A stretch of DNA of 64,000 nucleotides from Chloroflexota bacterium (GTDB lineage: Bacteria; Chloroflexota; Anaerolineae; Anaerolineales; Anaerolineaceae): the NCBI GenBank assembly GCA_016887485.1, contig CP069394.1, positions 1,612,001 through 1,676,000 on the forward strand, given 5' to 3'. Below are positions 1-64,000 of the stretch, in pieces. The notes below the pieces were generated by a model. That model was given only the letters and a program-made list of their open reading frames with translations, had not been told where the DNA came from and did no database searches. Position 1 is the stretch's first letter; the number at the start of each line of letters is the position of its first letter. The translations under genes and the position numbers were made by a program.

Positions 1-184
1 TATAAATCGGCACATGGCGGCGTCCATCATGAACGGCAATGGTGTGTCCAACCATTTGGGGGAAGATAACACTTGCCCGACTCCAGGTGCGGATCACTTT
101 CTTCTCACCCTTGTCATTCATGTTTTCAATCTTTTTCAATAATTTCGGGTCGATATACGGACCCTTTTTCAGCGATCGCGACAT
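1..184 (-). CDS. rpsS: 30S ribosomal protein S19, 3' part cut by window edge
   Basis: The first 61 codons of S19 are visible, starting at an ATG at 184-182. The protein opens [12 protein letters not shown] and continues through the RTWSR and [14 protein letters not shown] motifs that contact 16S rRNA at the head of the small subunit. It lies 32 bases downstream of rplB, in the usual S10-operon order. The C-terminal third lies outside the window. Confidence 0.97.
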
Positions 185-216
185 GATTTCGTCCTCTTTC
201 TCGCTACAATATCCGA

Positions 217-1062
217 TTACTTACGACGCCGCTTCGCTTGGGAGCGATGGCGAACGATGTATTTATCAGTACGTTTGTTATGCCGGGTCTTCTTGCCCAG
301 AGTGGGTTTGCCCCAGGGGCTCTTCGGACCAGCCATACCAATCGGTGAACGACCTTCACCACCTCCATGCGGATGGTCTCGGGGGGTCATTGCGGAACCA
401 CGGACCGCAGGCCGCCAACCCATATGGCGTTTCCGGCCAGCTTTACCCAACTTGATGTTGGAGTGTTCCACATTGCCAACCTGACCAATGGAAGCACGGC
501 ACTCTTGCAGGACCAGGCGAACCTCACCCGAGGGGAGGCGCACATGGGCGTACTTACCTTCTTTAGCCAGCAATTGGGCGGAAGTCCCAGCGGAGCGAAC
601 CATCTGGCCGCCGTTACCGGGGTGCAGTTCCACATTGTGGATCGTGGTACCTACGGGAATACTCGCCATCGGGAGGCTGTTGCCAGGGCGAATTTCAGCT
701 TCAGTGCTGGAAAGCACTTTGTCGCCGACCATCAAACCAACTGGGGCCACAATATAGGCCTTTACGCCGTCAGCATAGTGCAGCAGAGCCAGACGAGCCG
801 TTCGGTTGGGGTCATATTCAATCGCCGCAACGGTGGCGGGAACATCAACTTTATCGCGTTTGAAGTCCACAATACGGATATACCGCTTGTGTCCGCCGCC
901 TCTATGGCGAACGGTGACCCGGCCGTACATATTGCGGCCAGAGCTCTTCCTCAAGGGGATGATCAACGACTTTTCAGGTGTCGTTTTTGTGATCTCTTCA
1001 AACGTATAACTCGTTTTATGACGAGTACCGGGTGTCTTAGGTTTATATACTTTTACGGCCAT
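217..1062 (-). CDS. rplB: 50S ribosomal protein L2
   Basis: L2 (281 residues, normal length about 275) binds 23S rRNA near the peptidyl-transferase centre and is needed for subunit joining. The sequence starts [14 protein letters not shown]. It carries the RHRGGGHKR motif near residue 55 and the C-terminal HPHGGGEGR motif, whose histidine is close to the catalytic centre, followed by a basic tail ending RSQAKRRRK. Its ATG overlaps the rplW stop by one base (TAATG), so translation is probably coupled. It is part of the rplC-rplD-rplW-rplB-rpsS series. Confidence 0.98.
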
Positions 1063-1367
1063 TACTCCACCCCTTCAAATATCGGGATGCGCTCGCCTTC
1101 GGTCAGGGTCACGATCGCCTTTTTGTAAGCGCTGGAGCGGGTACGCATCCGGCGGCTCTGCAGGCTTCGTGATTGCTTAGCGGGCACGTTCATAACGTTG
1201 ACGGTTTGCACTTTCACATCAAAAATCGTTTCAATCGCTTCTTTGATCTCAGTTTTTGAGGCTTTGGCATCCACCTCAAACACATACTGATTCAGCATCG
1301 AAGACTGATAATTCGATTTCTCAGTGATGATCGGGCGGCGGATGATGTCAAATACAGTTTTCTTCAT
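1062..1367 (-). CDS. rplW: 50S ribosomal protein L23
   Basis: L23 (101 residues) sits at the exit of the ribosomal tunnel and is the docking site for trigger factor and SRP. The N-terminal [11 protein letters not shown] stretch and the later [13 protein letters not shown] segment are typical of bacterial L23. It is short, with only the globular part and the usual hairpin. It lies 14 bases after rplD and its stop codon overlaps the rplB start. Confidence 0.97.
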
Positions 1368-1381
1368 GATTTCATTCCTAC

Positions 1382-2011
1382 CTATCCGAGATAACTCGCG
1401 ATGACATCCAAAGCAGCAACCGGCATCACAACTTTTTTGTAACCCAGGAGGTCACGAACGTTGAGATAGCTGGCGTTCAGGGTCTTGGCATCTTCAATAT
1501 TGGCGCAAGTCCGCTTCACATCAGCATATTCCGGGGCATTTTCCGGGATCAGCACCAAAACGTTACCTTCCCCAGCCAGAGATTGCAGTGCTTCTGCCAT
1601 GTTCCGAGTCTTAGCTTCATCCAACTTAAATTCATCCACCAGGACGATTTGGCCTTCAGAGGCTTTTACTGATAAGGCAGACCGAAGGGCCGCCCTACGC
1701 ATCTTTTTAGGCATTGCCTTGTCATAAGAACGCGGCTTGGGGGTAAAGATCTTACCACCGCCAACCCATTGCGCAGCTCGAATAGAGCCTTGCCGGGCAC
1801 GACCGGTTCCTTTTTGGCGCCAGGGTTTGCGGCCACCACCAGATACCTCACTGCGACCTTTGGTCGAGTGGGTGCCCAGGCGGCTATTGGCCATCTGCCT
1901 GACATAAGCCTGATGCATTAGATCAACTTTTACTGGGGCTTCGAAAATCGCTGCAGGCAACTCTGCCTTACTGACTTTCTTACCCTTCATGTTGAAGACA
2001 TCAACTTCCAT
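1382..2011 (-). CDS. rplD: 50S ribosomal protein L4
   Basis: L4 (209 residues) lines the exit tunnel through its basic extended loop. The loop is visible at residues 45-75, with [16 protein letters not shown] as the family signature. In several bacteria L4 also represses its own operon by binding the mRNA leader; whether that happens here is unknown, although rplC has a structured leader upstream. The start at 2011 gives the common [10 protein letters not shown] opening. It lies between rplC (42 bases upstream) and rplW. Confidence 0.97.
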
Positions 2012-2053
2012 GATTACTCAACTCCCATTAGTGGCTATCGCCCAACCGGGCGT

Positions 2054-2683
2054 CTATTGTTTCCGGGCAGCCTTGATCACTACCACGCCGCCTTTAGGGC
2101 CGGGCACGGAGCCATCAACTGCAATAAGATTGCGTTCCGGGTCAACTATAACGACACGCATATTCGTGGATGTTACGCGATCGTTCCCCATCCGTCCAGG
2201 GCCGCGCTTCCCCTTAAACACACGACCTGGGGTCGTGCCTGCTGCCAGGGAACCAGGCGAACGTTGACGGTCAGATTGACCGTGCGTCTTGGGGCCGCCA
2301 TTGAAATTGTGGCGCTTCATTACACCGGCAAATCCGCGACCTTTGCTGATTCCAACGACATCAACCCGTTCACCCGCTTCGAAGACATCAGCTTTAAGCA
2401 TATCGCCTTCGGAAACGTCCGGTTTACTTAATCTAAATTCACGTAAAACTTTTAATGGTGGCAATTCATTCCGCACGAGGTGCCCCATCTGACCCCCGGT
2501 CAAGCGCTTGGGTTTAACCTCTGCGAACCCGAGCTGGACAGCGGAATAACCATCATTCTCAACTGTCTTCACTTGGGTGACATAGCAAGGCCCAGCTTCG
2601 ATAAGCGTAACGGGGATCGAAATCCCGTCATCATCGAAAATCTGGGTCATACCAACTTTTCGTCCAATAAGCCCTTTTAACAT
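2054..2683 (-). CDS. rplC: 50S ribosomal protein L3
   Basis: L3 (209 residues) is a primary 23S rRNA-binding protein that reaches the peptidyl-transferase centre. The sequence begins MLKGLIGRKVGMTQIF and contains the signature GRGFAGVMKRHNF and the Q-rich loop region around HGQSDRQRSPGS. That loop is the part methylated on glutamine in many bacteria. It is the first gene after an internal promoter at 2857-2885 and a leader of about 167 nt, so it heads its own transcription unit even though rpsJ and tuf are upstream on the same strand. The RBS is CAGGAG. Confidence 0.98.
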   Translation of the reverse strand: MLKGLIGRKVGMTQIFDDDGISIPVTLIEAGPCYVTQVKTVENDGYSAVQLGFAEVKPKRLTGGQMGHLVRNELPPLKVLREFRLSKPDVSEGDMLKADVFEAGERVDVVGISKGRGFAGVMKRHNFNGGPKTHGQSDRQRSPGSLAAGTTPGRVFKGKRGPGRMGNDRVTSTNMRVVIVDPERNLIAVDGSVPGPKGGVVVIKAARKQ

Positions 2684-2850
2684 AATATGTATTCTCCTGT
2701 AACATTCGATTTCGTCAAGACTGTCAGCCTGGGCACGGCTGCATCATCTCCGAACGTAGCACAGTCAACCTCCCTGGCGCGGCCTCTCTTTGGACCTACG
2801 CACAGACAAGCTCTTATGCCACCTTAAAAGGTCGGCTTTTAAGCCGAAAC
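2684..2850 (-). promoter_or_regulatory. structured 5' leader of the rplC operon
   Basis: About 167 nt lie between the predicted start of transcription and the rplC ATG with no ORF. Inverted repeats are visible on the minus strand: CGGCTT/AAGCCG with a 2-nt loop, ACCTT/AAGGT, and an outer GACTGT (2766-2761) pairing with ACAGTC (2724-2719) that encloses AGCC/GGCT. A long structured leader ahead of L3-L4 fits autogenous control of the S10 operon, known in other bacteria through L4. The specific fold is my inference. Confidence 0.5.
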
Positions 2851-2856
2851 TTGATG

Positions 2857-2885
2857 ATTCTACCATCATATGGCAAGTTTGCCAA
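2857..2885 (-). promoter_or_regulatory. sigma-70 promoter for rplC operon
   Basis: On the minus strand TTGGCA (2885-2880) is followed after exactly 17 bp by TAGAAT (2862-2857). The -10 region and its flanks, ATGGTAGAATCATC, are identical over 14 bases to the promoter in front of rpsL, so the two ribosomal-protein units probably share a promoter type. Confidence 0.8.
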
Positions 2886-2986
2886 GACTCAATTTTGATT
2901 GATTCCTGGCAGAAGGAGGTCATCCAAGGGATAGAGGTTTTCTCTCCCGGGATCGACCAGCCATCTGCCAGCAACCAGGTCAGATG

Positions 2987-3295
2987 CTAAATCTTGATTT
3001 CGATATCAACGCCAGCAGGCAGATTCAGACGCATGAGCATATCAATGGTCTTTGAGTCGGGGTCCATCACATCAATCAAACGATTGTGTGTCCGCATCTC
3101 AAAATGCTCCTGCGAGTCCTTATCAATGAACGGTGAACGTGTGACTGTGAAACGTTCGATTTTGGTCGGTAACGGGACCGGTCCAACAACCTGAGCACCA
3201 CTGCGTTCAGCCGTTTCCACAATCCGCTTGGCGGATTGGTCGATCACTCGGTGATCATAAGCCTTCAGACGAATTCGAATCTTTTGTTTAGCCAT
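2987..3295 (-). CDS. rpsJ: 30S ribosomal protein S10
   Basis: S10 (102 residues) is in the head of the small subunit and is also the NusE antitermination partner of NusB. It opens [19 protein letters not shown] and has the GPVPLPTK and [12 protein letters not shown] motifs. Here it follows tuf by 16 bases and probably ends the str transcription unit, because a separate promoter and leader precede rplC. Confidence 0.98.
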
Positions 3296-3311
3296 AATTT
3301 CTTCCTAATTA

Positions 3312-4514
3312 TTATTCAATGATCTTGGAGATCACACCGGCACCCACGGTCAGGCCACCCTCACGGATAGCGAACTGGGAACCGTTCTCCAACGCCACAG
3401 GCACGATCAATTCAACTTCCATGTTCACACGGTCGCCAGGCAGCACCATCTCGGTACCTTCGGGCAGGGTCACCGTGCCGGTAACATCCATTGTCCGGAT
3501 GAAGAACTGCGGACGATAGCCAGTGAAGAATGCACTGTGCCGCCCACCCTCTTCTCGGGTCAGGATGTAGACTTCACCTTCAAACTTCGTGTGGGGGGTA
3601 ATGCTGCCAGGTTTGGCAATAACCATACCACGTTCCACATCTTCACGACCGATACCACGAAGCAACAAACCAACGTTATCACCCGCCATACCTTCGTCCA
3701 GAAGTTTGTGGAACATTTCCACACCGGTCACGACCGAGCTCATGCTCTTTTCCTGCAGACCGACGATCTCAACTGGGTCACTGGTGTGAACAATACCGCG
3801 TTCAATACGGCCGGTCACCACAGTACCACGGCCCTTGATCGAGAAGACGTCTTCCACGGGCATCATGAACGGTTTGTCAACGTCACGTTCCGGCAGCGGA
3901 ATGTAGTTATCAACGGCATCCATCAGTTCGTTGATGCAGGCATATTCGGGAGCGTTCGGATCGGTGGATTCGCATTCCAGAGCCTGGAGTGCACTACCCT
4001 GGATGATCGGAATGTCGTCTCCAGGGAAACCGTAGCTGCTCAGCATTTCACGGAGTTCCATTTCAACCAGTTCCAACAGCTCAGGATCGTCCATCATGTC
4101 AACCTTGTTCAGGAAGACTACGATGCTGGGAACCTCAACCTGGTGGGCCAATAGAACGTGCTCACGGGTCTGGGGCATCGCTCCATCAGGAGCTGCCACC
4201 ACCAGAATTGCGCCATCAACCTGCGCCGCACCAGTGATCATGTTCTTGATGTAGTCACGGTGACCCGGCATATCCACGTGGGCGTAATGCCGTTTATCAG
4301 ACTCATATTCAACGTGTGAAATGTTAATCGTGATACCGCGATCTTTTTCTTCCGGCGCATTGTCGATTGTGTCAAAGGCCCGATAATCTGCGTAGCCCTT
4401 CAGTCCCTGTACTTTTGTGATCGCCGCTGTCAACGTGGTTTTACCATGGTCAATGTGCCCCATCGTGCCTACGTTCATATGCGGTTTTGATCGATCAAAT
4501 TTTTCCTTGGCCAT
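3312..4514 (-). CDS. tuf: elongation factor Tu
   Basis: EF-Tu (400 residues, full length) delivers aminoacyl-tRNA to the ribosome as a GTP complex. G1 is GHIDHGKTT near residue 20, G3 is DMPGH near 80 and G4 is NKVD near 136. Domains 2 and 3 follow, with GRGTVVTGR and the C-terminal [15 protein letters not shown]. It is 38 bases downstream of fusA and 16 upstream of rpsJ, the classical str order. Confidence 0.98.
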
Positions 4515-4552
4515 CTTAAAAATAACTCCTCAACTAGATAAGATAACGATTT

Positions 4553-6631
4553 CTACATACCTTGGATCTTCTTCATTACGGCCTCTGAAACTGGCGCGTA
4601 ATGGTCAAATTCCATTGTGAATACACCACGGCCTTTAGTAGCTGAGCGTAATTCTGTTGCATAACCGAACATTTGGGCCAGCGGGACTTCCGCGTCAATC
4701 ACCTGAGCATTACCAGGGCGCACATCCATCCCCAACACATTACCGTGGCGGGCGTTTATTTGTCCGATTACCTCACCCATATGCTCTTCGGGGACCACAA
4801 CTTCAACCTTCATGATCGGTTCAAGTAAGACAGGTCTACCCTTCGGCACACCTTCGCGGATGGCGAAGATTGCAGCTGTGCGGAATGCCATATCACTGGA
4901 GTCAACTTCATGCGAAGAGCCATCAATCAAGGTGACTTTCATGTCTGTCATGGGATAGCCGGAGACCACACCACTTTCGACAGCTTCACGAACACCTTTT
5001 TCAACGGATGGGATATATTCTCTCGGAATAGCGCCGCCTTTAATTTCTTCTGCGAATTCAAAGCCCGAACCGCTTTCCAAAGGCTCAATCCGAAGGACAA
5101 CATGACCATATTGACCATGGCCGCCGGTTTGTTTAACAAATTTATATTCTGCTTCAGGAACGGCTTTAGTAATAGTCTCATGGTAAGCAACCCGAGGGTT
5201 ACCTACATTAGCCTGAACCTTGAATTCCCGGAGCATCCGGTCCACAAGGATATCCAGATGAAGCTCGCCCATACCTGAAATTATGGTCTGACCTGTTTCA
5301 TCATCCACGCGGACTTTAAAGGTCGGATCCTCCTCAGCCAACTTCTGCAGAGCTTCACTCATCTTATCCTGGTCAGCCAGTGTTTTGGGCTCAATCGCCA
5401 CAGAGATCACTGGATCAGGGAAGCTGATCGTTTCAAGAACGATCGGATTGTTCATGTCACTGAGTGTGTCACCGGTATAGCTTTGTTTGAGGCCCAGAAT
5501 CGCGCCAATTTCACCAGCATGCAGTTCATCCACATCTTCGCGGTGGTCAGCATACATACGTAACAACCGGCCAACCCGTTCACGTTTTTCCTGCGTGGAA
5601 TTAAGATAGGTGGAACCTTTCTTAACCACACCAGAATAGATCCGAATATAGGCCAAGCGACCAACATAAGGATCCGTGACGATCTTGAAGACCAAGGCTG
5701 ACATAGGTTCATCATCCCGGGAAGCGCGGGTCACCTCTTCATCCGTTTTGGTATGGTGGCCGATAACATCGGGCATATCCAACGGTGAAGGCAAATAATC
5801 CACCACAGCATCCAGCAAAGGCTGAACGCCCTTATTCTTTAATGAAGAACCGGCAAATACTGGAGCGACCTCGTTTTTCAGAACGCCATGGCGAAGGGCA
5901 GCTTTCATTTCCTCAATGGTCAGCTCCTCACCCTCAAGATACTTGAGAGTCAGGTCATCATCGAGTTCGGCAATCCGCTCAACCATTTCAGCCCGCTTCT
6001 CCTTGACGAGATCGCGCATATTTTCCGGAACTTCTGTATATTCCGGTGTACTGCCCAATTCATCTTCAAAAAGAATCGCCTGCTCAGTGAGCAAATCAAC
6101 GACACCAACAAAGTTGTCTTCAGCGCCAATCGGCACCTGCATGGCAATGGGATGAGCACCCAACCGCTCTTCAATCGACTTGATTGTGCGATCAAAGGAA
6201 GCCCCAACCCGATCCATTTTGTTAGCAAAACAGATCCGGGGCACCTGGTATCGGTCAGCCTGGCGCCAAACCGTCTCGCTCTGAGGCTCCACACCCTGAA
6301 CACCATCAAAAACCACAACACCGCCGTCCAATACGCGCAAAGAGCGCTGGACTTCGGCGGTGAAGTCAATGTGCCCGGGGGTGTCAATCAGGTTAATCTG
6401 GTAATCTTTCCAAAATGCAGTTACCGCAGCTGAAACAATCGTGATACCACGTTCACGTTCCTGCTCCATCCAGTCGGTGACAGTTGTGCCGTCATCAACC
6501 GAACCAATGCGATAGGTTCGGCCGGTATAGAACAATATCCGTTCTGTGGTTGTCGTCTTACCGGCATCAATATGCGCAATAATACCAATATTGCGATATC
6601 GTTCCAGCGGGTACTCTTTCTCAGCCATCAA
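4553..6631 (-). CDS. fusA: elongation factor G
   Basis: EF-G (692 residues) is the translocase GTPase. The GTPase domain has [12 protein letters not shown] near residue 18, DTPGH near 86 and NKMD near 140. Domains III-V are complete, ending in the usual alpha/beta C-terminus. ATG codons are adjacent at 6631 and 6628; either could start the protein, giving [15 protein letters not shown]. It lies 35 bases after rpsG. There is a single fusA in the window, in the str operon, so it is taken as the housekeeping copy rather than a paralogue. Confidence 0.97.
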
Positions 6632-6666
6632 TAATCATCCGATCCGATCAAAGGAAAATCCAAATC

Positions 6667-7137
6667 CTAAAGACGGAAATGGGAGAAAGCGCGGTTGGCT
6701 TCGGCCATACGGTGAGTTTCCTCACGGCGGCGATAGGCGGCGCCCTGGTTGGAGGCGGCGTCCATCAATTCACCCGCTAATTTCTCCGCGTAGGATTTCC
6801 CTGATCGCTCACGGGAAGCTGCAATGATCCAGCGCATCGCCAAATATTTACGGCGGCTGGGTTCAACTTCCATAGGCACCTGGTAGGTCGCACCACCGAC
6901 ACGGCGGGGGCGAACTTCCATCATGGGAGAAACGCTTTTGATCGCGGCGTCGAATGTCTCGAGTGGATCTTTGCCAGTACGCTCTCCAATCAGGTCAAGG
7001 GCATCATACATCAGCCGGGTGGCTGTGCTTTTCTTGCCATTGAGCATGATCCGATTGATCATCTCCTGAATTTCGATTCTCCCGAAACGAGCGTCAGGGA
7101 AGATTTCTCGTTTTTCTGGTGTATATCTTCGCGCCAT
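6667..7137 (-). CDS. rpsG: 30S ribosomal protein S7
   Basis: S7 (156 residues) nucleates assembly of the 30S head. The sequence MARRYTPEKREIFPDARF leads into NRIMLNGKKSTA and the C-terminal KTHRMAEANRAFSHFR-type ending (here ETHRMAEANRAFSHFRL). It is separated from rpsL by an unusually long 113-nt gap that contains a hairpin, reminiscent of the S7 feedback site known in the E. coli str mRNA. Confidence 0.98.
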   Translation of the reverse strand: MARRYTPEKREIFPDARFGRIEIQEMINRIMLNGKKSTATRLMYDALDLIGERTGKDPLETFDAAIKSVSPMMEVRPRRVGGATYQVPMEVEPSRRKYLAMRWIIAASRERSGKSYAEKLAGELMDAASNQGAAYRRREETHRMAEANRAFSHFRL

Positions 7138-7169
7138 TCCTACTCCTTACAAAACATAAAAAATTAAAA

Positions 7170-7225
7170 TAGGGCAAAGCATTTAAACAAATCCTCTATG
7201 AGACCGATTGAAATGCTTCGCCCTA
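7170..7225 (-). promoter_or_regulatory. rpsL-rpsG intercistronic hairpin, possible S7 site
   Basis: TAGGGC and AGCATTT (7170-7175, 7178-7184) pair with AAATGCT and GCCCTA (7211-7217, 7220-7225): a 13-bp stem broken by a 2x2 internal loop, with a 26-nt loop. No T-run follows, so it is not a simple terminator. In E. coli the rpsL-rpsG spacer is the binding site through which S7 represses the operon. Position and structure fit the same role here, but there is no direct evidence. Confidence 0.5.
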
Positions 7226-7250
7226 AAAATTCTAACTCTGACTCTGGCAA

Positions 7251-7667
7251 TTACTTGGGCTTCTTAGCCCCGTATTTTGAGCGACCGTGGGAACGATCCT
7301 CAACACCAGTCGAGTCTAATGTACCTCGGACGATGTGGTAGCGAACACCAGGCAGGTCCTTGACACGGCCGCCGCGCACGAGCACAACAGAGTGCTCCTG
7401 GAGCTGATGGCCTTCACCAGGGATGTAGGCGGTCACTTCCATGTGATTCGTCAGACGTACACGGGCGATTTTCCGCAGAGCGGAATTCGGTTTCTTGGGG
7501 GTCATGGTACGCACGACCGTGCAAACACCACGCTTCTGCGGTGCGCCTTTCGGCTGGCGAATGCGTTTCTGCTTCTGTGAGTTATAGGTATATTGCAGTG
7601 CAGGCGCCTTGCTTTTATTCCGTTTGGAATCTCGGCCTTTGCGTATCAATTGGTTGATCGTGGGCAC
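7251..7667 (-). CDS. rpsL: 30S ribosomal protein S12
   Basis: S12 (138 residues) is part of the decoding centre and the site of streptomycin-resistance mutations. It reads (M)[12 protein letters not shown], has the [10 protein letters not shown] motif with the lysine that is changed in resistant strains, and [11 protein letters not shown] chose the GTG at 7667-7665 because S12 homologues begin there and GGAGG (7677-7673) lies 5 nt upstream. An in-frame TTG at 7679 would place the start inside the ribosome binding site. It is the first gene of the str unit. Confidence 0.97.
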
Positions 7668-7707
7668 ATTTGCCTCCAAGTCTAACTAATGACTTCTTCC
7701 AATAAGG

Positions 7708-7740
7708 GAGGCCATCATCATCTTGCAAGTCGATGGCCTC
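7708..7740 (-). promoter_or_regulatory. rpsL leader hairpin
   Basis: GAGGCCATC (7740-7732 on the minus strand) pairs perfectly with GATGGCCTC (7716-7708) around a 15-nt loop inside the roughly 135-nt rpsL leader. There is no U-tract, so this is more likely a protein-binding or mRNA-stabilising element than a terminator. Confidence 0.5.
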
Positions 7741-7809
7741 GCTGCTATCCAATTTTGCCTCCAAATGCTGACCGGCATTATAGGGCCAGAATGAAGGTAA
7801 CGAGGGATG

Positions 7810-7838
7810 ATTCTACCATGTGTGAGGGGGGGCGTCAA
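7810..7838 (-). promoter_or_regulatory. sigma-70 promoter of the str operon
   Basis: TTGACG (7838-7833) and TAGAAT (7815-7810) are 17 bp apart on the minus strand. The site starts 26 bases before the rpoB stop side of the gap, so rpsL has its own promoter directly behind rpoB. It shares the 14-base core ATGGTAGAATCATC with the rplC promoter. Confidence 0.8.
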
Positions 7839-7863
7839 GGAGATTCAGCCGCCCGAGTCCCTC

Positions 7864-10800
7864 TTAGATATCACTCCCAATACTAATCAAACCGGTAGGT
7901 GTGTTAGGCAATCGGGCCTTATCCTCGTCCTTACCAAATTTGATCACTTCACCACTTTCGAGTACAGCTTCCACTGCCAGCCCGAGGCTCTGCATTTCCT
8001 TGACCAGAACCTTGAAGGCTGCCGGGATGCCAGGATCTTCAATCGGCTCACCCTTGACGATCGATTCATAGGTCGCCACACGGCCGGTCACATCATCGGA
8101 TTTCACAGTGAGCATTTCCTGGAGCATGTAAGCGGCGCCATAAGCCTCCAGCGCCCACACTTCCATCTCACCGAAACGCTGGCCGCCGAATTGAGCTTTA
8201 CCGCCCAGAGGCTGCTGAGTCACGAGGCTGTAAGGGCCAGTAGAACGAGCATGGACTTTGTCTTCGACAAGGTGGTGCAGTTTCATCACAACCATCAAAC
8301 CAATGGTCACCGGGTGATCATAATAATCACCGGATTTGCCATCGCGGAGCTTCTGCTTACCGAGGGTCGGCATCGGGCGATTGACCTTCACCATCACCTC
8401 ACGAGCCTTTTCCCGCAGTTCTTCCCCGCTGAGGCTCTTCTTGACCTTCTCGCCGTGGCGTTCCATCCAGAGATGGAGACAGGCTTCGATGGCCCGTGTA
8501 TCCTGGTCAAAACGACCGGCAACAGGGATCTCATCAGTTTCAAAGGCCAAGATCGAATCAGGGTCATAACCTTGATCCCGCAACCATTCCTTTAATACAA
8601 CCCTACGGGCATAGGTCTGGCTTGAGGCCAGTTCGTATACATCATAGCCGCGATCGCCCAGCCACTCTTCCAAATAGAGCAAGCGGACTTCGTCTTGGTC
8701 ACGGATCATCTCAGGATCGTAGGTCTGCTCATCCAGCCATTCCCAGGCTTTCTCAGCAGCAATATCCCAGGCATAGTCAATCATCCAGGCCCGGGCCAGC
8801 TCAGCTTCAATTTCATACTCGGTTGCACCATCGAAAACAGGTGTCACAGCCCGAAAGCCGAGACGTTCTGCGGCCCAACCCAAGTGGGTTTCCAGAACCT
8901 GACCGATGTTCATACGCCCAGGCACACCCAACGGGTTCAGGATCACGTCAACAGGACGGCCATTATCCAGGAAGGGCATATCTTCGACCGGAACTACCAG
9001 GGAAACAACACCTTTGTTTCCGTGGCGGCCAGCCATCTTATCACCAGCCGTGATCTTCCGGTGTTGTGCCACTGAGACTCGCACCATCATATCCACACCA
9101 GCTTTAAGGTCGGAATTATCCTCACGGGTGAAGACTTTCACGTCCACCACAATCCCATGTTCACCATGCGGCATGCGCAGGGAGGTGTCTTTCACATCAC
9201 GGGATTTCTCCCCAAAGATCGCCCGGAGTAACCGCTCTTCAGGGGTTAGTTCTTTTTCACCTTTAGGCGTGATCTTGCCGACCAGAATATCGTTCGGGCC
9301 GACTTCAGCGCCGATCCGGATGATGCCATGTTCGTCAAGGTTGCGAATCGCATCCTCACCGACATTGGGGATATCACGAGTGATCTCTTCAGGACCCAGT
9401 TTGGTGTCCCGGGCTTCGACTTCGTGCTTCTCAATATGCACAGAAGTGAACCGATCTTCCTCAACAAGGACTTCCGAGATCAGGATGGCGTCTTCAAAGT
9501 TTCCGCCTTCCCAGGGCAAGAATGCAACCAGCACGTTTTGGCCGAGGGCAAGTTTCCCATCCACCGAGGAGGAAGAGTCGCCGACAATCTGGCCTTTTTG
9601 GATCCGCTGCCCCTTGATCACAGCAGGGCGTTGGTCAATACATGTTGACTGGTTGGAACGGCGGTATTTCCGCAGGTTATAGGTATGGATATTACCGCCC
9701 TTTTCACGGACCTGAACCATCCGGCCCGTCACGGACACAACTTCACCATCGTCATCAGCCACAACGAGCTGACCGGAGTCGAGAGCGGAGAATTCTTCCA
9801 TACCGGTTGAAACAATCGGGACCTCAGGCCGCACCAATGGAACTGCCTGAGCCTGCATGTTCGAGCCCATCAACGCACGGTTGGCGTCGTCATGCTCGAG
9901 GAAGGGGATCAACGCGGCGCTGACGCCTACGATCTGTTGCGGCGCCACATCCATATAATCAATCTGTTCCGGGTTCCCCAACAAAAAGCCGGAGTGCAAA
10001 CGACATGAAACACGGCGGGTGAATTCTTTGTGCTCGTTCAGAGATGCATTCGCCTGAGCGATAACAAATTTATCTTCCTTATCAGCAGAGAGATATTCAT
10101 AAACTTCAGAGACGAAGGGGGTTATCAGGATGAAATCAACGTCCAATTTCGCCAGTTTCTTCGCCAGGTCTTTGTCAATACGCTCACCCTTGACGCCAAT
10201 CACCTTGTCAGTCTTGGGGTCTTTCACATCTTCCCGAAGCTCGTGACCTTCCAGGTCATCCTTCGGTTTGAGCTGTTTGACCACTTTGCGATAAGGTGTC
10301 TCAATGAAGCCATATTCATTGACGGTGGCGTAGGTCGCCATACGGCCGATCAGACCAATGTTTGGACCTTCAGGGGTCTCAATCGGGCAGATCCGGCCAT
10401 AGTGGGTGTGATGCACGTCACGCACATCAAAGCCAGCGCGTTCACGCCGCAGACCGCCAGGGCCTAAAGCAGAGAGGGTCCGTTTGTGACGCAACTCGGA
10501 GAGCGGGTTGGTTTCTTCCATGAATTGGGACAACTGACTGGAACCGAAGAACTCTCGCAGGGACGCCACAACTGGGCGAATGTTCACGAGGCTGGTCGGT
10601 GAAACCTGGTCCTGATCACGGATGGACATACGCTCACGGATGACACGTTCCATCCGGCGCAAGCCCACGCGGAGTTTATTCTGGATCAATTCACCAACGG
10701 TCTTCACTCGGCGGTTGCCGAGATGGTCGATATCATCCTCACGAACCACACCGTTGTTGATCTGGATCATCCGGCGCACAATGTGCAGGATATCCGATTT

Positions 10801-11766
10801 GGTGATCGTCCGGTGGCTGATCGGGATTTCCTGATCCAGTTTCTGGTTCAGTTTATAGCGCCCGACCCGTTCGAGGTCATAGCGTCGTTGATCAAAGAGT
10901 TGCTCTTCCAGGAATTCCTTAGCATTCTCCAGGGTTGGCGGGTCGCCAGGGCGTAAGCGCTTGAAGAATTCAATCAGCGCGGCCTGGGCCACTGTCCGGT
11001 TTCCATCCAATTCCCAGGCAGGTTCCTGGTTAATGGAAGAAGGAATGAACAGCCGGTCGGGATTGGTATCGACATCCTTGAAGAGTTCGATCAATTCTTC
11101 ATCGTTACCGGTCTTGATCGGGGAAAAGTCACCCATGCCATCATCCACGGCTGCCAGAGCGCGCAGGAAAACGGTCACAGGGGTAGTGCGTTTGCGGTTG
11201 AATTTAATGATCACATAATCGTTCTTACGGGTCTCAAACTCCATCCAGGCCCCGCGATCTGGGATCATTTTGGCGGTGGAAAGGAACCGACCGGTAGTGC
11301 GGTCCACTTCACGCTCAAAATAAACACCGGGAGAGCGGATCAACTGGGAAACAACCACACGCTCGGTACCATTAATAATGAAGGTACCCTTGGGAGTCAT
11401 CTCCGGAAAATCACCCAGGAAGAGATCGGACTTAATCGGCTCTTGGATGTCCTTACCCTTCAACAGCACGCTGACATACAGCGGCGAAGCATAGGTCAGG
11501 TCACGTTCGAGACATTCCTCAATGGTATTCTTGGGGTCTTCGAACCAATACTTCAGGTCCCATTCCTTCGAGATCTCATCGTCGCTGGGGAAATAAAGCT
11601 GCATTCCCTTGTTGTACGATTCGATTGGAGAAATCTCACCGAATAATTGTGTAAAACCTTCTCGCTTAAGCCGCAAGAAGGAATCCATCTGAACTTGAAT
11701 CAATTTGGGGAGTTCCAGACCAACTGGAATTCGTCGGTACGATTTGGTGGGCAATAATTCTGCCAT
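7864..11766 (-). CDS. rpoB: DNA-directed RNA polymerase subunit beta, with lineage insertion
   Basis: RpoB (1300 residues from the chosen start) forms half of the RNA polymerase active-site cleft. The rifampicin region ([17 protein letters not shown], then [13 protein letters not shown]), [11 protein letters not shown], the [12 protein letters not shown] loop and the C-terminal [24 protein letters not shown] are intact. Between TPVFDGA and KLRDGKSG there is an insertion of about 155 residues (roughly 980-1135), rich in Trp, with three EWL-x-GYD-like repeats. The start is the ATG at 11766: CCAGGAG precedes it, and the promoter at 11857-11885 makes the longer frame back to 11850 impossible. rpoC does not follow. 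Confidence 0.97.
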
Positions 11767-11856
11767 TAGCACTCCTGGTAAGCTAAGATTGCCGGGATTT
11801 AATCTATAATCGATAATCCATTTAAATAAATAAGCAGGCGCAAAGCGCAAGTTGTC

Positions 11857-11885
11857 ATTATAACAAATTGAGGGGGAAGAGTCAA
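11857..11885 (-). promoter_or_regulatory. rpoB promoter
   Basis: TTGACT (11885-11880), 17 bp, TATAAT (11862-11857) on the minus strand, giving a leader of about 85 nt before the rpoB ATG. A second weaker candidate, TTGAAA (11947-11942) and TATGAT (11923-11918) 18 bp apart, lies just upstream. Confidence 0.85.
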
Positions 11886-11947
11886 GCTATCTATCCGTTT
11901 TTATCACCCGCCCATCCATCATAGCACAATTTGACCAAAAATTTCAA

Positions 11948-12327
11948 CTGGCTCTCAATAAAACCCAAAAATAGACGGACATCAACTCTATTAAATCGGT
12001 AAGTAGTCAATTTAACAAATAATTGGAGTCCCTGAAAAAAAACCGCCAGGCCTGTCTCATCCATAGAGAAAGCAAGATCAACGAGAAACCAAAAATCGGT
12101 GCGGTTACGCTAATTACCCAGAGCAGGCTTAATCCGGCAAAACAACTTTACGGGCACAGCGTATTATACAGGTTCACAAGTTTTAAGCAAACTATCCTAT
12201 CAAAGTATCTTAGTCACGTCCATAAAAGTTCTATTATTATTTTTACCTTTTTTTTCGCAGCCCATCATATCCCGCCTTTTTTCTCGGTTTCAAGATGACA
12301 TATATCCACTCCGCCCTTAAAACCAAA
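11948..12327. other. intergenic stretch, no gene seen
   Basis: About 380 bases between the rpoB promoters and the prx terminator. I see no ORF with a ribosome binding site, no tRNA and no repeated element here. Base composition is more AT-rich than the flanking genes. Confidence 0.5.
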
Positions 12328-12350
12328 GGCTGCTCAACTTGTGAGCAGCC
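12328..12350 (-). terminator. terminator after peroxiredoxin gene
   Basis: A perfect 9-bp stem GGCTGCTCA/TGAGCAGCC with a 5-nt loop is followed on the minus strand by TTTGGTTTT. It lies 27 bases after the prx stop codon. Confidence 0.75.
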
Positions 12351-12377
12351 TGTTTGGCAATTCTTATTTCGTAAGGC

Positions 12378-13106
12378 TTATTTCTTCAACAGCGCTTTTT
12401 CAATTTCAACCTTGTCCAATGGTTTCAGGCAGAAGAACCAATCGTAGCATTTAAACTTGCTCGTATCTTCCATCCGTTCCTTGGCAGCACCGCAGGTGCC
12501 GGCAGGAGAAATGATCACGTCCTCACCAGGTACCCAATCTGCGGGGGTGGCAACTTTGAATTCATCGGCGGTCTGCATAGCGATCACGGCCCGATAGATT
12601 TCATCAAAATTGCGGCCGAGGCTCAGCGGGTAATAAATGATGGCCCGGATGATGCCCTTGGGATCGATAAAGAACACAGCACGAACAGCCTGAGTGCCGC
12701 TCTCATTGGGCTGGATCATCCCGTATTTGTGGGCAACATTCATCGAGATATCCTCGATCAACGGGAAGTTGACTTCAACATCCTTCATGCCATGATATTC
12801 AATCTTTTCCTTGATCGTGCGGAGCCAGGCGATGTGGCTGTGAAGGCCGTCAACTGAGAGACCAACCAACTTGGTGTTGGCTTTGGCGAATTTCTCTTCC
12901 AGGGAAGCGAAGGTCATAAATTCGGAGGTACAAACGGGGGTGAAGTCAGCGGGATGGCTGAAGAGGATCACCCAGCTGCCTTTATAATCTGAGGGGAAGT
13001 TGATCTCACCCTGCGTGGTGACAGCTTTGAATTCAGGGGCTTTATCGCCAATGCGGGGCATCGGAATGACTGTTGATGATTCTTGAATTTCCATACTTTT
13101 CTCCAT
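12378..13106 (-). CDS. peroxiredoxin (AhpC/TSA family, archaeal-type Prx6 clade)
   Basis: The enzyme (242 residues) reduces hydrogen peroxide and organic peroxides with thiol electrons. The peroxidatic cysteine is Cys59 in DFTPVCTSEF. The C-terminal arm carries Cys205, Cys220 and Cys226 (AGTCGAA, KCYDWFFC), the arrangement of the thermophilic archaeal thioredoxin peroxidases, which use extra cysteines for resolution. The first 15 residues are a non-conserved extension before MPRIGDKAPEF. It is a single-gene unit with its own consensus promoter and terminator, so it is probably strongly expressed. Confidence 0.93.
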   Translation of the reverse strand: MEKSMEIQESSTVIPMPRIGDKAPEFKAVTTQGEINFPSDYKGSWVILFSHPADFTPVCTSEFMTFASLEEKFAKANTKLVGLSVDGLHSHIAWLRTIKEKIEYHGMKDVEVNFPLIEDISMNVAHKYGMIQPNESGTQAVRAVFFIDPKGIIRAIIYYPLSLGRNFDEIYRAVIAMQTADEFKVATPADWVPGEDVIISPAGTCGAAKERMEDTSKFKCYDWFFCLKPLDKVEIEKALLKK

Positions 13107-13233
13107 TTCGCCTATTTAGTATTTGGTTTTTGGTTTTTATGTCTTTGGTCCGGACATTCTCTTTTGAAAATGTCGTTTTCTTTTAAACATATCCTGCTCG
13201 TGTTTTATTTATAATTATTATTTATTTGTATTC

Positions 13234-13262
13234 ATTATAATTTTATCAATGCCAAATGTCAA
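13234..13262 (-). promoter_or_regulatory. consensus promoter for peroxiredoxin gene
   Basis: TTGACA (13262-13257), 17 bp, TATAAT (13239-13234) on the minus strand, a perfect match to the sigma-70 consensus. The leader is about 120 nt, A-rich, and without an obvious operator. Confidence 0.85.
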
Positions 13263-13420
13263 GCCATTTCGGGGATTTAACCTTAAAAAATCGTTATTAC
13301 GTCGGAAATGACATCACGCAATGGCCATTCTCGTCTTTAAATGTCTAAGGTAAAATCAGCCTATCAAACTAATCAACGCTTTTCATTCATAACTCTCAAA
13401 TATCAAGGAGCAAAATCACC

Positions 13421-14110
13421 ATGATTCCAATCCGCGATCAAATCAGGACCCGCCGCGTACCTGTTGTCAACTACCTGCTGATCACCATCAATATCATCAT
13501 CTTCGTATTTGAATGGCTCGCAGGGGCAACGACGGAAAACACCGCCCTGCTCTCCCAGCTCGCCTTCACCCCAGCCACCTTCCTGGCCGCACCGGGCAAC
13601 CCGGGCAATCTCGCTTCCATCTTCACCTCCATGTTCATGCACGCAGGCTGGCTGCACCTGGCCGGGAATATGCTGTACCTATGGATCTTTGGTGATAATG
13701 TCGAGGATCGCCTGGGCCACGTCCCCTACTTGCTCTTCTACCTGGCCGGCGGCGTTATCGCAGCCCTTACTCACGCTTTCATAAATCCCACTTCTCTCCT
13801 GCCCACCGTCGGGGCCAGCGGCGCGATTGCCGCCGTCCTCGGGGCATACCTGGTCTTCTATCCCCACAGCCGGGTCCAGACATTCATCCCAATCGGCTTC
13901 TTTATGACTCTCAGAGCGCTCCCGGCCTCTATCCTGTTGGCGTTTTGGTTCATTTTGCAGCTATTCAACGGAGTCCTATCATTGGGTATGACGCAAGATG
14001 TGGGTGGTACGGCCTTCTGGGCCCACATCGGCGGCTTCGTAATTGGTGTGATCGTCGCGCTAACCGTTGGGAAAGGTCGGAAAAACGACCAATATGAACC
14101 ACAATGGTAA
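13421..14110 (+). CDS. rhomboid family intramembrane serine protease
   Basis: A six-helix membrane protein of 229 residues. The catalytic dyad is Ser133 in GASGA and His202 in AHIGGF. The HxxxN-like oxyanion segment HAGWLHLAGNML is near residues 74-86. Rhomboids cleave substrates inside the membrane; the substrate is not indicated by context. The N-terminal MIPIRDQIRTRRVPVVNYLLI is typical of bacterial rhomboids. The gene stands alone, divergent from prx, with the thiamine operon promoter 19 bases after its stop codon. Confidence 0.93.
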   Translation: MIPIRDQIRTRRVPVVNYLLITINIIIFVFEWLAGATTENTALLSQLAFTPATFLAAPGNPGNLASIFTSMFMHAGWLHLAGNMLYLWIFGDNVEDRLGHVPYLLFYLAGGVIAALTHAFINPTSLLPTVGASGAIAAVLGAYLVFYPHSRVQTFIPIGFFMTLRALPASILLAFWFILQLFNGVLSLGMTQDVGGTAFWAHIGGFVIGVIVALTVGKGRKNDQYEPQW

Positions 14111-14128
14111 TGTGAGCACTCTTGAAAA

Positions 14129-14158
14129 TTGACATCCTGCCAAAAGGTATGGTAGGAT
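14129..14158 (+). promoter_or_regulatory. promoter of thiamine operon
   Basis: TTGACA (14129-14134) and TAGGAT (14153-14158) separated by 18 bp, just ahead of the TPP riboswitch. Confidence 0.65.
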
Positions 14159-14185
14159 ACTTGTAAATTGAAACATGCAACAGTT

Positions 14186-14277
14186 GAACGGGGAGCCTGA
14201 TTTTTCAGGCTGAGAGGAGGACATTCGGTCCTCGACCCGCAAGACCTGATCCGGATAATGCCGGCGGAGGGATAAGA
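14186..14277 (+). ncRNA. TPP riboswitch (THI element)
   Basis: The hallmark segments are present in order: GGGGAGCC, CAGGCTGAGAGG, the GACCC strand, ACCTGATCCGGATAATGCC and the closing GGAGGGA. The aptamer binds thiamine pyrophosphate. Downstream genes make TPP from thiamine and import thiamine-like compounds, so the ligand matches the operon. The aptamer is followed 15 bases later by a terminator hairpin, so the expected mode is transcription termination when TPP is abundant. Confidence 0.97.
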
Positions 14278-14291
14278 CTTGTTAACTAATC

Positions 14292-14322
14292 AACACCCTC
14301 CCCGTCAAGAGAGGGTGTTTTT
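14292..14322 (+). terminator. riboswitch expression-platform terminator
   Basis: AACACCCTC (14292-14300) pairs with GAGGGTGTT (14311-14319), followed by a T5 run. The 3' arm GAGGG also serves as the only Shine-Dalgarno-like sequence before the thiN ATG at 14325, so the same hairpin would hide the ribosome binding site on any transcript that escapes termination. Confidence 0.9.
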
Positions 14323-14324
14323 CT

Positions 14325-14987
14325 ATGCTCAAAGACAATCAAAGGGTCATTCTCTTTGTCAATGGCGACCTGCCAGAGCCGGAGAAGCTGCATACCCGTT
14401 TATTGCCCACGGATATCCTGATCGCGGTGGATGGCGGTCTGCGCCACATTGTCTCCCTGGGTCTCACCCCCGACCTGATCCTCGGCGACCTGGATTCCGC
14501 TATTCCGGAAGATGTCCAGAAATTTGAAGCGCAGGGCGTCCCGGTCCGGCGCTACCCCATCGCCAAAGATGAAACCGATCTTGAACTCGGTATCCTGGCC
14601 GCCCTGGAACATCATCCTCAGACCATCTGGATCGTCGCAGCCATTGGCGGCCGGCTGGACCAGACCCTCGGCAATATCCTCCTGCTGACCCAAGCATCTC
14701 TGACGGATATCGATGTCCGGCTGATGGATGGCTCGCAGGAGGTCTTCCTGATCCGAGATCACGCCGTCATCACCGGGCAGCCCGGCCAAACCGTCTCCCT
14801 GCTTCCCCTAATGGGGCCGGTACCAGGTGTCTTAACAGATAAAATGGCCTACCCCCTCAACCACGAAACTCTCTATCCCGACCGAACCCGCGGCATCAGC
14901 AACCTGATGACCACCACAACAGCTTCTGTCACAATCGATAGCGGTATATTGCTTTGCATCCATACTTTCAACACAACCAATCAATAG
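14325..14987 (+). CDS. thiN: thiamine pyrophosphokinase
   Basis: The enzyme (220 residues) transfers pyrophosphate from ATP to thiamine, making TPP. The N-terminal catalytic domain has VDGGLRH near 35, LGDLDS near 53 and DETDLELG near 82, the Asp-rich sites for Mg-ATP. GGRLDQTLGN near 107 follows, then a C-terminal beta domain for thiamine binding. It is the first gene behind the TPP riboswitch, starting 3 bases after the terminator T-run. The thiBPQ transporter follows, so imported thiamine is used directly. Confidence 0.96.
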   Translation: MLKDNQRVILFVNGDLPEPEKLHTRLLPTDILIAVDGGLRHIVSLGLTPDLILGDLDSAIPEDVQKFEAQGVPVRRYPIAKDETDLELGILAALEHHPQTIWIVAAIGGRLDQTLGNILLLTQASLTDIDVRLMDGSQEVFLIRDHAVITGQPGQTVSLLPLMGPVPGVLTDKMAYPLNHETLYPDRTRGISNLMTTTTASVTIDSGILLCIHTFNTTNQ

Positions 14988-15004
14988 AAAGGTTCCAAAA
15001 AATA

Positions 15005-16063
15005 ATGAAGAAATCACTTCTTATCCTAATCGTCATCGCCGGCATCCTGGCCGCCTGCACCGGGCAATCCCCTGATGCCACCGCGACAGAAACCCGCACC
15101 CTGACCGTGATGACCCACGACTCCTTCGCCATCAGTGAAGATGTTATCGCCCAATTTGAGGCCGAGAACAATGTCAAAGTTGAATTCGTCCGCAGCGGCG
15201 ACACTGGCGCAGCCCTCAACAAAGCCATCCTCTCCAAGGACAATCCCCTGGCAGATGTCTTCTATGGGGTTGATAACACCTTCCTGACCCGTGCGCTGGA
15301 AGGCGGGATCTTTGAATCCTACCAATCCCCGCTCCTCGCCCAGGTGCCTGAGGAATTCCAGCTTGATTCGAGTTTCTCTGCCCTGTCAATTGATTATGGT
15401 GATGTCTGCATCAACTATGACAAAGCCTATTTCGAAGATAACAGCTTGACCGTCCCAACCACCCTGGAAGAATTGGTTCAACCGGAATACGCCGGTCTGC
15501 TGGCCGTCGAAAATCCTTCCACATCTTCCCCCGGGCTGGCCTTCCTGATGGCAACCATCGCTGAATTTGGTGAAGACGGCTATCTGGCTTACTGGCAGCA
15601 GCTGGTCGATAACGGCCTGGTGGTCGTCAACGACTGGGAGACTGCTTACTATACAAATTTCAGCGGCTCCTCCGGACGGGGTCCTCAGCCAATGGTTGTT
15701 TCCTATGGCTCCAGCCCCGCTGCCGAGGTCGTCTACGCCGAATCCCCGATTGAAGAAGCCCCCACAGCCTCCATCGTGGGCCCCAATACGTGCTTCCGCC
15801 AAATCGAATTCGCCGGCATCCTCAAAGGTACCCAGAACCGTGACCTGGCTGAGAAGTTCATTGACTTCATGCTCAGCCCCACCTTCCAGGAGGATATCCC
15901 CCTGCAGATGTTCGTTTTCCCGGTCAGCACTGAAGCGGAATTACCCGTTGCTTTTCAGGATAACGTGGATATCCCCACCCAGCCCGCAACCTTGGCCCCG
16001 GATTTGATTGATGCCAACCGGGAAGCCTGGATCAACGCCTGGACGGAGACGGTTCTGCAGTGA
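15005..16063 (+). CDS. thiB: thiamine ABC transporter substrate-binding lipoprotein
   Basis: The protein (352 residues) captures thiamine outside the membrane and feeds it to ThiPQ. It begins with a lipoprotein signal peptide with the lipobox LAAC near residue 17, then a Thr-rich linker and TRTLTVMTHDSF, the start of the TbpA/ThiB-type periplasmic fold. WETAYYTNFS and VVSYGSSPAAE are family segments. I start at the ATG at 15005 because it gives the signal peptide; the longer frame overlaps the end of thiN. The membrane anchoring fits a monoderm envelope. Confidence 0.93.
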   Translation: MKKSLLILIVIAGILAACTGQSPDATATETRTLTVMTHDSFAISEDVIAQFEAENNVKVEFVRSGDTGAALNKAILSKDNPLADVFYGVDNTFLTRALEGGIFESYQSPLLAQVPEEFQLDSSFSALSIDYGDVCINYDKAYFEDNSLTVPTTLEELVQPEYAGLLAVENPSTSSPGLAFLMATIAEFGEDGYLAYWQQLVDNGLVVVNDWETAYYTNFSGSSGRGPQPMVVSYGSSPAAEVVYAESPIEEAPTASIVGPNTCFRQIEFAGILKGTQNRDLAEKFIDFMLSPTFQEDIPLQMFVFPVSTEAELPVAFQDNVDIPTQPATLAPDLIDANREAWINAWTETVLQ

Positions 16064-17781
16064 CCTTGCACTCAGCCCGCATTCGCGGACTCTTCAAACG
16101 ACCCACCTGGCGGGCAGCGCTTTTCTGGCTGCTGCCCGCCGCCTTCCTGGGCGTCTTCTTCTATCAGCCGCTGCTGGCAATCTTCAACCTGTTGATATCG
16201 CCGGAATGGGGCTTTGACCTCTCCGCTCTGAATTGGAGTCAGGTTTGGGAGCCGCTGCGGTTCACCTTCTTTCAAGCGACCCTCTCCACCCTGCTAACCC
16301 TGCTGGTTGGTCTGCCCAGTGCCTGGTTATTCGCACAATTTACCTTCCCGGGCAAGAAGACCCTCAAGCTGCTCTCCACCCTGCCTTTCATCCTGCCAAC
16401 TGTTGTGGTGGCTGCCGGGTTCAACGCCTTGCTGGGACCCCGAGGTTGGTTAAACCTGGGGATGATGACACTATTCAACCTCGATTCGCCCCCCATTCAA
16501 TTTCTCAACACCTTTGGGGCAATCCTGACCGCCCATGTTTTCTACAACACAACAATCATCATTCGAGTGGTCAGCAACGCCTGGTCCCGCCAGAACGTCC
16601 GCTTCCAGCAGGCTGCCCGTGTGCTGGGCGCCGGCCCCTGGCGAACTTTTCGCGAAGTCACCCTGCCCCTCCTGCGGCCGGCGATCCTCTCCGCCACTCT
16701 GCTGGTATTCCTCTTCAATTTCACCAGCTTTGGCGTGATTCTGATGCTGGGCGGTCCCCAGTTTGCCACCCTGGAAGTGGATATCTACATCCAGGCCATG
16801 CACCTGCTGAACCTGCCCCTGGCTGCCATCCTTTCCATCCTGCAGTTGATCTGTACCCTGATCATCACCATTGGTCACAACCGGATCAACCGCAAAGATG
16901 TGCTTTCATCCTCCACCCGCGCCCAAACTATGCCCATCCGCAAGCCCAAACGCGGCTTTGAGACTTTTGTCGTGGTAGTGCTGGTCATCACCCTCTTCAC
17001 CCTCCTGGTCTCACCTCTGGCAGCCCTGGCGTTACGGTCAGTGGTGAAGCTTGATGCCAATCGCGGTGAGCGCGGCGAGATTCAGCAGGGATTCACTCTG
17101 CAGTATTACACTGCCCTTTGGGAAAATCCCCGCGGCTCGCTCTTTTATGTCCCACCGATCGAAGCTGCCCGCAATTCCCTGATGTTTGCGCTGATCACCA
17201 TTGCAATTGCGGTTTTCCTGGGGACTTTGGTGGCCTACGGACAAAATCAACCCAGCCGCCTGAACGCGATCCTTGACCCACTGTTGATGCTGCCTCTTGG
17301 CGCTTCGGCCATCACCCTCGGCTTGGGCTTCATCATCGTATTCAACAAACCACCCTTCAGCACGCTGACCTTCCCCATCCTGCTGCCCATCGCCCACAGC
17401 CTGATCGCACTGCCCTTCGTGGTACGCACATTAGGCCCAGCGCTGCAGAGCATCCCCGCTTCTCTCCGGAATGCCGCCCGTGTATTGGGCGCAAAGCCGT
17501 TCCGAGTCTGGTGGGAAGTGGACCTGCCCCTGATGGCGCCGTCCATTCTGGTCAGCATGATCTTTGCCCTGACCATCTCACTGGGCGAGTTTGGTGCGAC
17601 CTCTTTCCTCACAAGGCCGCAATTCCCCACCCTCCCCATAGCGATCTACCGCTACATCTCCCAGCCCGGCGCGCTCAATTACGGCCAGGCGCTGGCGATG
17701 TCCACCCTCCTGATGCTGGTCTGTGCAGCCGGCATCTTCCTGATCGAACGGCTCCGCCTGCCGGATAAGGAAATTTTCTAA
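16060..17781 (+). CDS. thiP: thiamine ABC transporter permease
   Basis: A fused permease (573 residues) with two binding-protein-dependent transport domains and about 12 membrane segments. EAA loops that dock the ATPase appear twice: around residues 185-215 (AARVLGAGPWRTFREVTLPLLRP) and 470-500 (AARVLGAKPFRVWWEVDLPL). The start is a GTG overlapping the thiB stop (GTGA), so translation is coupled. The fused form is the usual architecture of ThiP. Confidence 0.94.
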   Translation: MTLHSARIRGLFKRPTWRAALFWLLPAAFLGVFFYQPLLAIFNLLISPEWGFDLSALNWSQVWEPLRFTFFQATLSTLLTLLVGLPSAWLFAQFTFPGKKTLKLLSTLPFILPTVVVAAGFNALLGPRGWLNLGMMTLFNLDSPPIQFLNTFGAILTAHVFYNTTIIIRVVSNAWSRQNVRFQQAARVLGAGPWRTFREVTLPLLRPAILSATLLVFLFNFTSFGVILMLGGPQFATLEVDIYIQAMHLLNLPLAAILSILQLICTLIITIGHNRINRKDVLSSSTRAQTMPIRKPKRGFETFVVVVLVITLFTLLVSPLAALALRSVVKLDANRGERGEIQQGFTLQYYTALWENPRGSLFYVPPIEAARNSLMFALITIAIAVFLGTLVAYGQNQPSRLNAILDPLLMLPLGASAITLGLGFIIVFNKPPFSTLTFPILLPIAHSLIALPFVVRTLGPALQSIPASLRNAARVLGAKPFRVWWEVDLPLMAPSILVSMIFALTISLGEFGATSFLTRPQFPTLPIAIYRYISQPGALNYGQALAMSTLLMLVCAAGIFLIERLRLPDKEIF

Positions 17782-18839
17782 TGCTCTCCATCCACGAAAT
17801 CGAAAAGACATTCGAAGGCCAACCCCTGCTAAAAAAGGTCTCCTTCACCGTTCAGAACGATGAAACCGTCTGCCTGCTGGGCTCATCCGGCAGCGGCAAA
17901 TCCACCCTGCTGCGAATTATCGCCGGGCTGGAACAAGCCGAGGCCGGCCAGGTGACCTGGAATGGTGAAGACCTTACCAACGTCCCCGTTCACCAGCGCG
18001 AATTTGGCCTGATGTTTCAGGATTATGCCCTTTTTCCCCATCGTAACGTGAGCGAAAACATCGCTTTTGGTCTGCGGATGCAGGGATTGGCGAAAGAAGA
18101 AATCCAAAAGAAGGTGGATGCCGCTTTGGAGACCATCCATATGACCAACTTTGCCCAGCGCAAGGTGACGGAGCTCTCCGGCGGCGAACAACAGCGTGTC
18201 GCCCTGGCCCGGGCATTGGCGCCTGAACCGCGCCTGCTGATGCTGGATGAACCCCTTGGTGCCCTGGACCGAACCCTGCGGGAGCAGCTCAGCCGTGAAC
18301 TGCGCCGAATCCTGCGTGAGACCAAAATCCCCGCAATCTACGTCACCCATGACCAGGAGGAAGCCTTTGCCATTGCCGACCGCCTGCTCCTCTTGCATGA
18401 CGGTGTGATCCTGCAGGATGGCAAACCTCATGAGATCTATCACCAGCCGAAAAATGTCTGGGTGGCAAGGTTCTTCGGCCTAGGCAACTTGGTGCCGGGT
18501 CAGGTGGTCAACCGGGCTCCACTCACCATCCAAACCCCGCTGGGTCAGTTCCAGGCAAACAAATCAGGCTCATCCAGGCCACATAATAAGACCACGCTCC
18601 TTTTCCGCCCCGGCCAGGCTCAAATCAGTGATAATAATGAAGGAACCAACCAGGTCACTGGCAAAGTGACCGATCAGGTCTTCCAGGGCGAAAGATATCT
18701 GGTAACCTTGAAAATCAATGAGACCGAACCCAATTTCCAGGTCCTGCTGCAGGAACCCCATGCCATTGGAGAGACTTTAACGGTTTCCTATAAACCCGAA
18801 GACCTGCTCTGCCTGGAAAATGGAAAGGAAAAGGAATGA
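17781..18839 (+). CDS. thiQ: thiamine ABC transporter ATP-binding protein
   Basis: The ATPase (352 residues) powers ThiP. It has Walker A GSSGSGKST near 35, signature LSGGEQQRVALARA near 133, Walker B LLMLDEPLGALD near 155 and the H-loop TH near 190. A C-terminal TOBE-like domain (about 240-350) makes it longer than the enterobacterial ThiQ and closer to iron/spermidine-type ATPases. The operon context decides for thiamine. Its ATG overlaps the thiP stop (TAATG). Confidence 0.92.
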   Translation: MLSIHEIEKTFEGQPLLKKVSFTVQNDETVCLLGSSGSGKSTLLRIIAGLEQAEAGQVTWNGEDLTNVPVHQREFGLMFQDYALFPHRNVSENIAFGLRMQGLAKEEIQKKVDAALETIHMTNFAQRKVTELSGGEQQRVALARALAPEPRLLMLDEPLGALDRTLREQLSRELRRILRETKIPAIYVTHDQEEAFAIADRLLLLHDGVILQDGKPHEIYHQPKNVWVARFFGLGNLVPGQVVNRAPLTIQTPLGQFQANKSGSSRPHNKTTLLFRPGQAQISDNNEGTNQVTGKVTDQVFQGERYLVTLKINETEPNFQVLLQEPHAIGETLTVSYKPEDLLCLENGKEKE

Positions 18840-19315
18840 ACAACGCAGCCAAAATTCTGGATATCATCAAACTTAACACCTTCCACGAAGAAACCTGGCG
18901 CTATGATGGTCGTGTCCTTGATCAAACTGAACACAGCGTCCTGATCGAAGCCCGTTTCAACCGCGACGACTTCTTCTTTCATGAGATCCTACTACGCGAG
19001 AACGACCGCTTTGTGGAACGCTATTATGCCGACCGCTGGTATAACATCTTCGCCATCCACGATAAGGACGATGACCGAATCAAAGGCTGGTATTGCAATG
19101 TGACCTACCCAGCCGAGATCACAGCCGACCGGGTCACCTATGTGGACCTGGCTCTGGATTTGTTGGCCTATCCCGATGGCCGTTACCTCATTCTGGATGA
19201 AGACGAGTTCGCTGACCTTGAACTCGATCAGGAAACCAGCGAGAAAGCCCGTCAGGCGCTTGATCAACTGATCCAACTCGCCAAAAATGGCGGCTTGGCC
19301 AGAGTGACAACCTGA
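18836..19315 (+). CDS. DUF402 domain protein
   Basis: A 159-residue acidic protein of the DUF402 family, which includes nucleoside tri-/diphosphate phosphatases and the RNA-binding domain of FAU-1. The conserved run WYNIFAIHDKDDDRIKGWYCN and DLALDLLAYPDG, with the metal-binding aspartates, is clear. It overlaps thiQ by 4 bases (ATGA) and is the last gene before the terminator, so it is under TPP control. A role in nucleotide or TPP turnover is possible but not shown. Confidence 0.85.
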   Translation: MNNAAKILDIIKLNTFHEETWRYDGRVLDQTEHSVLIEARFNRDDFFFHEILLRENDRFVERYYADRWYNIFAIHDKDDDRIKGWYCNVTYPAEITADRVTYVDLALDLLAYPDGRYLILDEDEFADLELDQETSEKARQALDQLIQLAKNGGLARVTT

Positions 19316-19323
19316 TATATCCA

Positions 19324-19355
19324 AAAAGAGACGCCTACGGCGTCTCTTTTCTTTT
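19324..19355. terminator. bidirectional terminator
   Basis: AAAAGAGACGCC, loop TAC, GGCGTCTCTTTT (19324-19350) followed by CTTTT. The 12-bp stem has a T-run on both sides, ending the thiamine operon on the plus strand and the convergent 73-residue membrane protein gene on the minus strand. Confidence 0.92.
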
Positions 19356-19380
19356 ATCGTATTTGGAAAGGTCTGTTAAA

Positions 19381-19602
19381 TTAGACCAGGCTCAGCAAGG
19401 TGGAGATTTGATTAAACAGATAGTAATCAATTTCTCCGGAGATAGCGAAGACCACAACAGCAATAACCACGATCACACAACCACAGAGGATCAGGACTGC
19501 CAGGACTGCCAGCAGGATCCAAAGCCAGGTTTTGCTCTTCTTTTCAACGGGTTCCGGTTCCATTGGTTCGGGTGGATTGGGCATTTTAATCTCTTCAGAC
19601 AT
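19381..19602 (-). CDS. small single-span membrane protein, unknown
   Basis: Seventy-three residues: a Pro/Glu-rich N-terminus (residues 5-20), a KKSK basic stop, then one long hydrophobic helix (about 25-55) with a CGC motif. I do not recognise a family. It follows the DUF4190 gene by 36 bases on the same strand and probably shares its promoter. The RBS is an AGGAG-type sequence (minus strand AAGGAG before the ATG). Confidence 0.7.
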   Translation of the reverse strand: MSEEIKMPNPPEPMEPEPVEKKSKTWLWILLAVLAVLILCGCVIVVIAVVVFAISGEIDYYLFNQISTLLSLV

Positions 19603-19638
19603 AATTTCTCCTTAGAATGAAAATTGCAGAATTAATTT

Positions 19639-19962
19639 TTAGTAGCTAAAGTCCATATTTCCAAAAGGAATTAGGCAAGCAGGCACCGTTAAAACACCTA
19701 AGAAAGCCAATACAGCAAGGCAGATGCCAATCAGGCCGAAACCGACATTGATCCACCCAAGGATCACACCCCATTTAGCCATTCCCAGGCCACCAATCGT
19801 GCCGCCGCTATTGAGAATTTCTTTCTTAGCCATCCCACCGGTAATAATCGCGACGATGGCACCCAAGACTGGCAGGATGAAATAGCTGGCGATCCCGCCG
19901 ATAAGGCTGATCACAGCCAGCGAGGACGTCGTTTGATACTGATTTCCAGATTGATAAGACAT
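19639..19962 (-). CDS. DUF4190 domain membrane protein
   Basis: A 107-residue protein with two to three hydrophobic helices. The pattern SSLAVISLIGGIASYFILPVLG near 14 and GGLGMAKWGVILGWINVG near 58 is the DUF4190 arrangement, a small membrane domain common in Actinobacteria and Chloroflexi with no known biochemical role. The RBS is AAGGAG. It is probably transcribed with the following small membrane protein. Confidence 0.8.
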   Translation of the reverse strand: MSYQSGNQYQTTSSLAVISLIGGIASYFILPVLGAIVAIITGGMAKKEILNSGGTIGGLGMAKWGVILGWINVGFGLIGICLAVLAFLGVLTVPACLIPFGNMDFSY

Positions 19963-19988
19963 GATCTCACTCCTTTTCTATAATAAAT

Positions 19989-20016
19989 TTTATAACAACA
20001 ACCTTCCAAAGGTCAA
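19989..20016 (-). promoter_or_regulatory. promoter for DUF4190 gene
   Basis: TTGACC (20016-20011) and TATAAA (19994-19989) 16 bp apart on the minus strand. Confidence 0.55.
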
Positions 20017-20028
20017 ATAAAAATCACC

Positions 20029-20589
20029 TCAGGGCAGGTCGCGTTCATCCACAGTATTACGCGTGGTCCACCATATGATCAGGATCCCCAATAGCACGAC
20101 GAACACCGCTACCAAAATTGGTAACAGAACGGAGACCACTGACACCACAGTCGAGACCACATCCTCCAGCACGCTCACCGGCACGTTCGCCGTGCCGCCG
20201 GTCGTGGCTGTCACAGCGGGTCGAACCGCTAAAGCTTTGACTGCATGGACGCCGCCGGCGATCAAGAGCCCTGCCGCCATTGACAGGACCGGATGGATTT
20301 CAGTTACCACGTTTGCACTGGCAGCAAACAGGATCGCACCGGCAGCCGGGCGGATGAAAGATTGAATAATATCGTTCACATGATTCACAGCCGGCACCTT
20401 ATCGGCGAAGAACTCCACCAATGAAAGCACCACCAGCAAACCAATAATCCACCAGGATTCCAGCGCAGACCATGGATCAGAAAGCGTGATCAAGTCTGTG
20501 AAGCGGGCCAGCAATGAAACCGTGAGCAGGGGAATATACGCATTCAATCCAGCGCTGGCTGAGAGGCCAAAAGCAGCTAAGATATCCAT
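20029..20589 (-). CDS. DUF4126 family membrane protein
   Basis: The protein (186 residues) has about five hydrophobic segments. The N-terminal LAAFGLSASAGLNAYIPLL, the middle FFADKVPAVNHVNDIIQSFIRP and GGVHAVKALAVRPAVTATTGG match the DUF4126 family. Its function is unknown; members are integral membrane proteins. It stands as a single gene 73 bases downstream of the DUF2085 gene on the same strand. Confidence 0.82.
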   Translation of the reverse strand: MDILAAFGLSASAGLNAYIPLLTVSLLARFTDLITLSDPWSALESWWIIGLLVVLSLVEFFADKVPAVNHVNDIIQSFIRPAAGAILFAASANVVTEIHPVLSMAAGLLIAGGVHAVKALAVRPAVTATTGGTANVPVSVLEDVVSTVVSVVSVLLPILVAVFVVLLGILIIWWTTRNTVDERDLP

Positions 20590-20662
20590 TTAAATATTAA
20601 TCCTTTCGAACACATTCTTCTCTTAATATTATACGGCTAACCCACCTCAAAGTTGCAACGTA

Positions 20663-21472
20663 TTATAGGGAAAATCCCGCCCAGGTCCCCGTCCAGATAA
20701 ACCGCAACAGGTCAATGATCCCAATTTGAAGCAGCGCCACGATATATCCCCCGACCATTGGCACCCAGTAATCACGAAGCCGGGCATATTGATTTTCATG
20801 ATTGGTGATCATCACCCACACCATGCTATAGATCATCGTCAGCAGCACTACCACCCCCAATGACCCGATCAAGGCTAATGGGTATAGTATCCAGGGGATT
20901 TCCAACAAAATCAGGATATCCAAAACCGCTGCAGCCCCAAGTACCCCCATGAGCAGTTTCCAATTATCAAACACGGATACATCATCCCAGGTCCGATAGA
21001 CTGTTTGCACAAAGGCCGGCCGTAAAACTGCCGAGATCGCCAGCCCCATCCCCGTGCCAGTTACCAGGCGGGTCCAGTTCTGGGTGGTGTAAACGGCATG
21101 CCCGCCAGGCAGCATCATCAAGAAAGAATTGCTCCCATCCAAAACCCAGGCGATTGCCATCAGGCCAAACAACACCAGCACGATCGGCTTGGGCATCTTT
21201 CCCTTGCGGCCGAATGCAGACTGATAGATCAGCCCCAGCATCGCGCCCAGGAAGGTTCCCGAGCAGCGCGCGCATAGTGGAAAGGTATAGCCAAAGAAGT
21301 GGAAGGAACGGTGGTCAATCTGGTGACAGACCGCATAGCCAACGGCCTGCGCCTTACCCAATAGCCCACTCGGTGTCAGAAAAAGCCAAACGGCGGTCAA
21401 CAGGAAAGCCAGACCCAACAGGATCCAGCGCCAGGGAAAAGTTTTATCGGTTTTCTTTGGTGTCTCGTTCAT
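20663..21472 (-). CDS. DUF2085 family membrane protein
   Basis: A 269-residue polytopic protein. It carries the family cysteine/histidine motif CHQIDHRSF followed by FPLCARCSG (about residues 50-75), which may bind a metal. Seven hydrophobic segments follow. Its biochemical role is unknown. The 5' end is at the ATG at 21472; the aldo/keto reductase terminator lies just upstream. Confidence 0.83.
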   Translation of the reverse strand: MNETPKKTDKTFPWRWILLGLAFLLTAVWLFLTPSGLLGKAQAVGYAVCHQIDHRSFHFFGYTFPLCARCSGTFLGAMLGLIYQSAFGRKGKMPKPIVLVLFGLMAIAWVLDGSNSFLMMLPGGHAVYTTQNWTRLVTGTGMGLAISAVLRPAFVQTVYRTWDDVSVFDNWKLLMGVLGAAAVLDILILLEIPWILYPLALIGSLGVVVLLTMIYSMVWVMITNHENQYARLRDYWVPMVGGYIVALLQIGIIDLLRFIWTGTWAGFSL

Positions 21473-21536
21473 CCGTTCATTATAGAGGGTTCACCCTACC
21501 CATGCAAGGAAAACCCACCCTCAGGAGGGAACCAAA

Positions 21537-21560
21537 CGACCCCGGTATATGCCGGGGTCG
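21537..21560 (-). terminator. terminator after aldo/keto reductase gene
   Basis: A perfect 9-bp stem CGACCCCGG/CCGGGGTCG with loop of 6, followed on the minus strand by TTTGGTT. Confidence 0.7.
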
Positions 21561-21585
21561 AAGTGTTCACTTTGAACATGAGGAT

Positions 21586-22737
21586 TTATTTTTCGTTTAC
21601 TTGCAAGACCTCATGCGCCTTGGCCAGCCAATCAATGATCTCAATGCTCTGCGGGCAGACCGCTTCACATTCTCCACACTCGATGCAGTTATCCGCTCGA
21701 GCCTCAGCTGAGAACTGGTTCATATATATCCAGCGGGAGTCGCTGAATTCATCGTACATAATCGCTTCATTATAAATCGCGAAGATCTTGGGAATCGAAA
21801 CGCCATTCGGACATGGCAGACAGTATTCACACTGTGTGCAGGGGATCGGCGCCAGGGACTCATAGGCCTCTTTCGCTTTCGCAATCAGTGCAAGATCCTG
21901 TGCTGTAAGCTGGTCAATGCCGGAATGCGAGGCCGTCTCCAAATTTTCTTCCACTTGCTGCATAGTGCTCATGCCGCTCAGAACGGTGGAGACTTCAGAC
22001 TGATTCCAGACCCACTGCAGCGCCCAGGCTGCCGGAGACCAATCATATTCGCTCTTAGCCCAGACCTCTTCCACCTTAGGCGGGGCGGGATTCTTCGCCA
22101 ACCGTCCTCCCCGCAGGGGTTCCATCACAACTACGGCCAGGCCCTTATCCGCAGCCAGTTTCAATCCCTTGGTTCCAGCTTGATAATTTGTATCCATATA
22201 GTTGTATTGGATCTGCGCCAGCGTCCAGTTATCGTAACCATTCACGATCTCTTCAAAGACCGGATAATCATCATGGAAGGAGAAACAAAGATGATCGAAC
22301 AGCCCCTCCGCCATTTTCTTCTCAGCCCAGCTGAACACATCCAGCTTTTTATAAGTCGCCCACCAGCGGGCGTTGAGCGCATGCAGCAAATAGAAATCAA
22401 TATGATCCACATCCAGCCGCCTCAGTTGCTCTTCCAACAGCCGGTCGAAATCTGCTGCCTCTTTCACGAGCCAGGAGGGCATCTTGGTCGCCAATTTGAC
22501 CTTATCCCGATAACCATCCTTGAGGACTTTGCCCACAAAGGGCTCACTCTGCTCTTGGTGGTAGGGATAGGCTGTATCCACATAATTAACCCCGGAATCA
22601 ATCGCATGGCGGATCATTTCCATCGCCAGTGGTTCATTGATCTTTCCGCTGTCATCATCCAGAACCGGAAGCCGCATCGCGCCAAAACCCAAGGCAGAAA
22701 CTTTCCAGTCCAGGGATCCAAATTTCCGATATTTCAT
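21586..22737 (-). CDS. aldo/keto reductase with C-terminal 2x[4Fe-4S] ferredoxin domain
   Basis: An oxidoreductase of 383 residues. The TIM barrel (about 1-270) starts MKYRKFGSLDWKVSALGFGAMRLP and has the catalytic Asp in YVDTAYPY near 52. The tail has CTQCEYCLPCP near 310 and CIECGECEAVCPQ near 360, eight cysteines suited to two iron-sulfur clusters. Such proteins occur widely in anaerobes; the natural substrate is unknown. I take the ATG at 22737, behind GAGGAGG, instead of a longer frame to 22824 that lacks an RBS and has no homology. Confidence 0.9.
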   Translation of the reverse strand: MKYRKFGSLDWKVSALGFGAMRLPVLDDDSGKINEPLAMEMIRHAIDSGVNYVDTAYPYHQEQSEPFVGKVLKDGYRDKVKLATKMPSWLVKEAADFDRLLEEQLRRLDVDHIDFYLLHALNARWWATYKKLDVFSWAEKKMAEGLFDHLCFSFHDDYPVFEEIVNGYDNWTLAQIQYNYMDTNYQAGTKGLKLAADKGLAVVVMEPLRGGRLAKNPAPPKVEEVWAKSEYDWSPAAWALQWVWNQSEVSTVLSGMSTMQQVEENLETASHSGIDQLTAQDLALIAKAKEAYESLAPIPCTQCEYCLPCPNGVSIPKIFAIYNEAIMYDEFSDSRWIYMNQFSAEARADNCIECGECEAVCPQSIEIIDWLAKAHEVLQVNEK

Positions 22738-22774
22738 TATGCTAATCCTCCTCACAATATGGTCCAACGTTATC

Positions 22775-22783
22775 ATTATATCA
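22775..22783 (-). promoter_or_regulatory. extended -10 promoter for aldo/keto reductase
   Basis: TGATATAAT on the minus strand is an extended -10 element (TGnTATAAT). No good -35 is visible at the right distance. Confidence 0.5.
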
Positions 22784-22899
22784 GGCATGGATTTAGAGTT
22801 GAGTTCAATCCTCAGTAAGATCAAATCTCATCAGTTTGCCGTGAATTTTCCTTACCAGTAAGTTGTATAATGGCACTAAATGAGTCAGCGGAGGAAATG

Positions 22900-23454
22900 A
22901 TGGCGACCATACGTGAAGGTAATAGAACCGCCCTATTGATCGTGGATATGCAGGTCCATGTCATCGACTCAGCCTGGAAAGAAGGTACTGTCATTGAAAA
23001 CACCCGGCTCGCTCTCAAAAAGGCTCGGGAAAGGGGCATTCCTGTCATCTGGATCCAGCATGTCAATCAAAAACTGGTCCCTGGCAGCTCTGGCTGGCAG
23101 ATTATCCCGCCGCTTGAACCACTCCCCAATGAAATCCAAATTGAAAAACATTTCAACTCAGCTTTTGAAGAAACCGACCTTGAGAACACCCTGGCCCGGC
23201 TCAACATCACCCATATCGTCCTGGCAGGCGTGCTGACAAACTGGTGCATCCAATCCACAGCCTACGCTGCCCTGGACAAGGGCTACGACCTGACCCTGAT
23301 TGAAGATGCGCACACGACCGACGACTTTGAGTTGGATAACGGCGAAACGATCAAGGCTACTCAGATCATCCAGGCCTTCAATATCACGATCGGTGGTCTG
23401 CGTTATCCCGGCAGGACCAACCGCGTCATCAGTGTTGACGAACTGGCATTCTGA
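22900..23454 (+). CDS. isochorismatase-family cysteine hydrolase
   Basis: A 184-residue alpha/beta hydrolase of the isochorismatase/nicotinamidase superfamily. The catalytic triad is visible: Asp in LLIVDMQ (residue 16), Lys in IQIEKHFNSAF and Cys in VLTNWCIQST. The cis-peptide region precedes the cysteine. The substrate cannot be told; short isochorismatase-like enzymes hydrolyse amides and N-carbamoyl compounds. The start is the second of two adjacent ATGs (22897, 22900), 5 nt after GGAGG. The upstream ATG at 22870 overlaps a TATAAT sequence. Confidence 0.85.
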   Translation: MATIREGNRTALLIVDMQVHVIDSAWKEGTVIENTRLALKKARERGIPVIWIQHVNQKLVPGSSGWQIIPPLEPLPNEIQIEKHFNSAFEETDLENTLARLNITHIVLAGVLTNWCIQSTAYAALDKGYDLTLIEDAHTTDDFELDNGETIKATQIIQAFNITIGGLRYPGRTNRVISVDELAF

Positions 23455-23483
23455 GGCCCTTTTCGCCCCACAACGCCTTTTTA

Positions 23484-23512
23484 TTGACAAGCGACTGGGC
23501 CTATGTGATACT
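23484..23512 (+). promoter_or_regulatory. promoter of short terminated transcript
   Basis: TTGACA (23484-23489), 17 bp, GATACT (23507-23512). It starts a short unit that ends at the terminator at 23661-23692, giving an RNA of roughly 175 nt. Confidence 0.7.
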
Positions 23513-23577
23513 TAATTCATAACAATGCAGCCTCATCTGCTTCAGATGCGATCCCACGAAATGAGGAGGTGGTGTAC

Positions 23578-23640
23578 ATGATAGACAGTAGTAGTTACTT
23601 GACAACGGCTGTGGCACCCCTCCTCGATGATCTTCGATAA
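23578..23640 (+). CDS. 20-codon ORF in short transcript (leader or small peptide)
   Basis: ATG at 23578 follows a strong ribosome binding site, AGGAGGTG, by 6 nt. The ORF encodes MIDSSSYLTTAVAPLLDDLR and stops at TAA 23638-23640. It has three consecutive AGT serine codons. Its 3' half forms the 5' arm of a 12-bp hairpin whose other arm begins directly after the stop, so ribosome position would decide whether the hairpin forms. A terminator follows 20 nt later. This resembles leader-peptide attenuators or a regulated small-peptide mRNA. No family is recognised and the next gene is a photolyase. Confidence 0.5.
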   Translation: MIDSSSYLTTAVAPLLDDLR

Positions 23641-23653
23641 GGGTGCTACAGCC
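23607..23653 (+). promoter_or_regulatory. hairpin overlapping the 20-codon ORF
   Basis: GGCTGT-G-GCACCC (23607-23619) pairs with GGGTGC-T-ACAGCC (23641-23653): 12 base pairs around one mismatch, with a 21-nt loop that ends in the ORF stop codon. A smaller hairpin, CATCTG/CAGATG, lies upstream at 23534-23548. Confidence 0.65.
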
Positions 23654-23660
23654 AAAAGTG

Positions 23661-23692
23661 AAGCCGTCCGCTAGCCGGGCGGCTTTCCTTTT
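23661..23692 (+). terminator. terminator of short transcript
   Basis: AAGCCG-T-CCG (23661-23670), loop, CGG-G-CGGCTT (23676-23685), then TCCTTTT. It lies about 65 bases before the photolyase start. Confidence 0.85.
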
Positions 23693-23758
23693 AACCCTGA
23701 ACAAATCCAAGCGCAGCAGACAAGGCTGTTATAAAATAGAAGGGAAAGGAGTGTGAAG

Positions 23759-25150
23759 ATGGTCAACATCTGGTGGATTCGGAGAGACCTTCGCCTGCAG
23801 GATAACCCGGCGCTTGCCGCCGCAATGGAAGGCGCACAGACCCTCATTCCCCTCTTCATTCTCGAACCGGAGATGCTCTCAAAGGCCGCCACCAAACGGC
23901 GCGCTTTTCTCCTGAGCGCTCTGGCGGACCTGAACGCGCAGCTACGCGCCCTGGGCAGCCGCCTGATCCTCCGGCAGGGTCCAGCAGTAGATGCACTCCC
24001 AGCCCTGATCACTGACCTTGACGAGGCACGAGTTTTCGCCCAGGAAGATTTCAGCCCCCTGGCCCGAGAGCGGGATGACGCCATCGCCCGTCAACTGGAC
24101 CTGACCCTCACGTCCGGTGAGGTTCTGCAGCATCCCAGCGCCGTCCTCAAGTCTGATGGCACACCCTATGTAGTCTTCACTCCCTATAAGCGCAAATGGC
24201 TGGAACACCCCCTACCCACGCCGATGGACTGCTTGCCCTCGCCCAAATCCTTACCACCGCTGCCAGCTAACTTGAAATCCGAAACCCTCCCAAACGTTAA
24301 GCCGGTTCCTGACTTTCCAGCGTCCAGCGCAGCCGCCCATCAACGTTTGGATAATTTTCTCGCCAATGGCCTGCACCACTACCAGAGCCAACGTGACCGG
24401 ATGGACCTCAACGGCACCTCCCGCCTGTCCCCCTATCTCCGTTTTGGGCTAATCTCCGCCCGTGAGTGTTTCGCCGGGGCACAGCTTGCGCTCCTGCAGG
24501 GCGGAAACGACTCCACCCGACAGGAAATTCAAACCTGGATCAACGAACTGATCTGGCGGGAATTCTATACCAGTATTCTCTACCACTTCCCCAAAGTGAT
24601 GCGCGGCGCATTCAGAGAACCCTACAACAACATCCACTGGCGGCAATCCCCCGCTGACCTTCGAGCCTGGCAGCAAGGCCAGACCGGTTACCCCGTGGTT
24701 GATGCCGCCATGCGCCAGCTGCTGGCGACCGGCTGGATGCATAACCGCGGGCGGATGATCGTGGCCTCCTTCCTCACCAAAGACCTGCTGATCAACTGGC
24801 AGGAAGGCGAAGCCTGGTTCATGGCGCAATTAGTAGACGGCGACCCGGCAGCCAATAACGGCGGCTGGCAGTGGTCCGCCGGCACCGGCACCGACGCCGC
24901 GCCCTATTTCCGAGTGTTCAATCCCGTTCTGCAAGGCCAAAAATTTGACCCTGACGCGGAATATATCGCCCAATGGGTGCCTGAACTGGCCGCGCTCCCG
25001 CCCAAATTCCGGCACGAACCCTGGAAGCTCTCCGCGGCTCAATGCCGGGAGTATGGCTTCCAACCCGACCAAACTTATCCGGAGCGAATCGTGGACCATG
25101 CTTTTGCACGTGACAGGGCTTTGGCGGCATATAAAGAAACACTGAAATAA
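23759..25150 (+). CDS. phr: deoxyribodipyrimidine photolyase (cryptochrome/photolyase family)
   Basis: The enzyme (463 residues) repairs UV-induced pyrimidine dimers with light energy through FADH. The N-terminal antenna-binding domain opens VNIWWIRRDLRLQDNPAL. The C-terminal FAD domain has SRLSPYLRFG near 220, WINELIWREFY near 258, TGYPVVDAAMRQL near 308 and MHNRGRMIVASFL near 325, then WQWSAGTGTDA, as in class I CPD photolyases. I use the ATG at 23759, 7 nt behind AGGAG. The Rieske gene follows after 15 bases and is probably co-transcribed. Confidence 0.94.
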   Translation: MVNIWWIRRDLRLQDNPALAAAMEGAQTLIPLFILEPEMLSKAATKRRAFLLSALADLNAQLRALGSRLILRQGPAVDALPALITDLDEARVFAQEDFSPLARERDDAIARQLDLTLTSGEVLQHPSAVLKSDGTPYVVFTPYKRKWLEHPLPTPMDCLPSPKSLPPLPANLKSETLPNVKPVPDFPASSAAAHQRLDNFLANGLHHYQSQRDRMDLNGTSRLSPYLRFGLISARECFAGAQLALLQGGNDSTRQEIQTWINELIWREFYTSILYHFPKVMRGAFREPYNNIHWRQSPADLRAWQQGQTGYPVVDAAMRQLLATGWMHNRGRMIVASFLTKDLLINWQEGEAWFMAQLVDGDPAANNGGWQWSAGTGTDAAPYFRVFNPVLQGQKFDPDAEYIAQWVPELAALPPKFRHEPWKLSAAQCREYGFQPDQTYPERIVDHAFARDRALAAYKETLK

Positions 25151-25165
25151 AAATTAGGAGATGCG

Positions 25166-26149
25166 ATGATAAAAAATCAATGGTATCCGATCCTTGAATC
25201 CAGAGAAATTTCAAAGAGCAAACCGATAGGCGTGACTCGGATGGGTGAAAAATTGGTTTTCTGGCGGGATCAGGACGGCAATCCTAATTGCCTCCAAGAT
25301 AAATGTCTGCATCGCGGGGCGGCCTTAAGCGCGGGGAAAATCCTCCATGATCATATTCAATGTCCATTTCATGGATTTGAATACGATGAAACCGGTAAAT
25401 GCCAATATATCCCTGCCAGGGGAAAAAACAACCCAATCCCAGCCGAGTTCAAGATTGCTGGTTATCCGCTTAGAGAAGCGCACGATTTTATTTGGCTTTG
25501 GTGGGGAAAGCCGCAAGAAAATTACCCGGATCTGCCCTGGTTTTCAGATTTAGATGAAAATTTCAGTTATGGGAGGGATTTTGACCTCTGGCCTGTCCAT
25601 TATTCTCGAGCAATTGAGAACCAATTGGATGTCTTTCACTTGCCCTTTGTTCATTACAACACCATTGGAAGAGGAAATAGGATCGTATCCGATGGCCCCG
25701 TAACTGTGCTCGAGCATGAAACCCTAAAGGTTTGGGTCACAAATCGTGCGGAAAATGGTCAACCTGCAAAATTCCAGCGCGATCTACCCAAACAGCCAGA
25801 ACCTGCCCTCCTCTATTTTAGATTCCCCAATATCTGGATGAACCGCTTAAGTGATGACTTCAGAATTTTTATTGCATTTGTGCCGGTTGACGATACCCAC
25901 ACAAAATTCTATCTCCGCTACTATCAAAGTTTCATCAAGGTCCCCATTATCAAGAATTTAGTCAATCTAGCAACAGCCCTGGGGTCAAGAGTGATTTTGA
26001 AACAGGATAAAACAGTGGTCATCACCCAGCAGCCTCCCCGGTCAGATTATGGCATGCCTGAAAGGTTAATCCATGCCGACCGACCCATCATTGAATATCG
26101 CCGCCACCGGGAGGAATTGAAGGCAAACGCACCAAACGCGAATCCATAA
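25166..26149 (+). CDS. Rieske non-heme iron oxygenase, alpha-type subunit
   Basis: A 327-residue Rieske oxygenase. The [2Fe-2S] ligands are Cys47, His49, Cys66 and His69 (KCLHRG and CPFHGF). The mononuclear iron site is in ENQLDVFHLPFVHYN, with Asp155, His158 and His163 as likely ligands. Single-component architecture of this size is seen in demethylases and pheophorbide/chlorophyllide-type oxygenases. The substrate is unknown. An O2-using enzyme is notable if the host is one of the anaerobic Anaerolineae. RBS TAGGAG 5 nt before the ATG. Confidence 0.88.
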   Translation: MIKNQWYPILESREISKSKPIGVTRMGEKLVFWRDQDGNPNCLQDKCLHRGAALSAGKILHDHIQCPFHGFEYDETGKCQYIPARGKNNPIPAEFKIAGYPLREAHDFIWLWWGKPQENYPDLPWFSDLDENFSYGRDFDLWPVHYSRAIENQLDVFHLPFVHYNTIGRGNRIVSDGPVTVLEHETLKVWVTNRAENGQPAKFQRDLPKQPEPALLYFRFPNIWMNRLSDDFRIFIAFVPVDDTHTKFYLRYYQSFIKVPIIKNLVNLATALGSRVILKQDKTVVITQQPPRSDYGMPERLIHADRPIIEYRRHREELKANAPNANP

Positions 26150-26256
26150 CAAAAATAAAGCAATGATTCCCCAATTATCTGCAACTTTTCTTTCCATTCG
26201 CCGTATATTGTAGTGAAAGAAAAAAATAACGAATTTTTATAGTAATTGGAGGTCTT

Positions 26257-26424
26257 ATGCATGCCATACTTGGTTTAATTAAAGGGATTTTCGGGCTGGT
26301 ATTCGGCCTGATCGGCGGCGTTTTGGGTTTAGTTTTCGCCATTCTGGCAGTGGTGTTTACGGTGCTCATCGTCGTGGGTCTTGTCCTTGCTTTGCCCGTC
26401 CTCCTGCTGGTGGCCATTTTCTAA
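26257..26424 (+). CDS. 55-residue hydrophobic membrane peptide
   Basis: ATG at 26257 follows TTGGAGG by 4 nt and the frame runs to TAA at 26422-26424. The peptide begins MHAILGLIKGIFGLVFGLIG and is almost entirely hydrophobic with Gly every 3-7 residues, enough for two tightly packed helices or one long hairpin. The ORF is too short for usual length cut-offs but has a good RBS and a terminator at 26499. No family recognised; some of these Gly-rich peptides are phage-shock-like or stress membrane peptides, which is only a guess. Confidence 0.65.
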   Translation: MHAILGLIKGIFGLVFGLIGGVLGLVFAILAVVFTVLIVVGLVLALPVLLLVAIF

Positions 26425-26498
26425 TAAGTGCGGCCCGACACTCCTGCGTGGCTGCGCTCGCTCCTAGAATCCTCTCAACCACCAGCTCATGATGATCA

Positions 26499-26533
26499 GA
26501 GACGCTGAAGCTCCGGTTTCAGCGTCTCGTTTT
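26499..26533 (+). terminator. terminator after small membrane peptide gene
   Basis: An 11-bp stem GAGACGCTGAA/TTCAGCGTCTC (26499-26509, 26518-26528) with an 8-nt loop, then GTTTT. Confidence 0.85.
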
Positions 26534-26562
26534 AATTCCAATTATTACGGAGTACGAATAAT

Positions 26563-26973
26563 CTAGTAAACTACCTGGGGCGCGGCGCCGGAATCATGCA
26601 ATAGCACCAAGGGACCGGAGTGTCTTGCCACGCGGCTGGCGATCAACAGGATCACCTCATCCCAACCCCCATCAAAGCAGTACTTCTGCGGCAGCTCCAG
26701 GTCACCCGTGAATGCGGTAAACCGCAGGCTGGCCCAGCTCACGTCCTTCCGGCTGGTGATTGAGGCCTGCCAGGTGGTCGCCGTGATCTTGTATACTATC
26801 CGCAGACCTGAAATGCCCTCCAAAATGGCCTGCATCTCCAGCGGCGCGGTATCCTTACCCGGCGGAAGGTCATCCGGGAGGGAAACGCCTGTGGACAGCA
26901 GCCAATCCCGCGTGGCGGGATCCTGCAGGGCTTCTGCCAGGGTAATCACGGTGTAGAGTGGTGCGTTGGACAT
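26563..26973 (-). CDS. hypothetical protein
   Basis: One hundred and thirty-six residues, no signal peptide or membrane segment. It opens MSNAPLYTVITLAEALQDP and ends in a hydrophobic strand VILLIASRVARHSGPLVLLHD. I do not recognise a family. It is 49 bases upstream of the end of nothing else on its strand except the subtilase, whose start is far upstream, so it may be a single gene. The frame has the same base composition and codon use as its neighbours and the plus-strand alternatives are weaker, so I take it as real. Confidence 0.6.
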   Translation of the reverse strand: MSNAPLYTVITLAEALQDPATRDWLLSTGVSLPDDLPPGKDTAPLEMQAILEGISGLRIVYKITATTWQASITSRKDVSWASLRFTAFTGDLELPQKYCFDGGWDEVILLIASRVARHSGPLVLLHDSGAAPQVVY

Positions 26974-27022
26974 GCGGGTGATTATACCTGCGAGCCAGCG
27001 CAGTGAAAATCAATAGATTGGT

Positions 27023-29902
27023 CTACTTCATAAACAAGGGGAAGTGGCTTTTGAACGATTTCAGGGCAAAATCCTGCCGGACGATCGCGCCCAGGGAGAC
27101 CTCCACATCCACTGTCTCCGGGATATGCGATTCAATTTCAGCGGTAATCGTCATCGTCTGCGGGCTGCTCGCCAGCGGCTTGAACAGCCAATAGAAGCCG
27201 TCCGCCAGGGTCGGGTCATTCGGCGTAGACTCACTCAGGGTGCTGCCATCCGGGCTTGAGACTATCGCCTGGTCAATTGGGGATCCCGAATCAAAATCCG
27301 TGACGAAGCCAGCAACCGCGCCCCCCGGCTCAAGCGCGCAGTCATACGGCCCCAGGCGGACGTTATCCACCTGCCACCACCAGTCGAAAATGGCATTGTA
27401 ATAATGGAACCGGATACGTACGTCCGATTGCCACCCGGCCCAGACGCTGATATCCACGGTCTGGTGGTTTGGCCCAATGGCGTCCTCCTCCTGATGCAGC
27501 ACATTTTCCCATGCGCCGCCATTGATGGACACATCCACATCTGCCATTTCCGCAGTTGAAAGAGGATAGATCGCAAAATCCTGATCAAATTCCAACACCA
27601 CCAGCCCCTGCCCACTGAAATCAATCGAAGGGGAGATCAGCGACGAGCCCACGTGTTTCAAACCCGCATAGCTGGAATCAGCCACAGCAAAACCACCCTC
27701 GCCACCCGTCCGGTTACTGCGTTTGGCCGGGTCATCAAAGCGCCAAATGACGCCCTCCCCGGCATGATCTATCACAGACCATCCGGCAGGAAGGCTTGGC
27801 GCATCAAAAGGCTCATATAAGCCATTGGCAACCAAATAGCCGGGGGCCTCACAATAATCACCGACCAACAAAGCGTAATCTCGCACGGCTGTTGGGGCGG
27901 TGAAGGTCAGGCCAGTCTCCGACACCGTCTGGTAGCCATTCAGCACCGCGCTGACCTCAACCGTATAAGTCACATCTTCGTAAAGCTCAATGGCATAGGT
28001 CCCTTCAAAGGGATCGGAAAAGGTCACTTCCTGATGGCTTCCCGCCGTAAAGGTCAGCCGGGCATAGAGCGGATACCCCTGACCACTGCCATCCGTGACC
28101 GTCCCGCTCAAAGTCACTGCAGCTTTGGGGCTCAGCGAAAAGTTATTCTGCACTCCCACCCCTGGCGCAGGCACAATCACATCATTTACCGATTGATCAT
28201 AATAACCATACGCCGATGCGGTCAGGTCAAAGGTCTCGCCGCTATACACTGGGGCAACATAGCTTCCATCCGCTTCTGTCATCACCTCACGATCATTCTG
28301 GGGATCTCCCTGCGCCAACGCCGTCACTATAGCGCCTTCAATCGGCTGGGAGGTGCTCGAATCGGTCACCATCCCCACCAGAGCAGCATCCCCGCAATAA
28401 TCTCTGGCATCCAGCACCGCCTGAAGCGCGTCAATCTCTCCCCAGCCCGTGGCGTAATTGGGCGATACTTCGCCGCTGCCCGTGTCATAGGGGATGGGTG
28501 TGGCGCTGTCCTGCAAAAGTGTCTCCGTCTGGACGTAATTCCCCACCAGGCAGGTCCCTGCCTGCCACATCAAAGTGACCAGCCCGGCCACATGCGGTGC
28601 GGACATGGATGTCCCGCTCATCGTCGCATAGCTGGTGTCGGAAGACGCCACGGCAGAGCGGATCGTCACCCCCGGCGCAACGACCTGGGGCTTCAGGTCC
28701 GGATAGCCATTGGGATTGAGGGTATCCAGGCTGTCGGTCGGCCCCCAATTTGAATGGATGGCATATTCGCCATTATTCAGTCCGGTTGAGCCCACCCCCG
28801 TGACGTTATAGCCCCGGGCTGGATTCCCCACGGTGTTCAATCCCGGCGGCTGGGAATAGGTGCAATTTGAGGCGTTGCCGTTGGCGAAAACAGGGTAGAT
28901 GCCCGCCGCTTCCCAGGCTGTGATCGTGCCCTCATACCAATCATCATAGCTCTGCCCGCAATCGCCCCAGGAATTATTCACCACCTGCGGCCGCAGGTCC
29001 GGGTTGGCGTTGCTGCCACTCAGGTCCGTCGGTGCCAGCATGAACTGCCCACAAGCCAACAGGTCAGCGTCATATCCTGACCCATTGCTCTCAATTGCCT
29101 TACAGGCGATCCATTCCGCACCGGGCGCAATCCCGATCTGGTTGCTACCCCCGTCATCGCCGACCATGATGCCCGTCGTGTGCGTGCCGTGGCCGTGGTC
29201 ATCATAGGGGACGATCTGGTCATCAACCGCATCCCACCAACTGTAGCTATTATCAAATCCGCCCCCACCCAAAGCGCCGCGGTAGTGATCCACCAGGGTT
29301 TCATGGGTATAGCGCACACCGGTATCGATACTCCCCACAACCAGGCCGGCGCCATCATAGCCCAGCCCCCAGGCATCATCCGCATTGATGTGAAGCAGAT
29401 TGCTCTCCAACGTCCGGTCCGCGTTCTGACTCTCGGCAGCAGAAATCTCCACCGGCTCCACCAAACTTACTTTGGCGTTGACCCTCAGGGCTTCAATCTC
29501 AGTAAAGGTGAAAAGCCCTTCAAAGGCAGCCTGCGTGGCACCCTCTACAGCGATCACATTCTGCACCCAAAAAGCCTGATAGCTGATCCCCTCCTGATCC
29601 AAATAAGCCCGCACCTCCGCCTGAGCTGAATCCACATTGGTTTTTAGCGTCTCATAGACATACCAGCCGCGTGCCGACCAATCCATCTCATAAGCCGCGG
29701 AAAGGTCCACCTGACCGCCAAAGACGATCAGAAAGTCCAGCGAATCCGAACGGCTGGCCTCTGCCAGCAGCTCGGGGTCCACTTCCGGGTCTTCGCCGCC
29801 GGTCTCATGTGCTGAGACTGCTCCCTGCAAGGGGAAAACCGCTGCCAGGATCAGCAGCATAGCCAGCCATATTATGATCATATGCCAGAGAGGTTTTTTC
29901 AA
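27023..29902 (-). CDS. secreted S8 (subtilisin-like) serine peptidase
   Basis: About 959 residues from the TTG at 29902, which gives a good signal peptide (KKPLWHM, hydrophobic core, AVSA); a TTG at 29935 is the longer alternative. An N-terminal prodomain (about 40-165) precedes the catalytic domain with Asp in GSIDTG, His in GHGTHT and Ser in GTSMSAPHVAG, roughly residues 193, 238 and 432. Carboxypeptidase-regulatory-like beta domains (about 510-680) and a jelly-roll-like module (about 700-860) follow. The last residues, SHFPLFMK, resemble short C-terminal tails on other secreted proteins here. Likely an extracellular protein-degrading enzyme. Confidence 0.9.
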   Translation of the reverse strand: MKKPLWHMIIIWLAMLLILAAVFPLQGAVSAHETGGEDPEVDPELLAEASRSDSLDFLIVFGGQVDLSAAYEMDWSARGWYVYETLKTNVDSAQAEVRAYLDQEGISYQAFWVQNVIAVEGATQAAFEGLFTFTEIEALRVNAKVSLVEPVEISAAESQNADRTLESNLLHINADDAWGLGYDGAGLVVGSIDTGVRYTHETLVDHYRGALGGGGFDNSYSWWDAVDDQIVPYDDHGHGTHTTGIMVGDDGGSNQIGIAPGAEWIACKAIESNGSGYDADLLACGQFMLAPTDLSGSNANPDLRPQVVNNSWGDCGQSYDDWYEGTITAWEAAGIYPVFANGNASNCTYSQPPGLNTVGNPARGYNVTGVGSTGLNNGEYAIHSNWGPTDSLDTLNPNGYPDLKPQVVAPGVTIRSAVASSDTSYATMSGTSMSAPHVAGLVTLMWQAGTCLVGNYVQTETLLQDSATPIPYDTGSGEVSPNYATGWGEIDALQAVLDARDYCGDAALVGMVTDSSTSQPIEGAIVTALAQGDPQNDREVMTEADGSYVAPVYSGETFDLTASAYGYYDQSVNDVIVPAPGVGVQNNFSLSPKAAVTLSGTVTDGSGQGYPLYARLTFTAGSHQEVTFSDPFEGTYAIELYEDVTYTVEVSAVLNGYQTVSETGLTFTAPTAVRDYALLVGDYCEAPGYLVANGLYEPFDAPSLPAGWSVIDHAGEGVIWRFDDPAKRSNRTGGEGGFAVADSSYAGLKHVGSSLISPSIDFSGQGLVVLEFDQDFAIYPLSTAEMADVDVSINGGAWENVLHQEEDAIGPNHQTVDISVWAGWQSDVRIRFHYYNAIFDWWWQVDNVRLGPYDCALEPGGAVAGFVTDFDSGSPIDQAIVSSPDGSTLSESTPNDPTLADGFYWLFKPLASSPQTMTITAEIESHIPETVDVEVSLGAIVRQDFALKSFKSHFPLFMK

Positions 29903-30022
29903 CGTAATTGCTCCCAAACTACCGATAAGTTCCAACTGCCGGGAAGGTGCGTTTTCTAAGCAGAGTATAGCATAGCGAGGTATCAGGAAACCAATCCCAA
30001 ACCGGAGCGAGGACGCGAGTGC

Positions 30023-30028
30023 TATAAT
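30023..30028 (+). promoter_or_regulatory. -10 element ahead of the UbiD-family gene
   Basis: TATAAT, 31 bases before the ATG of the UbiD-family gene. No convincing -35 is found 17 bp upstream, so an activator or extended recognition may be needed. Confidence 0.4.
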
Positions 30029-30059
30029 TCACCCAAACCCAAACAGTAAAGGGCCAGCC

Positions 30060-31361
30060 ATGACATTCAGAAGCTATCTTGAAAAATGTACCCGGGATAA
30101 AAGCCTCACCCAGATTCAAAAACCTGTCACGAAGCACCTCACGGCAGCGGGGATCCTGAAAGCGCTGGAGCCCCAGCCCGTCCTATTCTCCCAGGTCAGC
30201 GATTCGGATTTTACCGTAGCGGGGAATCTCTTTTGCACCAAGCAGTCCTTCGCGGACTATCTCAATATCAGCGTGCAGGAGATCATCCCGACCCTCACCC
30301 ACGCCATTGACAACCCCCAACGGCCGGCTGTGGTTGAACAAGCTGCCTGTCAGGAGGTCATCCTCAACGAACCCGATCTCGATGCCCTGCCCATCCTTTT
30401 CCACTGTGAAGGGGACGGCGGCAACTACATCAGCTCGGGAGTGATGATCGCGGGCCATCCAAAATATGGTCAAAACATGGATTTTCACCGCTGCATGCAG
30501 TTCTCCAAGACCGAGATGGCCGTGCGGGTGGTGAAAACCCGCCATTTTGACACCTTCCTGCAAGACCTCGGCGCGGTGGATGTCGCCATTTGCGTGGGCG
30601 TCACGCCCAATATCCTCGTCGCCGCCGCCACCTCTGTGGAACTCGGGCAGGATGAGCTTGAAATTGCCAATGCCCTGGAACCCTTTGATGTGGTCAAGGC
30701 CAAGACTTCGGAGCTATTGATTCCGGCGGATGCTGAATTCGTGATCGAAGGGACCATCTACCGTGACCGCCGCCACGCTGAAGGGCCTTTCGTAGACCTG
30801 ACGGAAACCCAGGACGTGATCCGCGAGGAGCCTGTGCTGGAAGTGAAGTGCATCACTCACCGCAAGAACGCCATCTGGCACGCCCTGCTCCCCGGCGGGT
30901 TGGAGCATAAGCTGCTAATGGGTATGCCCCGTGAACCCACCATCTTCCGCGAGGTCAGCAAGGTCGCCGAATGCCTGGATGTGAACATCAACCCTGGCGG
31001 CTGCTCCTGGCTGCATGCAATCGTTAAAATCCGCAAACGTCACGAGGATGACGGCCGCAATGCCCTCGAAGCCGCCTCCCGCGGACACCGTTCATGCAAG
31101 CATATCTACGTTGTGGACAAAGATATCGACATCTACGATCCGCTCTCGGTTGAATGGGCCATGGCGACCCGCTTCCAGGCCGATAAGGACCTCGTTTGGC
31201 TGGGCCGCGAACGCGGTTCCTCACTGGACCCCAGCGCCACCCCCGGCACCTATGAAACCTGCAAGGTCGGTTTTGACCTGACTGCCCCGCTGGAAACAGC
31301 CGGAAAGCACTTCAATAAGGTGCCGTTCCCCCAAATCAACCTGGACGAATTCATTGATTAG
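30060..31361 (+). CDS. UbiD-family decarboxylase, probable anhydromevalonate phosphate decarboxylase
   Basis: A 433-residue prenylated-FMN-dependent decarboxylase. The UbiD core is clear: CEGDGGNYISSGVMIAGHP near 120, MDFHRCMQ near 142 with the active-site Arg, and ADAEFVIEG near 225 with a catalytic-type Glu. UbiX, which makes the prenyl-FMN cofactor, and both aconitase-X subunits are encoded just downstream. In archaea this set forms trans-anhydromevalonate 5-phosphate and decarboxylates it to isopentenyl phosphate. The family call is firm; the substrate is inferred from the neighbourhood. RBS AAGGG. Confidence 0.85.
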   Translation: MTFRSYLEKCTRDKSLTQIQKPVTKHLTAAGILKALEPQPVLFSQVSDSDFTVAGNLFCTKQSFADYLNISVQEIIPTLTHAIDNPQRPAVVEQAACQEVILNEPDLDALPILFHCEGDGGNYISSGVMIAGHPKYGQNMDFHRCMQFSKTEMAVRVVKTRHFDTFLQDLGAVDVAICVGVTPNILVAAATSVELGQDELEIANALEPFDVVKAKTSELLIPADAEFVIEGTIYRDRRHAEGPFVDLTETQDVIREEPVLEVKCITHRKNAIWHALLPGGLEHKLLMGMPREPTIFREVSKVAECLDVNINPGGCSWLHAIVKIRKRHEDDGRNALEAASRGHRSCKHIYVVDKDIDIYDPLSVEWAMATRFQADKDLVWLGRERGSSLDPSATPGTYETCKVGFDLTAPLETAGKHFNKVPFPQINLDEFID

Positions 31362-31440
31362 TCCCTTTCCAAATTGCCTAATGCCAGTAAAATAAGGCAG
31401 ATACTCACAACCCGCCGAATTCTGTTGAACAAGGGTGTTT

Positions 31441-32454
31441 ATGACTTCCGGAAAACTTCTGACCAAATTGATCATCTTCGCAACCATGCTGGGGCTGCTT
31501 CTCAGCGCCTGTTCAACTCCAACGGAGACGGCGATTATCGAGACTTCCGCTCCTAAAATGGAAACAGCTGGCACCACGGAACCGGCCAGCCCAAGCGACA
31601 CCGCTCAACCGGCAGCAACCAGCACTGAAACAACGGTTCCTTCCCCAACCAACACCCCCGATCTGCGTCTGGACCCCGAAGACTGGCAGAACTGGCCGGT
31701 CATCCCCACCGTGTCAGCCTCAGCTCGTGCCATCTATGAAGAAGGCCTCGCGAAGGGCAATGATCCGGATCGCTTTTCCAAAGTCGGCGACTGTCAGAAC
31801 ATCACCACCTTCTTTCTCGCCGCCTTTGATGACCCCGAATTGTACATCCTCAGCGATCAATACGCTTATCTTCAGGAGGCCATTGACCACTTCAGCGAGT
31901 CCTGGTCCCGGGAGAGCGCTGCGGTCCATGGCGGGATGAATGTAGCCTCCGTCCTTTCGTCCTTCTGGGCCGCGGAAGATGAACGCTGTGAATCAGGCGA
32001 ATCACCACTGGATTGCGAACTGCGGCTCAACCAACCCAGCATTGTGCTGATCAGTATGGAAGAATCCTGGGGAAGCAATAACAAAGTCGAGAATTACGAA
32101 AAATACATGCGCCAGATCATCGAAACCGTGATCGAATTCGGTGCCTTACCGATCCTTTCCACCAAGGCCGATAACATCGAAGGCAACTATGCCATCAATG
32201 CCACCAATGCCCGCCTGGCCTATGAATATGATCTCCCGCTGTGGAACTTCTGGCGGGCTGTCCAATCCCTGCCCGATCAGGGGCTGGATGAGGGCGGTTT
32301 TCACCTGACCCTCAGCGGTCTGGCAATTCCCAATGACTTTTCGGACAGCCGAAATATGCGGCAGGGCTGGCCCAACCGCAACCTAACCGCCCTGCAGGTG
32401 ATTGATGCCGTTTGGCGTCAACTCAATGACCTGCCAGTGACCCCCGCCCCATAG
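31441..32454 (+). CDS. lipoprotein with SGNH-hydrolase-like domain
   Basis: About 337 residues. The signal peptide ends at the lipobox LLSAC, then comes a Thr/Ser/Pro linker (about 25-75). The folded part contains KVGDCQN, possibly a variant of block I of SGNH hydrolases (GDS to GDC), and LISMEESWGSNN and PILSTKADN at the positions of blocks III-IV. The block I nucleophile is Cys or absent, so activity is uncertain. It sits between the UbiD-family gene and the aconitase-X genes on the same strand but has no evident link to isoprenoids. The ATG at 31441 follows AAGGG; a GTG at 31435 is possible. Confidence 0.72.
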   Translation: MTSGKLLTKLIIFATMLGLLLSACSTPTETAIIETSAPKMETAGTTEPASPSDTAQPAATSTETTVPSPTNTPDLRLDPEDWQNWPVIPTVSASARAIYEEGLAKGNDPDRFSKVGDCQNITTFFLAAFDDPELYILSDQYAYLQEAIDHFSESWSRESAAVHGGMNVASVLSSFWAAEDERCESGESPLDCELRLNQPSIVLISMEESWGSNNKVENYEKYMRQIIETVIEFGALPILSTKADNIEGNYAINATNARLAYEYDLPLWNFWRAVQSLPDQGLDEGGFHLTLSGLAIPNDFSDSRNMRQGWPNRNLTALQVIDAVWRQLNDLPVTPAP

Positions 32455-32466
32455 TACAATTCCCTT

Positions 32467-33666
32467 ATGCAGCTCACATCCCATGAACAAGCCCTCCTGA
32501 ACGGCGATCACGGCCCAGCCGCGCAAAAAGCGATGCAAATCCTGGCGACGCTGGGTCGGATCTATGGCGCGGACCGGATGATCCCGGTAAATTCCGTGCA
32601 GATCAGCGGCGTCTCCTATGCCAACCTCGGAGAAGCTGGATTGGATTGGCTGGCGGAGATGGCAGCGGGTGGTGGGCGCGCTCAGGTCTTTACCACGCTC
32701 AACCCTGCCGGAATGGATATTGAAAATTACAGGAATCTGGGAATCTCCGAAGAGTTCGCCGTCAACCAGCGGCGGGTGTTGGAGGCTTTCGAGTCAATGG
32801 GGGTTGTGACCACCTGTTCGTGCACGCCCTACCTCTTCGGCAACCTGCCCCACTTTGGTGAGCATATCGCCTGGGCAGAGAGCAGCGCAGTTTGTTTCGC
32901 CAATGCCGTGTTGGGCGCACGCACCAACCGTGAAGGCGGACCTTCCGCCCTGGCCGCCGCGCTGACCGGCATCACCCCCGCCTATGGCTACCATCTGGAT
33001 GGAAACCGGCATCCCACCGTGCAGGTGGTGGTGGAGGCCGAAATCCAGTCCAACCCCGATTTCGGTGCGCTGGGCAAAGCGATTGGCGATCGGCTCCAGG
33101 CGGAACCCCTCGGCAAAGTCCCCTTCATCACTGGCATTGATGAGGCCACCCTTGAAAACCTGAAATCCTTCTGTGCCAGTATTGCCACTTTTGGCGGCGT
33201 GGCACTTTTCCACATCCCCGGGCTGACCCCCGAAGCTGGTCAATTTTCCGCCCCTCAAACCCAAATCCGAATTTCTCAGGCCGTTCTGGACCAAGCCCGG
33301 CAGGAGTTGAACACCGCCGCACCAGACGAGATCGATTTCGTCAGTCTGGGCTGCCCGCACCTCTCCCTGCGTGAGATTCAACGGATCGCAGAGCTACTCA
33401 AAGGGCAGCAGGTCAAAAAAGAGTTCTGGATCACCACCTCACGCCCGGTCAAGGGTATGGCGGACCAGATGGGCTACACGGCTATTATTGAAGCAGCCGG
33501 GGCCAAGTTCGCCACGGACACCTGCTGCGTGGTTGCACCGATCAAAGGCCGCTTCACAGGGCTTGCGACCGATTCCGCCAAAGCCTGTTACTATGCAGAG
33601 GGCAAGAACCGTTTCAAGACCCGCCTGTTGGATTTTGATGATGTGATCCGGGAGGCACTCCAATGA
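32467..33666 (+). CDS. aconitase X catalytic subunit, probable phosphomevalonate dehydratase large subunit
   Basis: The protein (399 residues) is the AcnX large subunit (DUF521). Cysteines that can bind the iron-sulfur cluster are in CSCTPYL near 117, LGCPHLS near 298 and TDTCCVV near 357. Together with the 134-residue swivel subunit, whose start overlaps its stop by 4 bases, it makes the two-chain AcnX type. In archaea this complex dehydrates mevalonate 5-phosphate to trans-anhydromevalonate 5-phosphate. Bacterial AcnX proteins can also act on hydroxyproline, but the adjoining UbiD and UbiX genes favour the isoprenoid role. Confidence 0.88.
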   Translation: MQLTSHEQALLNGDHGPAAQKAMQILATLGRIYGADRMIPVNSVQISGVSYANLGEAGLDWLAEMAAGGGRAQVFTTLNPAGMDIENYRNLGISEEFAVNQRRVLEAFESMGVVTTCSCTPYLFGNLPHFGEHIAWAESSAVCFANAVLGARTNREGGPSALAAALTGITPAYGYHLDGNRHPTVQVVVEAEIQSNPDFGALGKAIGDRLQAEPLGKVPFITGIDEATLENLKSFCASIATFGGVALFHIPGLTPEAGQFSAPQTQIRISQAVLDQARQELNTAAPDEIDFVSLGCPHLSLREIQRIAELLKGQQVKKEFWITTSRPVKGMADQMGYTAIIEAAGAKFATDTCCVVAPIKGRFTGLATDSAKACYYAEGKNRFKTRLLDFDDVIREALQ

Positions 33667-34067
33667 CCCCCGCCATCACTCTCCAGGGCCGTTCCATTTT
33701 CCCCGGCCAGGTGACAGGAGAAGCACTCGTCAGCCGAATGGGGATTTCCTTCTACGGCGGCGTGGACCCCGAGACCGGAATCATCACCGAAGCCGGACAC
33801 GACCTGGCAGGCCAATCCATCGCCGGCAAAGTGCTGATCTTCCCCACCGGGAAAGGCTCCACCGTAGGTTCCTATGTGCTTTACCGGTTGAAAAAGAATG
33901 GTCATGCTCCGCTGGCGATCATCAACGCCGAATGTGAAACGATCACCGCAGTAGGCTGCATCATCGCTGAGATCCCCTGTCTCGACCAGGTGGACCTTAC
34001 CCCCTTCACCAGCGGCCAACAAGTCACCCTGGATGCAGAAACAGGCTGGGTAACGATCAACGCCTAA
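33663..34067 (+). CDS. aconitase X swivel subunit, probable phosphomevalonate dehydratase small subunit
   Basis: The 134-residue small subunit carries the swivel domain. GKGSTVGSYVLYRLKKNGHAP near 60-80 is the family signature, with the Ser that helps bind substrate; the sequence opens ITLQGRSIFPGQVTGEALVS. ATGA overlap with the large-subunit gene implies coupled synthesis in equal amounts. Confidence 0.88.
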   Translation: MTPAITLQGRSIFPGQVTGEALVSRMGISFYGGVDPETGIITEAGHDLAGQSIAGKVLIFPTGKGSTVGSYVLYRLKKNGHAPLAIINAECETITAVGCIIAEIPCLDQVDLTPFTSGQQVTLDAETGWVTINA

Positions 34068-34121
34068 TATATTTTTCTCAATCCGAGCTTGCGACACCCG
34101 CCCCATAGCGTAGTTTGTAGA

Positions 34122-34148
34122 GTGCGCATCACTTTATGCGCACCTTTT
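34122..34148 (+). terminator. hairpin with T-run between acnX and ubiX, repeat-derived
   Basis: GTGCGCAT (34122-34129), 6-nt loop, ATGCGCAC (34136-34143), then CTTTT. The wording TAGAGTGCGCA...GCGCACC resembles the arms of the 82-bp repeats at 40181-40470, so this may be a worn copy of that element acting as a partial terminator between the acnX pair and ubiX. Confidence 0.6.
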
Positions 34149-34203
34149 ATAACCGGCCCATCCCAAAGAACCTTTTCTCTCCCCTCTCCAGTATAATGAA
34201 GCC

Positions 34204-34770
34204 ATGGAACGAAATAAAAGGATAATCCTCGCTATCACCGGGGCCAGCGGCGCCATCTATGGCCTGCGAACCATGGAAACCCTGCACAGCCTTGGGATTG
34301 AAACCCACCTGGTGATCAGCAAAATGGGCGAACAAGTCCTGCTGGAAGAAACCGGGGTCACAGCTGCGGAAGCCAGCCGCCTGGCAAATGTCACTTACAC
34401 CCCCACCAACCTCGGTGCGGCCATTGCTTCCGGCTCCTTTGTCACGGATGGGATGATCGTTGCGCCTTGCTCGATTAAAACCCTATCGGGGATCGCCAAC
34501 AGCTATGCTGAAAACCTGATCCAGCGTGCGGCGGATGTCTGCCTCAAGGAAGGCCGTCCCCTGCTCCTGGCCGTCCGGGAGACTCCCCTGCACGCCGGGC
34601 ACCTGCGCCTGATGACCAATGCCACCCAGTCCGGGGCGATCATCTTCCCACCCGTCCCCGCCTTTTACCAAAAGACCGCCACCGTGGATGACCTGGTCAA
34701 CGCTACCGTTGGCCGGATGCTGGCCCGAATTGGGATCGAAAACGACCTTTACATCCCCTGGGGTGAATAA
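34204..34770 (+). CDS. ubiX: flavin prenyltransferase UbiX
   Basis: UbiX (188 residues) joins dimethylallyl phosphate to FMN, making the prenyl-FMN cofactor used by UbiD enzymes. The sequence ITGASGAIYGLR near residue 9, VAPCSIKTLSGIANSYAENLIQRAADV near 90 and LAVRETPLH near 125 are the FMN- and phosphate-binding signatures. It lies in the same cluster as a UbiD-family gene, its expected client. The window has no ubiquinone genes. Confidence 0.95.
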   Translation: MERNKRIILAITGASGAIYGLRTMETLHSLGIETHLVISKMGEQVLLEETGVTAAEASRLANVTYTPTNLGAAIASGSFVTDGMIVAPCSIKTLSGIANSYAENLIQRAADVCLKEGRPLLLAVRETPLHAGHLRLMTNATQSGAIIFPPVPAFYQKTATVDDLVNATVGRMLARIGIENDLYIPWGE

Positions 34771-34797
34771 TCCCCGCCAAATCCAATTATTTCTCGA

Positions 34798-35910
34798 CTA
34801 AATCGCCATCTCAAACACCCGGTAGCGCCGGAGGGGTTCCACACCCAGCTTCAACAGGGCATTGTTCATCCGGTGGTTGTTTTCCAGCACGTAATTGATC
34901 TCCATAGACACCGGCAGGTCTTTCAAGGCCTCGTAAGTCGCCTGATAGAGCAGTGTGTCAATCGCCTTGCCCTGATATTCCGGAATAACGCCCAGCGCCC
35001 ACATCCGGTAACTCTTGAGTTTCTTCAACCCAGTTAGCATTTTCAGCCAGCCAAAGGGGAATAAACGGCCATGCATCCCATCCAGCAGCACGTTAATATC
35101 CGGCAGCGACAGTCCAAACCCGATCGGCTTGCCCTCTGAATCCTCTGCGATCAGCAGCGCCTCCGGATTCACAATCTGCTTCAGATCATGCGTCATCGCC
35201 CGGGCCTCATCATCCGTCACAGGATAATAGCCCCAGTTATCGGAAATCGACTGGTTGGAAAGGTCCATGATCGTGACCACATCCGCCTCAAGGTTATCCA
35301 TATTCACCGGCCGCACCGTGACGCCATAGCGCGCCCTGATTCGCTCAGTGAGGGTCAGATAGCGTTCCGGGATCTGATAGCCGCTGCCCATATCCGCCAG
35401 ATAGGCAAGCAGATCCATCGCTTTCCCCAAGCCAAAGGACTCGAAATAGGTCTGATAATAATGGGGGTTATGCGGCGCCATGATCACCGGCCGGCGGTCA
35501 TGCCCCTCAATCTCCAAACCCCACTCCTGCGATGCAAAGCTCCACGGTCCCCGCATTGCCTCCATCCCCCGTTCCTGCAGCCAGTCCCGGGCGGCGCCCA
35601 GTAACAAGTGGGCAGCCTGTTCATCATCCACACACTCAAACGACCCAAACAGCCCAATCGGTTCACCCCAGTGCTCCACCGCCAGCCGGTCAATGAAGGC
35701 TGAACAGCGCCCGATCACCTGATCGCCCTCCTTCAGCAGGAAAAGCTCCGTCTCGCAGTGATCCAGCATGGGGTTTTTCTTCGGGTCAAACTGTGACCAC
35801 TGCTCCGAGCGCAGCGGCGGTACCCAGACCGGGTCATCCCGGTATAGATCGTATGGGAATTGGATGAAGGCTCGCAGTTCTCGTTTGGTTCGGACGGGAT
35901 AAATTTGCAT
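34798..35910 (-). CDS. GNAT-type N-acetyltransferase
   Basis: A 370-residue protein, longer than a single GNAT domain. The N-terminal half (RTKRELRAFIQFPYDLYRDDPVWVPP, DPKKNPMLDHCETELFL) is typical of a two-part GNAT-related family seen in many bacteria. The C-terminal half has IPEYQGKAIDTLLYQATYEAL near 320 as the acetyl-CoA-binding region. The substrate is unknown. I start at the ATG at 35910, behind CAGGAG, because the 24 residues before it are not conserved in type. It converges on ubiX with 27 bases between stops. Confidence 0.78.
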   Translation of the reverse strand: MQIYPVRTKRELRAFIQFPYDLYRDDPVWVPPLRSEQWSQFDPKKNPMLDHCETELFLLKEGDQVIGRCSAFIDRLAVEHWGEPIGLFGSFECVDDEQAAHLLLGAARDWLQERGMEAMRGPWSFASQEWGLEIEGHDRRPVIMAPHNPHYYQTYFESFGLGKAMDLLAYLADMGSGYQIPERYLTLTERIRARYGVTVRPVNMDNLEADVVTIMDLSNQSISDNWGYYPVTDDEARAMTHDLKQIVNPEALLIAEDSEGKPIGFGLSLPDINVLLDGMHGRLFPFGWLKMLTGLKKLKSYRMWALGVIPEYQGKAIDTLLYQATYEALKDLPVSMEINYVLENNHRMNNALLKLGVEPLRRYRVFEMAI

Positions 35911-36030
35911 GATTAGGCTCCTGGGTAGATTGCAGGAAGGAAGGGTTAATCTATTGTAATTATAGAACGGAGTAAAGTCCACACTCTAATACGACCAGGC
36001 TGTAAATCAAAACCTTTGGAAGAATCAAAA

Positions 36031-36057
36031 AGTGGCTGCATACGATATGCAGCCACT
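36031..36057 (-). terminator. terminator of hicAB
   Basis: A perfect 12-bp stem AGTGGCTGCATA/TATGCAGCCACT with a 3-nt loop, followed on the minus strand by TTTTTGATT. It lies 20 bases beyond the hicB stop. Confidence 0.9.
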
Positions 36058-36076
36058 GCCTAATCAGAGCTTTTGT

Positions 36077-36412
36077 CTAGCATCTCACTCTACTGAGTTT
36101 GTCATTTGCCAAACGGTTCAAACTCACTTTTGCTTCCGCAGCTTCGATCACAAGTTGTCGATGGAGTTCAGGTGTCATCCTCACTACAAAACGGCCGCTG
36201 TAATTCTTCGTAGCAAAAGGTTCAGGGACCTGTTCCCCATTCTCCTGTAAATCCGCAACAACCTCAGCCACCACTTGGCGGATGCCAATAAGCGCTTTTT
36301 CCTGATCCGAAGCCAGCCAGCTTATGGATGGAAATTCAGCACATAAACCCACATATTCGCCATCTTCTTCCGACCATAACACACGATACGTATAACGATC
36401 ATTCTGTAACAT
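36077..36412 (-). CDS. hicB: HicB-family antitoxin
   Basis: The antitoxin (111 residues) neutralises HicA and represses the operon. The N-terminal part YRVLWSEEDGEYVGLCAEFPSISWLASD is the partial RNase-H fold of HicB. The C-terminal part, SGRFVVRMTPELHRQLVIEAAEAKVSLNRLAND, is a ribbon-helix-helix DNA-binding domain. ATG at 36412 follows TTGGAGGAG. It is downstream of hicA, 26 bases away; toxin-first order is normal for hicAB. Confidence 0.9.
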   Translation of the reverse strand: MLQNDRYTYRVLWSEEDGEYVGLCAEFPSISWLASDQEKALIGIRQVVAEVVADLQENGEQVPEPFATKNYSGRFVVRMTPELHRQLVIEAAEAKVSLNRLANDKLSRVRC

Positions 36413-36438
36413 TATTAGCTCCTCCAACTCACTTTTTA

Positions 36439-36681
36439 CTACGCCTTCAACCGCTCAATCGCCTTTAGCGCCTGCTTCACTTGATAGGCTTTCGCCATTC
36501 CTTTATCATTCTGGATATTTATCCTGGGGTCTCCTATCCACGGAGTCTTATAAATTCTGTGACTACTTCCAGATTGTCTTGGCTCTCCAAAGAAGAGATC
36601 ACAAATCTTACATAAGTCAGTAAACCTCACCCCTTTTGGGTTTTGTTGCATCTTTGTAAGGATATTTTCAATAGAGGGCAT
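36439..36681 (-). CDS. hicA: HicA-family toxin (mRNA interferase)
   Basis: The toxin (80 residues) cleaves mRNA or tmRNA in an RNase-independent manner, through a small double-stranded-RNA-binding-like fold. The conserved GSSHRIYKTPW carries the catalytic histidine and NIQNDKGMAKAYQVKQALKAI is the C-terminal helix region. It is longer than the 60-residue E. coli form, with an extra N-terminal helix (SIENILTKMQQ). The ATG at 36681 lies only about 8 bases past a good -10 element, so the transcript may be nearly leaderless. Confidence 0.87.
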   Translation of the reverse strand: MPSIENILTKMQQNPKGVRFTDLCKICDLFFGEPRQSGSSHRIYKTPWIGDPRINIQNDKGMAKAYQVKQALKAIERLKA

Positions 36682-36688
36682 ATAACAT

Positions 36689-36716
36689 ATGATACTACTA
36701 TTGATACTATTGTCAA
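36689..36716 (-). promoter_or_regulatory. hicA promoter with repeated operator
   Basis: TTGACA (36716-36711) and TATCAT (36694-36689) lie 16 bp apart on the minus strand. Two copies of TGATACTA (plus strand 36690-36697 and 36702-36709), one and a bit helical turns apart, cover the spacer and the -10. They are a likely HicB-binding operator, though no binding is shown. Confidence 0.6.
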
Positions 36717-36800
36717 GTTCATATTATCCACTCAATATTGATAAATGAGAATCATTTCTCCCAATTGACCCCGACATCCTCCTATAGTATCCTTTGAAAT

Positions 36801-37805
36801 ATGACCGAACAGGCAACCGCCCTCGCCCACCCCAACATCGCATTCATTAAATATTGGGGCCTGCGCGATGTCACCCATCGCATCCCGGCCAATGATTCGC
36901 TCTCAATGAACATCGGCTGCCTCTCCACGCGCACCACGGTGACACTCGACCCCTCACTGCCTGCTGATGTGCTGGTGCTCAACGGCCAGCAGGTGCGTGG
37001 TGCCAGCCTGGATCGTGCGCAACAGTTCATGGACCGCATCCGTCGTTTGGCGGGCAAACCCAGCCCGGTCCTCATCGAATCAAGGAACAATTTCCCCATC
37101 GGTGCTGGGGTTGCCTCCTCTGCCTCCGGATTCGCTGCCCTGGCGCTGGCCGGGACGGTCGCTTTTGGTCTGGACCTGCCCGAACCCGCCCTCTCATCAT
37201 TGGCGCGCTTCGGCTCTGGCTCAGCCTGCCGATCCATTCCCGGCGGTTTCGTGGAATGGCGCACCGACCCGGAAACGGGGGATTCCTATGCCCGCAGCTT
37301 TGCCCCCGCCGATCATTGGGACCTGGTGGATTGCATCGCCGTCCTGAGCAATGAACATAAGGCCACCGGTTCGGAAGCCGGCATGCGCCTGGCGAACACC
37401 AGCCCGCTCCAGGAGGCCCGGGTGGCCGATGCGGCCCGCCGGATGAGGCTCAGCAGGCAGGCTATCCTCAACAGGGACTTTGATTCCTTTGCTGCCATCA
37501 CCGAACTGGACAGCAACCTGATGCATGCCGTGATGATGACCTCTGAACCGCCGCTCTTCTATTGGCAGCCCGAATCACTCGCCATCATGCAAGCCGTCAA
37601 AGCCTGGCAGGTTGAAGGTCTGCCCGTCACCTATACCCTCGATGCCGGCCCAAATGTGCACGTGATCTGCCTGCAGGAAGCCCTCAGCGAGGTGCTCACC
37701 CGCCTGCGCCAAATGCCCGGCCTGATCGAAATTCTCAAAGGCTTCCCCGCTGGACCCGCCCGATTATTGCCGGATGATTCGCAAGTTTCCTCCCAAAAGG
37801 TATAA
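36801..37805 (+). CDS. mvaD: mevalonate diphosphate decarboxylase family protein
   Basis: A GHMP-fold enzyme of 334 residues. HPNIAFIKYWG near residue 11, ASSASGFAALALA near 112, GSGSACRSIPGGFVEW near 137 and TLDAGPNVHV near 280 with the catalytic Asp are the decarboxylase signatures. The residue after IKYWG is Leu where typical diphosphomevalonate decarboxylases have Lys. A decarboxylase of this family from Roseiflexus (Chloroflexi) acts on mevalonate 5-phosphate, so the substrate here could be either the mono- or the diphosphate. No strong RBS is visible before the ATG. Confidence 0.9.
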   Translation: MTEQATALAHPNIAFIKYWGLRDVTHRIPANDSLSMNIGCLSTRTTVTLDPSLPADVLVLNGQQVRGASLDRAQQFMDRIRRLAGKPSPVLIESRNNFPIGAGVASSASGFAALALAGTVAFGLDLPEPALSSLARFGSGSACRSIPGGFVEWRTDPETGDSYARSFAPADHWDLVDCIAVLSNEHKATGSEAGMRLANTSPLQEARVADAARRMRLSRQAILNRDFDSFAAITELDSNLMHAVMMTSEPPLFYWQPESLAIMQAVKAWQVEGLPVTYTLDAGPNVHVICLQEALSEVLTRLRQMPGLIEILKGFPAGPARLLPDDSQVSSQKV

Positions 37806-37872
37806 TTACTCCCTGATAGAAAAACTATAAGCAGCAGCCAATTTCGGCTGCCTAATGAAAAGGTTTTGACAC

Positions 37873-38949
37873 ATGGATGTCTTTCTTCTAATATTACAGG
37901 TCGTTGTCGTCCTGGGCGTGCTGATCTTCTTCCACGAATTTGGGCACTTCCTGGCCTCTTTGGCTGTCGGGATTCCGGTAGACGAATTCGGCTTCGGTTT
38001 TCCACCCCGCTTGTTCAAAATTGGTGAGTGGAAAGGCACCGAAATTACAATTAACTTGATACCCTTTGGCGCGTTTGTCCGCCCACATGGCGAGGAAGAT
38101 GACGATGTTGATGGCGGCATGGCTTCGGCGCCAGCCTGGAAGCGGTTCGTGATCGCTTTGGCAGGCCCGGCCATGAACTTCCTGATCGGCATCATCCTGC
38201 TGATCGTGCTCTACGTCGGCCTCGGAGTTCCAGCCTCAGATCAGGCATTGATCAATGATGTTGCAGCCAATTCCCCCGCGATGGCAGCCGGTCTGCAAAT
38301 CGGCGATCTCATCACCTCGATCAACGACGAACCTGTCGGTACCATCAACGAGGTCAGCGCGGCAACTCTTGAAAATGCCGGTACAGAAATGATCATCACC
38401 GTTGATCGGGATGGCACCCCGCTCACTTTCGCGCTGATCCCGCGGGTGAACCCACCGGAAGGCGAAGGCAGCATGGGCGTTGGCCTTACCAACCCTCGCA
38501 AACCCGCCCCCTTCTTTGATGCGGTCGGAGCTGCGTTCACCTCCACCGGCTATGTGGTCAAAGAGACTTTGCTACTGCCCGGCCGCCTGATCACCGGTGC
38601 TGTGGATGCCGCCTCAGCCCGCCCAATCGGTTATAAAGGCATTTACGATGTCTACAGCCAGGCTGTCACAATGGATGAAGAAAACCCCATGATCACTGCG
38701 CAGCCTCTGCCCATCTACACCCTTTCCTTCATTGCCAACATCTCCCTGGCGCTGGGCATCACCAACCTCTTGCCCATCCCGGCTCTGGATGGCGGTCGGA
38801 TTCTTTTCACCCTGCCTGAACTGCTCTTCAAGAAACGCATCCCTCAAGAATGGGAAAACAGGGTTAACACCGCAAGCTTCTTCCTGCTATTACTCCTGAT
38901 GGTGTTCATCACCATCCTGGACTTCACCAATCCAGTCGTCCTGCCCTGA
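37873..38949 (+). CDS. rseP: site-2 protease family membrane metalloprotease (RseP-like, M50)
   Basis: A 358-residue intramembrane zinc protease. HEFGH near residue 22 supplies two zinc ligands and a catalytic Glu; the third ligand is the Asp in NLLPIPALDGGR near 300. A single PDZ domain (about 125-200) lies in the extracytoplasmic loop, and there are four membrane helices. Such proteases release anti-sigma factors or clear signal peptides. The HEAT-repeat gene follows 27 bases downstream and may be co-transcribed. Confidence 0.92.
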   Translation: MDVFLLILQVVVVLGVLIFFHEFGHFLASLAVGIPVDEFGFGFPPRLFKIGEWKGTEITINLIPFGAFVRPHGEEDDDVDGGMASAPAWKRFVIALAGPAMNFLIGIILLIVLYVGLGVPASDQALINDVAANSPAMAAGLQIGDLITSINDEPVGTINEVSAATLENAGTEMIITVDRDGTPLTFALIPRVNPPEGEGSMGVGLTNPRKPAPFFDAVGAAFTSTGYVVKETLLLPGRLITGAVDAASARPIGYKGIYDVYSQAVTMDEENPMITAQPLPIYTLSFIANISLALGITNLLPIPALDGGRILFTLPELLFKKRIPQEWENRVNTASFFLLLLLMVFITILDFTNPVVLP

Positions 38950-38975
38950 CGACGTCATAACGAGGACCCCCGAAA

Positions 38976-40118
38976 ATGGACTCACCTAACCAGAAAGAAT
39001 TCACCTTCGACGAGATCAAAACCGCCTTGCTGGATAACGCCTCCCCGTTCCCCACGCAGATGGTCTATTTCTTTTCCGACATCAGCACCCAGAACCTGCG
39101 CAGCCTTAAAGAAGTGTGGCCGCAGATCTGGCTTGATCGCCGGCGCGGGCTGTTGGAAGATATGGAAAACATGGCCGAAGCCGATACCCTGTTGTTTTTC
39201 GACAATGTCGCCCTGATGGCTCTCGATGATGAAGACCCGGTCGCCCGTTCCACTGCGATCCGCCTGCTTTGGCAATCGGAAGAGGAAAAACTGGCTCTCC
39301 GTCTGCTCACGCTTCTGGTTGAGGATCCCAACCCAATCGTTCGGGCCGCTGCTGCCACGGGGCTGGGTATATTCGTTTACCTCGGTGAACTGGAAGAAAT
39401 CAGCGCAGAGACCTTTAATAAAGTTATGACCGGCCTGATCGAAGCCCACCGCGGTTCAGATGAAGTGTTGGTCCGCCGCCGAGCGCTGGAAGCCCTGGGC
39501 TATGCCAGCCACCCTGATGTCCCCGTATTCATCCAGCAGGCCTATGAGTCTAATGATGAAGATTGGCTCCAGACGGCGCTGTTTGCGATGGGCCGCTCCT
39601 GTGACCAGGAGCGTTATGCCCGGATGGTGTTGCGGATGTTTGAGCACCCCGACATGGTCGTTCGCTATGAAGCCATCCGCGCGGCAGGCGAACTTGAACT
39701 CACTGCTGCCCGTGAGGTCCTTTTCGATCTGCTGGAAGAAGGCACCGATGACGACGATATCTACTTCGCGGCAATCTGGGCGCTCTCCAAGATCGGCGGC
39801 CAGGGCGTGCGTAACCTGATCGAGATGAACCTCGAAGAAGCGGTGGATGCCGAGGAATTACAGCTTTTGGAAGAAGCCCTTGAAAACCTGGACTTCACCG
39901 AACAAGTCAATTCCTTTGACTTGATGCTCGTGGATGAAGACGACCCCAGTGAATGGGTGGATGAAAACGGCGATTCCTACACCCCCGTTCACAGCCATCA
40001 CCATCACAGCCATGATTTTGACGATGATGACGACGATGACTTTGACGATTATGATGCGGATTATGACGACGACCTCGATTTTGAGGACGACGATGATTAT
40101 GACGAGGAAGACGAATAA
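38976..40118 (+). CDS. HEAT-repeat protein with acidic, His-containing tail
   Basis: The first 300 of 380 residues are helical HEAT/PBS-type repeats, for example DEDPVARSTAIRLLWQSEEE near 85 and NPIVRAAAATGLGIF near 115. Such proteins act as scaffolds. The C-terminus from about 325 has SHHHHSH followed by about 40 residues that are nearly all Asp/Glu/Tyr, which may bind divalent metals or be a charge tether. It is soluble by sequence and follows the site-2 protease. A specific function is not recognised. Confidence 0.75.
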   Translation: MDSPNQKEFTFDEIKTALLDNASPFPTQMVYFFSDISTQNLRSLKEVWPQIWLDRRRGLLEDMENMAEADTLLFFDNVALMALDDEDPVARSTAIRLLWQSEEEKLALRLLTLLVEDPNPIVRAAAATGLGIFVYLGELEEISAETFNKVMTGLIEAHRGSDEVLVRRRALEALGYASHPDVPVFIQQAYESNDEDWLQTALFAMGRSCDQERYARMVLRMFEHPDMVVRYEAIRAAGELELTAAREVLFDLLEEGTDDDDIYFAAIWALSKIGGQGVRNLIEMNLEEAVDAEELQLLEEALENLDFTEQVNSFDLMLVDEDDPSEWVDENGDSYTPVHSHHHHSHDFDDDDDDDFDDYDADYDDDLDFEDDDDYDEEDE

Positions 40119-40180
40119 ATCCTTCGTGGATCACTGACCCACCTTGTTTGTACCCCAACCCACCAAATTAAATGCCCTTC

Positions 40181-40470
40181 GTAGGGTGCCGCACCTCTTT
40201 TGTGCGCACCATCCATCGCAAGAACATTTACATAGTGCGGTCAACCCCGGAGCGCACCCTACAAACCCCAAATATTACCCTTCCGTAGGGTGCCGCACCT
40301 CTTTTGTGCGCACCATCCGTCCCAAGAACACTTCCATGGTGCACTCAACCCCGGAGCGCACTCTACAAACCCCAAACATTACCCTTCCGTAGGGTGCCGC
40401 ACCTCTTTTGTGCGCCCCAAGAATCCCAAACTCTCCGATTTGGTGCGCTCGACCCCGGAGCGCACCCTAC
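40181..40470. repeat. three 82-bp palindromic repeat units at 104-bp spacing
   Basis: Units at 40181-40262, 40285-40366 and 40389-40470 are each exactly 82 bp, separated by 22-bp linkers. The ends are inverted: GTAGGGTGC opposite GCACCCTAC (GCACTCTAC in unit 2). Inside each left arm GGTGC-C-GCACC is itself palindromic and is followed by TTTTGTGCGC. The middle (about 30 bp) varies between units while the ends do not. No coding potential is seen. It looks like an amplified REP-like or non-autonomous mobile element. Confidence 0.9.
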
Positions 40471-40535
40471 TCGACCCCGCCAATTCACTCCATGTCGGGT
40501 AAAATATCCTGTAACTAAACAAACGGGATAAAGAT

Positions 40536-40829
40536 ATGACCGAAACTCAAGACTACCACTTGCATGCCCTGATCACCGGCATGGTCCAGGGCGTTGGCTT
40601 CCGCTTCTTCGTACTGAGAAGCGCTGAAGAACTGGAACTGGCCGGCTGGGTACGTAACCGCTGGGACGGCCGCGTGGAAGTGGCCGCTGAAGGCCCCCAC
40701 GACGCGCTTAATAAATTGCTGCTCAAGCTGCGCCGCGGCCCAATGAGCGCGCAGGTGGAAGATGTGGAATATGACTTCTCAGATTCCAAAGGGGAGTTCA
40801 AGCAGTTTGGGGTGTTGGCAACGTATTAA
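40536..40829 (+). CDS. acyP: acylphosphatase
   Basis: A small enzyme (97 residues) that hydrolyses carboxyl-phosphate bonds. GMVQGVGFRFFV near residue 14 contains the phosphate-binding Arg, and GWVRNRWDGRVEV near 37 contains the catalytic Asn. The AXXE-type C-terminus ends in FGVLATY. It stands alone between the palindromic repeats and a terminator. Confidence 0.94.
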   Translation: MTETQDYHLHALITGMVQGVGFRFFVLRSAEELELAGWVRNRWDGRVEVAAEGPHDALNKLLLKLRRGPMSAQVEDVEYDFSDSKGEFKQFGVLATY

Positions 40830-40832
40830 GTT

Positions 40833-40873
40833 TGTCATCGCGAGGAAGTCCAAAGGACGGACGAAGCGATCTC
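40833..40873. repeat. dispersed REP-like sequence (TGTCATCGCGAGG type)
   Basis: The stretch from TGTCATCGCGAGG to GACGAAGCGATCTC resembles a repeat of the TGTCATTGCGAGG...GAAGCAATCTC form that is scattered through intergenic DNA in many bacteria. Only one copy is in this window. Its right end supplies one arm of the acyP terminator. Confidence 0.6.
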
Positions 40874-40894
40874 AAATAATGATCGCTTTTTTTT
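40864..40894 (+). terminator. terminator of acyP
   Basis: AAGCGATC (40864-40871), 9-nt loop, GATCGCTT (40881-40888), extended T-run. Confidence 0.85.
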
Positions 40895-40913
40895 ATTTCT
40901 TCACAGCCCCCTC

Positions 40914-42953
<2,040 letters not shown>

Positions 42954-43055
42954 GAGGGTTATCCTTTTTTGGGGGTTTACTTTGAATTTATCGAACAATT
43001 GGTCTGTATTGATTTTACCAGAAATGCCAATGGTTTTGTAACCCGCCGAATGGAT

Positions 43056-43084
43056 TTATCATCCAAGAAGTGATGCGGTAAAAT
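43056..43084 (+). promoter_or_regulatory. probable promoter of SIS-transaldolase pair
   Basis: TTATCA (43056-43061), 17 bp, TAAAAT (43079-43084), 29 bases before the SIS gene start. Confidence 0.45.
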
Positions 43085-43113
43085 AAAATTAAAATAAATA
43101 AAAAGGAAAACAA

Positions 43114-43866
43114 ATGGCTTTCATCCAGGAAATTCAGGGCGTGCTCAGCGCCATTGAACAGAACGAACAGGAAAGCATTCACAAAGCTGCCCAGGCTTGC
43201 GCCGCCTCCATCACAGCCGGACGTGCGGTGCTGATGTTTGGAGCCGGGCATTCCGCCCTCCCCGCGCAGGAGGCTTTCCCGAGAATCGGCTCAATTGTTG
43301 GTTTTGTTCAGATCACCGAACCTGAACTCGGGTTCAATGGGTTCGTGACGGGCAAGGGCGGACAGCGGCAAATGTCCTTCCTCGAACAAACCAGCGGCTT
43401 TGCCGAAGTCATCCTCGAAAATTACAACCTGACCCCCGAAGACACCTTAATCGTGATCTCTAATTCCGGGATCAACGCCCTTCCGGTGGAAATCTGTGAC
43501 CTGGCCAAAAAGCAAGGGCTCACCACAATCAGCATCGGCTCCACCACCCACGCCCTGGCCAATCAACCCAAGAATCCCCTCGGTAAGCGTCTGATGGAAG
43601 TCTCGGATATCCATATTGACACGCATGTCCGCGAAGGCGACGCCCTGGTGGATCTCGATGGCGGCATAAAAGCCGGCGGCGGCTCGACAATCGCTTCAAT
43701 GGTGGTGATGAATGCCATCATTGTGGAAACCATCCGCTTGCTGATCGAAGCGGACGTTCCCTTCCATATCTACCCGAGCCATAATGTCAGCGCTGACCTG
43801 GATGACATGATCGCTCAGGAGCAGGCCTTATTTGAAGCCCATAAGAAACTAATCGCTAAACTATAG
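43114..43866 (+). CDS. SIS domain protein (UPF0309-type sugar isomerase)
   Basis: The protein (250 residues) has one SIS phosphosugar-binding domain. VLMFGAGHSALPAQEAFPR near 31 and LIVISNSGINALPVEICDLAKKQG near 114 are the phosphate-binding loops. The family is annotated as sugar isomerase or N-acetylglucosamine-linked, without proven function. The transaldolase gene starts 10 bases downstream, so both probably act in sugar-phosphate metabolism. Confidence 0.83.
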   Translation: MAFIQEIQGVLSAIEQNEQESIHKAAQACAASITAGRAVLMFGAGHSALPAQEAFPRIGSIVGFVQITEPELGFNGFVTGKGGQRQMSFLEQTSGFAEVILENYNLTPEDTLIVISNSGINALPVEICDLAKKQGLTTISIGSTTHALANQPKNPLGKRLMEVSDIHIDTHVREGDALVDLDGGIKAGGGSTIASMVVMNAIIVETIRLLIEADVPFHIYPSHNVSADLDDMIAQEQALFEAHKKLIAKL

Positions 43867-43876
43867 GAGCAACCTC

Positions 43877-44524
43877 ATGAAATTCTGGCTGGCAACCGCC
43901 AATCTCAAACGAACCGAAGAATGTCTGGCTTATGGCGTTTTTCAGGGTGTGATCACCAATCCCCACGTCGTTGCCCTTGAAAAACGCGAGCCCGTTTCCC
44001 TCTTCACCGATCTGGTCAAGATCGCGCCTGCTGCCTATTACCAGCTGCACGCCGGCACGGTGGAGGATATGCTGAAAGAAGCGGATAAAATGCTGTCCAT
44101 TGATCCCACCAAAATGCGGATCAAAGTCCCCGCCACGCGTAATGGGCTGGCTGTCATCCGGAAGCTCACCGATCAAGGCATCCCCGTGATGGCCACGGCT
44201 GTCCCCACAAGCACCTGGATGATCTTTGCCATCGCTGCCGGTGCGGTCGCCGTCGCCCCCTACAGCGGTATGCTCCAGAAGCGTAATATCCTCTCAAAAA
44301 TGGAGGGCGTTTTCGCCATGCAGGATATCATCGAAACCCAGGGTTACGATGTCGAGATCTGCACCGGGATTTACGATGCGACCGAAATTGCCCGTTACGC
44401 TGGCTATGGGATCAAATCCGCCTTCATCTGGGAAAAGGACGTGGAAACCTATCTCACGCAGGACCTGGTGGATGAAGCCGCCGCCAATTTCAATGGCGAC
44501 TGGGCTGAGATTGACGCCTACTAA
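43877..44524 (+). CDS. transaldolase / fructose-6-phosphate aldolase family
   Basis: A 215-residue class I aldolase of the short TalC/FSA type. The Schiff-base lysine is in MRIKVPATRNG near residue 78. GVFQGVITNPHVV near 20 and VAPYSGMLQKR near 126 are also conserved. It could be a transaldolase or a fructose-6-phosphate/sedoheptulose aldolase; the short type includes both. The RBS is TAGGAGC. Confidence 0.87.
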   Translation: MKFWLATANLKRTEECLAYGVFQGVITNPHVVALEKREPVSLFTDLVKIAPAAYYQLHAGTVEDMLKEADKMLSIDPTKMRIKVPATRNGLAVIRKLTDQGIPVMATAVPTSTWMIFAIAAGAVAVAPYSGMLQKRNILSKMEGVFAMQDIIETQGYDVEICTGIYDATEIARYAGYGIKSAFIWEKDVETYLTQDLVDEAAANFNGDWAEIDAY

Positions 44525-44544
44525 TTCAAGGTCATGCCATAAAT

Positions 44545-44577
44545 AAAAAGAACACTCTCAATGAGAGCGTTCTTTTT
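44545..44577. terminator. bidirectional terminator
   Basis: AAAAAGAAC-A-CTCTC, loop AAT, GAGAG-C-GTTCTTTTT. A-rich and T-rich flanks allow it to stop the transaldolase transcript (plus) and the HD-GYP gene (minus). Confidence 0.88.
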
Positions 44578-44600
44578 ATTTTTTCTAGTTATTACTGCAC

Positions 44601-47600
44601 TTATTCTTTTTCAAGTATCTCCAGGAATTTGTCCACTACCTCCGGATCAAATTCCTTCCCAGCTTGTTTCTTTATATATTTTATGGTTTCCTCATCCGAC
44701 CAGGCACCCCGATATGGGCGGTCGGAGGTCAGCGCATCATAAGCATCCACCACGGAGAATATCCGAGCCTCCAGCGGGATGTCCTCATCCTTCAGCCCCT
44801 CCGGATAGCCGGAGCCATCCCAGCGCTCATGATGATAATGAGGAATAAGTAACGCCGGCTGCAGATAAACGATGGATTTCAGCATTTCATTGGCATATAC
44901 CGGATGTTGACGCATGATCTCCCATTCCGCCTCATCCAGTGGTCCAGGTTTATGCAAAATCTGATCCGGGATGCCCATCTTGCCGATATCATGGAGCAGA
45001 ACGCCCCGCCTGAGGTGCACCAGGGCCTCATCATCAAAACCATAGGCCTTGGCAACCTTCTCAGTCAATTTAACCACTCGGCGGCTGTGACCTTCGGTTT
45101 CCTTGTCGCGGATCTCGAGCGCATGGGCCCAACCCTCAATGGTTGCGTCATAAGCCTCACGCATTTCCTTATTCGCTTGTTCCAGGCCCCTAAACAATAT
45201 CAAATTATCCACTGCGATAGCCGTCTGGCCCGCCAAAGCCTTAGCGAAATCAATCCAGTCATCGCTGGGATTCAGTTTCGACCGGTGCAGAATTTGCAGC
45301 ACACCTTGAAGTTTACCTTTCGTGATCAGAGGAAGACCATAATATGAAACAATACCTTCTTTGGCAAAGCTGAAGGGATATTTATGCCCATCATCTGTCA
45401 GGTTGATCTCTGAGATAAATAAAGGCTTCATCTGAGCAGCAACAGTACCCACATAACCCTGGCCAACTGGGACTTTATGATCTAGATCCCCTTCCGTCCG
45501 ATAGCCATAACTTTGTTGGTAAGCTAAGACCTGTTCTTCTTCTTCATACAGAAAAACCGATGCAACATCAACATTCAGTCCAACCTTCACCTGTTCCAAA
45601 ACTATATGTAAGGCATCTGAAAGGTCCTTGCTAGAAGTAATGGTGCCATCAATTTTTCGCAGCACCTCCAGATTCCGCAGGTGGTTATTAGTTTGTTCAA
45701 ACAAACGGGCATTGGTGATGGCGATTGCCGCTCGATTGGCGTACTGCATGGCCACTTCGATATCCTGTTCTGTATAAGGAGTATCATCACACCGGTCAAT
45801 TGTGAACATACCGATGACTTCATGCCGATTGAATAAAGGGACCCCTAACCAAGATTGGATTGTTCCATGCAGGTTCTTGACTGTAGCGGGCCTAAATGTT
45901 GGGTAGATTTCTGATACATTGGTAAATGCCAATGGTGTCCGATTTTTAATCACCTCATAATTAGGATAGCCCGGCTCTGAAGGGAATCGCATCTGAAGCA
46001 CTTCCTCAGGAAATTCGAACCCTTTACAGGCAATAATCTGTAATTGATCTCCATCAATGGCCAAAATCGACATCGAATCAAATTTGATCAAATTCCCAAG
46101 GTGGGTTGTAATCAAATCAAGGACTTCATCCAATTCCAGGGTTGAAACGATCACCTGGTCAAGTTCACCCATTGCCATGATACGGTTGTAGTATTGGCGT
46201 TTTTCTTCTTCCGCCTTCACCCGATTGGTGATATCAATCGCAATCGTAATCACAATAGACTGGTCATCAGGAAGATTTCCTAATGGAGCAGAACTAAAAT
46301 ACCAGTGCAACAATTCACCCGACTTAGCTGTAACAGGGAAAATGCCCTGATGCCCGGTAAATGTCTTTGCGTACGATCGCTGAACCCTTTCCTCAATTTC
46401 TTTTTCAATGTCAGGATGCGCGAGGTGGATCCATTGAGGGATAGTTTTAATTTCTTCCCGGCCATACCCAGTTGTATTTAGCCAAGCTTCATTGACGTCA
46501 AGTACAGTCCCATCTTCTGCGTGAATCATAATTGGGTTTGGCGCATTTAATATCGCATTACGGAAGCGCCGCTCACTTTCAAGCAATTGGTTCTGAGTTT
46601 GCTGCTGCTGATACCAAAGACCTAGGCGATCAGCGACACTTGCCATAAAATTAACTTCCTCTGGAAGGAGAAAAGGCTTGTCTTCTGTATAAAAAACTGA
46701 AATTTGCCCAATCACTTCATTCTCAATTTTAATTGGGACTTTCTGACAATATTGTGTTTCGACGGCCATTGGATCTGTTGTAAAATTTAGGCCATCCAGA
46801 TTTATGGTTGCCACTGCCAACTCTGAAAATTGCATGCCTCTAACAAGTTCCCGCGCTAACAAGTTACAGATGTCTTGCAGTTGGTTTTCCTGCTGAATGA
46901 TTCGGCTGATTCTTGCCAAACTGTGCAATTCTTTAATCCGCTCTTCCAAAGCCCGTTGAATCCGAATCTGATCCGTGATATCCACAAAAGTGGTGAAAAC
47001 CTGATAGGGTTCATCTTTTCCCTCATGAAATTGCGGCACTGAACATACATCAATCCAGACAACATCATTTCGTTTCGGATTGAAAACGCCAAATGCATAC
47101 CCTTCAACAGCCTTGCCGGATTTTAAGGCAATCATCGCTGGGTGCTCAGGACCCGGCAAAGGATCCCCATTCATTTTTATGGCCTTCCAGCAATCATCAA
47201 AGGAGCTGAGCCCTTTTAGTTCTTCATTAGTAAAGCCCAAAATATGTTCCGCTGCTTTATTCGCCCCGGTGATCCGCCCCTTATCATCCTGATAAACAAC
47301 CCCCTGGAGCATGGAGCTAAACAATGCCCTGAAATTAAGTTCGCTATGCTTGAGAATGGTCTCTGCTTGCATACGAGCAGTCAAGTCGATAAATACTGTA
47401 GCAAATTGGTTGGGCTTTGGAGAAAATGCTGTTATCAGAAAATGGCGATTTAGCGGTTCATAAAATTTTTCAAATCGTTGTGATATCCCCGTTGTTGCAA
47501 CTTGTACGTAGATGTCAAACAGGTCCGTCTTTTCAATCCCAGGCAGCACATCCGTAGCGAGCTTACCAATGACATCCTCACGCCTGATGCCGGTATGTTC

Positions 47601-48473
47601 TTCAAAAGCACTATTGACATCAAGATATCGGAAATCAACAGGCTCACCTTCTTTATCAAACACCATCTCATGCAGTGCAAAGCCGTTGATTGAAAGTTCA
47701 AATAATTGCCGGTATTTTTTCTCACTCTTCGCTAATGCTTCTTGAGCATTGATTGCCTCAGAGATATCCTTAATATCAATTACTAGTTGCTTCGGGGCAG
47801 AGCGATAGGCGGAAACGGCAAAATGGCGAGCCGAGACAGGTGCATGATATAAAAAGTGCATAGCCTCACCTGTCTGAGCGACCTTGAAAAGCCGTGCCAA
47901 TAAGCTCCCGTCTTCCTCCCAATCAATCAAATCACCGACGGATTTTCCGAGGACATCTCCTGCTTTTCGTCTCAGAATCTCTCCATAGGCAGGGTTAAGA
48001 TAGGAAACAATCAAATCAATGACAGCACCATCCTCGTCGGTGATCACATCACATAAACCAAGCCCATTTATGGCATTGTCATAAACATTCTTGAAAAGCC
48101 GCTCACTATCATTAAGCTGAAACTCGGCTTCATGCTGCACGGAAATGGGGATAGCTTCCTGCATGAGTAAATTATCTAGCACACGGATGGACACCAATAT
48201 TGAAGGCCCTAATGGGCTGACCTGCATCACAGCCGTACTATGGGTTTCATCCAGAAGAGAAAACTGAAATTTACCTTCCATTGCGGGGACACCAAAATGA
48301 GCACCTGTCAACCCATCCAGGTCCGGCATGATCGCATTTTCTGCTGCAGGATTCGCATAACGAATGTATCCACTGTCATCAATCACCAACACAATAACAT
48401 CAGCCTCTGCCAACAGAGTCAGTAAATAATCCCCTGAATCATTTTGCGAGGTATCTTGACGACCTTCAACCAT
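44601..48473 (-). CDS. multi-PAS/GAF sensor with HD-GYP phosphodiesterase domain
   Basis: A 1290-residue regulator with no membrane segment. PAS domains run from about residue 20 to 500 (LVIDDSGYIRYANPAAENAI near 30, YQDDKGRITGANKAAEHILG near 395), a GAF region about 530-650, another PAS about 655-760, and two GAF domains to about 1090. The C-terminal HD-GYP domain (about 1115-1290) has LLHDIGKMGIP and YHHERWDGSGYPEGL, the metal- and c-di-GMP-binding motifs, so it should hydrolyse c-di-GMP. It is a single gene. The start is the ATG at 48473; a TTG two codons upstream is possible. Confidence 0.92.
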   Translation of the reverse strand: MVEGRQDTSQNDSGDYLLTLLAEADVIVLVIDDSGYIRYANPAAENAIMPDLDGLTGAHFGVPAMEGKFQFSLLDETHSTAVMQVSPLGPSILVSIRVLDNLLMQEAIPISVQHEAEFQLNDSERLFKNVYDNAINGLGLCDVITDEDGAVIDLIVSYLNPAYGEILRRKAGDVLGKSVGDLIDWEEDGSLLARLFKVAQTGEAMHFLYHAPVSARHFAVSAYRSAPKQLVIDIKDISEAINAQEALAKSEKKYRQLFELSINGFALHEMVFDKEGEPVDFRYLDVNSAFEEHTGIRREDVIGKLATDVLPGIEKTDLFDIYVQVATTGISQRFEKFYEPLNRHFLITAFSPKPNQFATVFIDLTARMQAETILKHSELNFRALFSSMLQGVVYQDDKGRITGANKAAEHILGFTNEELKGLSSFDDCWKAIKMNGDPLPGPEHPAMIALKSGKAVEGYAFGVFNPKRNDVVWIDVCSVPQFHEGKDEPYQVFTTFVDITDQIRIQRALEERIKELHSLARISRIIQQENQLQDICNLLARELVRGMQFSELAVATINLDGLNFTTDPMAVETQYCQKVPIKIENEVIGQISVFYTEDKPFLLPEEVNFMASVADRLGLWYQQQQTQNQLLESERRFRNAILNAPNPIMIHAEDGTVLDVNEAWLNTTGYGREEIKTIPQWIHLAHPDIEKEIEERVQRSYAKTFTGHQGIFPVTAKSGELLHWYFSSAPLGNLPDDQSIVITIAIDITNRVKAEEEKRQYYNRIMAMGELDQVIVSTLELDEVLDLITTHLGNLIKFDSMSILAIDGDQLQIIACKGFEFPEEVLQMRFPSEPGYPNYEVIKNRTPLAFTNVSEIYPTFRPATVKNLHGTIQSWLGVPLFNRHEVIGMFTIDRCDDTPYTEQDIEVAMQYANRAAIAITNARLFEQTNNHLRNLEVLRKIDGTITSSKDLSDALHIVLEQVKVGLNVDVASVFLYEEEEQVLAYQQSYGYRTEGDLDHKVPVGQGYVGTVAAQMKPLFISEINLTDDGHKYPFSFAKEGIVSYYGLPLITKGKLQGVLQILHRSKLNPSDDWIDFAKALAGQTAIAVDNLILFRGLEQANKEMREAYDATIEGWAHALEIRDKETEGHSRRVVKLTEKVAKAYGFDDEALVHLRRGVLLHDIGKMGIPDQILHKPGPLDEAEWEIMRQHPVYANEMLKSIVYLQPALLIPHYHHERWDGSGYPEGLKDEDIPLEARIFSVVDAYDALTSDRPYRGAWSDEETIKYIKKQAGKEFDPEVVDKFLEILEKE

Positions 48474-48479
48474 AGCCAA

Positions 48480-48859
48480 TACCTTTATTGTTTTTTGGCC
48501 AATTTATAATAACTTTACTCTGAAAATCATCTTATTGGAAACATTTCCTCAGTCTATCAGGAGTGAAGATCCCAAATCTTAGCCTGGGTTTAATTTATTT
48601 TTTCCCAAATCCGTTTGTGGGAAAAACCTATAAGAATTACCTTCCAGACTGTTAGTTGTTTATATCATTCCAGATAGTGCTACCTGCCAATAAAGCTATT
48701 ATCAAAGCAAATGTCCATTACTCACCCCATATCATAGCCTATCACAGGCACCAAACCGTAAATTTTGAAAATTTTCATAACGGAAATTAATACAATTTAA
48801 ATATTTATAATTTTATTTTAATCTATTGCGGATTTTCCAATATGAGTCTATCTAACCGC
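48480..48859. other. AT-rich intergenic region with one hairpin
   Basis: Nearly 380 bases with no ORF of note. A 9-bp hairpin TTTTTCCCA/TGGGAAAAA (48599-48607, 48618-48626) could stop transcription from the TfoX-like gene on the minus strand. AT content rises sharply towards 48780-48840. Confidence 0.5.
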
Positions 48860-49198
48860 TTATAAATTCTGCAGCGAGAGAACAAATCTAATCGATTGCT
48901 TAAATTGTTCATGATAATGTAGATATTCCTCTGGGTCCTCCAAGGTTATCTGAATCCACTCTCGCATTTTGGGCCTGCCTAAGGGTTGAAATGGGGTGAT
49001 ATTTTCGTCCATCCCAATCAGTTCCGCAGCCGTATCAGCTGGCAGCTTAACTGCCACACCACCTTCATAAAGGCAAACCGCCAATTTCTCACCCGCATAG
49101 TAAGCCGGATAGCCAAACATCTTTCCCGGCCTCACCCTCGGGTCATCCAGCAGCATCTTCTCCAAAACGGAGATAATTTCTTCGTTCATAGCTGCCAT
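48860..49198 (-). CDS. TfoX N-terminal domain-like protein
   Basis: A 112-residue soluble protein. RVRPGKMFGYPAYYAGEKLAVC near 24 and VAVKLPADTAAELI near 50 match the TfoX_N-type fold, which in competence regulators is fused to a second domain but in most bacteria is a stand-alone protein of unknown role. The ATG at 49198 has AAAGGAG 6 nt before it. It starts 14 bases after the stop of the methyltransferase gene upstream on the same strand, so the two are probably one unit. Confidence 0.78.
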   Translation of the reverse strand: MAAMNEEIISVLEKMLLDDPRVRPGKMFGYPAYYAGEKLAVCLYEGGVAVKLPADTAAELIGMDENITPFQPLGRPKMREWIQITLEDPEEYLHYHEQFKQSIRFVLSLQNL

Positions 49199-49212
49199 AT
49201 TCACTCCTTTAA

Positions 49213-50079
49213 TCAGGCAACCCACCCTGGCGCAACCTTTGCGACAACGCCAATCCACTCAGAGCCTTCCCGCCAGGGCGTCCCCTTCAGGTCACTCCAC
49301 AGCCCTGCTACCTCAAATCCGTTTTCCACCAGCTCCTGAGTGATCGTTTTAGGATCAAAGTCCTGGTACCAGTTACGATAGACAGCCTGTTGTCCATTCG
49401 GCTCAATCACAATATATTGGTCGAGATAGATGGCTTCTTCCGGGTAGTCAAAGCCCATTTCCAGGACCAAATGGGGGCCAGGCCGCCAGAAACCGCCTTC
49501 AGCGGCATACCAGTGATTTTTCAACCCATACTTCTCCCGGAGCTTCCGGGTAGTGACGTCCAGCACAAATTTCCCACCGGGAAGCAATGCCCGTCGAATA
49601 TTAGCAAGCAGCCTACCACGTTGTTCAAGACTCAGGGGACAATAATCGCCATAAATCAACATGGCCAGATCATAGCTGTTCTCATCCGATAAATCCAAAT
49701 AGTTTTCATACCGGTAAGTGATCGCCAATCCCGCGGTTTCCGCCCCAGTATGGGCATAATCAATTGACCGGCGGGAATAATCCACCCCCGTCACCGTCAT
49801 TCCCCTCTGCGCCAATCGGGTGGCATACAGTCCAGGCCCACAACCCAGATCCAAAACAGCATCACCCGGTTCCAACCCGACCTCTTCAGCGATCCAGGCC
49901 ACCATCGCATCAATGGTCTCCGGCCGCCGGCTGGCCTGATCAGAATTGGGATCGAGGTGCGCTTTGAGCATCTGGGCGGAAATGTGAGGGTCATTCCAGA
50001 AGAGCGGCTCCCCGGGTGTAAAGGGTGCTGGCTTCTCTTGTAAGGCGAGTAAAGCTGATAAATCTAATTTTTCAACCAT
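49213..50079 (-). CDS. class I SAM-dependent methyltransferase
   Basis: A 288-residue methyltransferase. Motif I DAVLDLGCGPGLYATRL near 90, VTGVDYSRRSIDYAH near 112, and DLAMLIYGDYCPLS near 150 form the SAM-binding core. The C-terminal third is a beta-rich extension (FDYPEEAIYLDQYIV). The substrate is not known. The ATG at 50079 is preceded by GAAGGAA; an ATG at 50100 has no ribosome binding site. Confidence 0.88.
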   Translation of the reverse strand: MVEKLDLSALLALQEKPAPFTPGEPLFWNDPHISAQMLKAHLDPNSDQASRRPETIDAMVAWIAEEVGLEPGDAVLDLGCGPGLYATRLAQRGMTVTGVDYSRRSIDYAHTGAETAGLAITYRYENYLDLSDENSYDLAMLIYGDYCPLSLEQRGRLLANIRRALLPGGKFVLDVTTRKLREKYGLKNHWYAAEGGFWRPGPHLVLEMGFDYPEEAIYLDQYIVIEPNGQQAVYRNWYQDFDPKTITQELVENGFEVAGLWSDLKGTPWREGSEWIGVVAKVAPGWVA

Positions 50080-50173
50080 ATTTTTAATTCCTTCATTCAT
50101 TTAAGCGATTGCATATTTATGACAAATAAGCTGGCTCAAACCGACCCAGGGGGGCACTTTAATTATATAGAAT

Positions 50174-50197
50174 AAAGCCGGTGAAATCACCAGCTTT
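50174..50197. terminator. terminator after C39-type peptidase gene
   Basis: AAAGCCGGTG, loop AAAT, CACCAGCTTT with one mismatch, T-rich on both sides. It lies 37 bases beyond the stop codon of the C39-type peptidase gene on the minus strand. Confidence 0.7.
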
Positions 50198-50233
50198 TTC
50201 TTCTTGTCAGGTTGTTCTCACTTCCATTAAACT

Positions 50234-51628
50234 TCAGTTTGCCATCAAGGGGATATAGTTCGATTCGGTCAGCAGACTGGGGTCAAAGGTTGTGAATGAC
50301 CAAAACTCGCCCTCTGCCCCATTGGCATAGGTCGGCTCCGGCGTCCCCATGTTAGCGCGGACCTGCCAATAATAGGTCTCGCCGCCCGTCAGAGGTGTCA
50401 AGGCAGCAGTTCTATTCGTTCCAACATTGACCCAGCTGGAGCAGCTTGCGCTGGTATTGATGCAATATTCATAGGACTGAGCGCCGTTGTTTTCCTCCCA
50501 GGCCAGTGCAGCAGAATTCGGATTGATCCCATTCGAAGCATTCGCAGGGCTGGTCTTGGAGAAGCTGGATGCGGCTTCCTCAAGTTGAATAACGCTGACG
50601 GCATACATCCGCATGGTCGAATAATAACCGCCCCATGGAAGGCTGTGAATACTACTATCCCATGTATCTCGGATGTAGATTGTTGATCCATCATATCCAA
50701 AGCCAACAACCGTATGACCTTCTAACTGGATCATTACCGGATGGCCTGCATCAATTTCACTTTGGAAATCCTCAAGCGTAAACCCATATTCATTACCATT
50801 ATAATTTTCAATATATTGGTTAAAACACTCTGTGACCGTATATCCCCGGGCTTCATAAAAATGTTTTTGCCCAGCATTACCATCATGAAAATCTTCGTAC
50901 TCTGGTTGTTCGAAAAGGGCGCAAGGCAACCGTGAACCATCTGTGTAATTATAGAACGTTGTTGAGCCATCCACATTCCCATAGGCCCATTGGCTGGTCA
51001 TCATATAATCGCCAATTGCTGTGTCCCAGTCATGCTGAATGCCAGAGGATCCCCAAGGCTCCTGAGGCGTGCTTCCCACATTATACGCTACCCAATAGTC
51101 ATCAATTGAGCCATTACCACTCAATCCATCCACGCCTTTATGTGAAGCAACCAAGGGATTGTTGGGATATGTTACAGACTCACTATCTGTCCATGTTCCC
51201 CAGGAAGGATCTTCAACTAATGGCATCACACCGCCGTTGGTGGGGCCAGTATATAAGTTGCCATAGCCATTATTATCATAATAGCCCGCAATCATAGCAC
51301 CCGAAACCGCCGAACAGCCATAAACCCAGGTATAGGCTGGGAAACCCGGCAGTTCTCCAGCGGCCCTATCCAAGGATGACACCCGCGATGCTTCCCAGGC
51401 TGCCAGATCAGGCGGTTCGGAAGGGCCATTGATCTGGGCAGCCGTGAGGCTTGTGCCATCTCTTGTGGTATATGTGGAGACTGTAAAATACTCATTGACC
51501 ACCTCAACCGAGGCCGGGGTGGGGCTTGGGGGTGTGTCATCCTGGGCATTCACATCTGAAATAGGGGCTATCAGGAGAGTTGCCAGTAAAATCACTGTCA
51601 AACCAGTAAAAAGCACTCTTAATTTCAT
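50234..51628 (-). CDS. secreted C39-like cysteine peptidase with fibronectin-type tail
   Basis: Residues 1-28 of 464 are a signal peptide (hydrophobic core, VNAQD). The peptidase domain has Cys in VYGCSAVSGAMIAGYYD near 109 and His in LEGHTVVGFGYDG near 304, matching the papain-fold Peptidase_C39_2 type. A fibronectin type III-like module follows at about 365-450 (TSPANASNGINPNSAALAW, ETYYWQVRA). The protein ends ESNYIPLMAN, a short tail like those on the other secreted proteases in this window. Confidence 0.83.
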   Translation of the reverse strand: MKLRVLFTGLTVILLATLLIAPISDVNAQDDTPPSPTPASVEVVNEYFTVSTYTTRDGTSLTAAQINGPSEPPDLAAWEASRVSSLDRAAGELPGFPAYTWVYGCSAVSGAMIAGYYDNNGYGNLYTGPTNGGVMPLVEDPSWGTWTDSESVTYPNNPLVASHKGVDGLSGNGSIDDYWVAYNVGSTPQEPWGSSGIQHDWDTAIGDYMMTSQWAYGNVDGSTTFYNYTDGSRLPCALFEQPEYEDFHDGNAGQKHFYEARGYTVTECFNQYIENYNGNEYGFTLEDFQSEIDAGHPVMIQLEGHTVVGFGYDGSTIYIRDTWDSSIHSLPWGGYYSTMRMYAVSVIQLEEAASSFSKTSPANASNGINPNSAALAWEENNGAQSYEYCINTSASCSSWVNVGTNRTAALTPLTGGETYYWQVRANMGTPEPTYANGAEGEFWSFTTFDPSLLTESNYIPLMAN

Positions 51629-51973
51629 TCAGCTTCCCTTCACACACAAAACAATATTATCAAAGTCGGTCTCAAACCATCATGTACGATTATTATATTA
51701 AATTGTAGTCTAAGAGCCTTCTCAGGCGTGCTGGATTGTTCGAATGGATGGTAACTGATGAATACCCCAAAATCCAGATTAAGCCCGACACTTCGCTGTT
51801 AGATTCCTGTAAATTCAGCTGCTTGCACGAAGCATCAGGCCAGGCTGAGCTGCCTTCTCGTGAGCGAAAAGATCGCCGATTTCAGCATGCCTCTCAGCGG
51901 CAAGGTGGAGAAAATGTGGCTGGTGAAGGGTGGAGGAAAAACGGTATTCCATAGATAGTGAAAATTAAGTATA
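51629..51973. other. intergenic stretch, no gene seen
   Basis: About 345 bases upstream of the C39 gene. A TATAAT sequence on the minus strand near 51691-51696 could be its -10 but lacks a -35. The 72-codon frame at 51736-51954 has no ribosome binding site and unconvincing composition. Confidence 0.4.
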
Positions 51974-52005
51974 ACGGGCATTATTCTTTTATGAATAATG
52001 CCCGT
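51974..52005 (-). terminator. terminator of the ABC exporter operon
   Basis: A 13-bp stem ACGGGCATTATTC/GAATAATGCCCGT with a 6-nt loop, followed on the minus strand by TATACTTAATTTT. It lies 75 bases after the second ABC gene. Confidence 0.82.
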
Positions 52006-52079
52006 AATTTGTTTCATTTGATATGGATCACTAACCCCGTAAAACAATTCATTTCCAACTTCAATCTATCCAGCCTCGC

Positions 52080-53963
52080 TCACACCCCCACGTGCTCGAA
52101 CTGGCTGTTATACAGCTCCGCATAGAAGCCTTTTTCTTTCAGCAGCTCTTCGTGCTTACCCTTTTCCACAATATCACCATCCCGGATCACCAGGATCAGG
52201 TCAGCGTTGCGGATGGTTGAAAGCCGGTGGGCGATGATAAAACTCGTGCGGCCGTGCATCAACCGGTCCATCGCTTCCTGGATCAACACCTCGGTTCGGG
52301 TATCGACGGAGCTGGTCGCCTCGTCCAAAATCAACATCGGCGGATCAGCCAGCACCGCCCGGGCAATCGTCAGCAGCTGCTTCTGACCGGAGGATATATT
52401 GGTGGCTTCTTCGTTCAGCACCATCTGGTACCCACCGGAGAGCGTGCGGATGAAGTGGTCCACATGGGCTGTCTCTGCCGCACGCACCACTTCTTCATCG
52501 GTGGCTTCTTCCCGGCCATAGCGGATGTTCTCGCAGATCGTATCGTTATAGAGCCAGGTATCCTGCAGCACCATGGCGAACATCTTACGCAGGTCTTCCC
52601 GCTTGAAATCACGGATGTTATGCCCGTCCACCAGGATCTCGCCGCCATCCACGTCATAAAACCGCATCAGCAGCTTGACCAGGGTGGTCTTGCCGGCGCC
52701 TGTGGGGCCTACGATGGCAATCTTCTGCCCGGGTTGAGCGCTGAAGGACAGGTCCTTGATGATCGTCGTTTCGGGTTCATAACCAAAGCGGACATCACGG
52801 AATTCAACCAACCCATCCACATGTTCTAAAGTGACTGGGGTGTCCGTGTCAGGCTCTTCCTCCGGCTCATTGAGAAATTCAAATACCCGTTCAGCGGCGG
52901 CGGCTGTCTGCTGAAGAACATTGGAGATATTAGCGATCTGCTGCAGCGGTTGGTTGAACTGGCGCACATACTGAATGAACGCCTGGATGTCCCCAACAGT
53001 GACCGCCCCCTTGATAGCGTAATAGCCGCCAAGAATGCTAATTGCGACATAGCCCAGGTTGCTGATGAAACGCATGATCGGCATGATCACGGTGGAAAGG
53101 AACTGTGAGAGGTAGGCGGATGAATACAGGGTCTCGTTCAGTTCATTGAAAGTTCTCACCGATTTTTCTTCGGCGTTGAAGGCTTTCACCACAATATGCC
53201 CGCCAAACATCTCTTCCACGTGACCGTTGACATGGCCCAGGTAAGTTTGCTGCTGCATAAAATATTTCTGTGAAATCTTGACGATCACATTGATCACCAC
53301 TATCGTGATCGGAACCGTCAACAGCGCCACCAGCGTCATCTGCCAGTTGATGGTCAGCATCATGATTAAAATACCGACAACGCTTGTGATGGATGTGATA
53401 ATCTGCGACAGGCTCTGGTTGAGCGTCTGGCTCACCAGGTCGACATCATTGGTAACCCGCGAAAGGATCTCACCCTGGCTGACCTTGTCAAAATATTGCA
53501 GCGGCAACAGGTTGATCTTGTGAGCGATGTCCTGCCGGAAACGGTAGGTAATATCGGCCGAGATACCCGACATGATGAAGCCCTGGAAAAAGGCCAGGAA
53601 GGACGAGATCACATATAAGAGCGCTACGCGAAGCAAGATGGCGCCGATGGCGGCATAGTCCACGCCGCTGCCCGTTCCGGCGATCTGAGCCGCCACATCC
53701 TGGAACAACTGGGTGGTTGCCTGACCAAGGATCTTCGGTCCAAAGATCGAAAAGACTGTTGAGGCGGCTGCAATTACCAGGACGCCGAGAATCAGCAGGT
53801 TATACTTCCCCAGATATTTCACCAGGCGTTTGAATGTACCTTTGAAATCGCGGGCCTTCTCGCCACGCATCATCGCATGCGGACCCCCACGTCCCATTCG
53901 GATGGGCGGTCTGGCGTCATTTTGTTTCGGTTGATTATTTTCGTTAGGACGGCTGTCGGTCAT
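52080..53963 (-). CDS. heterodimeric ABC exporter, subunit with intact catalytic site
   Basis: A type IV ABC exporter half (627 residues): six membrane helices (about 50-345) and a nucleotide-binding domain. Walker A is GPTGAGKTT near 415 and Walker B LILDEATSSVD with the catalytic Glu; the H-loop AHRLST is intact. The signature is ISSGQKQ rather than LSGGQ. Together with the partner, whose site is degenerate, this is the arrangement of heterodimeric multidrug exporters such as BmrCD. Its start overlaps the partner stop by 4 bases. Confidence 0.93.
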   Translation of the reverse strand: MTDSRPNENNQPKQNDARPPIRMGRGGPHAMMRGEKARDFKGTFKRLVKYLGKYNLLILGVLVIAAASTVFSIFGPKILGQATTQLFQDVAAQIAGTGSGVDYAAIGAILLRVALLYVISSFLAFFQGFIMSGISADITYRFRQDIAHKINLLPLQYFDKVSQGEILSRVTNDVDLVSQTLNQSLSQIITSITSVVGILIMMLTINWQMTLVALLTVPITIVVINVIVKISQKYFMQQQTYLGHVNGHVEEMFGGHIVVKAFNAEEKSVRTFNELNETLYSSAYLSQFLSTVIMPIMRFISNLGYVAISILGGYYAIKGAVTVGDIQAFIQYVRQFNQPLQQIANISNVLQQTAAAAERVFEFLNEPEEEPDTDTPVTLEHVDGLVEFRDVRFGYEPETTIIKDLSFSAQPGQKIAIVGPTGAGKTTLVKLLMRFYDVDGGEILVDGHNIRDFKREDLRKMFAMVLQDTWLYNDTICENIRYGREEATDEEVVRAAETAHVDHFIRTLSGGYQMVLNEEATNISSGQKQLLTIARAVLADPPMLILDEATSSVDTRTEVLIQEAMDRLMHGRTSFIIAHRLSTIRNADLILVIRDGDIVEKGKHEELLKEKGFYAELYNSQFEHVGV

Positions 53964-56197
53964 GCCAGTTCCTCCTTGCTGAGCTGAGATGTGGCAATTT
54001 CTTGATAGGTCTGACAGGTCTTCATAAGCTCCTGATGGGTCCCTTTGCCAACGATTCTTCCATTATCCAGCACGATGATCTGATCCGCACTCATCACAGT
54101 GGCCACCCGTTGCGTTACCAGCAGCACGGTGCTGTCGCCTGTTTTCTCTTCAAGCTCCTTGCGCAATGCAGCGTCCGTCTTGAAGTCAAGCGCTGAGAAA
54201 GTGTCATCAAATATGAAAATTGGGGGTTTCTTGACCAGCGACCGGGCAATGCTCAACCGCTGTTTCTGCCCACCGGAGACATTCCCGCCACCCTGCGAGA
54301 TCGGTGCCTCCAATCCTTCGGGATTATCAAACACAAAATCGGCCGCCTGAGCGATCTCAATGGATTCGCACAGGGTCGCTTCGCTGGCACCTTCATCAGC
54401 CAGCCGCAGGTTCGATTCCACGGTCCCGGAGAATAAAATACCTTTCTGAGGTGTGTATCCAATCTTGGCGCGCAGGTCATGCTGGCGCACTTCCCGCACA
54501 TCGACGCCATCCACCAGCACAGCGCCCTTATAAACATCAAAGAAGCGCGGCACCAGGTTGACGACAGTCGACTTGCCACAGCCGGTGGAGCCAATGATCG
54601 CAGTCACCTGCCCCGGCAGCGCCGTAAAGGAAATATTCTTGAGGACATCCTCCTCGGCATCCGGGTAACGGAAATCCACATTGCGGAATTCGATCTTACC
54701 GGTGAAAGGTGCAGGCAAAGGCTTGGGGTCGTCGGGGTCCTCGATCTTATTTTCCGTTTCCAGAACTGCTGAAATCCGGTCACCCGAAACAAAAGCCCGT
54801 GGCAGGAAAATGAACATCATGGAGAGCATCAGGAATGCAAACATGATCTGCATACTGTATTGCAGGAAAGCCATCATATCACCGACCTGAAGGGTCGAAG
54901 CCGCAATCTGATGAGCGCCAACCCAGATGATCAGAACGGAAAGCCCGTTCATGATCAGCATCATCACCGGCATCATGATCGCCATGACCCGGTTGATGAA
55001 TAAAGTTACATCTGCCAGGTCCTTATTGGCCCCGTCAAAACGCTGCTCCTCAAAGCCTTGCTTGTTAAAAGCACGGATGACCATCATACCGGACAGGTTT
55101 TCCCGGGTCACCAGGTTCAAACGGTCAATTAATTTCTGGATGATGGTGAACTTCGGTACAGCGATGAAGAAGACAACCACGATCAGCAGGATCAATATAG
55201 CGACAGCCAGGGCGATGATCCACCACATATTCGGGCTCTTATCCAAAGCCCTAATCACACCGCCAATGCCCATGATTGGGGCAAAGAATGCCAAGCGCAT
55301 GACCATGAAAACCACTTGCTGGATCTGCGTGACGTCATTGGTGGCACGCGTGATGAGAGAAGCGGTGGAGAACTTATTAAACTCCTGGCTGGAGAAAGAT
55401 TCAACTTTTGTAAACACATCCTTACGGATATCCCGTGCGACTGAAGCCGATGTCCGCGCAGCCAGATAACTCACAGCGATATTCGTCACGCCGGAAAGCA
55501 GTGAGAGCAAGACCATCACGCCGCCCACTCGGAGGATATAGTTGGTCTGAACCTTACCAAGATCCACACCCAGAGCATCGTATTCCTGTTGAATGGCTGC
55601 GGTCGTCATCTGGGTGGATAAGGTTTCCGGTATGGACTCAAACTGAACGGTGATTTGCTGCTTGATTTCTTCAAGCCGATCCGGTGCCATCCTGAGCACG
55701 GCAAAAAGGTCCATCCCAGCCGGGATCTGCGAAGGATCAAAGGGCAGATCACCCAGCATTTCAGCCGCCTGATCCGGGTTATTCTGAATCTGCTCAATAA
55801 CATAGAGCACCAATAAGCCCCGGGACATCGCCGGTTCGATTTGGGCCAATTCATCATTGGTCAGGTCCTTGAGGACGTAAACCGGTTCCGTTTCCAGGGC
55901 AGGCACCGTTTGGACCAGCTCTGAATAGTCGGCTGAGTTTTCATCAACCAGCTGGTAGGCATCATATACAGTGGCCGCTTCCTGATCGTCAAAGAACAGC
56001 GCCATATTATCAAGCTGGCTCTGGCGGATGTATTGCGGGATGACGCTGTCAATACCATTCTGCTGGATGCCAACGTTGACAATCCGTGAAAGGTAATCCG
56101 GCAGCGCAAGATCAGCATTGGCCATCACGAACAGCAGGCCAATCGTCACAATGATAAATAGCGCATAAGGTTTTAGATATTTAAGAAGTTTGATCAT
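53960..56197 (-). CDS. heterodimeric ABC exporter, subunit with degenerate ATPase site
   Basis: The partner half (745 residues). Walker A GSTGCGKST (about 537) and signature VSGGQKQRLS are intact, but the catalytic Glu after Walker B is Asp (IFIFDDTFSALD) and the H-loop His is Gln (VTQRVAT), a degenerate site. An insertion of about 150 residues between helices 1 and 2 (about 35-205) is extracytoplasmic. It follows the marR gene by 48 bases. Confidence 0.93.
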   Translation of the reverse strand: MIKLLKYLKPYALFIIVTIGLLFVMANADLALPDYLSRIVNVGIQQNGIDSVIPQYIRQSQLDNMALFFDDQEAATVYDAYQLVDENSADYSELVQTVPALETEPVYVLKDLTNDELAQIEPAMSRGLLVLYVIEQIQNNPDQAAEMLGDLPFDPSQIPAGMDLFAVLRMAPDRLEEIKQQITVQFESIPETLSTQMTTAAIQQEYDALGVDLGKVQTNYILRVGGVMVLLSLLSGVTNIAVSYLAARTSASVARDIRKDVFTKVESFSSQEFNKFSTASLITRATNDVTQIQQVVFMVMRLAFFAPIMGIGGVIRALDKSPNMWWIIALAVAILILLIVVVFFIAVPKFTIIQKLIDRLNLVTRENLSGMMVIRAFNKQGFEEQRFDGANKDLADVTLFINRVMAIMMPVMMLIMNGLSVLIIWVGAHQIAASTLQVGDMMAFLQYSMQIMFAFLMLSMMFIFLPRAFVSGDRISAVLETENKIEDPDDPKPLPAPFTGKIEFRNVDFRYPDAEEDVLKNISFTALPGQVTAIIGSTGCGKSTVVNLVPRFFDVYKGAVLVDGVDVREVRQHDLRAKIGYTPQKGILFSGTVESNLRLADEGASEATLCESIEIAQAADFVFDNPEGLEAPISQGGGNVSGGQKQRLSIARSLVKKPPIFIFDDTFSALDFKTDAALRKELEEKTGDSTVLLVTQRVATVMSADQIIVLDNGRIVGKGTHQELMKTCQTYQEIATSQLSKEELA

Positions 56198-56245
56198 AAA
56201 TTAATGGTCCTTCATCGGTAAATAAGAGGAAATGGATCAAATACT

Positions 56246-56746
56246 CTACTGACGATTCCTTTTTTGACATTTTCTATTTTGATGCTTGCAGTGATGATCT
56301 AATTCAGCATTGAACACCTGAACCCGTTGGTTCAACATTTGGATGGTAGGCAGGATTTCCTCCTTTTCTTCATCCGAGAATTCCTGAACCAAATCCGATA
56401 GCCAGGCATGCCGGGTTTTCATGCTTTTGCGAACCAAACACCTCCCCTTATCGGTTAATGCAATCAGCTTCATCCGGCGGTCCTCCGGGTTTTCCGACCG
56501 CACGACCAGCTCGGCCTCAAGCAGCGAATCCAAAAGCTGGCTAACAGCCGCCTTGGTCACACCCAAGTGTTCAGCCAGGTCATTCACTGAGCCATAACCG
56601 TGGTGATAGAGCCAGAACAAGGTGTTGACCTGTGAAAGCGATAGGTCTGATCCACGAATATGACGGATGAACGCGTGAAAGGAATTGTGCATTGAAGCCT
56701 CCATCCACTCACGTAGGGCTGTTAAGAAAAGATCATCCTGCGGCAA
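56246..56746 (-). CDS. MarR-family transcriptional regulator
   Basis: A 166-residue winged-helix regulator. The recognition region is VNDLAEHLGVTKAAVSQLLDSL near 56 and the wing ENPEDRRMKLIALTDKG near 88. The C-terminus has an HHCKHQNRKC stretch that could bind metal. A TTG start at 56746 follows GAGG by 7 nt. A palindrome ATAGTTAA-N6-TTAACTAT covers its promoter, so it probably represses itself and the downstream ABC exporter. Confidence 0.9.
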   Translation of the reverse strand: MPQDDLFLTALREWMEASMHNSFHAFIRHIRGSDLSLSQVNTLFWLYHHGYGSVNDLAEHLGVTKAAVSQLLDSLLEAELVVRSENPEDRRMKLIALTDKGRCLVRKSMKTRHAWLSDLVQEFSDEEKEEILPTIQMLNQRVQVFNAELDHHCKHQNRKCQKRNRQ

Positions 56747-56761
56747 AGTTTACCTCGCTTA

Positions 56762-56807
56762 ATAGTTAAACGGGCTTAACTATATTCGCGTGGGCAACAA
56801 ATGTCAA
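56762..56807 (-). promoter_or_regulatory. marR promoter and operator
   Basis: TTGACA (56807-56802), 17 bp, TATAGT (56784-56779) on the minus strand. The perfect palindrome ATAGTTAA (56762-56769) / TTAACTAT (56776-56783) with a 6-bp centre overlaps the -10 and the transcription start, the usual location of MarR operators. Confidence 0.8.
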
Positions 56808-56891
56808 GCTGTTTTTAAGGGTGGAAAAGGTAATCAAATTGTAAAGAATTTCCGGGGAAAGTTCAGCTTGGACAAACAGTTAGGCAGCAGG

Positions 56892-57101
56892 TTAGTGGGA
56901 GGATGGATGCCGTTTTTGAACGCTGGGGCAGTGTTGGTCCGAGTAAGAACAGTAAACACAGCAATCCCCCGGTTTCGGTTTGAGCATAGCGCCACAACTG
57001 GGGCACACATAGATCGTTACTCAGTAGTTCCCGGGCATTTCCTCCTGGGTGACCGTGCCACACTGCTGACAGGTCAGATTGGCTTGGTATTGGATAGGCA
57101 T
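56892..57101 (-). CDS. zinc-ribbon GDCCVxC-type protein with in-frame TGA (candidate selenoprotein)
   Basis: Reading through one TGA at 57023-57021 gives 69 residues. Paired cysteines are Cys11/Cys14 and Cys33/Cys36, and the tail carries GDCCVYCSY at 45-53 and Cys58-Pro, the GDCCVxC family signature. In that family a conserved Cys follows the MPxxx segment five residues before the second CxxC region; here the TGA is at that place (MPGNY-TGA-VTIYVC). The frame is open and conserved on both sides. A hairpin GTGCC/GGCGC with GU in its loop lies 14 nt after the TGA, as bacterial SECIS elements do. RBS GAGG 5 nt before the ATG and a TATAAT upstream. The alternative is a nonsense-mutated gene. Confidence 0.72.
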
Positions 57102-57167
57102 AGGGGCCTCAATCTCTGGGTGGGCTTATTTTCATTATACAATTTCTGGGGGAAATAATTTATTCGG

Positions 57168-57200
57168 TTAAATACAAAGTGGGCGCGGAGAGACTCGAAC
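57168..57200 (-). repeat. displaced tRNA-Val 3' fragment (att-like)
   Basis: Identical over 33 bp to the 3' end of the intact tRNA-Val plus 12 bases of downstream flank. On the minus strand it reads GTTCGAGTCTCTCCGCGCCC. Without the 5' half it cannot make a tRNA. Confidence 0.8.
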
Positions 57201-57350
57201 CATCGACCTTATACCCCCTCGATTCCCTTCGGGGGTTCCAATTTTTTCAGGGGCTCGGATGTGACTAACTTTAGAGTCAAAATGCAAGCGGACTGTTTAG
57301 GGCAGGAACTCACAACGAAAATTATTCTGGTTTTTTTATCTTGGGGATTA

Positions 57351-57402
57351 TTAAATACAAAGTGGGCGCGAATGGACTCGAACCATCGACCTCACGGATG
57401 TT
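57351..57402 (-). repeat. second tRNA-Val-like 3' half fragment
   Basis: It shares the same flank, T-loop (GGTTCGAGTCC) and acceptor strand (CGCGCCCA) and extends back to the 3' side of the anticodon stem (CATCCGTGAGG). Its T-stem GATGG/CCATT pairs fully, unlike that of the intact tRNA. It may be the remnant of an earlier integration. Confidence 0.7.
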
Positions 57403-57502
57403 ACACAAACTCAGGACGGGGTATAATTCTAAATTAAGAAAAGATATGGTCAGTAAAGTTTAATCAATAGACCGATTTAATAATATATGATGGGGCAATA
57501 CT

Positions 57503-58732
57503 ATGAAAAAAGAATTCTCAGAATTTTATCAACCAACTGAAAAAGAGTTTGAAGAAATGTGGGATTCATGTGATTTCATATTTGATACAAATATTCTCTT
57601 AAATTTATACCGTTACTCTTTAGAGACAAGAAATACATTTATAACTATTATGGAACAAATTAATGATCGAATTTGGATTCCATATCAAGTAGGTTTCGAA
57701 TATCACAAAAATCGGATAGTTGAAATAGAAAAACTAAAACACACTTATGATAAAGTCAAAGAATCATTGACTGGTTTTCAACATAAGATCAAAGATGAAT
57801 TATTTACATCATGCAATAATGGAAGACATCCATATATCAATTATGAGGATTACCTTTCCAAAATCGAAACAATAATTAATGAGATTTCTATTGACCTAGA
57901 TGCAAAGAAAGAAAAACATCCAGATTTATTAAATAAGGATCCAATTAGAGATAAGTTAACTAAACTTTTTAATGGAAGAGTTTGTGATCAACTAGATCCT
58001 GAAGAGAAAAAAGAAATAATTACGCAAGGAGAAGATCGTTATAAGAAACTAATTCCCCCAGGATACAAGGATGATGGATTCGGCGATTTAATTATTTGGT
58101 TTGAAATGATTAATCATGCAAAAAAAAGCGAGAAGCCAATAATCTTTGTTACTGATGATGGAAAAGAAGACTGGTGGTATCAAATCCATGGGAAGACTAT
58201 AGGTCCAAGACCAGAATTAATAAAAGAAATTCTTGAGAAGGCTAATATCAAGTTTTATATGTATTCTGCTGACAAATTCCTGAATTTTGCAAAAGAATAT
58301 CTTGACAGTAAAGTAGAACCAAAAGAAATTGAAGAAGCTAGAGACATTCGTCTGCAAGAAGAAAATTTACAGATACAACGAAAGAACCAAGAGTTTTATC
58401 GTACTTTATTGTCGGCAAAAGATGTTTATGAAATGATGGAAAGGGCTAATCAAGCAGCTGTACCCAAATCCATGATCGAAATGATGGAAAGGGTTAATCA
58501 AGCAGCAGTACCCCAATCCATAATCGACATGATGGAAAGGGCTAACAGAACAGCAATACCCCAATCCATGATTGATATTTTGGAAAACGCTAAAAATTAT
58601 ACAATTCCCCAATCCGTCATCGATAGAATGGACTCCGCTAAAAGAGAATTTGATAATTATGTTCTTTCGAGACAAATAAATCCAATTAGAAACATAACTG
58701 ATAATAATGTGAGTAACAGGGAAGATAATTAG
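57503..58732 (+). CDS. PIN-like domain protein (PIN_8/DUF4935 type) with C-terminal repeats
   Basis: A 409-residue protein. The PIN-like fold (about 20-265) has FIFDTNILLNLYRYS with Asp28, WIPYQVGFEYHKNR near 58, PPGYKDDGFGDLIIW near 185 with Asp195, and PIIFVTDDGKEDWW near 212 with Asp218-219: the acidic set of a metal-dependent nuclease. A helical linker follows, then four 16-residue repeats at 311-374 (MMERANQAAVPKSMIE and variants). PIN_8 proteins are often found near defence genes. Its low GC and islet position suggest transfer. RBS GGGG-type, weak. Confidence 0.82.
   Translation: MKKEFSEFYQPTEKEFEEMWDSCDFIFDTNILLNLYRYSLETRNTFITIMEQINDRIWIPYQVGFEYHKNRIVEIEKLKHTYDKVKESLTGFQHKIKDELFTSCNNGRHPYINYEDYLSKIETIINEISIDLDAKKEKHPDLLNKDPIRDKLTKLFNGRVCDQLDPEEKKEIITQGEDRYKKLIPPGYKDDGFGDLIIWFEMINHAKKSEKPIIFVTDDGKEDWWYQIHGKTIGPRPELIKEILEKANIKFYMYSADKFLNFAKEYLDSKVEPKEIEEARDIRLQEENLQIQRKNQEFYRTLLSAKDVYEMMERANQAAVPKSMIEMMERVNQAAVPQSIIDMMERANRTAIPQSMIDILENAKNYTIPQSVIDRMDSAKREFDNYVLSRQINPIRNITDNNVSNREDN
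58433..58624 (+). repeat. four 48-bp in-frame tandem repeats in the PIN-like gene
   Basis: Four units of exactly 48 bp encode MMERANQAAVPKSMIE, MMERVNQAAVPQSIID, MMERANRTAIPQSMID and ILENAKNYTIPQSVID. The first three are close at the DNA level and the fourth has diverged. Confidence 0.9.
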
Positions 58733-58828
58733 AAAATAAGAAGCAATAATGGTAAATAAGCTACATTCATGGTGACGGAATAGAACCAGATTATGAAGAT
58801 AAGTTCTAAATATTATAAAACCTTGAAT

Positions 58829-59245
58829 CTATAAACGAGTTAAATAATCGCTAAAATCAATTCCCTGAAATTCAATCTCTGCAAGTAAACGTTTAGTTGC
58901 ATCTTCAACATGATTGGATGCAGTTTTATTCATATTCGTTATATCAATTAATAACTCCATGAATTCTTTCATTTGATCTGCCGAAATCTCATCTTCAGGT
59001 TGATTTGAAATCTTTTTCCCTAACTCCTGAAGCTTTATGTTCTTTTGAATATACTCGATATTAGCTTTTCGCTGCTCAGGTGATTGTGAACGCAAGAACG
59101 AAATTAAGGTTTGAACATCTTTTCCCCCAAATTCTTCACCAAAGAAAAACTCAACAGGTTTATTTAAATATTGACTTATCTTATATAAATCACTTGCCGT
59201 CACTTGACCCTTATCCCATTCCAAATATATTATCCCTGCTAATTG
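58829..59245 (-). pseudogene. XRE-family regulator, 5' truncated
   Basis: The open frame from 59245 reads QLAGIIYLEWDKGQVTASDLYKISQYLNKPVEFFFG. This is the end of a helix-turn-helix XRE domain, but the first two helices (about 35-40 residues) are missing. A stop codon lies directly upstream and the tRNA begins 60 bases on. A TTG at 59224 could start a 131-residue remainder. The C-terminal part is acidic and helical. It is convergent with the PIN-like gene and looks like the islet's damaged regulator. Confidence 0.7.
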
Positions 59246-59316
59246 TTATTAAATAAAACCAACTAAAAATATTTAAAATTTATTATAGCATTGCGTATGG
59301 GAAATTAAATACAAAG

Positions 59317-59390
<74 letters not shown>

Positions 59391-59716
59391 AATTTGGAAC
59401 TACCTTCTTGCGTTCTAACCAGCAGCCCTTGGCAGGGTCTGGGAAGTTACGCGCCCATTTCGGGACTTACATTTGCGCTCTAACCAGCAGCCCTTGACAG
59501 GGTCTGGGAAGTTACGCGCCCAATTCGGGACCTACATTTGCGTTCTAACCAGCAGCCCTTGGCAGGGTCTGGGAAGCTACGCGCCCAATTCGGGACTTAC
59601 ATTTGCGCTCTAACCAGCAGCCCTTGACAGGGTCTGGGAAGCTACGCGCCCAATTTGGAACTACCTTCTTGCACTCTAACCAGCAGCCCTTGGCAGGGTC
59701 TGGGAAGTTACGCGCC
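59391..59716 (-). repeat. five 65-bp tandem repeats derived from the tRNA-Val 5' half
   Basis: Five units (first 66 bp, others 65 bp) end at 59456, 59521, 59586, 59651 and 59716. On the minus strand each begins GGGCGCGTA like the tRNA, then has a 24-nt insertion containing CCCTG-N-CAAGGG in the D-arm, then CTGGTTAGA(A/G)CGCA as in the tRNA, then a unit-specific tail. Units alternate between two tail types (TCCAAATT-like and CCCGAATT-like). None can form a complete tRNA. Confidence 0.92.
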
Positions 59717-59790
59717 ATGTAGGACGTCATTATAGCAAAGGTTCCCCCATCAGTCAATCTATAGTCTCGGAACCTACCCTATTCAAAGAA

Positions 59791-59816
59791 AGAGGCTGCC
59801 CATAGGGGCAGCCTCT
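59791..59816 (-). terminator. terminator of the second subtilase gene
   Basis: AGAGGCTGCC, 6-nt loop, GGCAGCCTCT, then TTCTTT on the minus strand, 26 bases beyond the stop codon. Confidence 0.9.
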
Positions 59817-59841
59817 AAACAGTAAACTAGATGATCAGAAT

Positions 59842-62800
59842 TTAGTGGAGGAGGACGGGTACCATAGTGTCGCCGTGGACCTCAAATGGCCAGTAATAGG
59901 ACTGTCCTGCGCCAGGCTGACCGTTGTAGTCAACAACCATCATACCCTGGATATCCGCATAGAGGAGGCCTTGCCAGTTGTTCACCCAATAGAACAGGGC
60001 TTCAACCGTACCTGCTGGGTAAGGATCGGTAAAGCCCCAACTGACCGGAAGCCGTGAAAGGTCAAAGCTTGCATAGCCGGCGTAGTCATAGTTGCCGTTC
60101 CAGTCATAGCTGACGACTTCATAATCAAACACATCCACCACATACTGCCAGGCGGCCGGCAAATACCATTCCTGGAAACCGGAGTTGAAGTCACCATAGA
60201 TGAGGTATGGGCTGCCAAGGTACATCATGCCATCGGAGAAGTCCACCTTAGCGACCATCCACTCATTGGTCCCATCGCCGCCGGTCATCGCGCCAAAGTT
60301 ATAGTTGAAGTTCACCACATTGCCATACGGTGTGTAGACATACATATCAACTTCGTTGAAGTAGGGTTGGTTCGTATGAACATCTCCCCACATGGCAAAG
60401 GCGGGCACAAATACATTACCATAACTTCCACTAAACCAGCCATAGTCCATGCCGACATAGCGAAGGTCACCGCCGTCCAACACAGTTGGATCATTATCCG
60501 ACGTCAAGGTGACAGGATAAGCCCAGAGGCTGGAGGCAATCGGTCCATATTGTTCAAAATCCACCTCGCCCCAATCACTGTAAACTTCAAATTCATTGTA
60601 TGTAAAGAGCTCAATCAGCCCACTATAGGGCCGCGGCACGAAGTAGAAGGGCACTTTGAGAGTGAGTTCACCACCAAAGGCTGAGAAGACCACATAACCG
60701 AAATATTCCTCCAACCAACCAAACTCCCGATAAACTTGATCTGCGATCAAATCCAGGGTGACATCAACGCTCGTCACGCCAAAAGCAGGAAGTTCCACAG
60801 AGAGAACATCGGGGGTCAGAGTTGCCCCGTCGTAAAAATCTGAGGTGAAATAAACATCGACATCAAAGGTAATATCAAAGTCATAGTAGCTCTTCAGGGT
60901 GATCGCCTTTGTGTCTGAATAATCAGACATCATTTCGATCACACCCCAGCTCAGGCTGACCAACTCAGGATCAGCATAAGCAACAGCAGGCGTTATGACA
61001 GAATAAAAGGCATCGACCCGCCCAGCACCAATTCTTGGCACATCACCGCTGGCATCGCCAACCAGATCAACGGCGTTATTCATCATCGCCGCTTTCACAT
61101 GAATGGGATCAAAACCAGGATTCGCCTCAAGAACCAAAGCAGCCACACCGGCAACCATAGGCGCCGCCATGGAAGTCCCGCCCTTTGTCGTCCCCTCATT
61201 ACCGGATCCCATTGCAGCTGCAAAAATGGAAGCGCCGGGAGCAGTAATTTCAGGTTTCAGTTTGGAATCAAACCCACGGGGACCGCGTGATGAGAAGTCA
61301 CCAATAGAATCCACCGGATCAAGCGATTCAAAGACATCCACTCGGCTATCAGGCCCGATCGAGACGGTTAATGGCGCTAATCCCTTCAATGTTAGCCCAT
61401 CCGCCTGTAGAATGGAACCAGCAGGCAGTGTTGCTCCACCGACAGCCATATTGAAAACGCCAGTGGTGTTATTGTAAATCACTGCTGCAACGGCGCCCAT
61501 ACTGTCAGCATTATTGATCTTATCTTCGAAGGAACAATCACCACGGCTGATCAGTGCGATCTGGCCAGTCAACGCACTTTCCTGACCTTCCGGAATTGTG
61601 CACAAGAAACCAGTGAGATCAATTGAAACAGAAATATCAACCATCTCCGCCACAATATTTGAAACGAAAGCAGCGTCCGATGTATGATAAGGAATCTGCT
61701 CACCCAAACCATATTCAATATAGGGAAGAGTCTCATAACCCGTTGTAGAGGCGGCAACTGAAATCGCCGAATCGACAACGGAGGGTGACCCAACGACATA
61801 AGAACTATCGCCGGCGTTACCAGCGGAAGCCACCACAACCACACCAATGGAAGTGGCATTTTCAACTGCGATGAATTCGGGATCGTTCTCATCGGCTGGG
61901 CCCCAGTCGGCGCCCAGAGACATATTAATCACATCAACCGGTTCGCCAAGATGGCCCAGACCCAAGGGATCCATTGCCCACTCGATAGCGTGCAAGGTCA
62001 GTCTGGTTGAGCCCACAGCACCGAAGATCTTCAATGCATACAGGCTGGCATCCGGTGCAACACCGCTGCCGAAACCAGCATCATATCCAGCAGCAATAGA
62101 AGCGACATGAGTACCATGCCCAGCTTCATCCAAAGGATCATCATCCGGAACAGGAACATTCCTACCAGTATAGGCTGTACCCGCAAAATCATACCCGCCA
62201 ATCACTTTAGCGGTTGGGAAGGTTCCTTCTTCAATAATATCGGGATCGTTTGCAGCATAATCCGCTGGATCGCCAGAGCCACCAAACATGGCGTGGTTAT
62301 AGTCGATACCAGTATCGATCACTGCAATGGTAACGCCTGCACCAGTGTAACCTGAAAAGGCCCACACATCAGTAGCTCCGATTACTTCAGTGCTGGCAGC
62401 CAGATTAATTTTATATTCAGGTGCCTGACTAACGGATTTTACGCCAGGAATCGCTCGGATTTCATTGACGATCTTAGCAGGTACCATCAGCATAAAGCCA
62501 TTCAGGACTTTAGTGAAGCTGTCACCAATTTGCTGCACATCACCAGACCGACCGGCAGAGATCTCACTCAGAATGGCGGACTGATCGCTCTTTAGTTCAG
62601 TGACATAATCCACCTGAGCGTCTGTGCCACTCGCCCGGTCCATGCCATGTTCATTTACATATTCAATCAGAGAAGGTTTATCTAATTGCACCACAACCGT
62701 AACAGGCATATCCGCATAATCAATCAGTGCATTTGGGATTGGCCCTTGATTGCGAATCAGGAACTCTTCAATGGTCATGCCATCAGCAAACTCATCTAAT

Positions 62801-62961
62801 ATTTCCTGGGGAAGCAATTCGGGCTCAGGGCGTACCGGCTCATCGACTTCCGGTACGATCGGACCTGCAGCGTCAATTGGATTAATTGCCGCTGTCACTG
62901 GCGTTATTACTACAGAAGCTAATAACACAGTTGTTAAAACAATTCCAAGTATCTTTTTCAT
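59842..62961 (-). CDS. secreted S8 (subtilisin-like) serine peptidase with PA domain
   Basis: A 1039-residue exported protease. The signal peptide (MKKILGIVLTTVLLASVVI, cleavage after TAA) is followed by an inhibitor-I9-like prodomain (about 85-185). The catalytic residues are Asp216 in AVIDTGID, His282 in GHGTHVAS and Ser597 in GGTSMAAP, with the oxyanion Asn382 in ASAGNAG. A PA insertion (about 440-550, with ISRGDCSFEDK) lies between the His and Ser parts. The last 400 residues are Tyr/Asp-rich beta domains, ending in GDTMVPVLLH. RBS AGGAG 9 nt before the ATG. Confidence 0.92.
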   Translation of the reverse strand: MKKILGIVLTTVLLASVVITPVTAAINPIDAAGPIVPEVDEPVRPEPELLPQEILDEFADGMTIEEFLIRNQGPIPNALIDYADMPVTVVVQLDKPSLIEYVNEHGMDRASGTDAQVDYVTELKSDQSAILSEISAGRSGDVQQIGDSFTKVLNGFMLMVPAKIVNEIRAIPGVKSVSQAPEYKINLAASTEVIGATDVWAFSGYTGAGVTIAVIDTGIDYNHAMFGGSGDPADYAANDPDIIEEGTFPTAKVIGGYDFAGTAYTGRNVPVPDDDPLDEAGHGTHVASIAAGYDAGFGSGVAPDASLYALKIFGAVGSTRLTLHAIEWAMDPLGLGHLGEPVDVINMSLGADWGPADENDPEFIAVENATSIGVVVVASAGNAGDSSYVVGSPSVVDSAISVAASTTGYETLPYIEYGLGEQIPYHTSDAAFVSNIVAEMVDISVSIDLTGFLCTIPEGQESALTGQIALISRGDCSFEDKINNADSMGAVAAVIYNNTTGVFNMAVGGATLPAGSILQADGLTLKGLAPLTVSIGPDSRVDVFESLDPVDSIGDFSSRGPRGFDSKLKPEITAPGASIFAAAMGSGNEGTTKGGTSMAAPMVAGVAALVLEANPGFDPIHVKAAMMNNAVDLVGDASGDVPRIGAGRVDAFYSVITPAVAYADPELVSLSWGVIEMMSDYSDTKAITLKSYYDFDITFDVDVYFTSDFYDGATLTPDVLSVELPAFGVTSVDVTLDLIADQVYREFGWLEEYFGYVVFSAFGGELTLKVPFYFVPRPYSGLIELFTYNEFEVYSDWGEVDFEQYGPIASSLWAYPVTLTSDNDPTVLDGGDLRYVGMDYGWFSGSYGNVFVPAFAMWGDVHTNQPYFNEVDMYVYTPYGNVVNFNYNFGAMTGGDGTNEWMVAKVDFSDGMMYLGSPYLIYGDFNSGFQEWYLPAAWQYVVDVFDYEVVSYDWNGNYDYAGYASFDLSRLPVSWGFTDPYPAGTVEALFYWVNNWQGLLYADIQGMMVVDYNGQPGAGQSYYWPFEVHGDTMVPVLLH

Positions 62962-63372
62962 AGAATTTTCTCCTCGAAATCCTAATTCAGTTTGACCAAG
63001 TTTTTTACTGTATTTTTATTATTGATCTGTAGGTCACCTCCTCAAAATGCTTAGTAAAAACCCCTTATATAGAGATCGATTATTTATTTTCAATCACTAC
63101 GACCCAAATAATTAATATTAAAATTTATTTTTTTGCACTGAATAAAACTAAATTATTTTATAATAATTTTTCGAATTTAATTATTATATATTATCATGAT
63201 TTTCTGGCTTTTGAAACGCAATTTACTCATGATAAATTAATTATAAGATATTCTGGGTAATACCCGCAACAACTAAACCGGGTTTGTGTGTAATTTTAGA
63301 AAATGGTTGCATGTAATCATTCAAAAAGAGAATAATTCACAAGTGTGGTATTCCTAATTATCAGGGATACTT
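62962..63372. other. long AT-rich intergenic region with inverted repeat
   Basis: About 410 bases with no convincing gene between the divergent subtilase and padR. TTATCATGA (63191-63199) and TCATGATAA (63227-63235) form a 9-bp inverted repeat 27 bp apart, possibly a paired operator. On the minus strand a strong Shine-Dalgarno-like AGGAGGTGA at about 63037-63045 is not followed by a usable ORF. Confidence 0.45.
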
Positions 63373-63403
63373 CATAACCTATTCCATGATAGAATAGGTT
63401 ATG
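63373..63403. promoter_or_regulatory. 12-bp-arm palindrome over the padR start codon
   Basis: CATAACCTATTC (63373-63384), 7-bp centre, GAATAGGTTATG (63392-63403): perfect inverted repeat whose last three bases are the padR ATG. TAGAAT within it could be a -10 element. The site is a good candidate for PadR autorepression. Confidence 0.72.
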
Positions 63404-63967
63404 TCACGATTATCTCCCGACGAAGTAATCCTTGGCCTGCTACTGGCCGCTCCCTCCTATGGCTATGAACTCCTCGACCGCTTTCGAGACTCAGACCATC
63501 TGGGCCGAATCTGGAACATGAGCACCAGCCAAATCTATGCCGTGCTCAAGCGTTTAGAGAGTGAGGGCGCAATCACAGGCCATCCCATTCCCCAGCCGGA
63601 GGCACCGCCCCGCATGGTGTATCACCTCACGTCCAAAGGCGAGGGCCGCCTGATGGCCTGGCTGGCTGAAACAAATCCCCCTGTAAGCATTCATCGCATC
63701 CGGATCGTCTTCCTCTCCAGGCTCTATATTGCCACCCTGCTGGACCTGCCCACGGAAGAAATCATCCAGCGCCAAATCTCCGTTTGTGAACGTCAATTAG
63801 TGAAAATTCAGGCCAATATCGGCTCCTCCAGCTCTTCAGTTGAAATCATGACCTTACAATTCGTGGCCGGACAGTTGGAAGCAGCACTTGATTGGCTGAA
63901 CCACTGCAAAGCGTTTCCCCTAGTCATTCCACCGAAGAAAATCCCAGATGGCGAAAAGGCCACCTGA
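63401..63967 (+). CDS. PadR-family transcriptional regulator
   Basis: A 188-residue winged-helix regulator. The domain starts at once: LSPDEVILGLLLAAPSYGYELLDRF, then MSTSQIYAVLKRLESEGAI near 48 and PPRMVYHLTSKGE near 70. The C-terminal helical domain (about 95-180) forms the dimer. PadR proteins usually repress nearby transport or stress genes; any target beyond this window is unknown. There is no clear Shine-Dalgarno before the ATG, and a TAGAAT -10 about 6 bases upstream would make the mRNA leaderless. Confidence 0.9.
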   Translation: MSRLSPDEVILGLLLAAPSYGYELLDRFRDSDHLGRIWNMSTSQIYAVLKRLESEGAITGHPIPQPEAPPRMVYHLTSKGEGRLMAWLAETNPPVSIHRIRIVFLSRLYIATLLDLPTEEIIQRQISVCERQLVKIQANIGSSSSSVEIMTLQFVAGQLEAALDWLNHCKAFPLVIPPKKIPDGEKAT

Positions 63968-64000
63968 ACAATGCACTACCACTCTAATAAAGGACACATC

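Follow-up and report, generated by a model that had tools for sequence, protein, structure and literature searches.

An in-frame UGA in a 69-codon gene of an Anaerolineaceae genome almost certainly encodes selenocysteine. The gene lies on the minus strand of the window, by which we mean the whole 64,000-nt stretch of contig CP069394.1 that was analysed, in a genome of 2.9 Mb on two contigs (G000 in our numbering). With a probability of about 95%, it is a selenoprotein gene in which SelB and tRNA-Sec of the same genome, guided by a hairpin with a GUUG loop, insert selenocysteine at the UGA of codon 27. We infer the insertion itself; the support for it, computed directly, consists of the frame, the family, the selenium machinery, the Cys/Sec column, selection on the downstream codons and the family hairpin. 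The sequence-only reading of this DNA had proposed a candidate selenoprotein with its TGA at a conserved cysteine, a proposal that the machinery, the column and the family hairpin all support.

In the mechanism that we propose, decoding would be directed by the small hairpin, starting 17 nt downstream of the UGA. The predicted product would be a 69-residue zinc-ribbon-like protein with CxxC at residues 11-14 and 33-36, and its reactive set would consist of Sec27, the CCxxC of GDCCVYC (C47, C48 and C51) and C58. It is probably cytosolic, with no signal peptide seen by eye.

The frame and its family

The frame proposed earlier was confirmed: on the minus strand it runs from ATG 57101 (57101-57099) to TAA 56892 (56894-56892), with a single internal TGA at 57023-57021 (Table 1). 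With the TGA read through, its product is MPIQYQANLTCQQCGTVTQEEMPGNY-U-VTIYVCPSCGAMLKPKPGDCCVYCSYSDQHCPSVQKRHPSSH. Among the NCBIfam profiles it matches NF041374, named "GDCCVxC domain-containing (seleno)protein". The match has an E value of 4e-23, covers the whole domain (profile positions 2-57 of 58) and, with 81.4 bits, exceeds the curated cut-off of 40. A match at this E value means that the frame is not a product of chance, and at 81.4 bits it agrees with the earlier claim that the sequence on both sides of the TGA, including GDCCVYC, fits one family. Pfam returned below-cut-off matches alone for the product, mostly to zinc ribbons. In alignments of 8 and 25 rows, C11, C14, C33, C36, C47, C48, C51, C58 and the GDCCVxC motif are invariant. 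A DNA pattern of ATNCC, TGA at the set codon, 17 codons and then G-x-C-C-x-x-C has a single match in the window and no match in 100 dinucleotide shuffles. As to the residue spacing given before, the TGA does stand six positions before the next cysteine (C33); its distance from M22, the Met of MPxxx, is five positions instead of six.

Table 1. Coordinates of the gene, its parts and the adjoining tRNA features in the window
Feature	Position	Strand	Basis
Predicted GDCCVxC (GOS_B) selenoprotein gene, 69 residues, TGA read as Sec	56892..57101	-	frame, family match and selection
In-frame TGA, codon 27; column is Cys in other members	57021..57023	-	alignment of relatives
GAGG, candidate ribosome-binding site, ends 5 nt before the ATG	57107..57110	-	read directly from sequence
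Codons for the GDCCVYC signature, residues 45-51	56949..56969	-	frame and alignments
SECIS-like hairpin, family register	56989..57004	-	family covariation
Remnant of a tRNA-Val 3' end, outside the gene and a short way upstream of it (setting)	57167..57218	.	
Second tRNA-Val 3'-end remnant (setting)	57350..57401	.	
Intact tRNA-Val (setting)	59316-59390	-	

The family has a history under another name. A 2026 review (PMC13188914) enters NF041374, in the text available from it, as "Hypothetical protein GOS_B" with one Sec. The corresponding excerpts of a 2008 study of the Global Ocean Sampling data (PMC2398784) describe GOS_B as a predicted selenoprotein family of 11 Sec and 125 Cys sequences, with a predicted SECIS element and no functional evidence. 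The GOS_B entry in the available part of PMC9312934 carries neither a domain nor a motif, and the available part of PMC12013277 makes no mention of the GDCCVxC/GOS_B family. A text search of the literature did not find the name GDCCVxC, and the string GDCCV led to papillomavirus work alone. NF041374 is already named a "(seleno)protein" and equals GOS_B in the literature, so the window gene does not found a new selenoprotein family but joins a known, predicted one, GOS_B, as a new member. The two share sequence family, size and signature, with Cys and Sec forms within one family; in these respects there are no essential differences, and they are equated through the review's listing of GOS_B under NF041374. 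To what is known of GOS_B the present analysis adds TGA genes from Chloroflexota, a hairpin that covaries, and the observation that Cys relatives occur in a mer setting. With its testable hairpin, the window gene is a well-supported addition to GOS_B, whose function is not reported in the available excerpts.

The gene is also an example of how selenoprotein genes can be lost from annotation, since its TGA splits a 69-codon frame. As had been pointed out, the pieces, of 26 and 42 codons, are within reach of a minimum-length filter, so a gene caller using one would drop the gene. Further, an antisense frame of 122 aa (56790-57158, plus strand) spans the whole gene, and comparable antisense frames lie over some of its relatives; gene callers could therefore choose the wrong strand.

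Relatives and the TGA column

Genome-level sampling of the family covered Chloroflexota and the order of the window gene. Of 400 Chloroflexota genomes drawn evenly, 35 have a family match at E <= 0.001 (32 over the cut-off); of 400 drawn in the same way from the order, 25 have one (23 over the cut-off). In the latter draw, 16 over-cut-off genes in 15 genomes hold one TGA, their bearers including a genus mate (G663) and a family mate (G687) of the window genome. The family is patchy within the genus, where two of the 14 listed members carry it and the other 12 have no match.

Fifty-one members were analysed, 18 of TGA type (16 from the order, one, G142, from elsewhere in the phylum, and one IMG/VR contig) and 33 of Cys type. 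This set excludes the broken copy of G688 and the weak partial matches of G248, G143 and G342. It also excludes the cases that yielded no locus, namely G328, the Cys-type second copy of G142, and the two pieces of G385, of which one, at a contig end and below the cut-off, carries a TGA. The TGA falls on a single column, the Cys of MPxxxC, in all 18 TGA-type members, and the same column is TGC or TGT in all 33 Cys-type members. Consequently, the TGA column is Cys or TGA throughout the 51 relatives, as the earlier reading had anticipated, and a sense codon for any other residue occurs there in none of them. The TGA-type genes span eight genera, the window genus included, and one viral contig.

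A tree computed with this column masked places the 18 TGA-type rows in one group of 21 rows together with three Cys-type rows. Two changes are needed on this tree, compared with a mean of 14.9 after shuffling, and none of 500 shuffles is as low. The TGA-type genes are thus clustered, with one or more origins, in a tree that is built from few columns and has an unsettled bootstrap (group support 82/70; a single change in just 3% of 200 bootstrap trees).

Among the 53 loci from the viral collection (IMG/VR), near-identical copies included, 52 are of Cys type and one is of TGA type; for four of them (L126, L128, L129 and L136) the column was read by eye from the proteins and is Cys in all. The TGA-type gene (L140:2983-3201, IMGVR_UViG_3300033067_001335; also L049:474-563) keeps the hairpin with 6 of 7 pairs. 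It sits near a minor tail protein between two integrase genes, judged by the reader to be of serine and tyrosine type, and is a candidate phage-borne selenoprotein gene. A tblastn search of named phages gave no match at E 1e-5, and among the papers listed by a literature search on selenoproteins and phage, no title concerned a selenoprotein encoded by a phage. Separately, L048:1780-1960, in a Klebsiella pneumoniae metagenome-assembled genome, holds an apparent frame-shifted Cys-type copy.

Selection on the codons after the TGA was assessed from pairwise differences. Between the window gene and that of a genus mate, pS is 0.77 and pN is 0.15 over the 37 codons after the TGA, while 0.86 of synonymous and 0.28 of nonsynonymous sites differ over the 18 codons before it. 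Nonsynonymous differences per site are fewer than synonymous ones on both sides of the TGA in 10 of 10 compared pairs, many of the synonymous values being saturated. The stretch downstream of the TGA evolves under purifying selection and is therefore most likely translated.

Selenium machinery in the genome

All four genes to which the sequence-only reading had tied its proposal, selA, selB, selC and selD, are present in the same genome. The tRNA-Sec scores 63.9 bits, and ARAGORN calls a tRNA-SeC with anticodon UCA at the same place; it identifies those further matches of the search that were checked as genes for tRNA-Ser, tRNA-Leu, tRNA-Tyr and tRNA-Cys. SelA scores 521.7 bits, SelB scores 366.2 bits (model positions 2-580 of 581), and SelD has two matches over the cut-off. 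One SelD copy, in the Cys form, follows an apparent cysteine-desulfurase domain (the reader's judgement), and the other has an in-frame TGA within LSSCAGUASK, which we take to be the usual active site of SelD; the pair lies at L013:1396-3624 (-) and L014:1390-2514 (-).

Across the sampled genomes, SelA exceeds the cut-off in 17 of 17 with the TGA form (counting the broken copy of G688), in 27 of 34 other family-bearing genomes, among which G385 is counted despite its TGA fragment, and in all 6 tested genus mates that have no GDCCVxC gene. Several of the seven family-bearing genomes that lack a SelA match are incomplete. The presence of SelA thus separates TGA-form from Cys-form genomes weakly, and is a mild test.

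A conserved hairpin downstream of the TGA

Bacterial SECIS elements are hairpins inside the coding region with G and U in the apical loop. The window hairpin resembles them in being intragenic, in the G and U of its apical loop, in the placement of that loop 22 nt after the UGA and in the presence of SelB in the genome; it differs in its short stem (5-7 pairs), in an internal mismatch and in the absence of a SECIS match in an Rfam search at this place. Its pairs are G57004-C56989, C57003-G56990, C57001-G56992, C57000-G56993 and A56999-U56994. The GUUG loop (56998-56995) is kept, the outermost pair is U x U, and the one C x C inside the stem is C57002 x C56991. A hairpin with GU in its loop had been described before, with its start put at 14 nt after the TGA, compared with 17 nt in the family register and 15 nt in the minimum-energy fold of the window copy.

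Over the family, the hairpin distinguishes the two kinds of gene. The complete five-pair core is present in 15 of the 18 TGA genes and in none of the 33 Cys genes; the TGA genes short of it are the window copy, L038 and L064, the last with a mismatch in the core. The outlier G142 forms 2 of 7 pairs in the family register, yet another hairpin folds there. Nucleotides 23-26 after the TGA, the loop, read GUUG in 14 of the 18 TGA genes, GCUG in two, GGUG in one and ACUG in one. Compared with synonymous-codon shuffles, summed pairing reaches z = 7.63 in the TGA genes (107 pairs versus 78.7 ± 3.7, with a maximum of 92 among 2000 shuffles) and z = 0.53 in the Cys genes (123 versus 120.6). Taken individually, 6 of the 18 TGA genes alone fall below 5%, and the pairing of the window gene is reached by 34% of its own synonymous shuffles.

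The TGA alignment also covaries. It has 12 double-change cells, compared with 3.5 in shuffles, and a covariation score of 0.355, compared with 0.199, each with 0 of 500 shuffles as high; the compensatory double changes include C-G/U-A and G-C/A-U. Paired cells make up 84.9% (0 of 500 shuffles as high), a percentage that, like the summed z, leans towards the register, as this was picked after the TGA genes had been inspected and several rows are near-copies; slid by -2 columns, the register still pairs 68.3% of cells. Of the five measures of covariation, the remaining two give a weak signal, namely the number of pairs with a double change (4 versus 2.5; 50 of 500 shuffles as high) and the number of pair types (11 versus 9.5; 83 of 500). 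RNAalifold recovers the five-pair core unaided from the TGA alignment. For the Cys alignment, 53.2% of cells are paired (17 of 500 shuffles as high) and the score is 0.209 (33 of 500). The window copy folded on its own is unremarkable (z = -0.99; 35 of 200 shuffles fold as well). Overall, a SECIS-like hairpin is conserved with covariation in the TGA-type relatives and not in the Cys-type ones, in line with the likeness to SECIS elements drawn earlier.

Alternative explanations of the TGA

A nonsense mutation could have turned the Cys codon of a decaying Cys-type gene into TGA, so that it now encodes a 26-residue fragment. Such a history would suit a gene that is patchy among genus mates, adjoins an apparent integration site and has a hairpin with one internal mismatch, and the broken copy of G688 exemplifies decay in genes of this kind. 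It is nevertheless very improbable, as 17 further genes have a TGA in the same column across those eight genera and the viral contig, the downstream codons are under purifying selection and the covarying hairpin is absent from the Cys genes; on the column, selection and hairpin evidence, the pseudogene reading was rejected. We consider it slightly less probable still that the UGA is translated as Trp or Cys, by near-cognate read-through or a suppressor. The residue at position 27 is predicted from sequence, which gives this account its opening, but UGA is a stop elsewhere in the window, the genome has the Sec machinery, and the downstream hairpin is conserved in TGA-type and not in Cys-type genes. 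A genome-wide reassignment of UGA was rejected as well, since TGA is the ordinary stop of 9 of the 27 stop-to-stop frames of at least 300 codons in the window. Decoding as selenocysteine is thus strongly preferred to either account.

Neighbours of relatives and possible function

Across 17 loci from 16 genomes, made up of the window and 16 further stretches of which some stop at a contig end, the TGA-type genes have no neighbour at a fixed place. Four clusters of neighbours reach at least three loci, none of them at a fixed place, and a conserved operon was rejected; the largest cluster consists of antisense frames over the GDCCVxC gene itself, mixed with other proteins. In G610 a DsrE-like gene follows the TGA-type gene, which itself faces an ArsR gene and one for a heavy-metal P-type ATPase.

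The Cys form keeps different company. Annotated MerT, MerP or MerTP lies beside it in 6 of the 8 plasmid regions viewed, according to a plasmid gene table that is incomplete. These regions were hand-picked: four came out of the 60 best among 349 matched records, and the other four out of 14 records spread evenly over a set of 340. One of the remaining regions is an arsenic operon with no mer genes, and the other has neither annotated; a DsrE gene adjoins one plasmid member. In the viral collection, 17 of the 53 loci contain MerT/MerTP/MerP-like sequence near the family. So do 7 of the 51 Chloroflexota loci, which are about 3 kb long, one of these seven cases being the ATPase of G610; MerT proper was found in one of the 32 over-cut-off Chloroflexota genomes from the phylum draw. 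Unlike these mercury-uptake operons, the window gene has no mer neighbour and no linkage to merT or merP, and its genome has no MerT match. Literature on selenoproteins and mer gave nothing about the GDCCVxC family by title and abstract start.

The eight invariant cysteines and the Sec/Cys column suggest a zinc-ribbon scaffold with an extra thiol or selenol site near the CCxxC. The best match of a profile search against the PDB is 1qyp (E 0.0021), presumably a zinc ribbon. The AlphaFold2 model of the product is of moderate confidence (pLDDT 77.0, pTM 0.58) and Foldseek found no match to it at E <= 0.001, so the reading of scaffold and site is a guess from sequence.

By analogy with the Cys-type relatives, which sit beside mer transport genes, the protein may bind or relay a soft metal such as Hg(II). 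We hold this with much less confidence than the selenoprotein reading, and a role in redox chemistry or sulfur transfer is almost as likely. To this rival, a thiol protein for redox or sulfur trafficking with no tie to metals, we give somewhat below even odds (a figure that concerns the function question only and is not to be added to those of the other rivals). It would suit the DsrE-like gene after the TGA-type gene of G610, though that gene faces ArsR and the heavy-metal ATPase, as well as the DsrE gene of the plasmid member and the absence of MerT from 31 of the 32 family-bearing Chloroflexota genomes. It accounts poorly for the MerT/MerP-like genes beside the family in the plasmid regions and viral-collection loci, and soft-metal relay is preferred because of these mer neighbours. 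A fuller scheme is doubtful when taken as a whole: a cytosolic GDCCVxC/GOS_B protein would take Hg(II) from MerT-type transporters, Sec standing in for the key Cys in the Chloroflexota TGA genes would tighten the binding of mercury (or arsenic), the SECIS would be family-specific, and the gene would move singly, on tRNA-targeted islands and a temperate phage. The mer neighbours of the plasmid Cys-type relatives point to where GDCCVxC function can be tested.

Genomic setting

A gap of 65 nt separates the GDCCVxC gene from the nearest tRNA-Val remnant, and genes for a MarR regulator and two ABC transporter genes lie downstream of the GDCCVxC gene. The remnants and the intact tRNA-Val enclose a PIN-domain gene (57167-59390), and this region looks like the outcome of repeated integration at a tRNA, an apparent hot spot. 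From inside the 5' end of the tRNA-Val, tandem repeats of about 65 nt extend over the stretch searched (59379-59700), with at least five copies there. Elsewhere in the window, a TPP riboswitch is located at 14179-14289 on the plus strand (69.2 bits).
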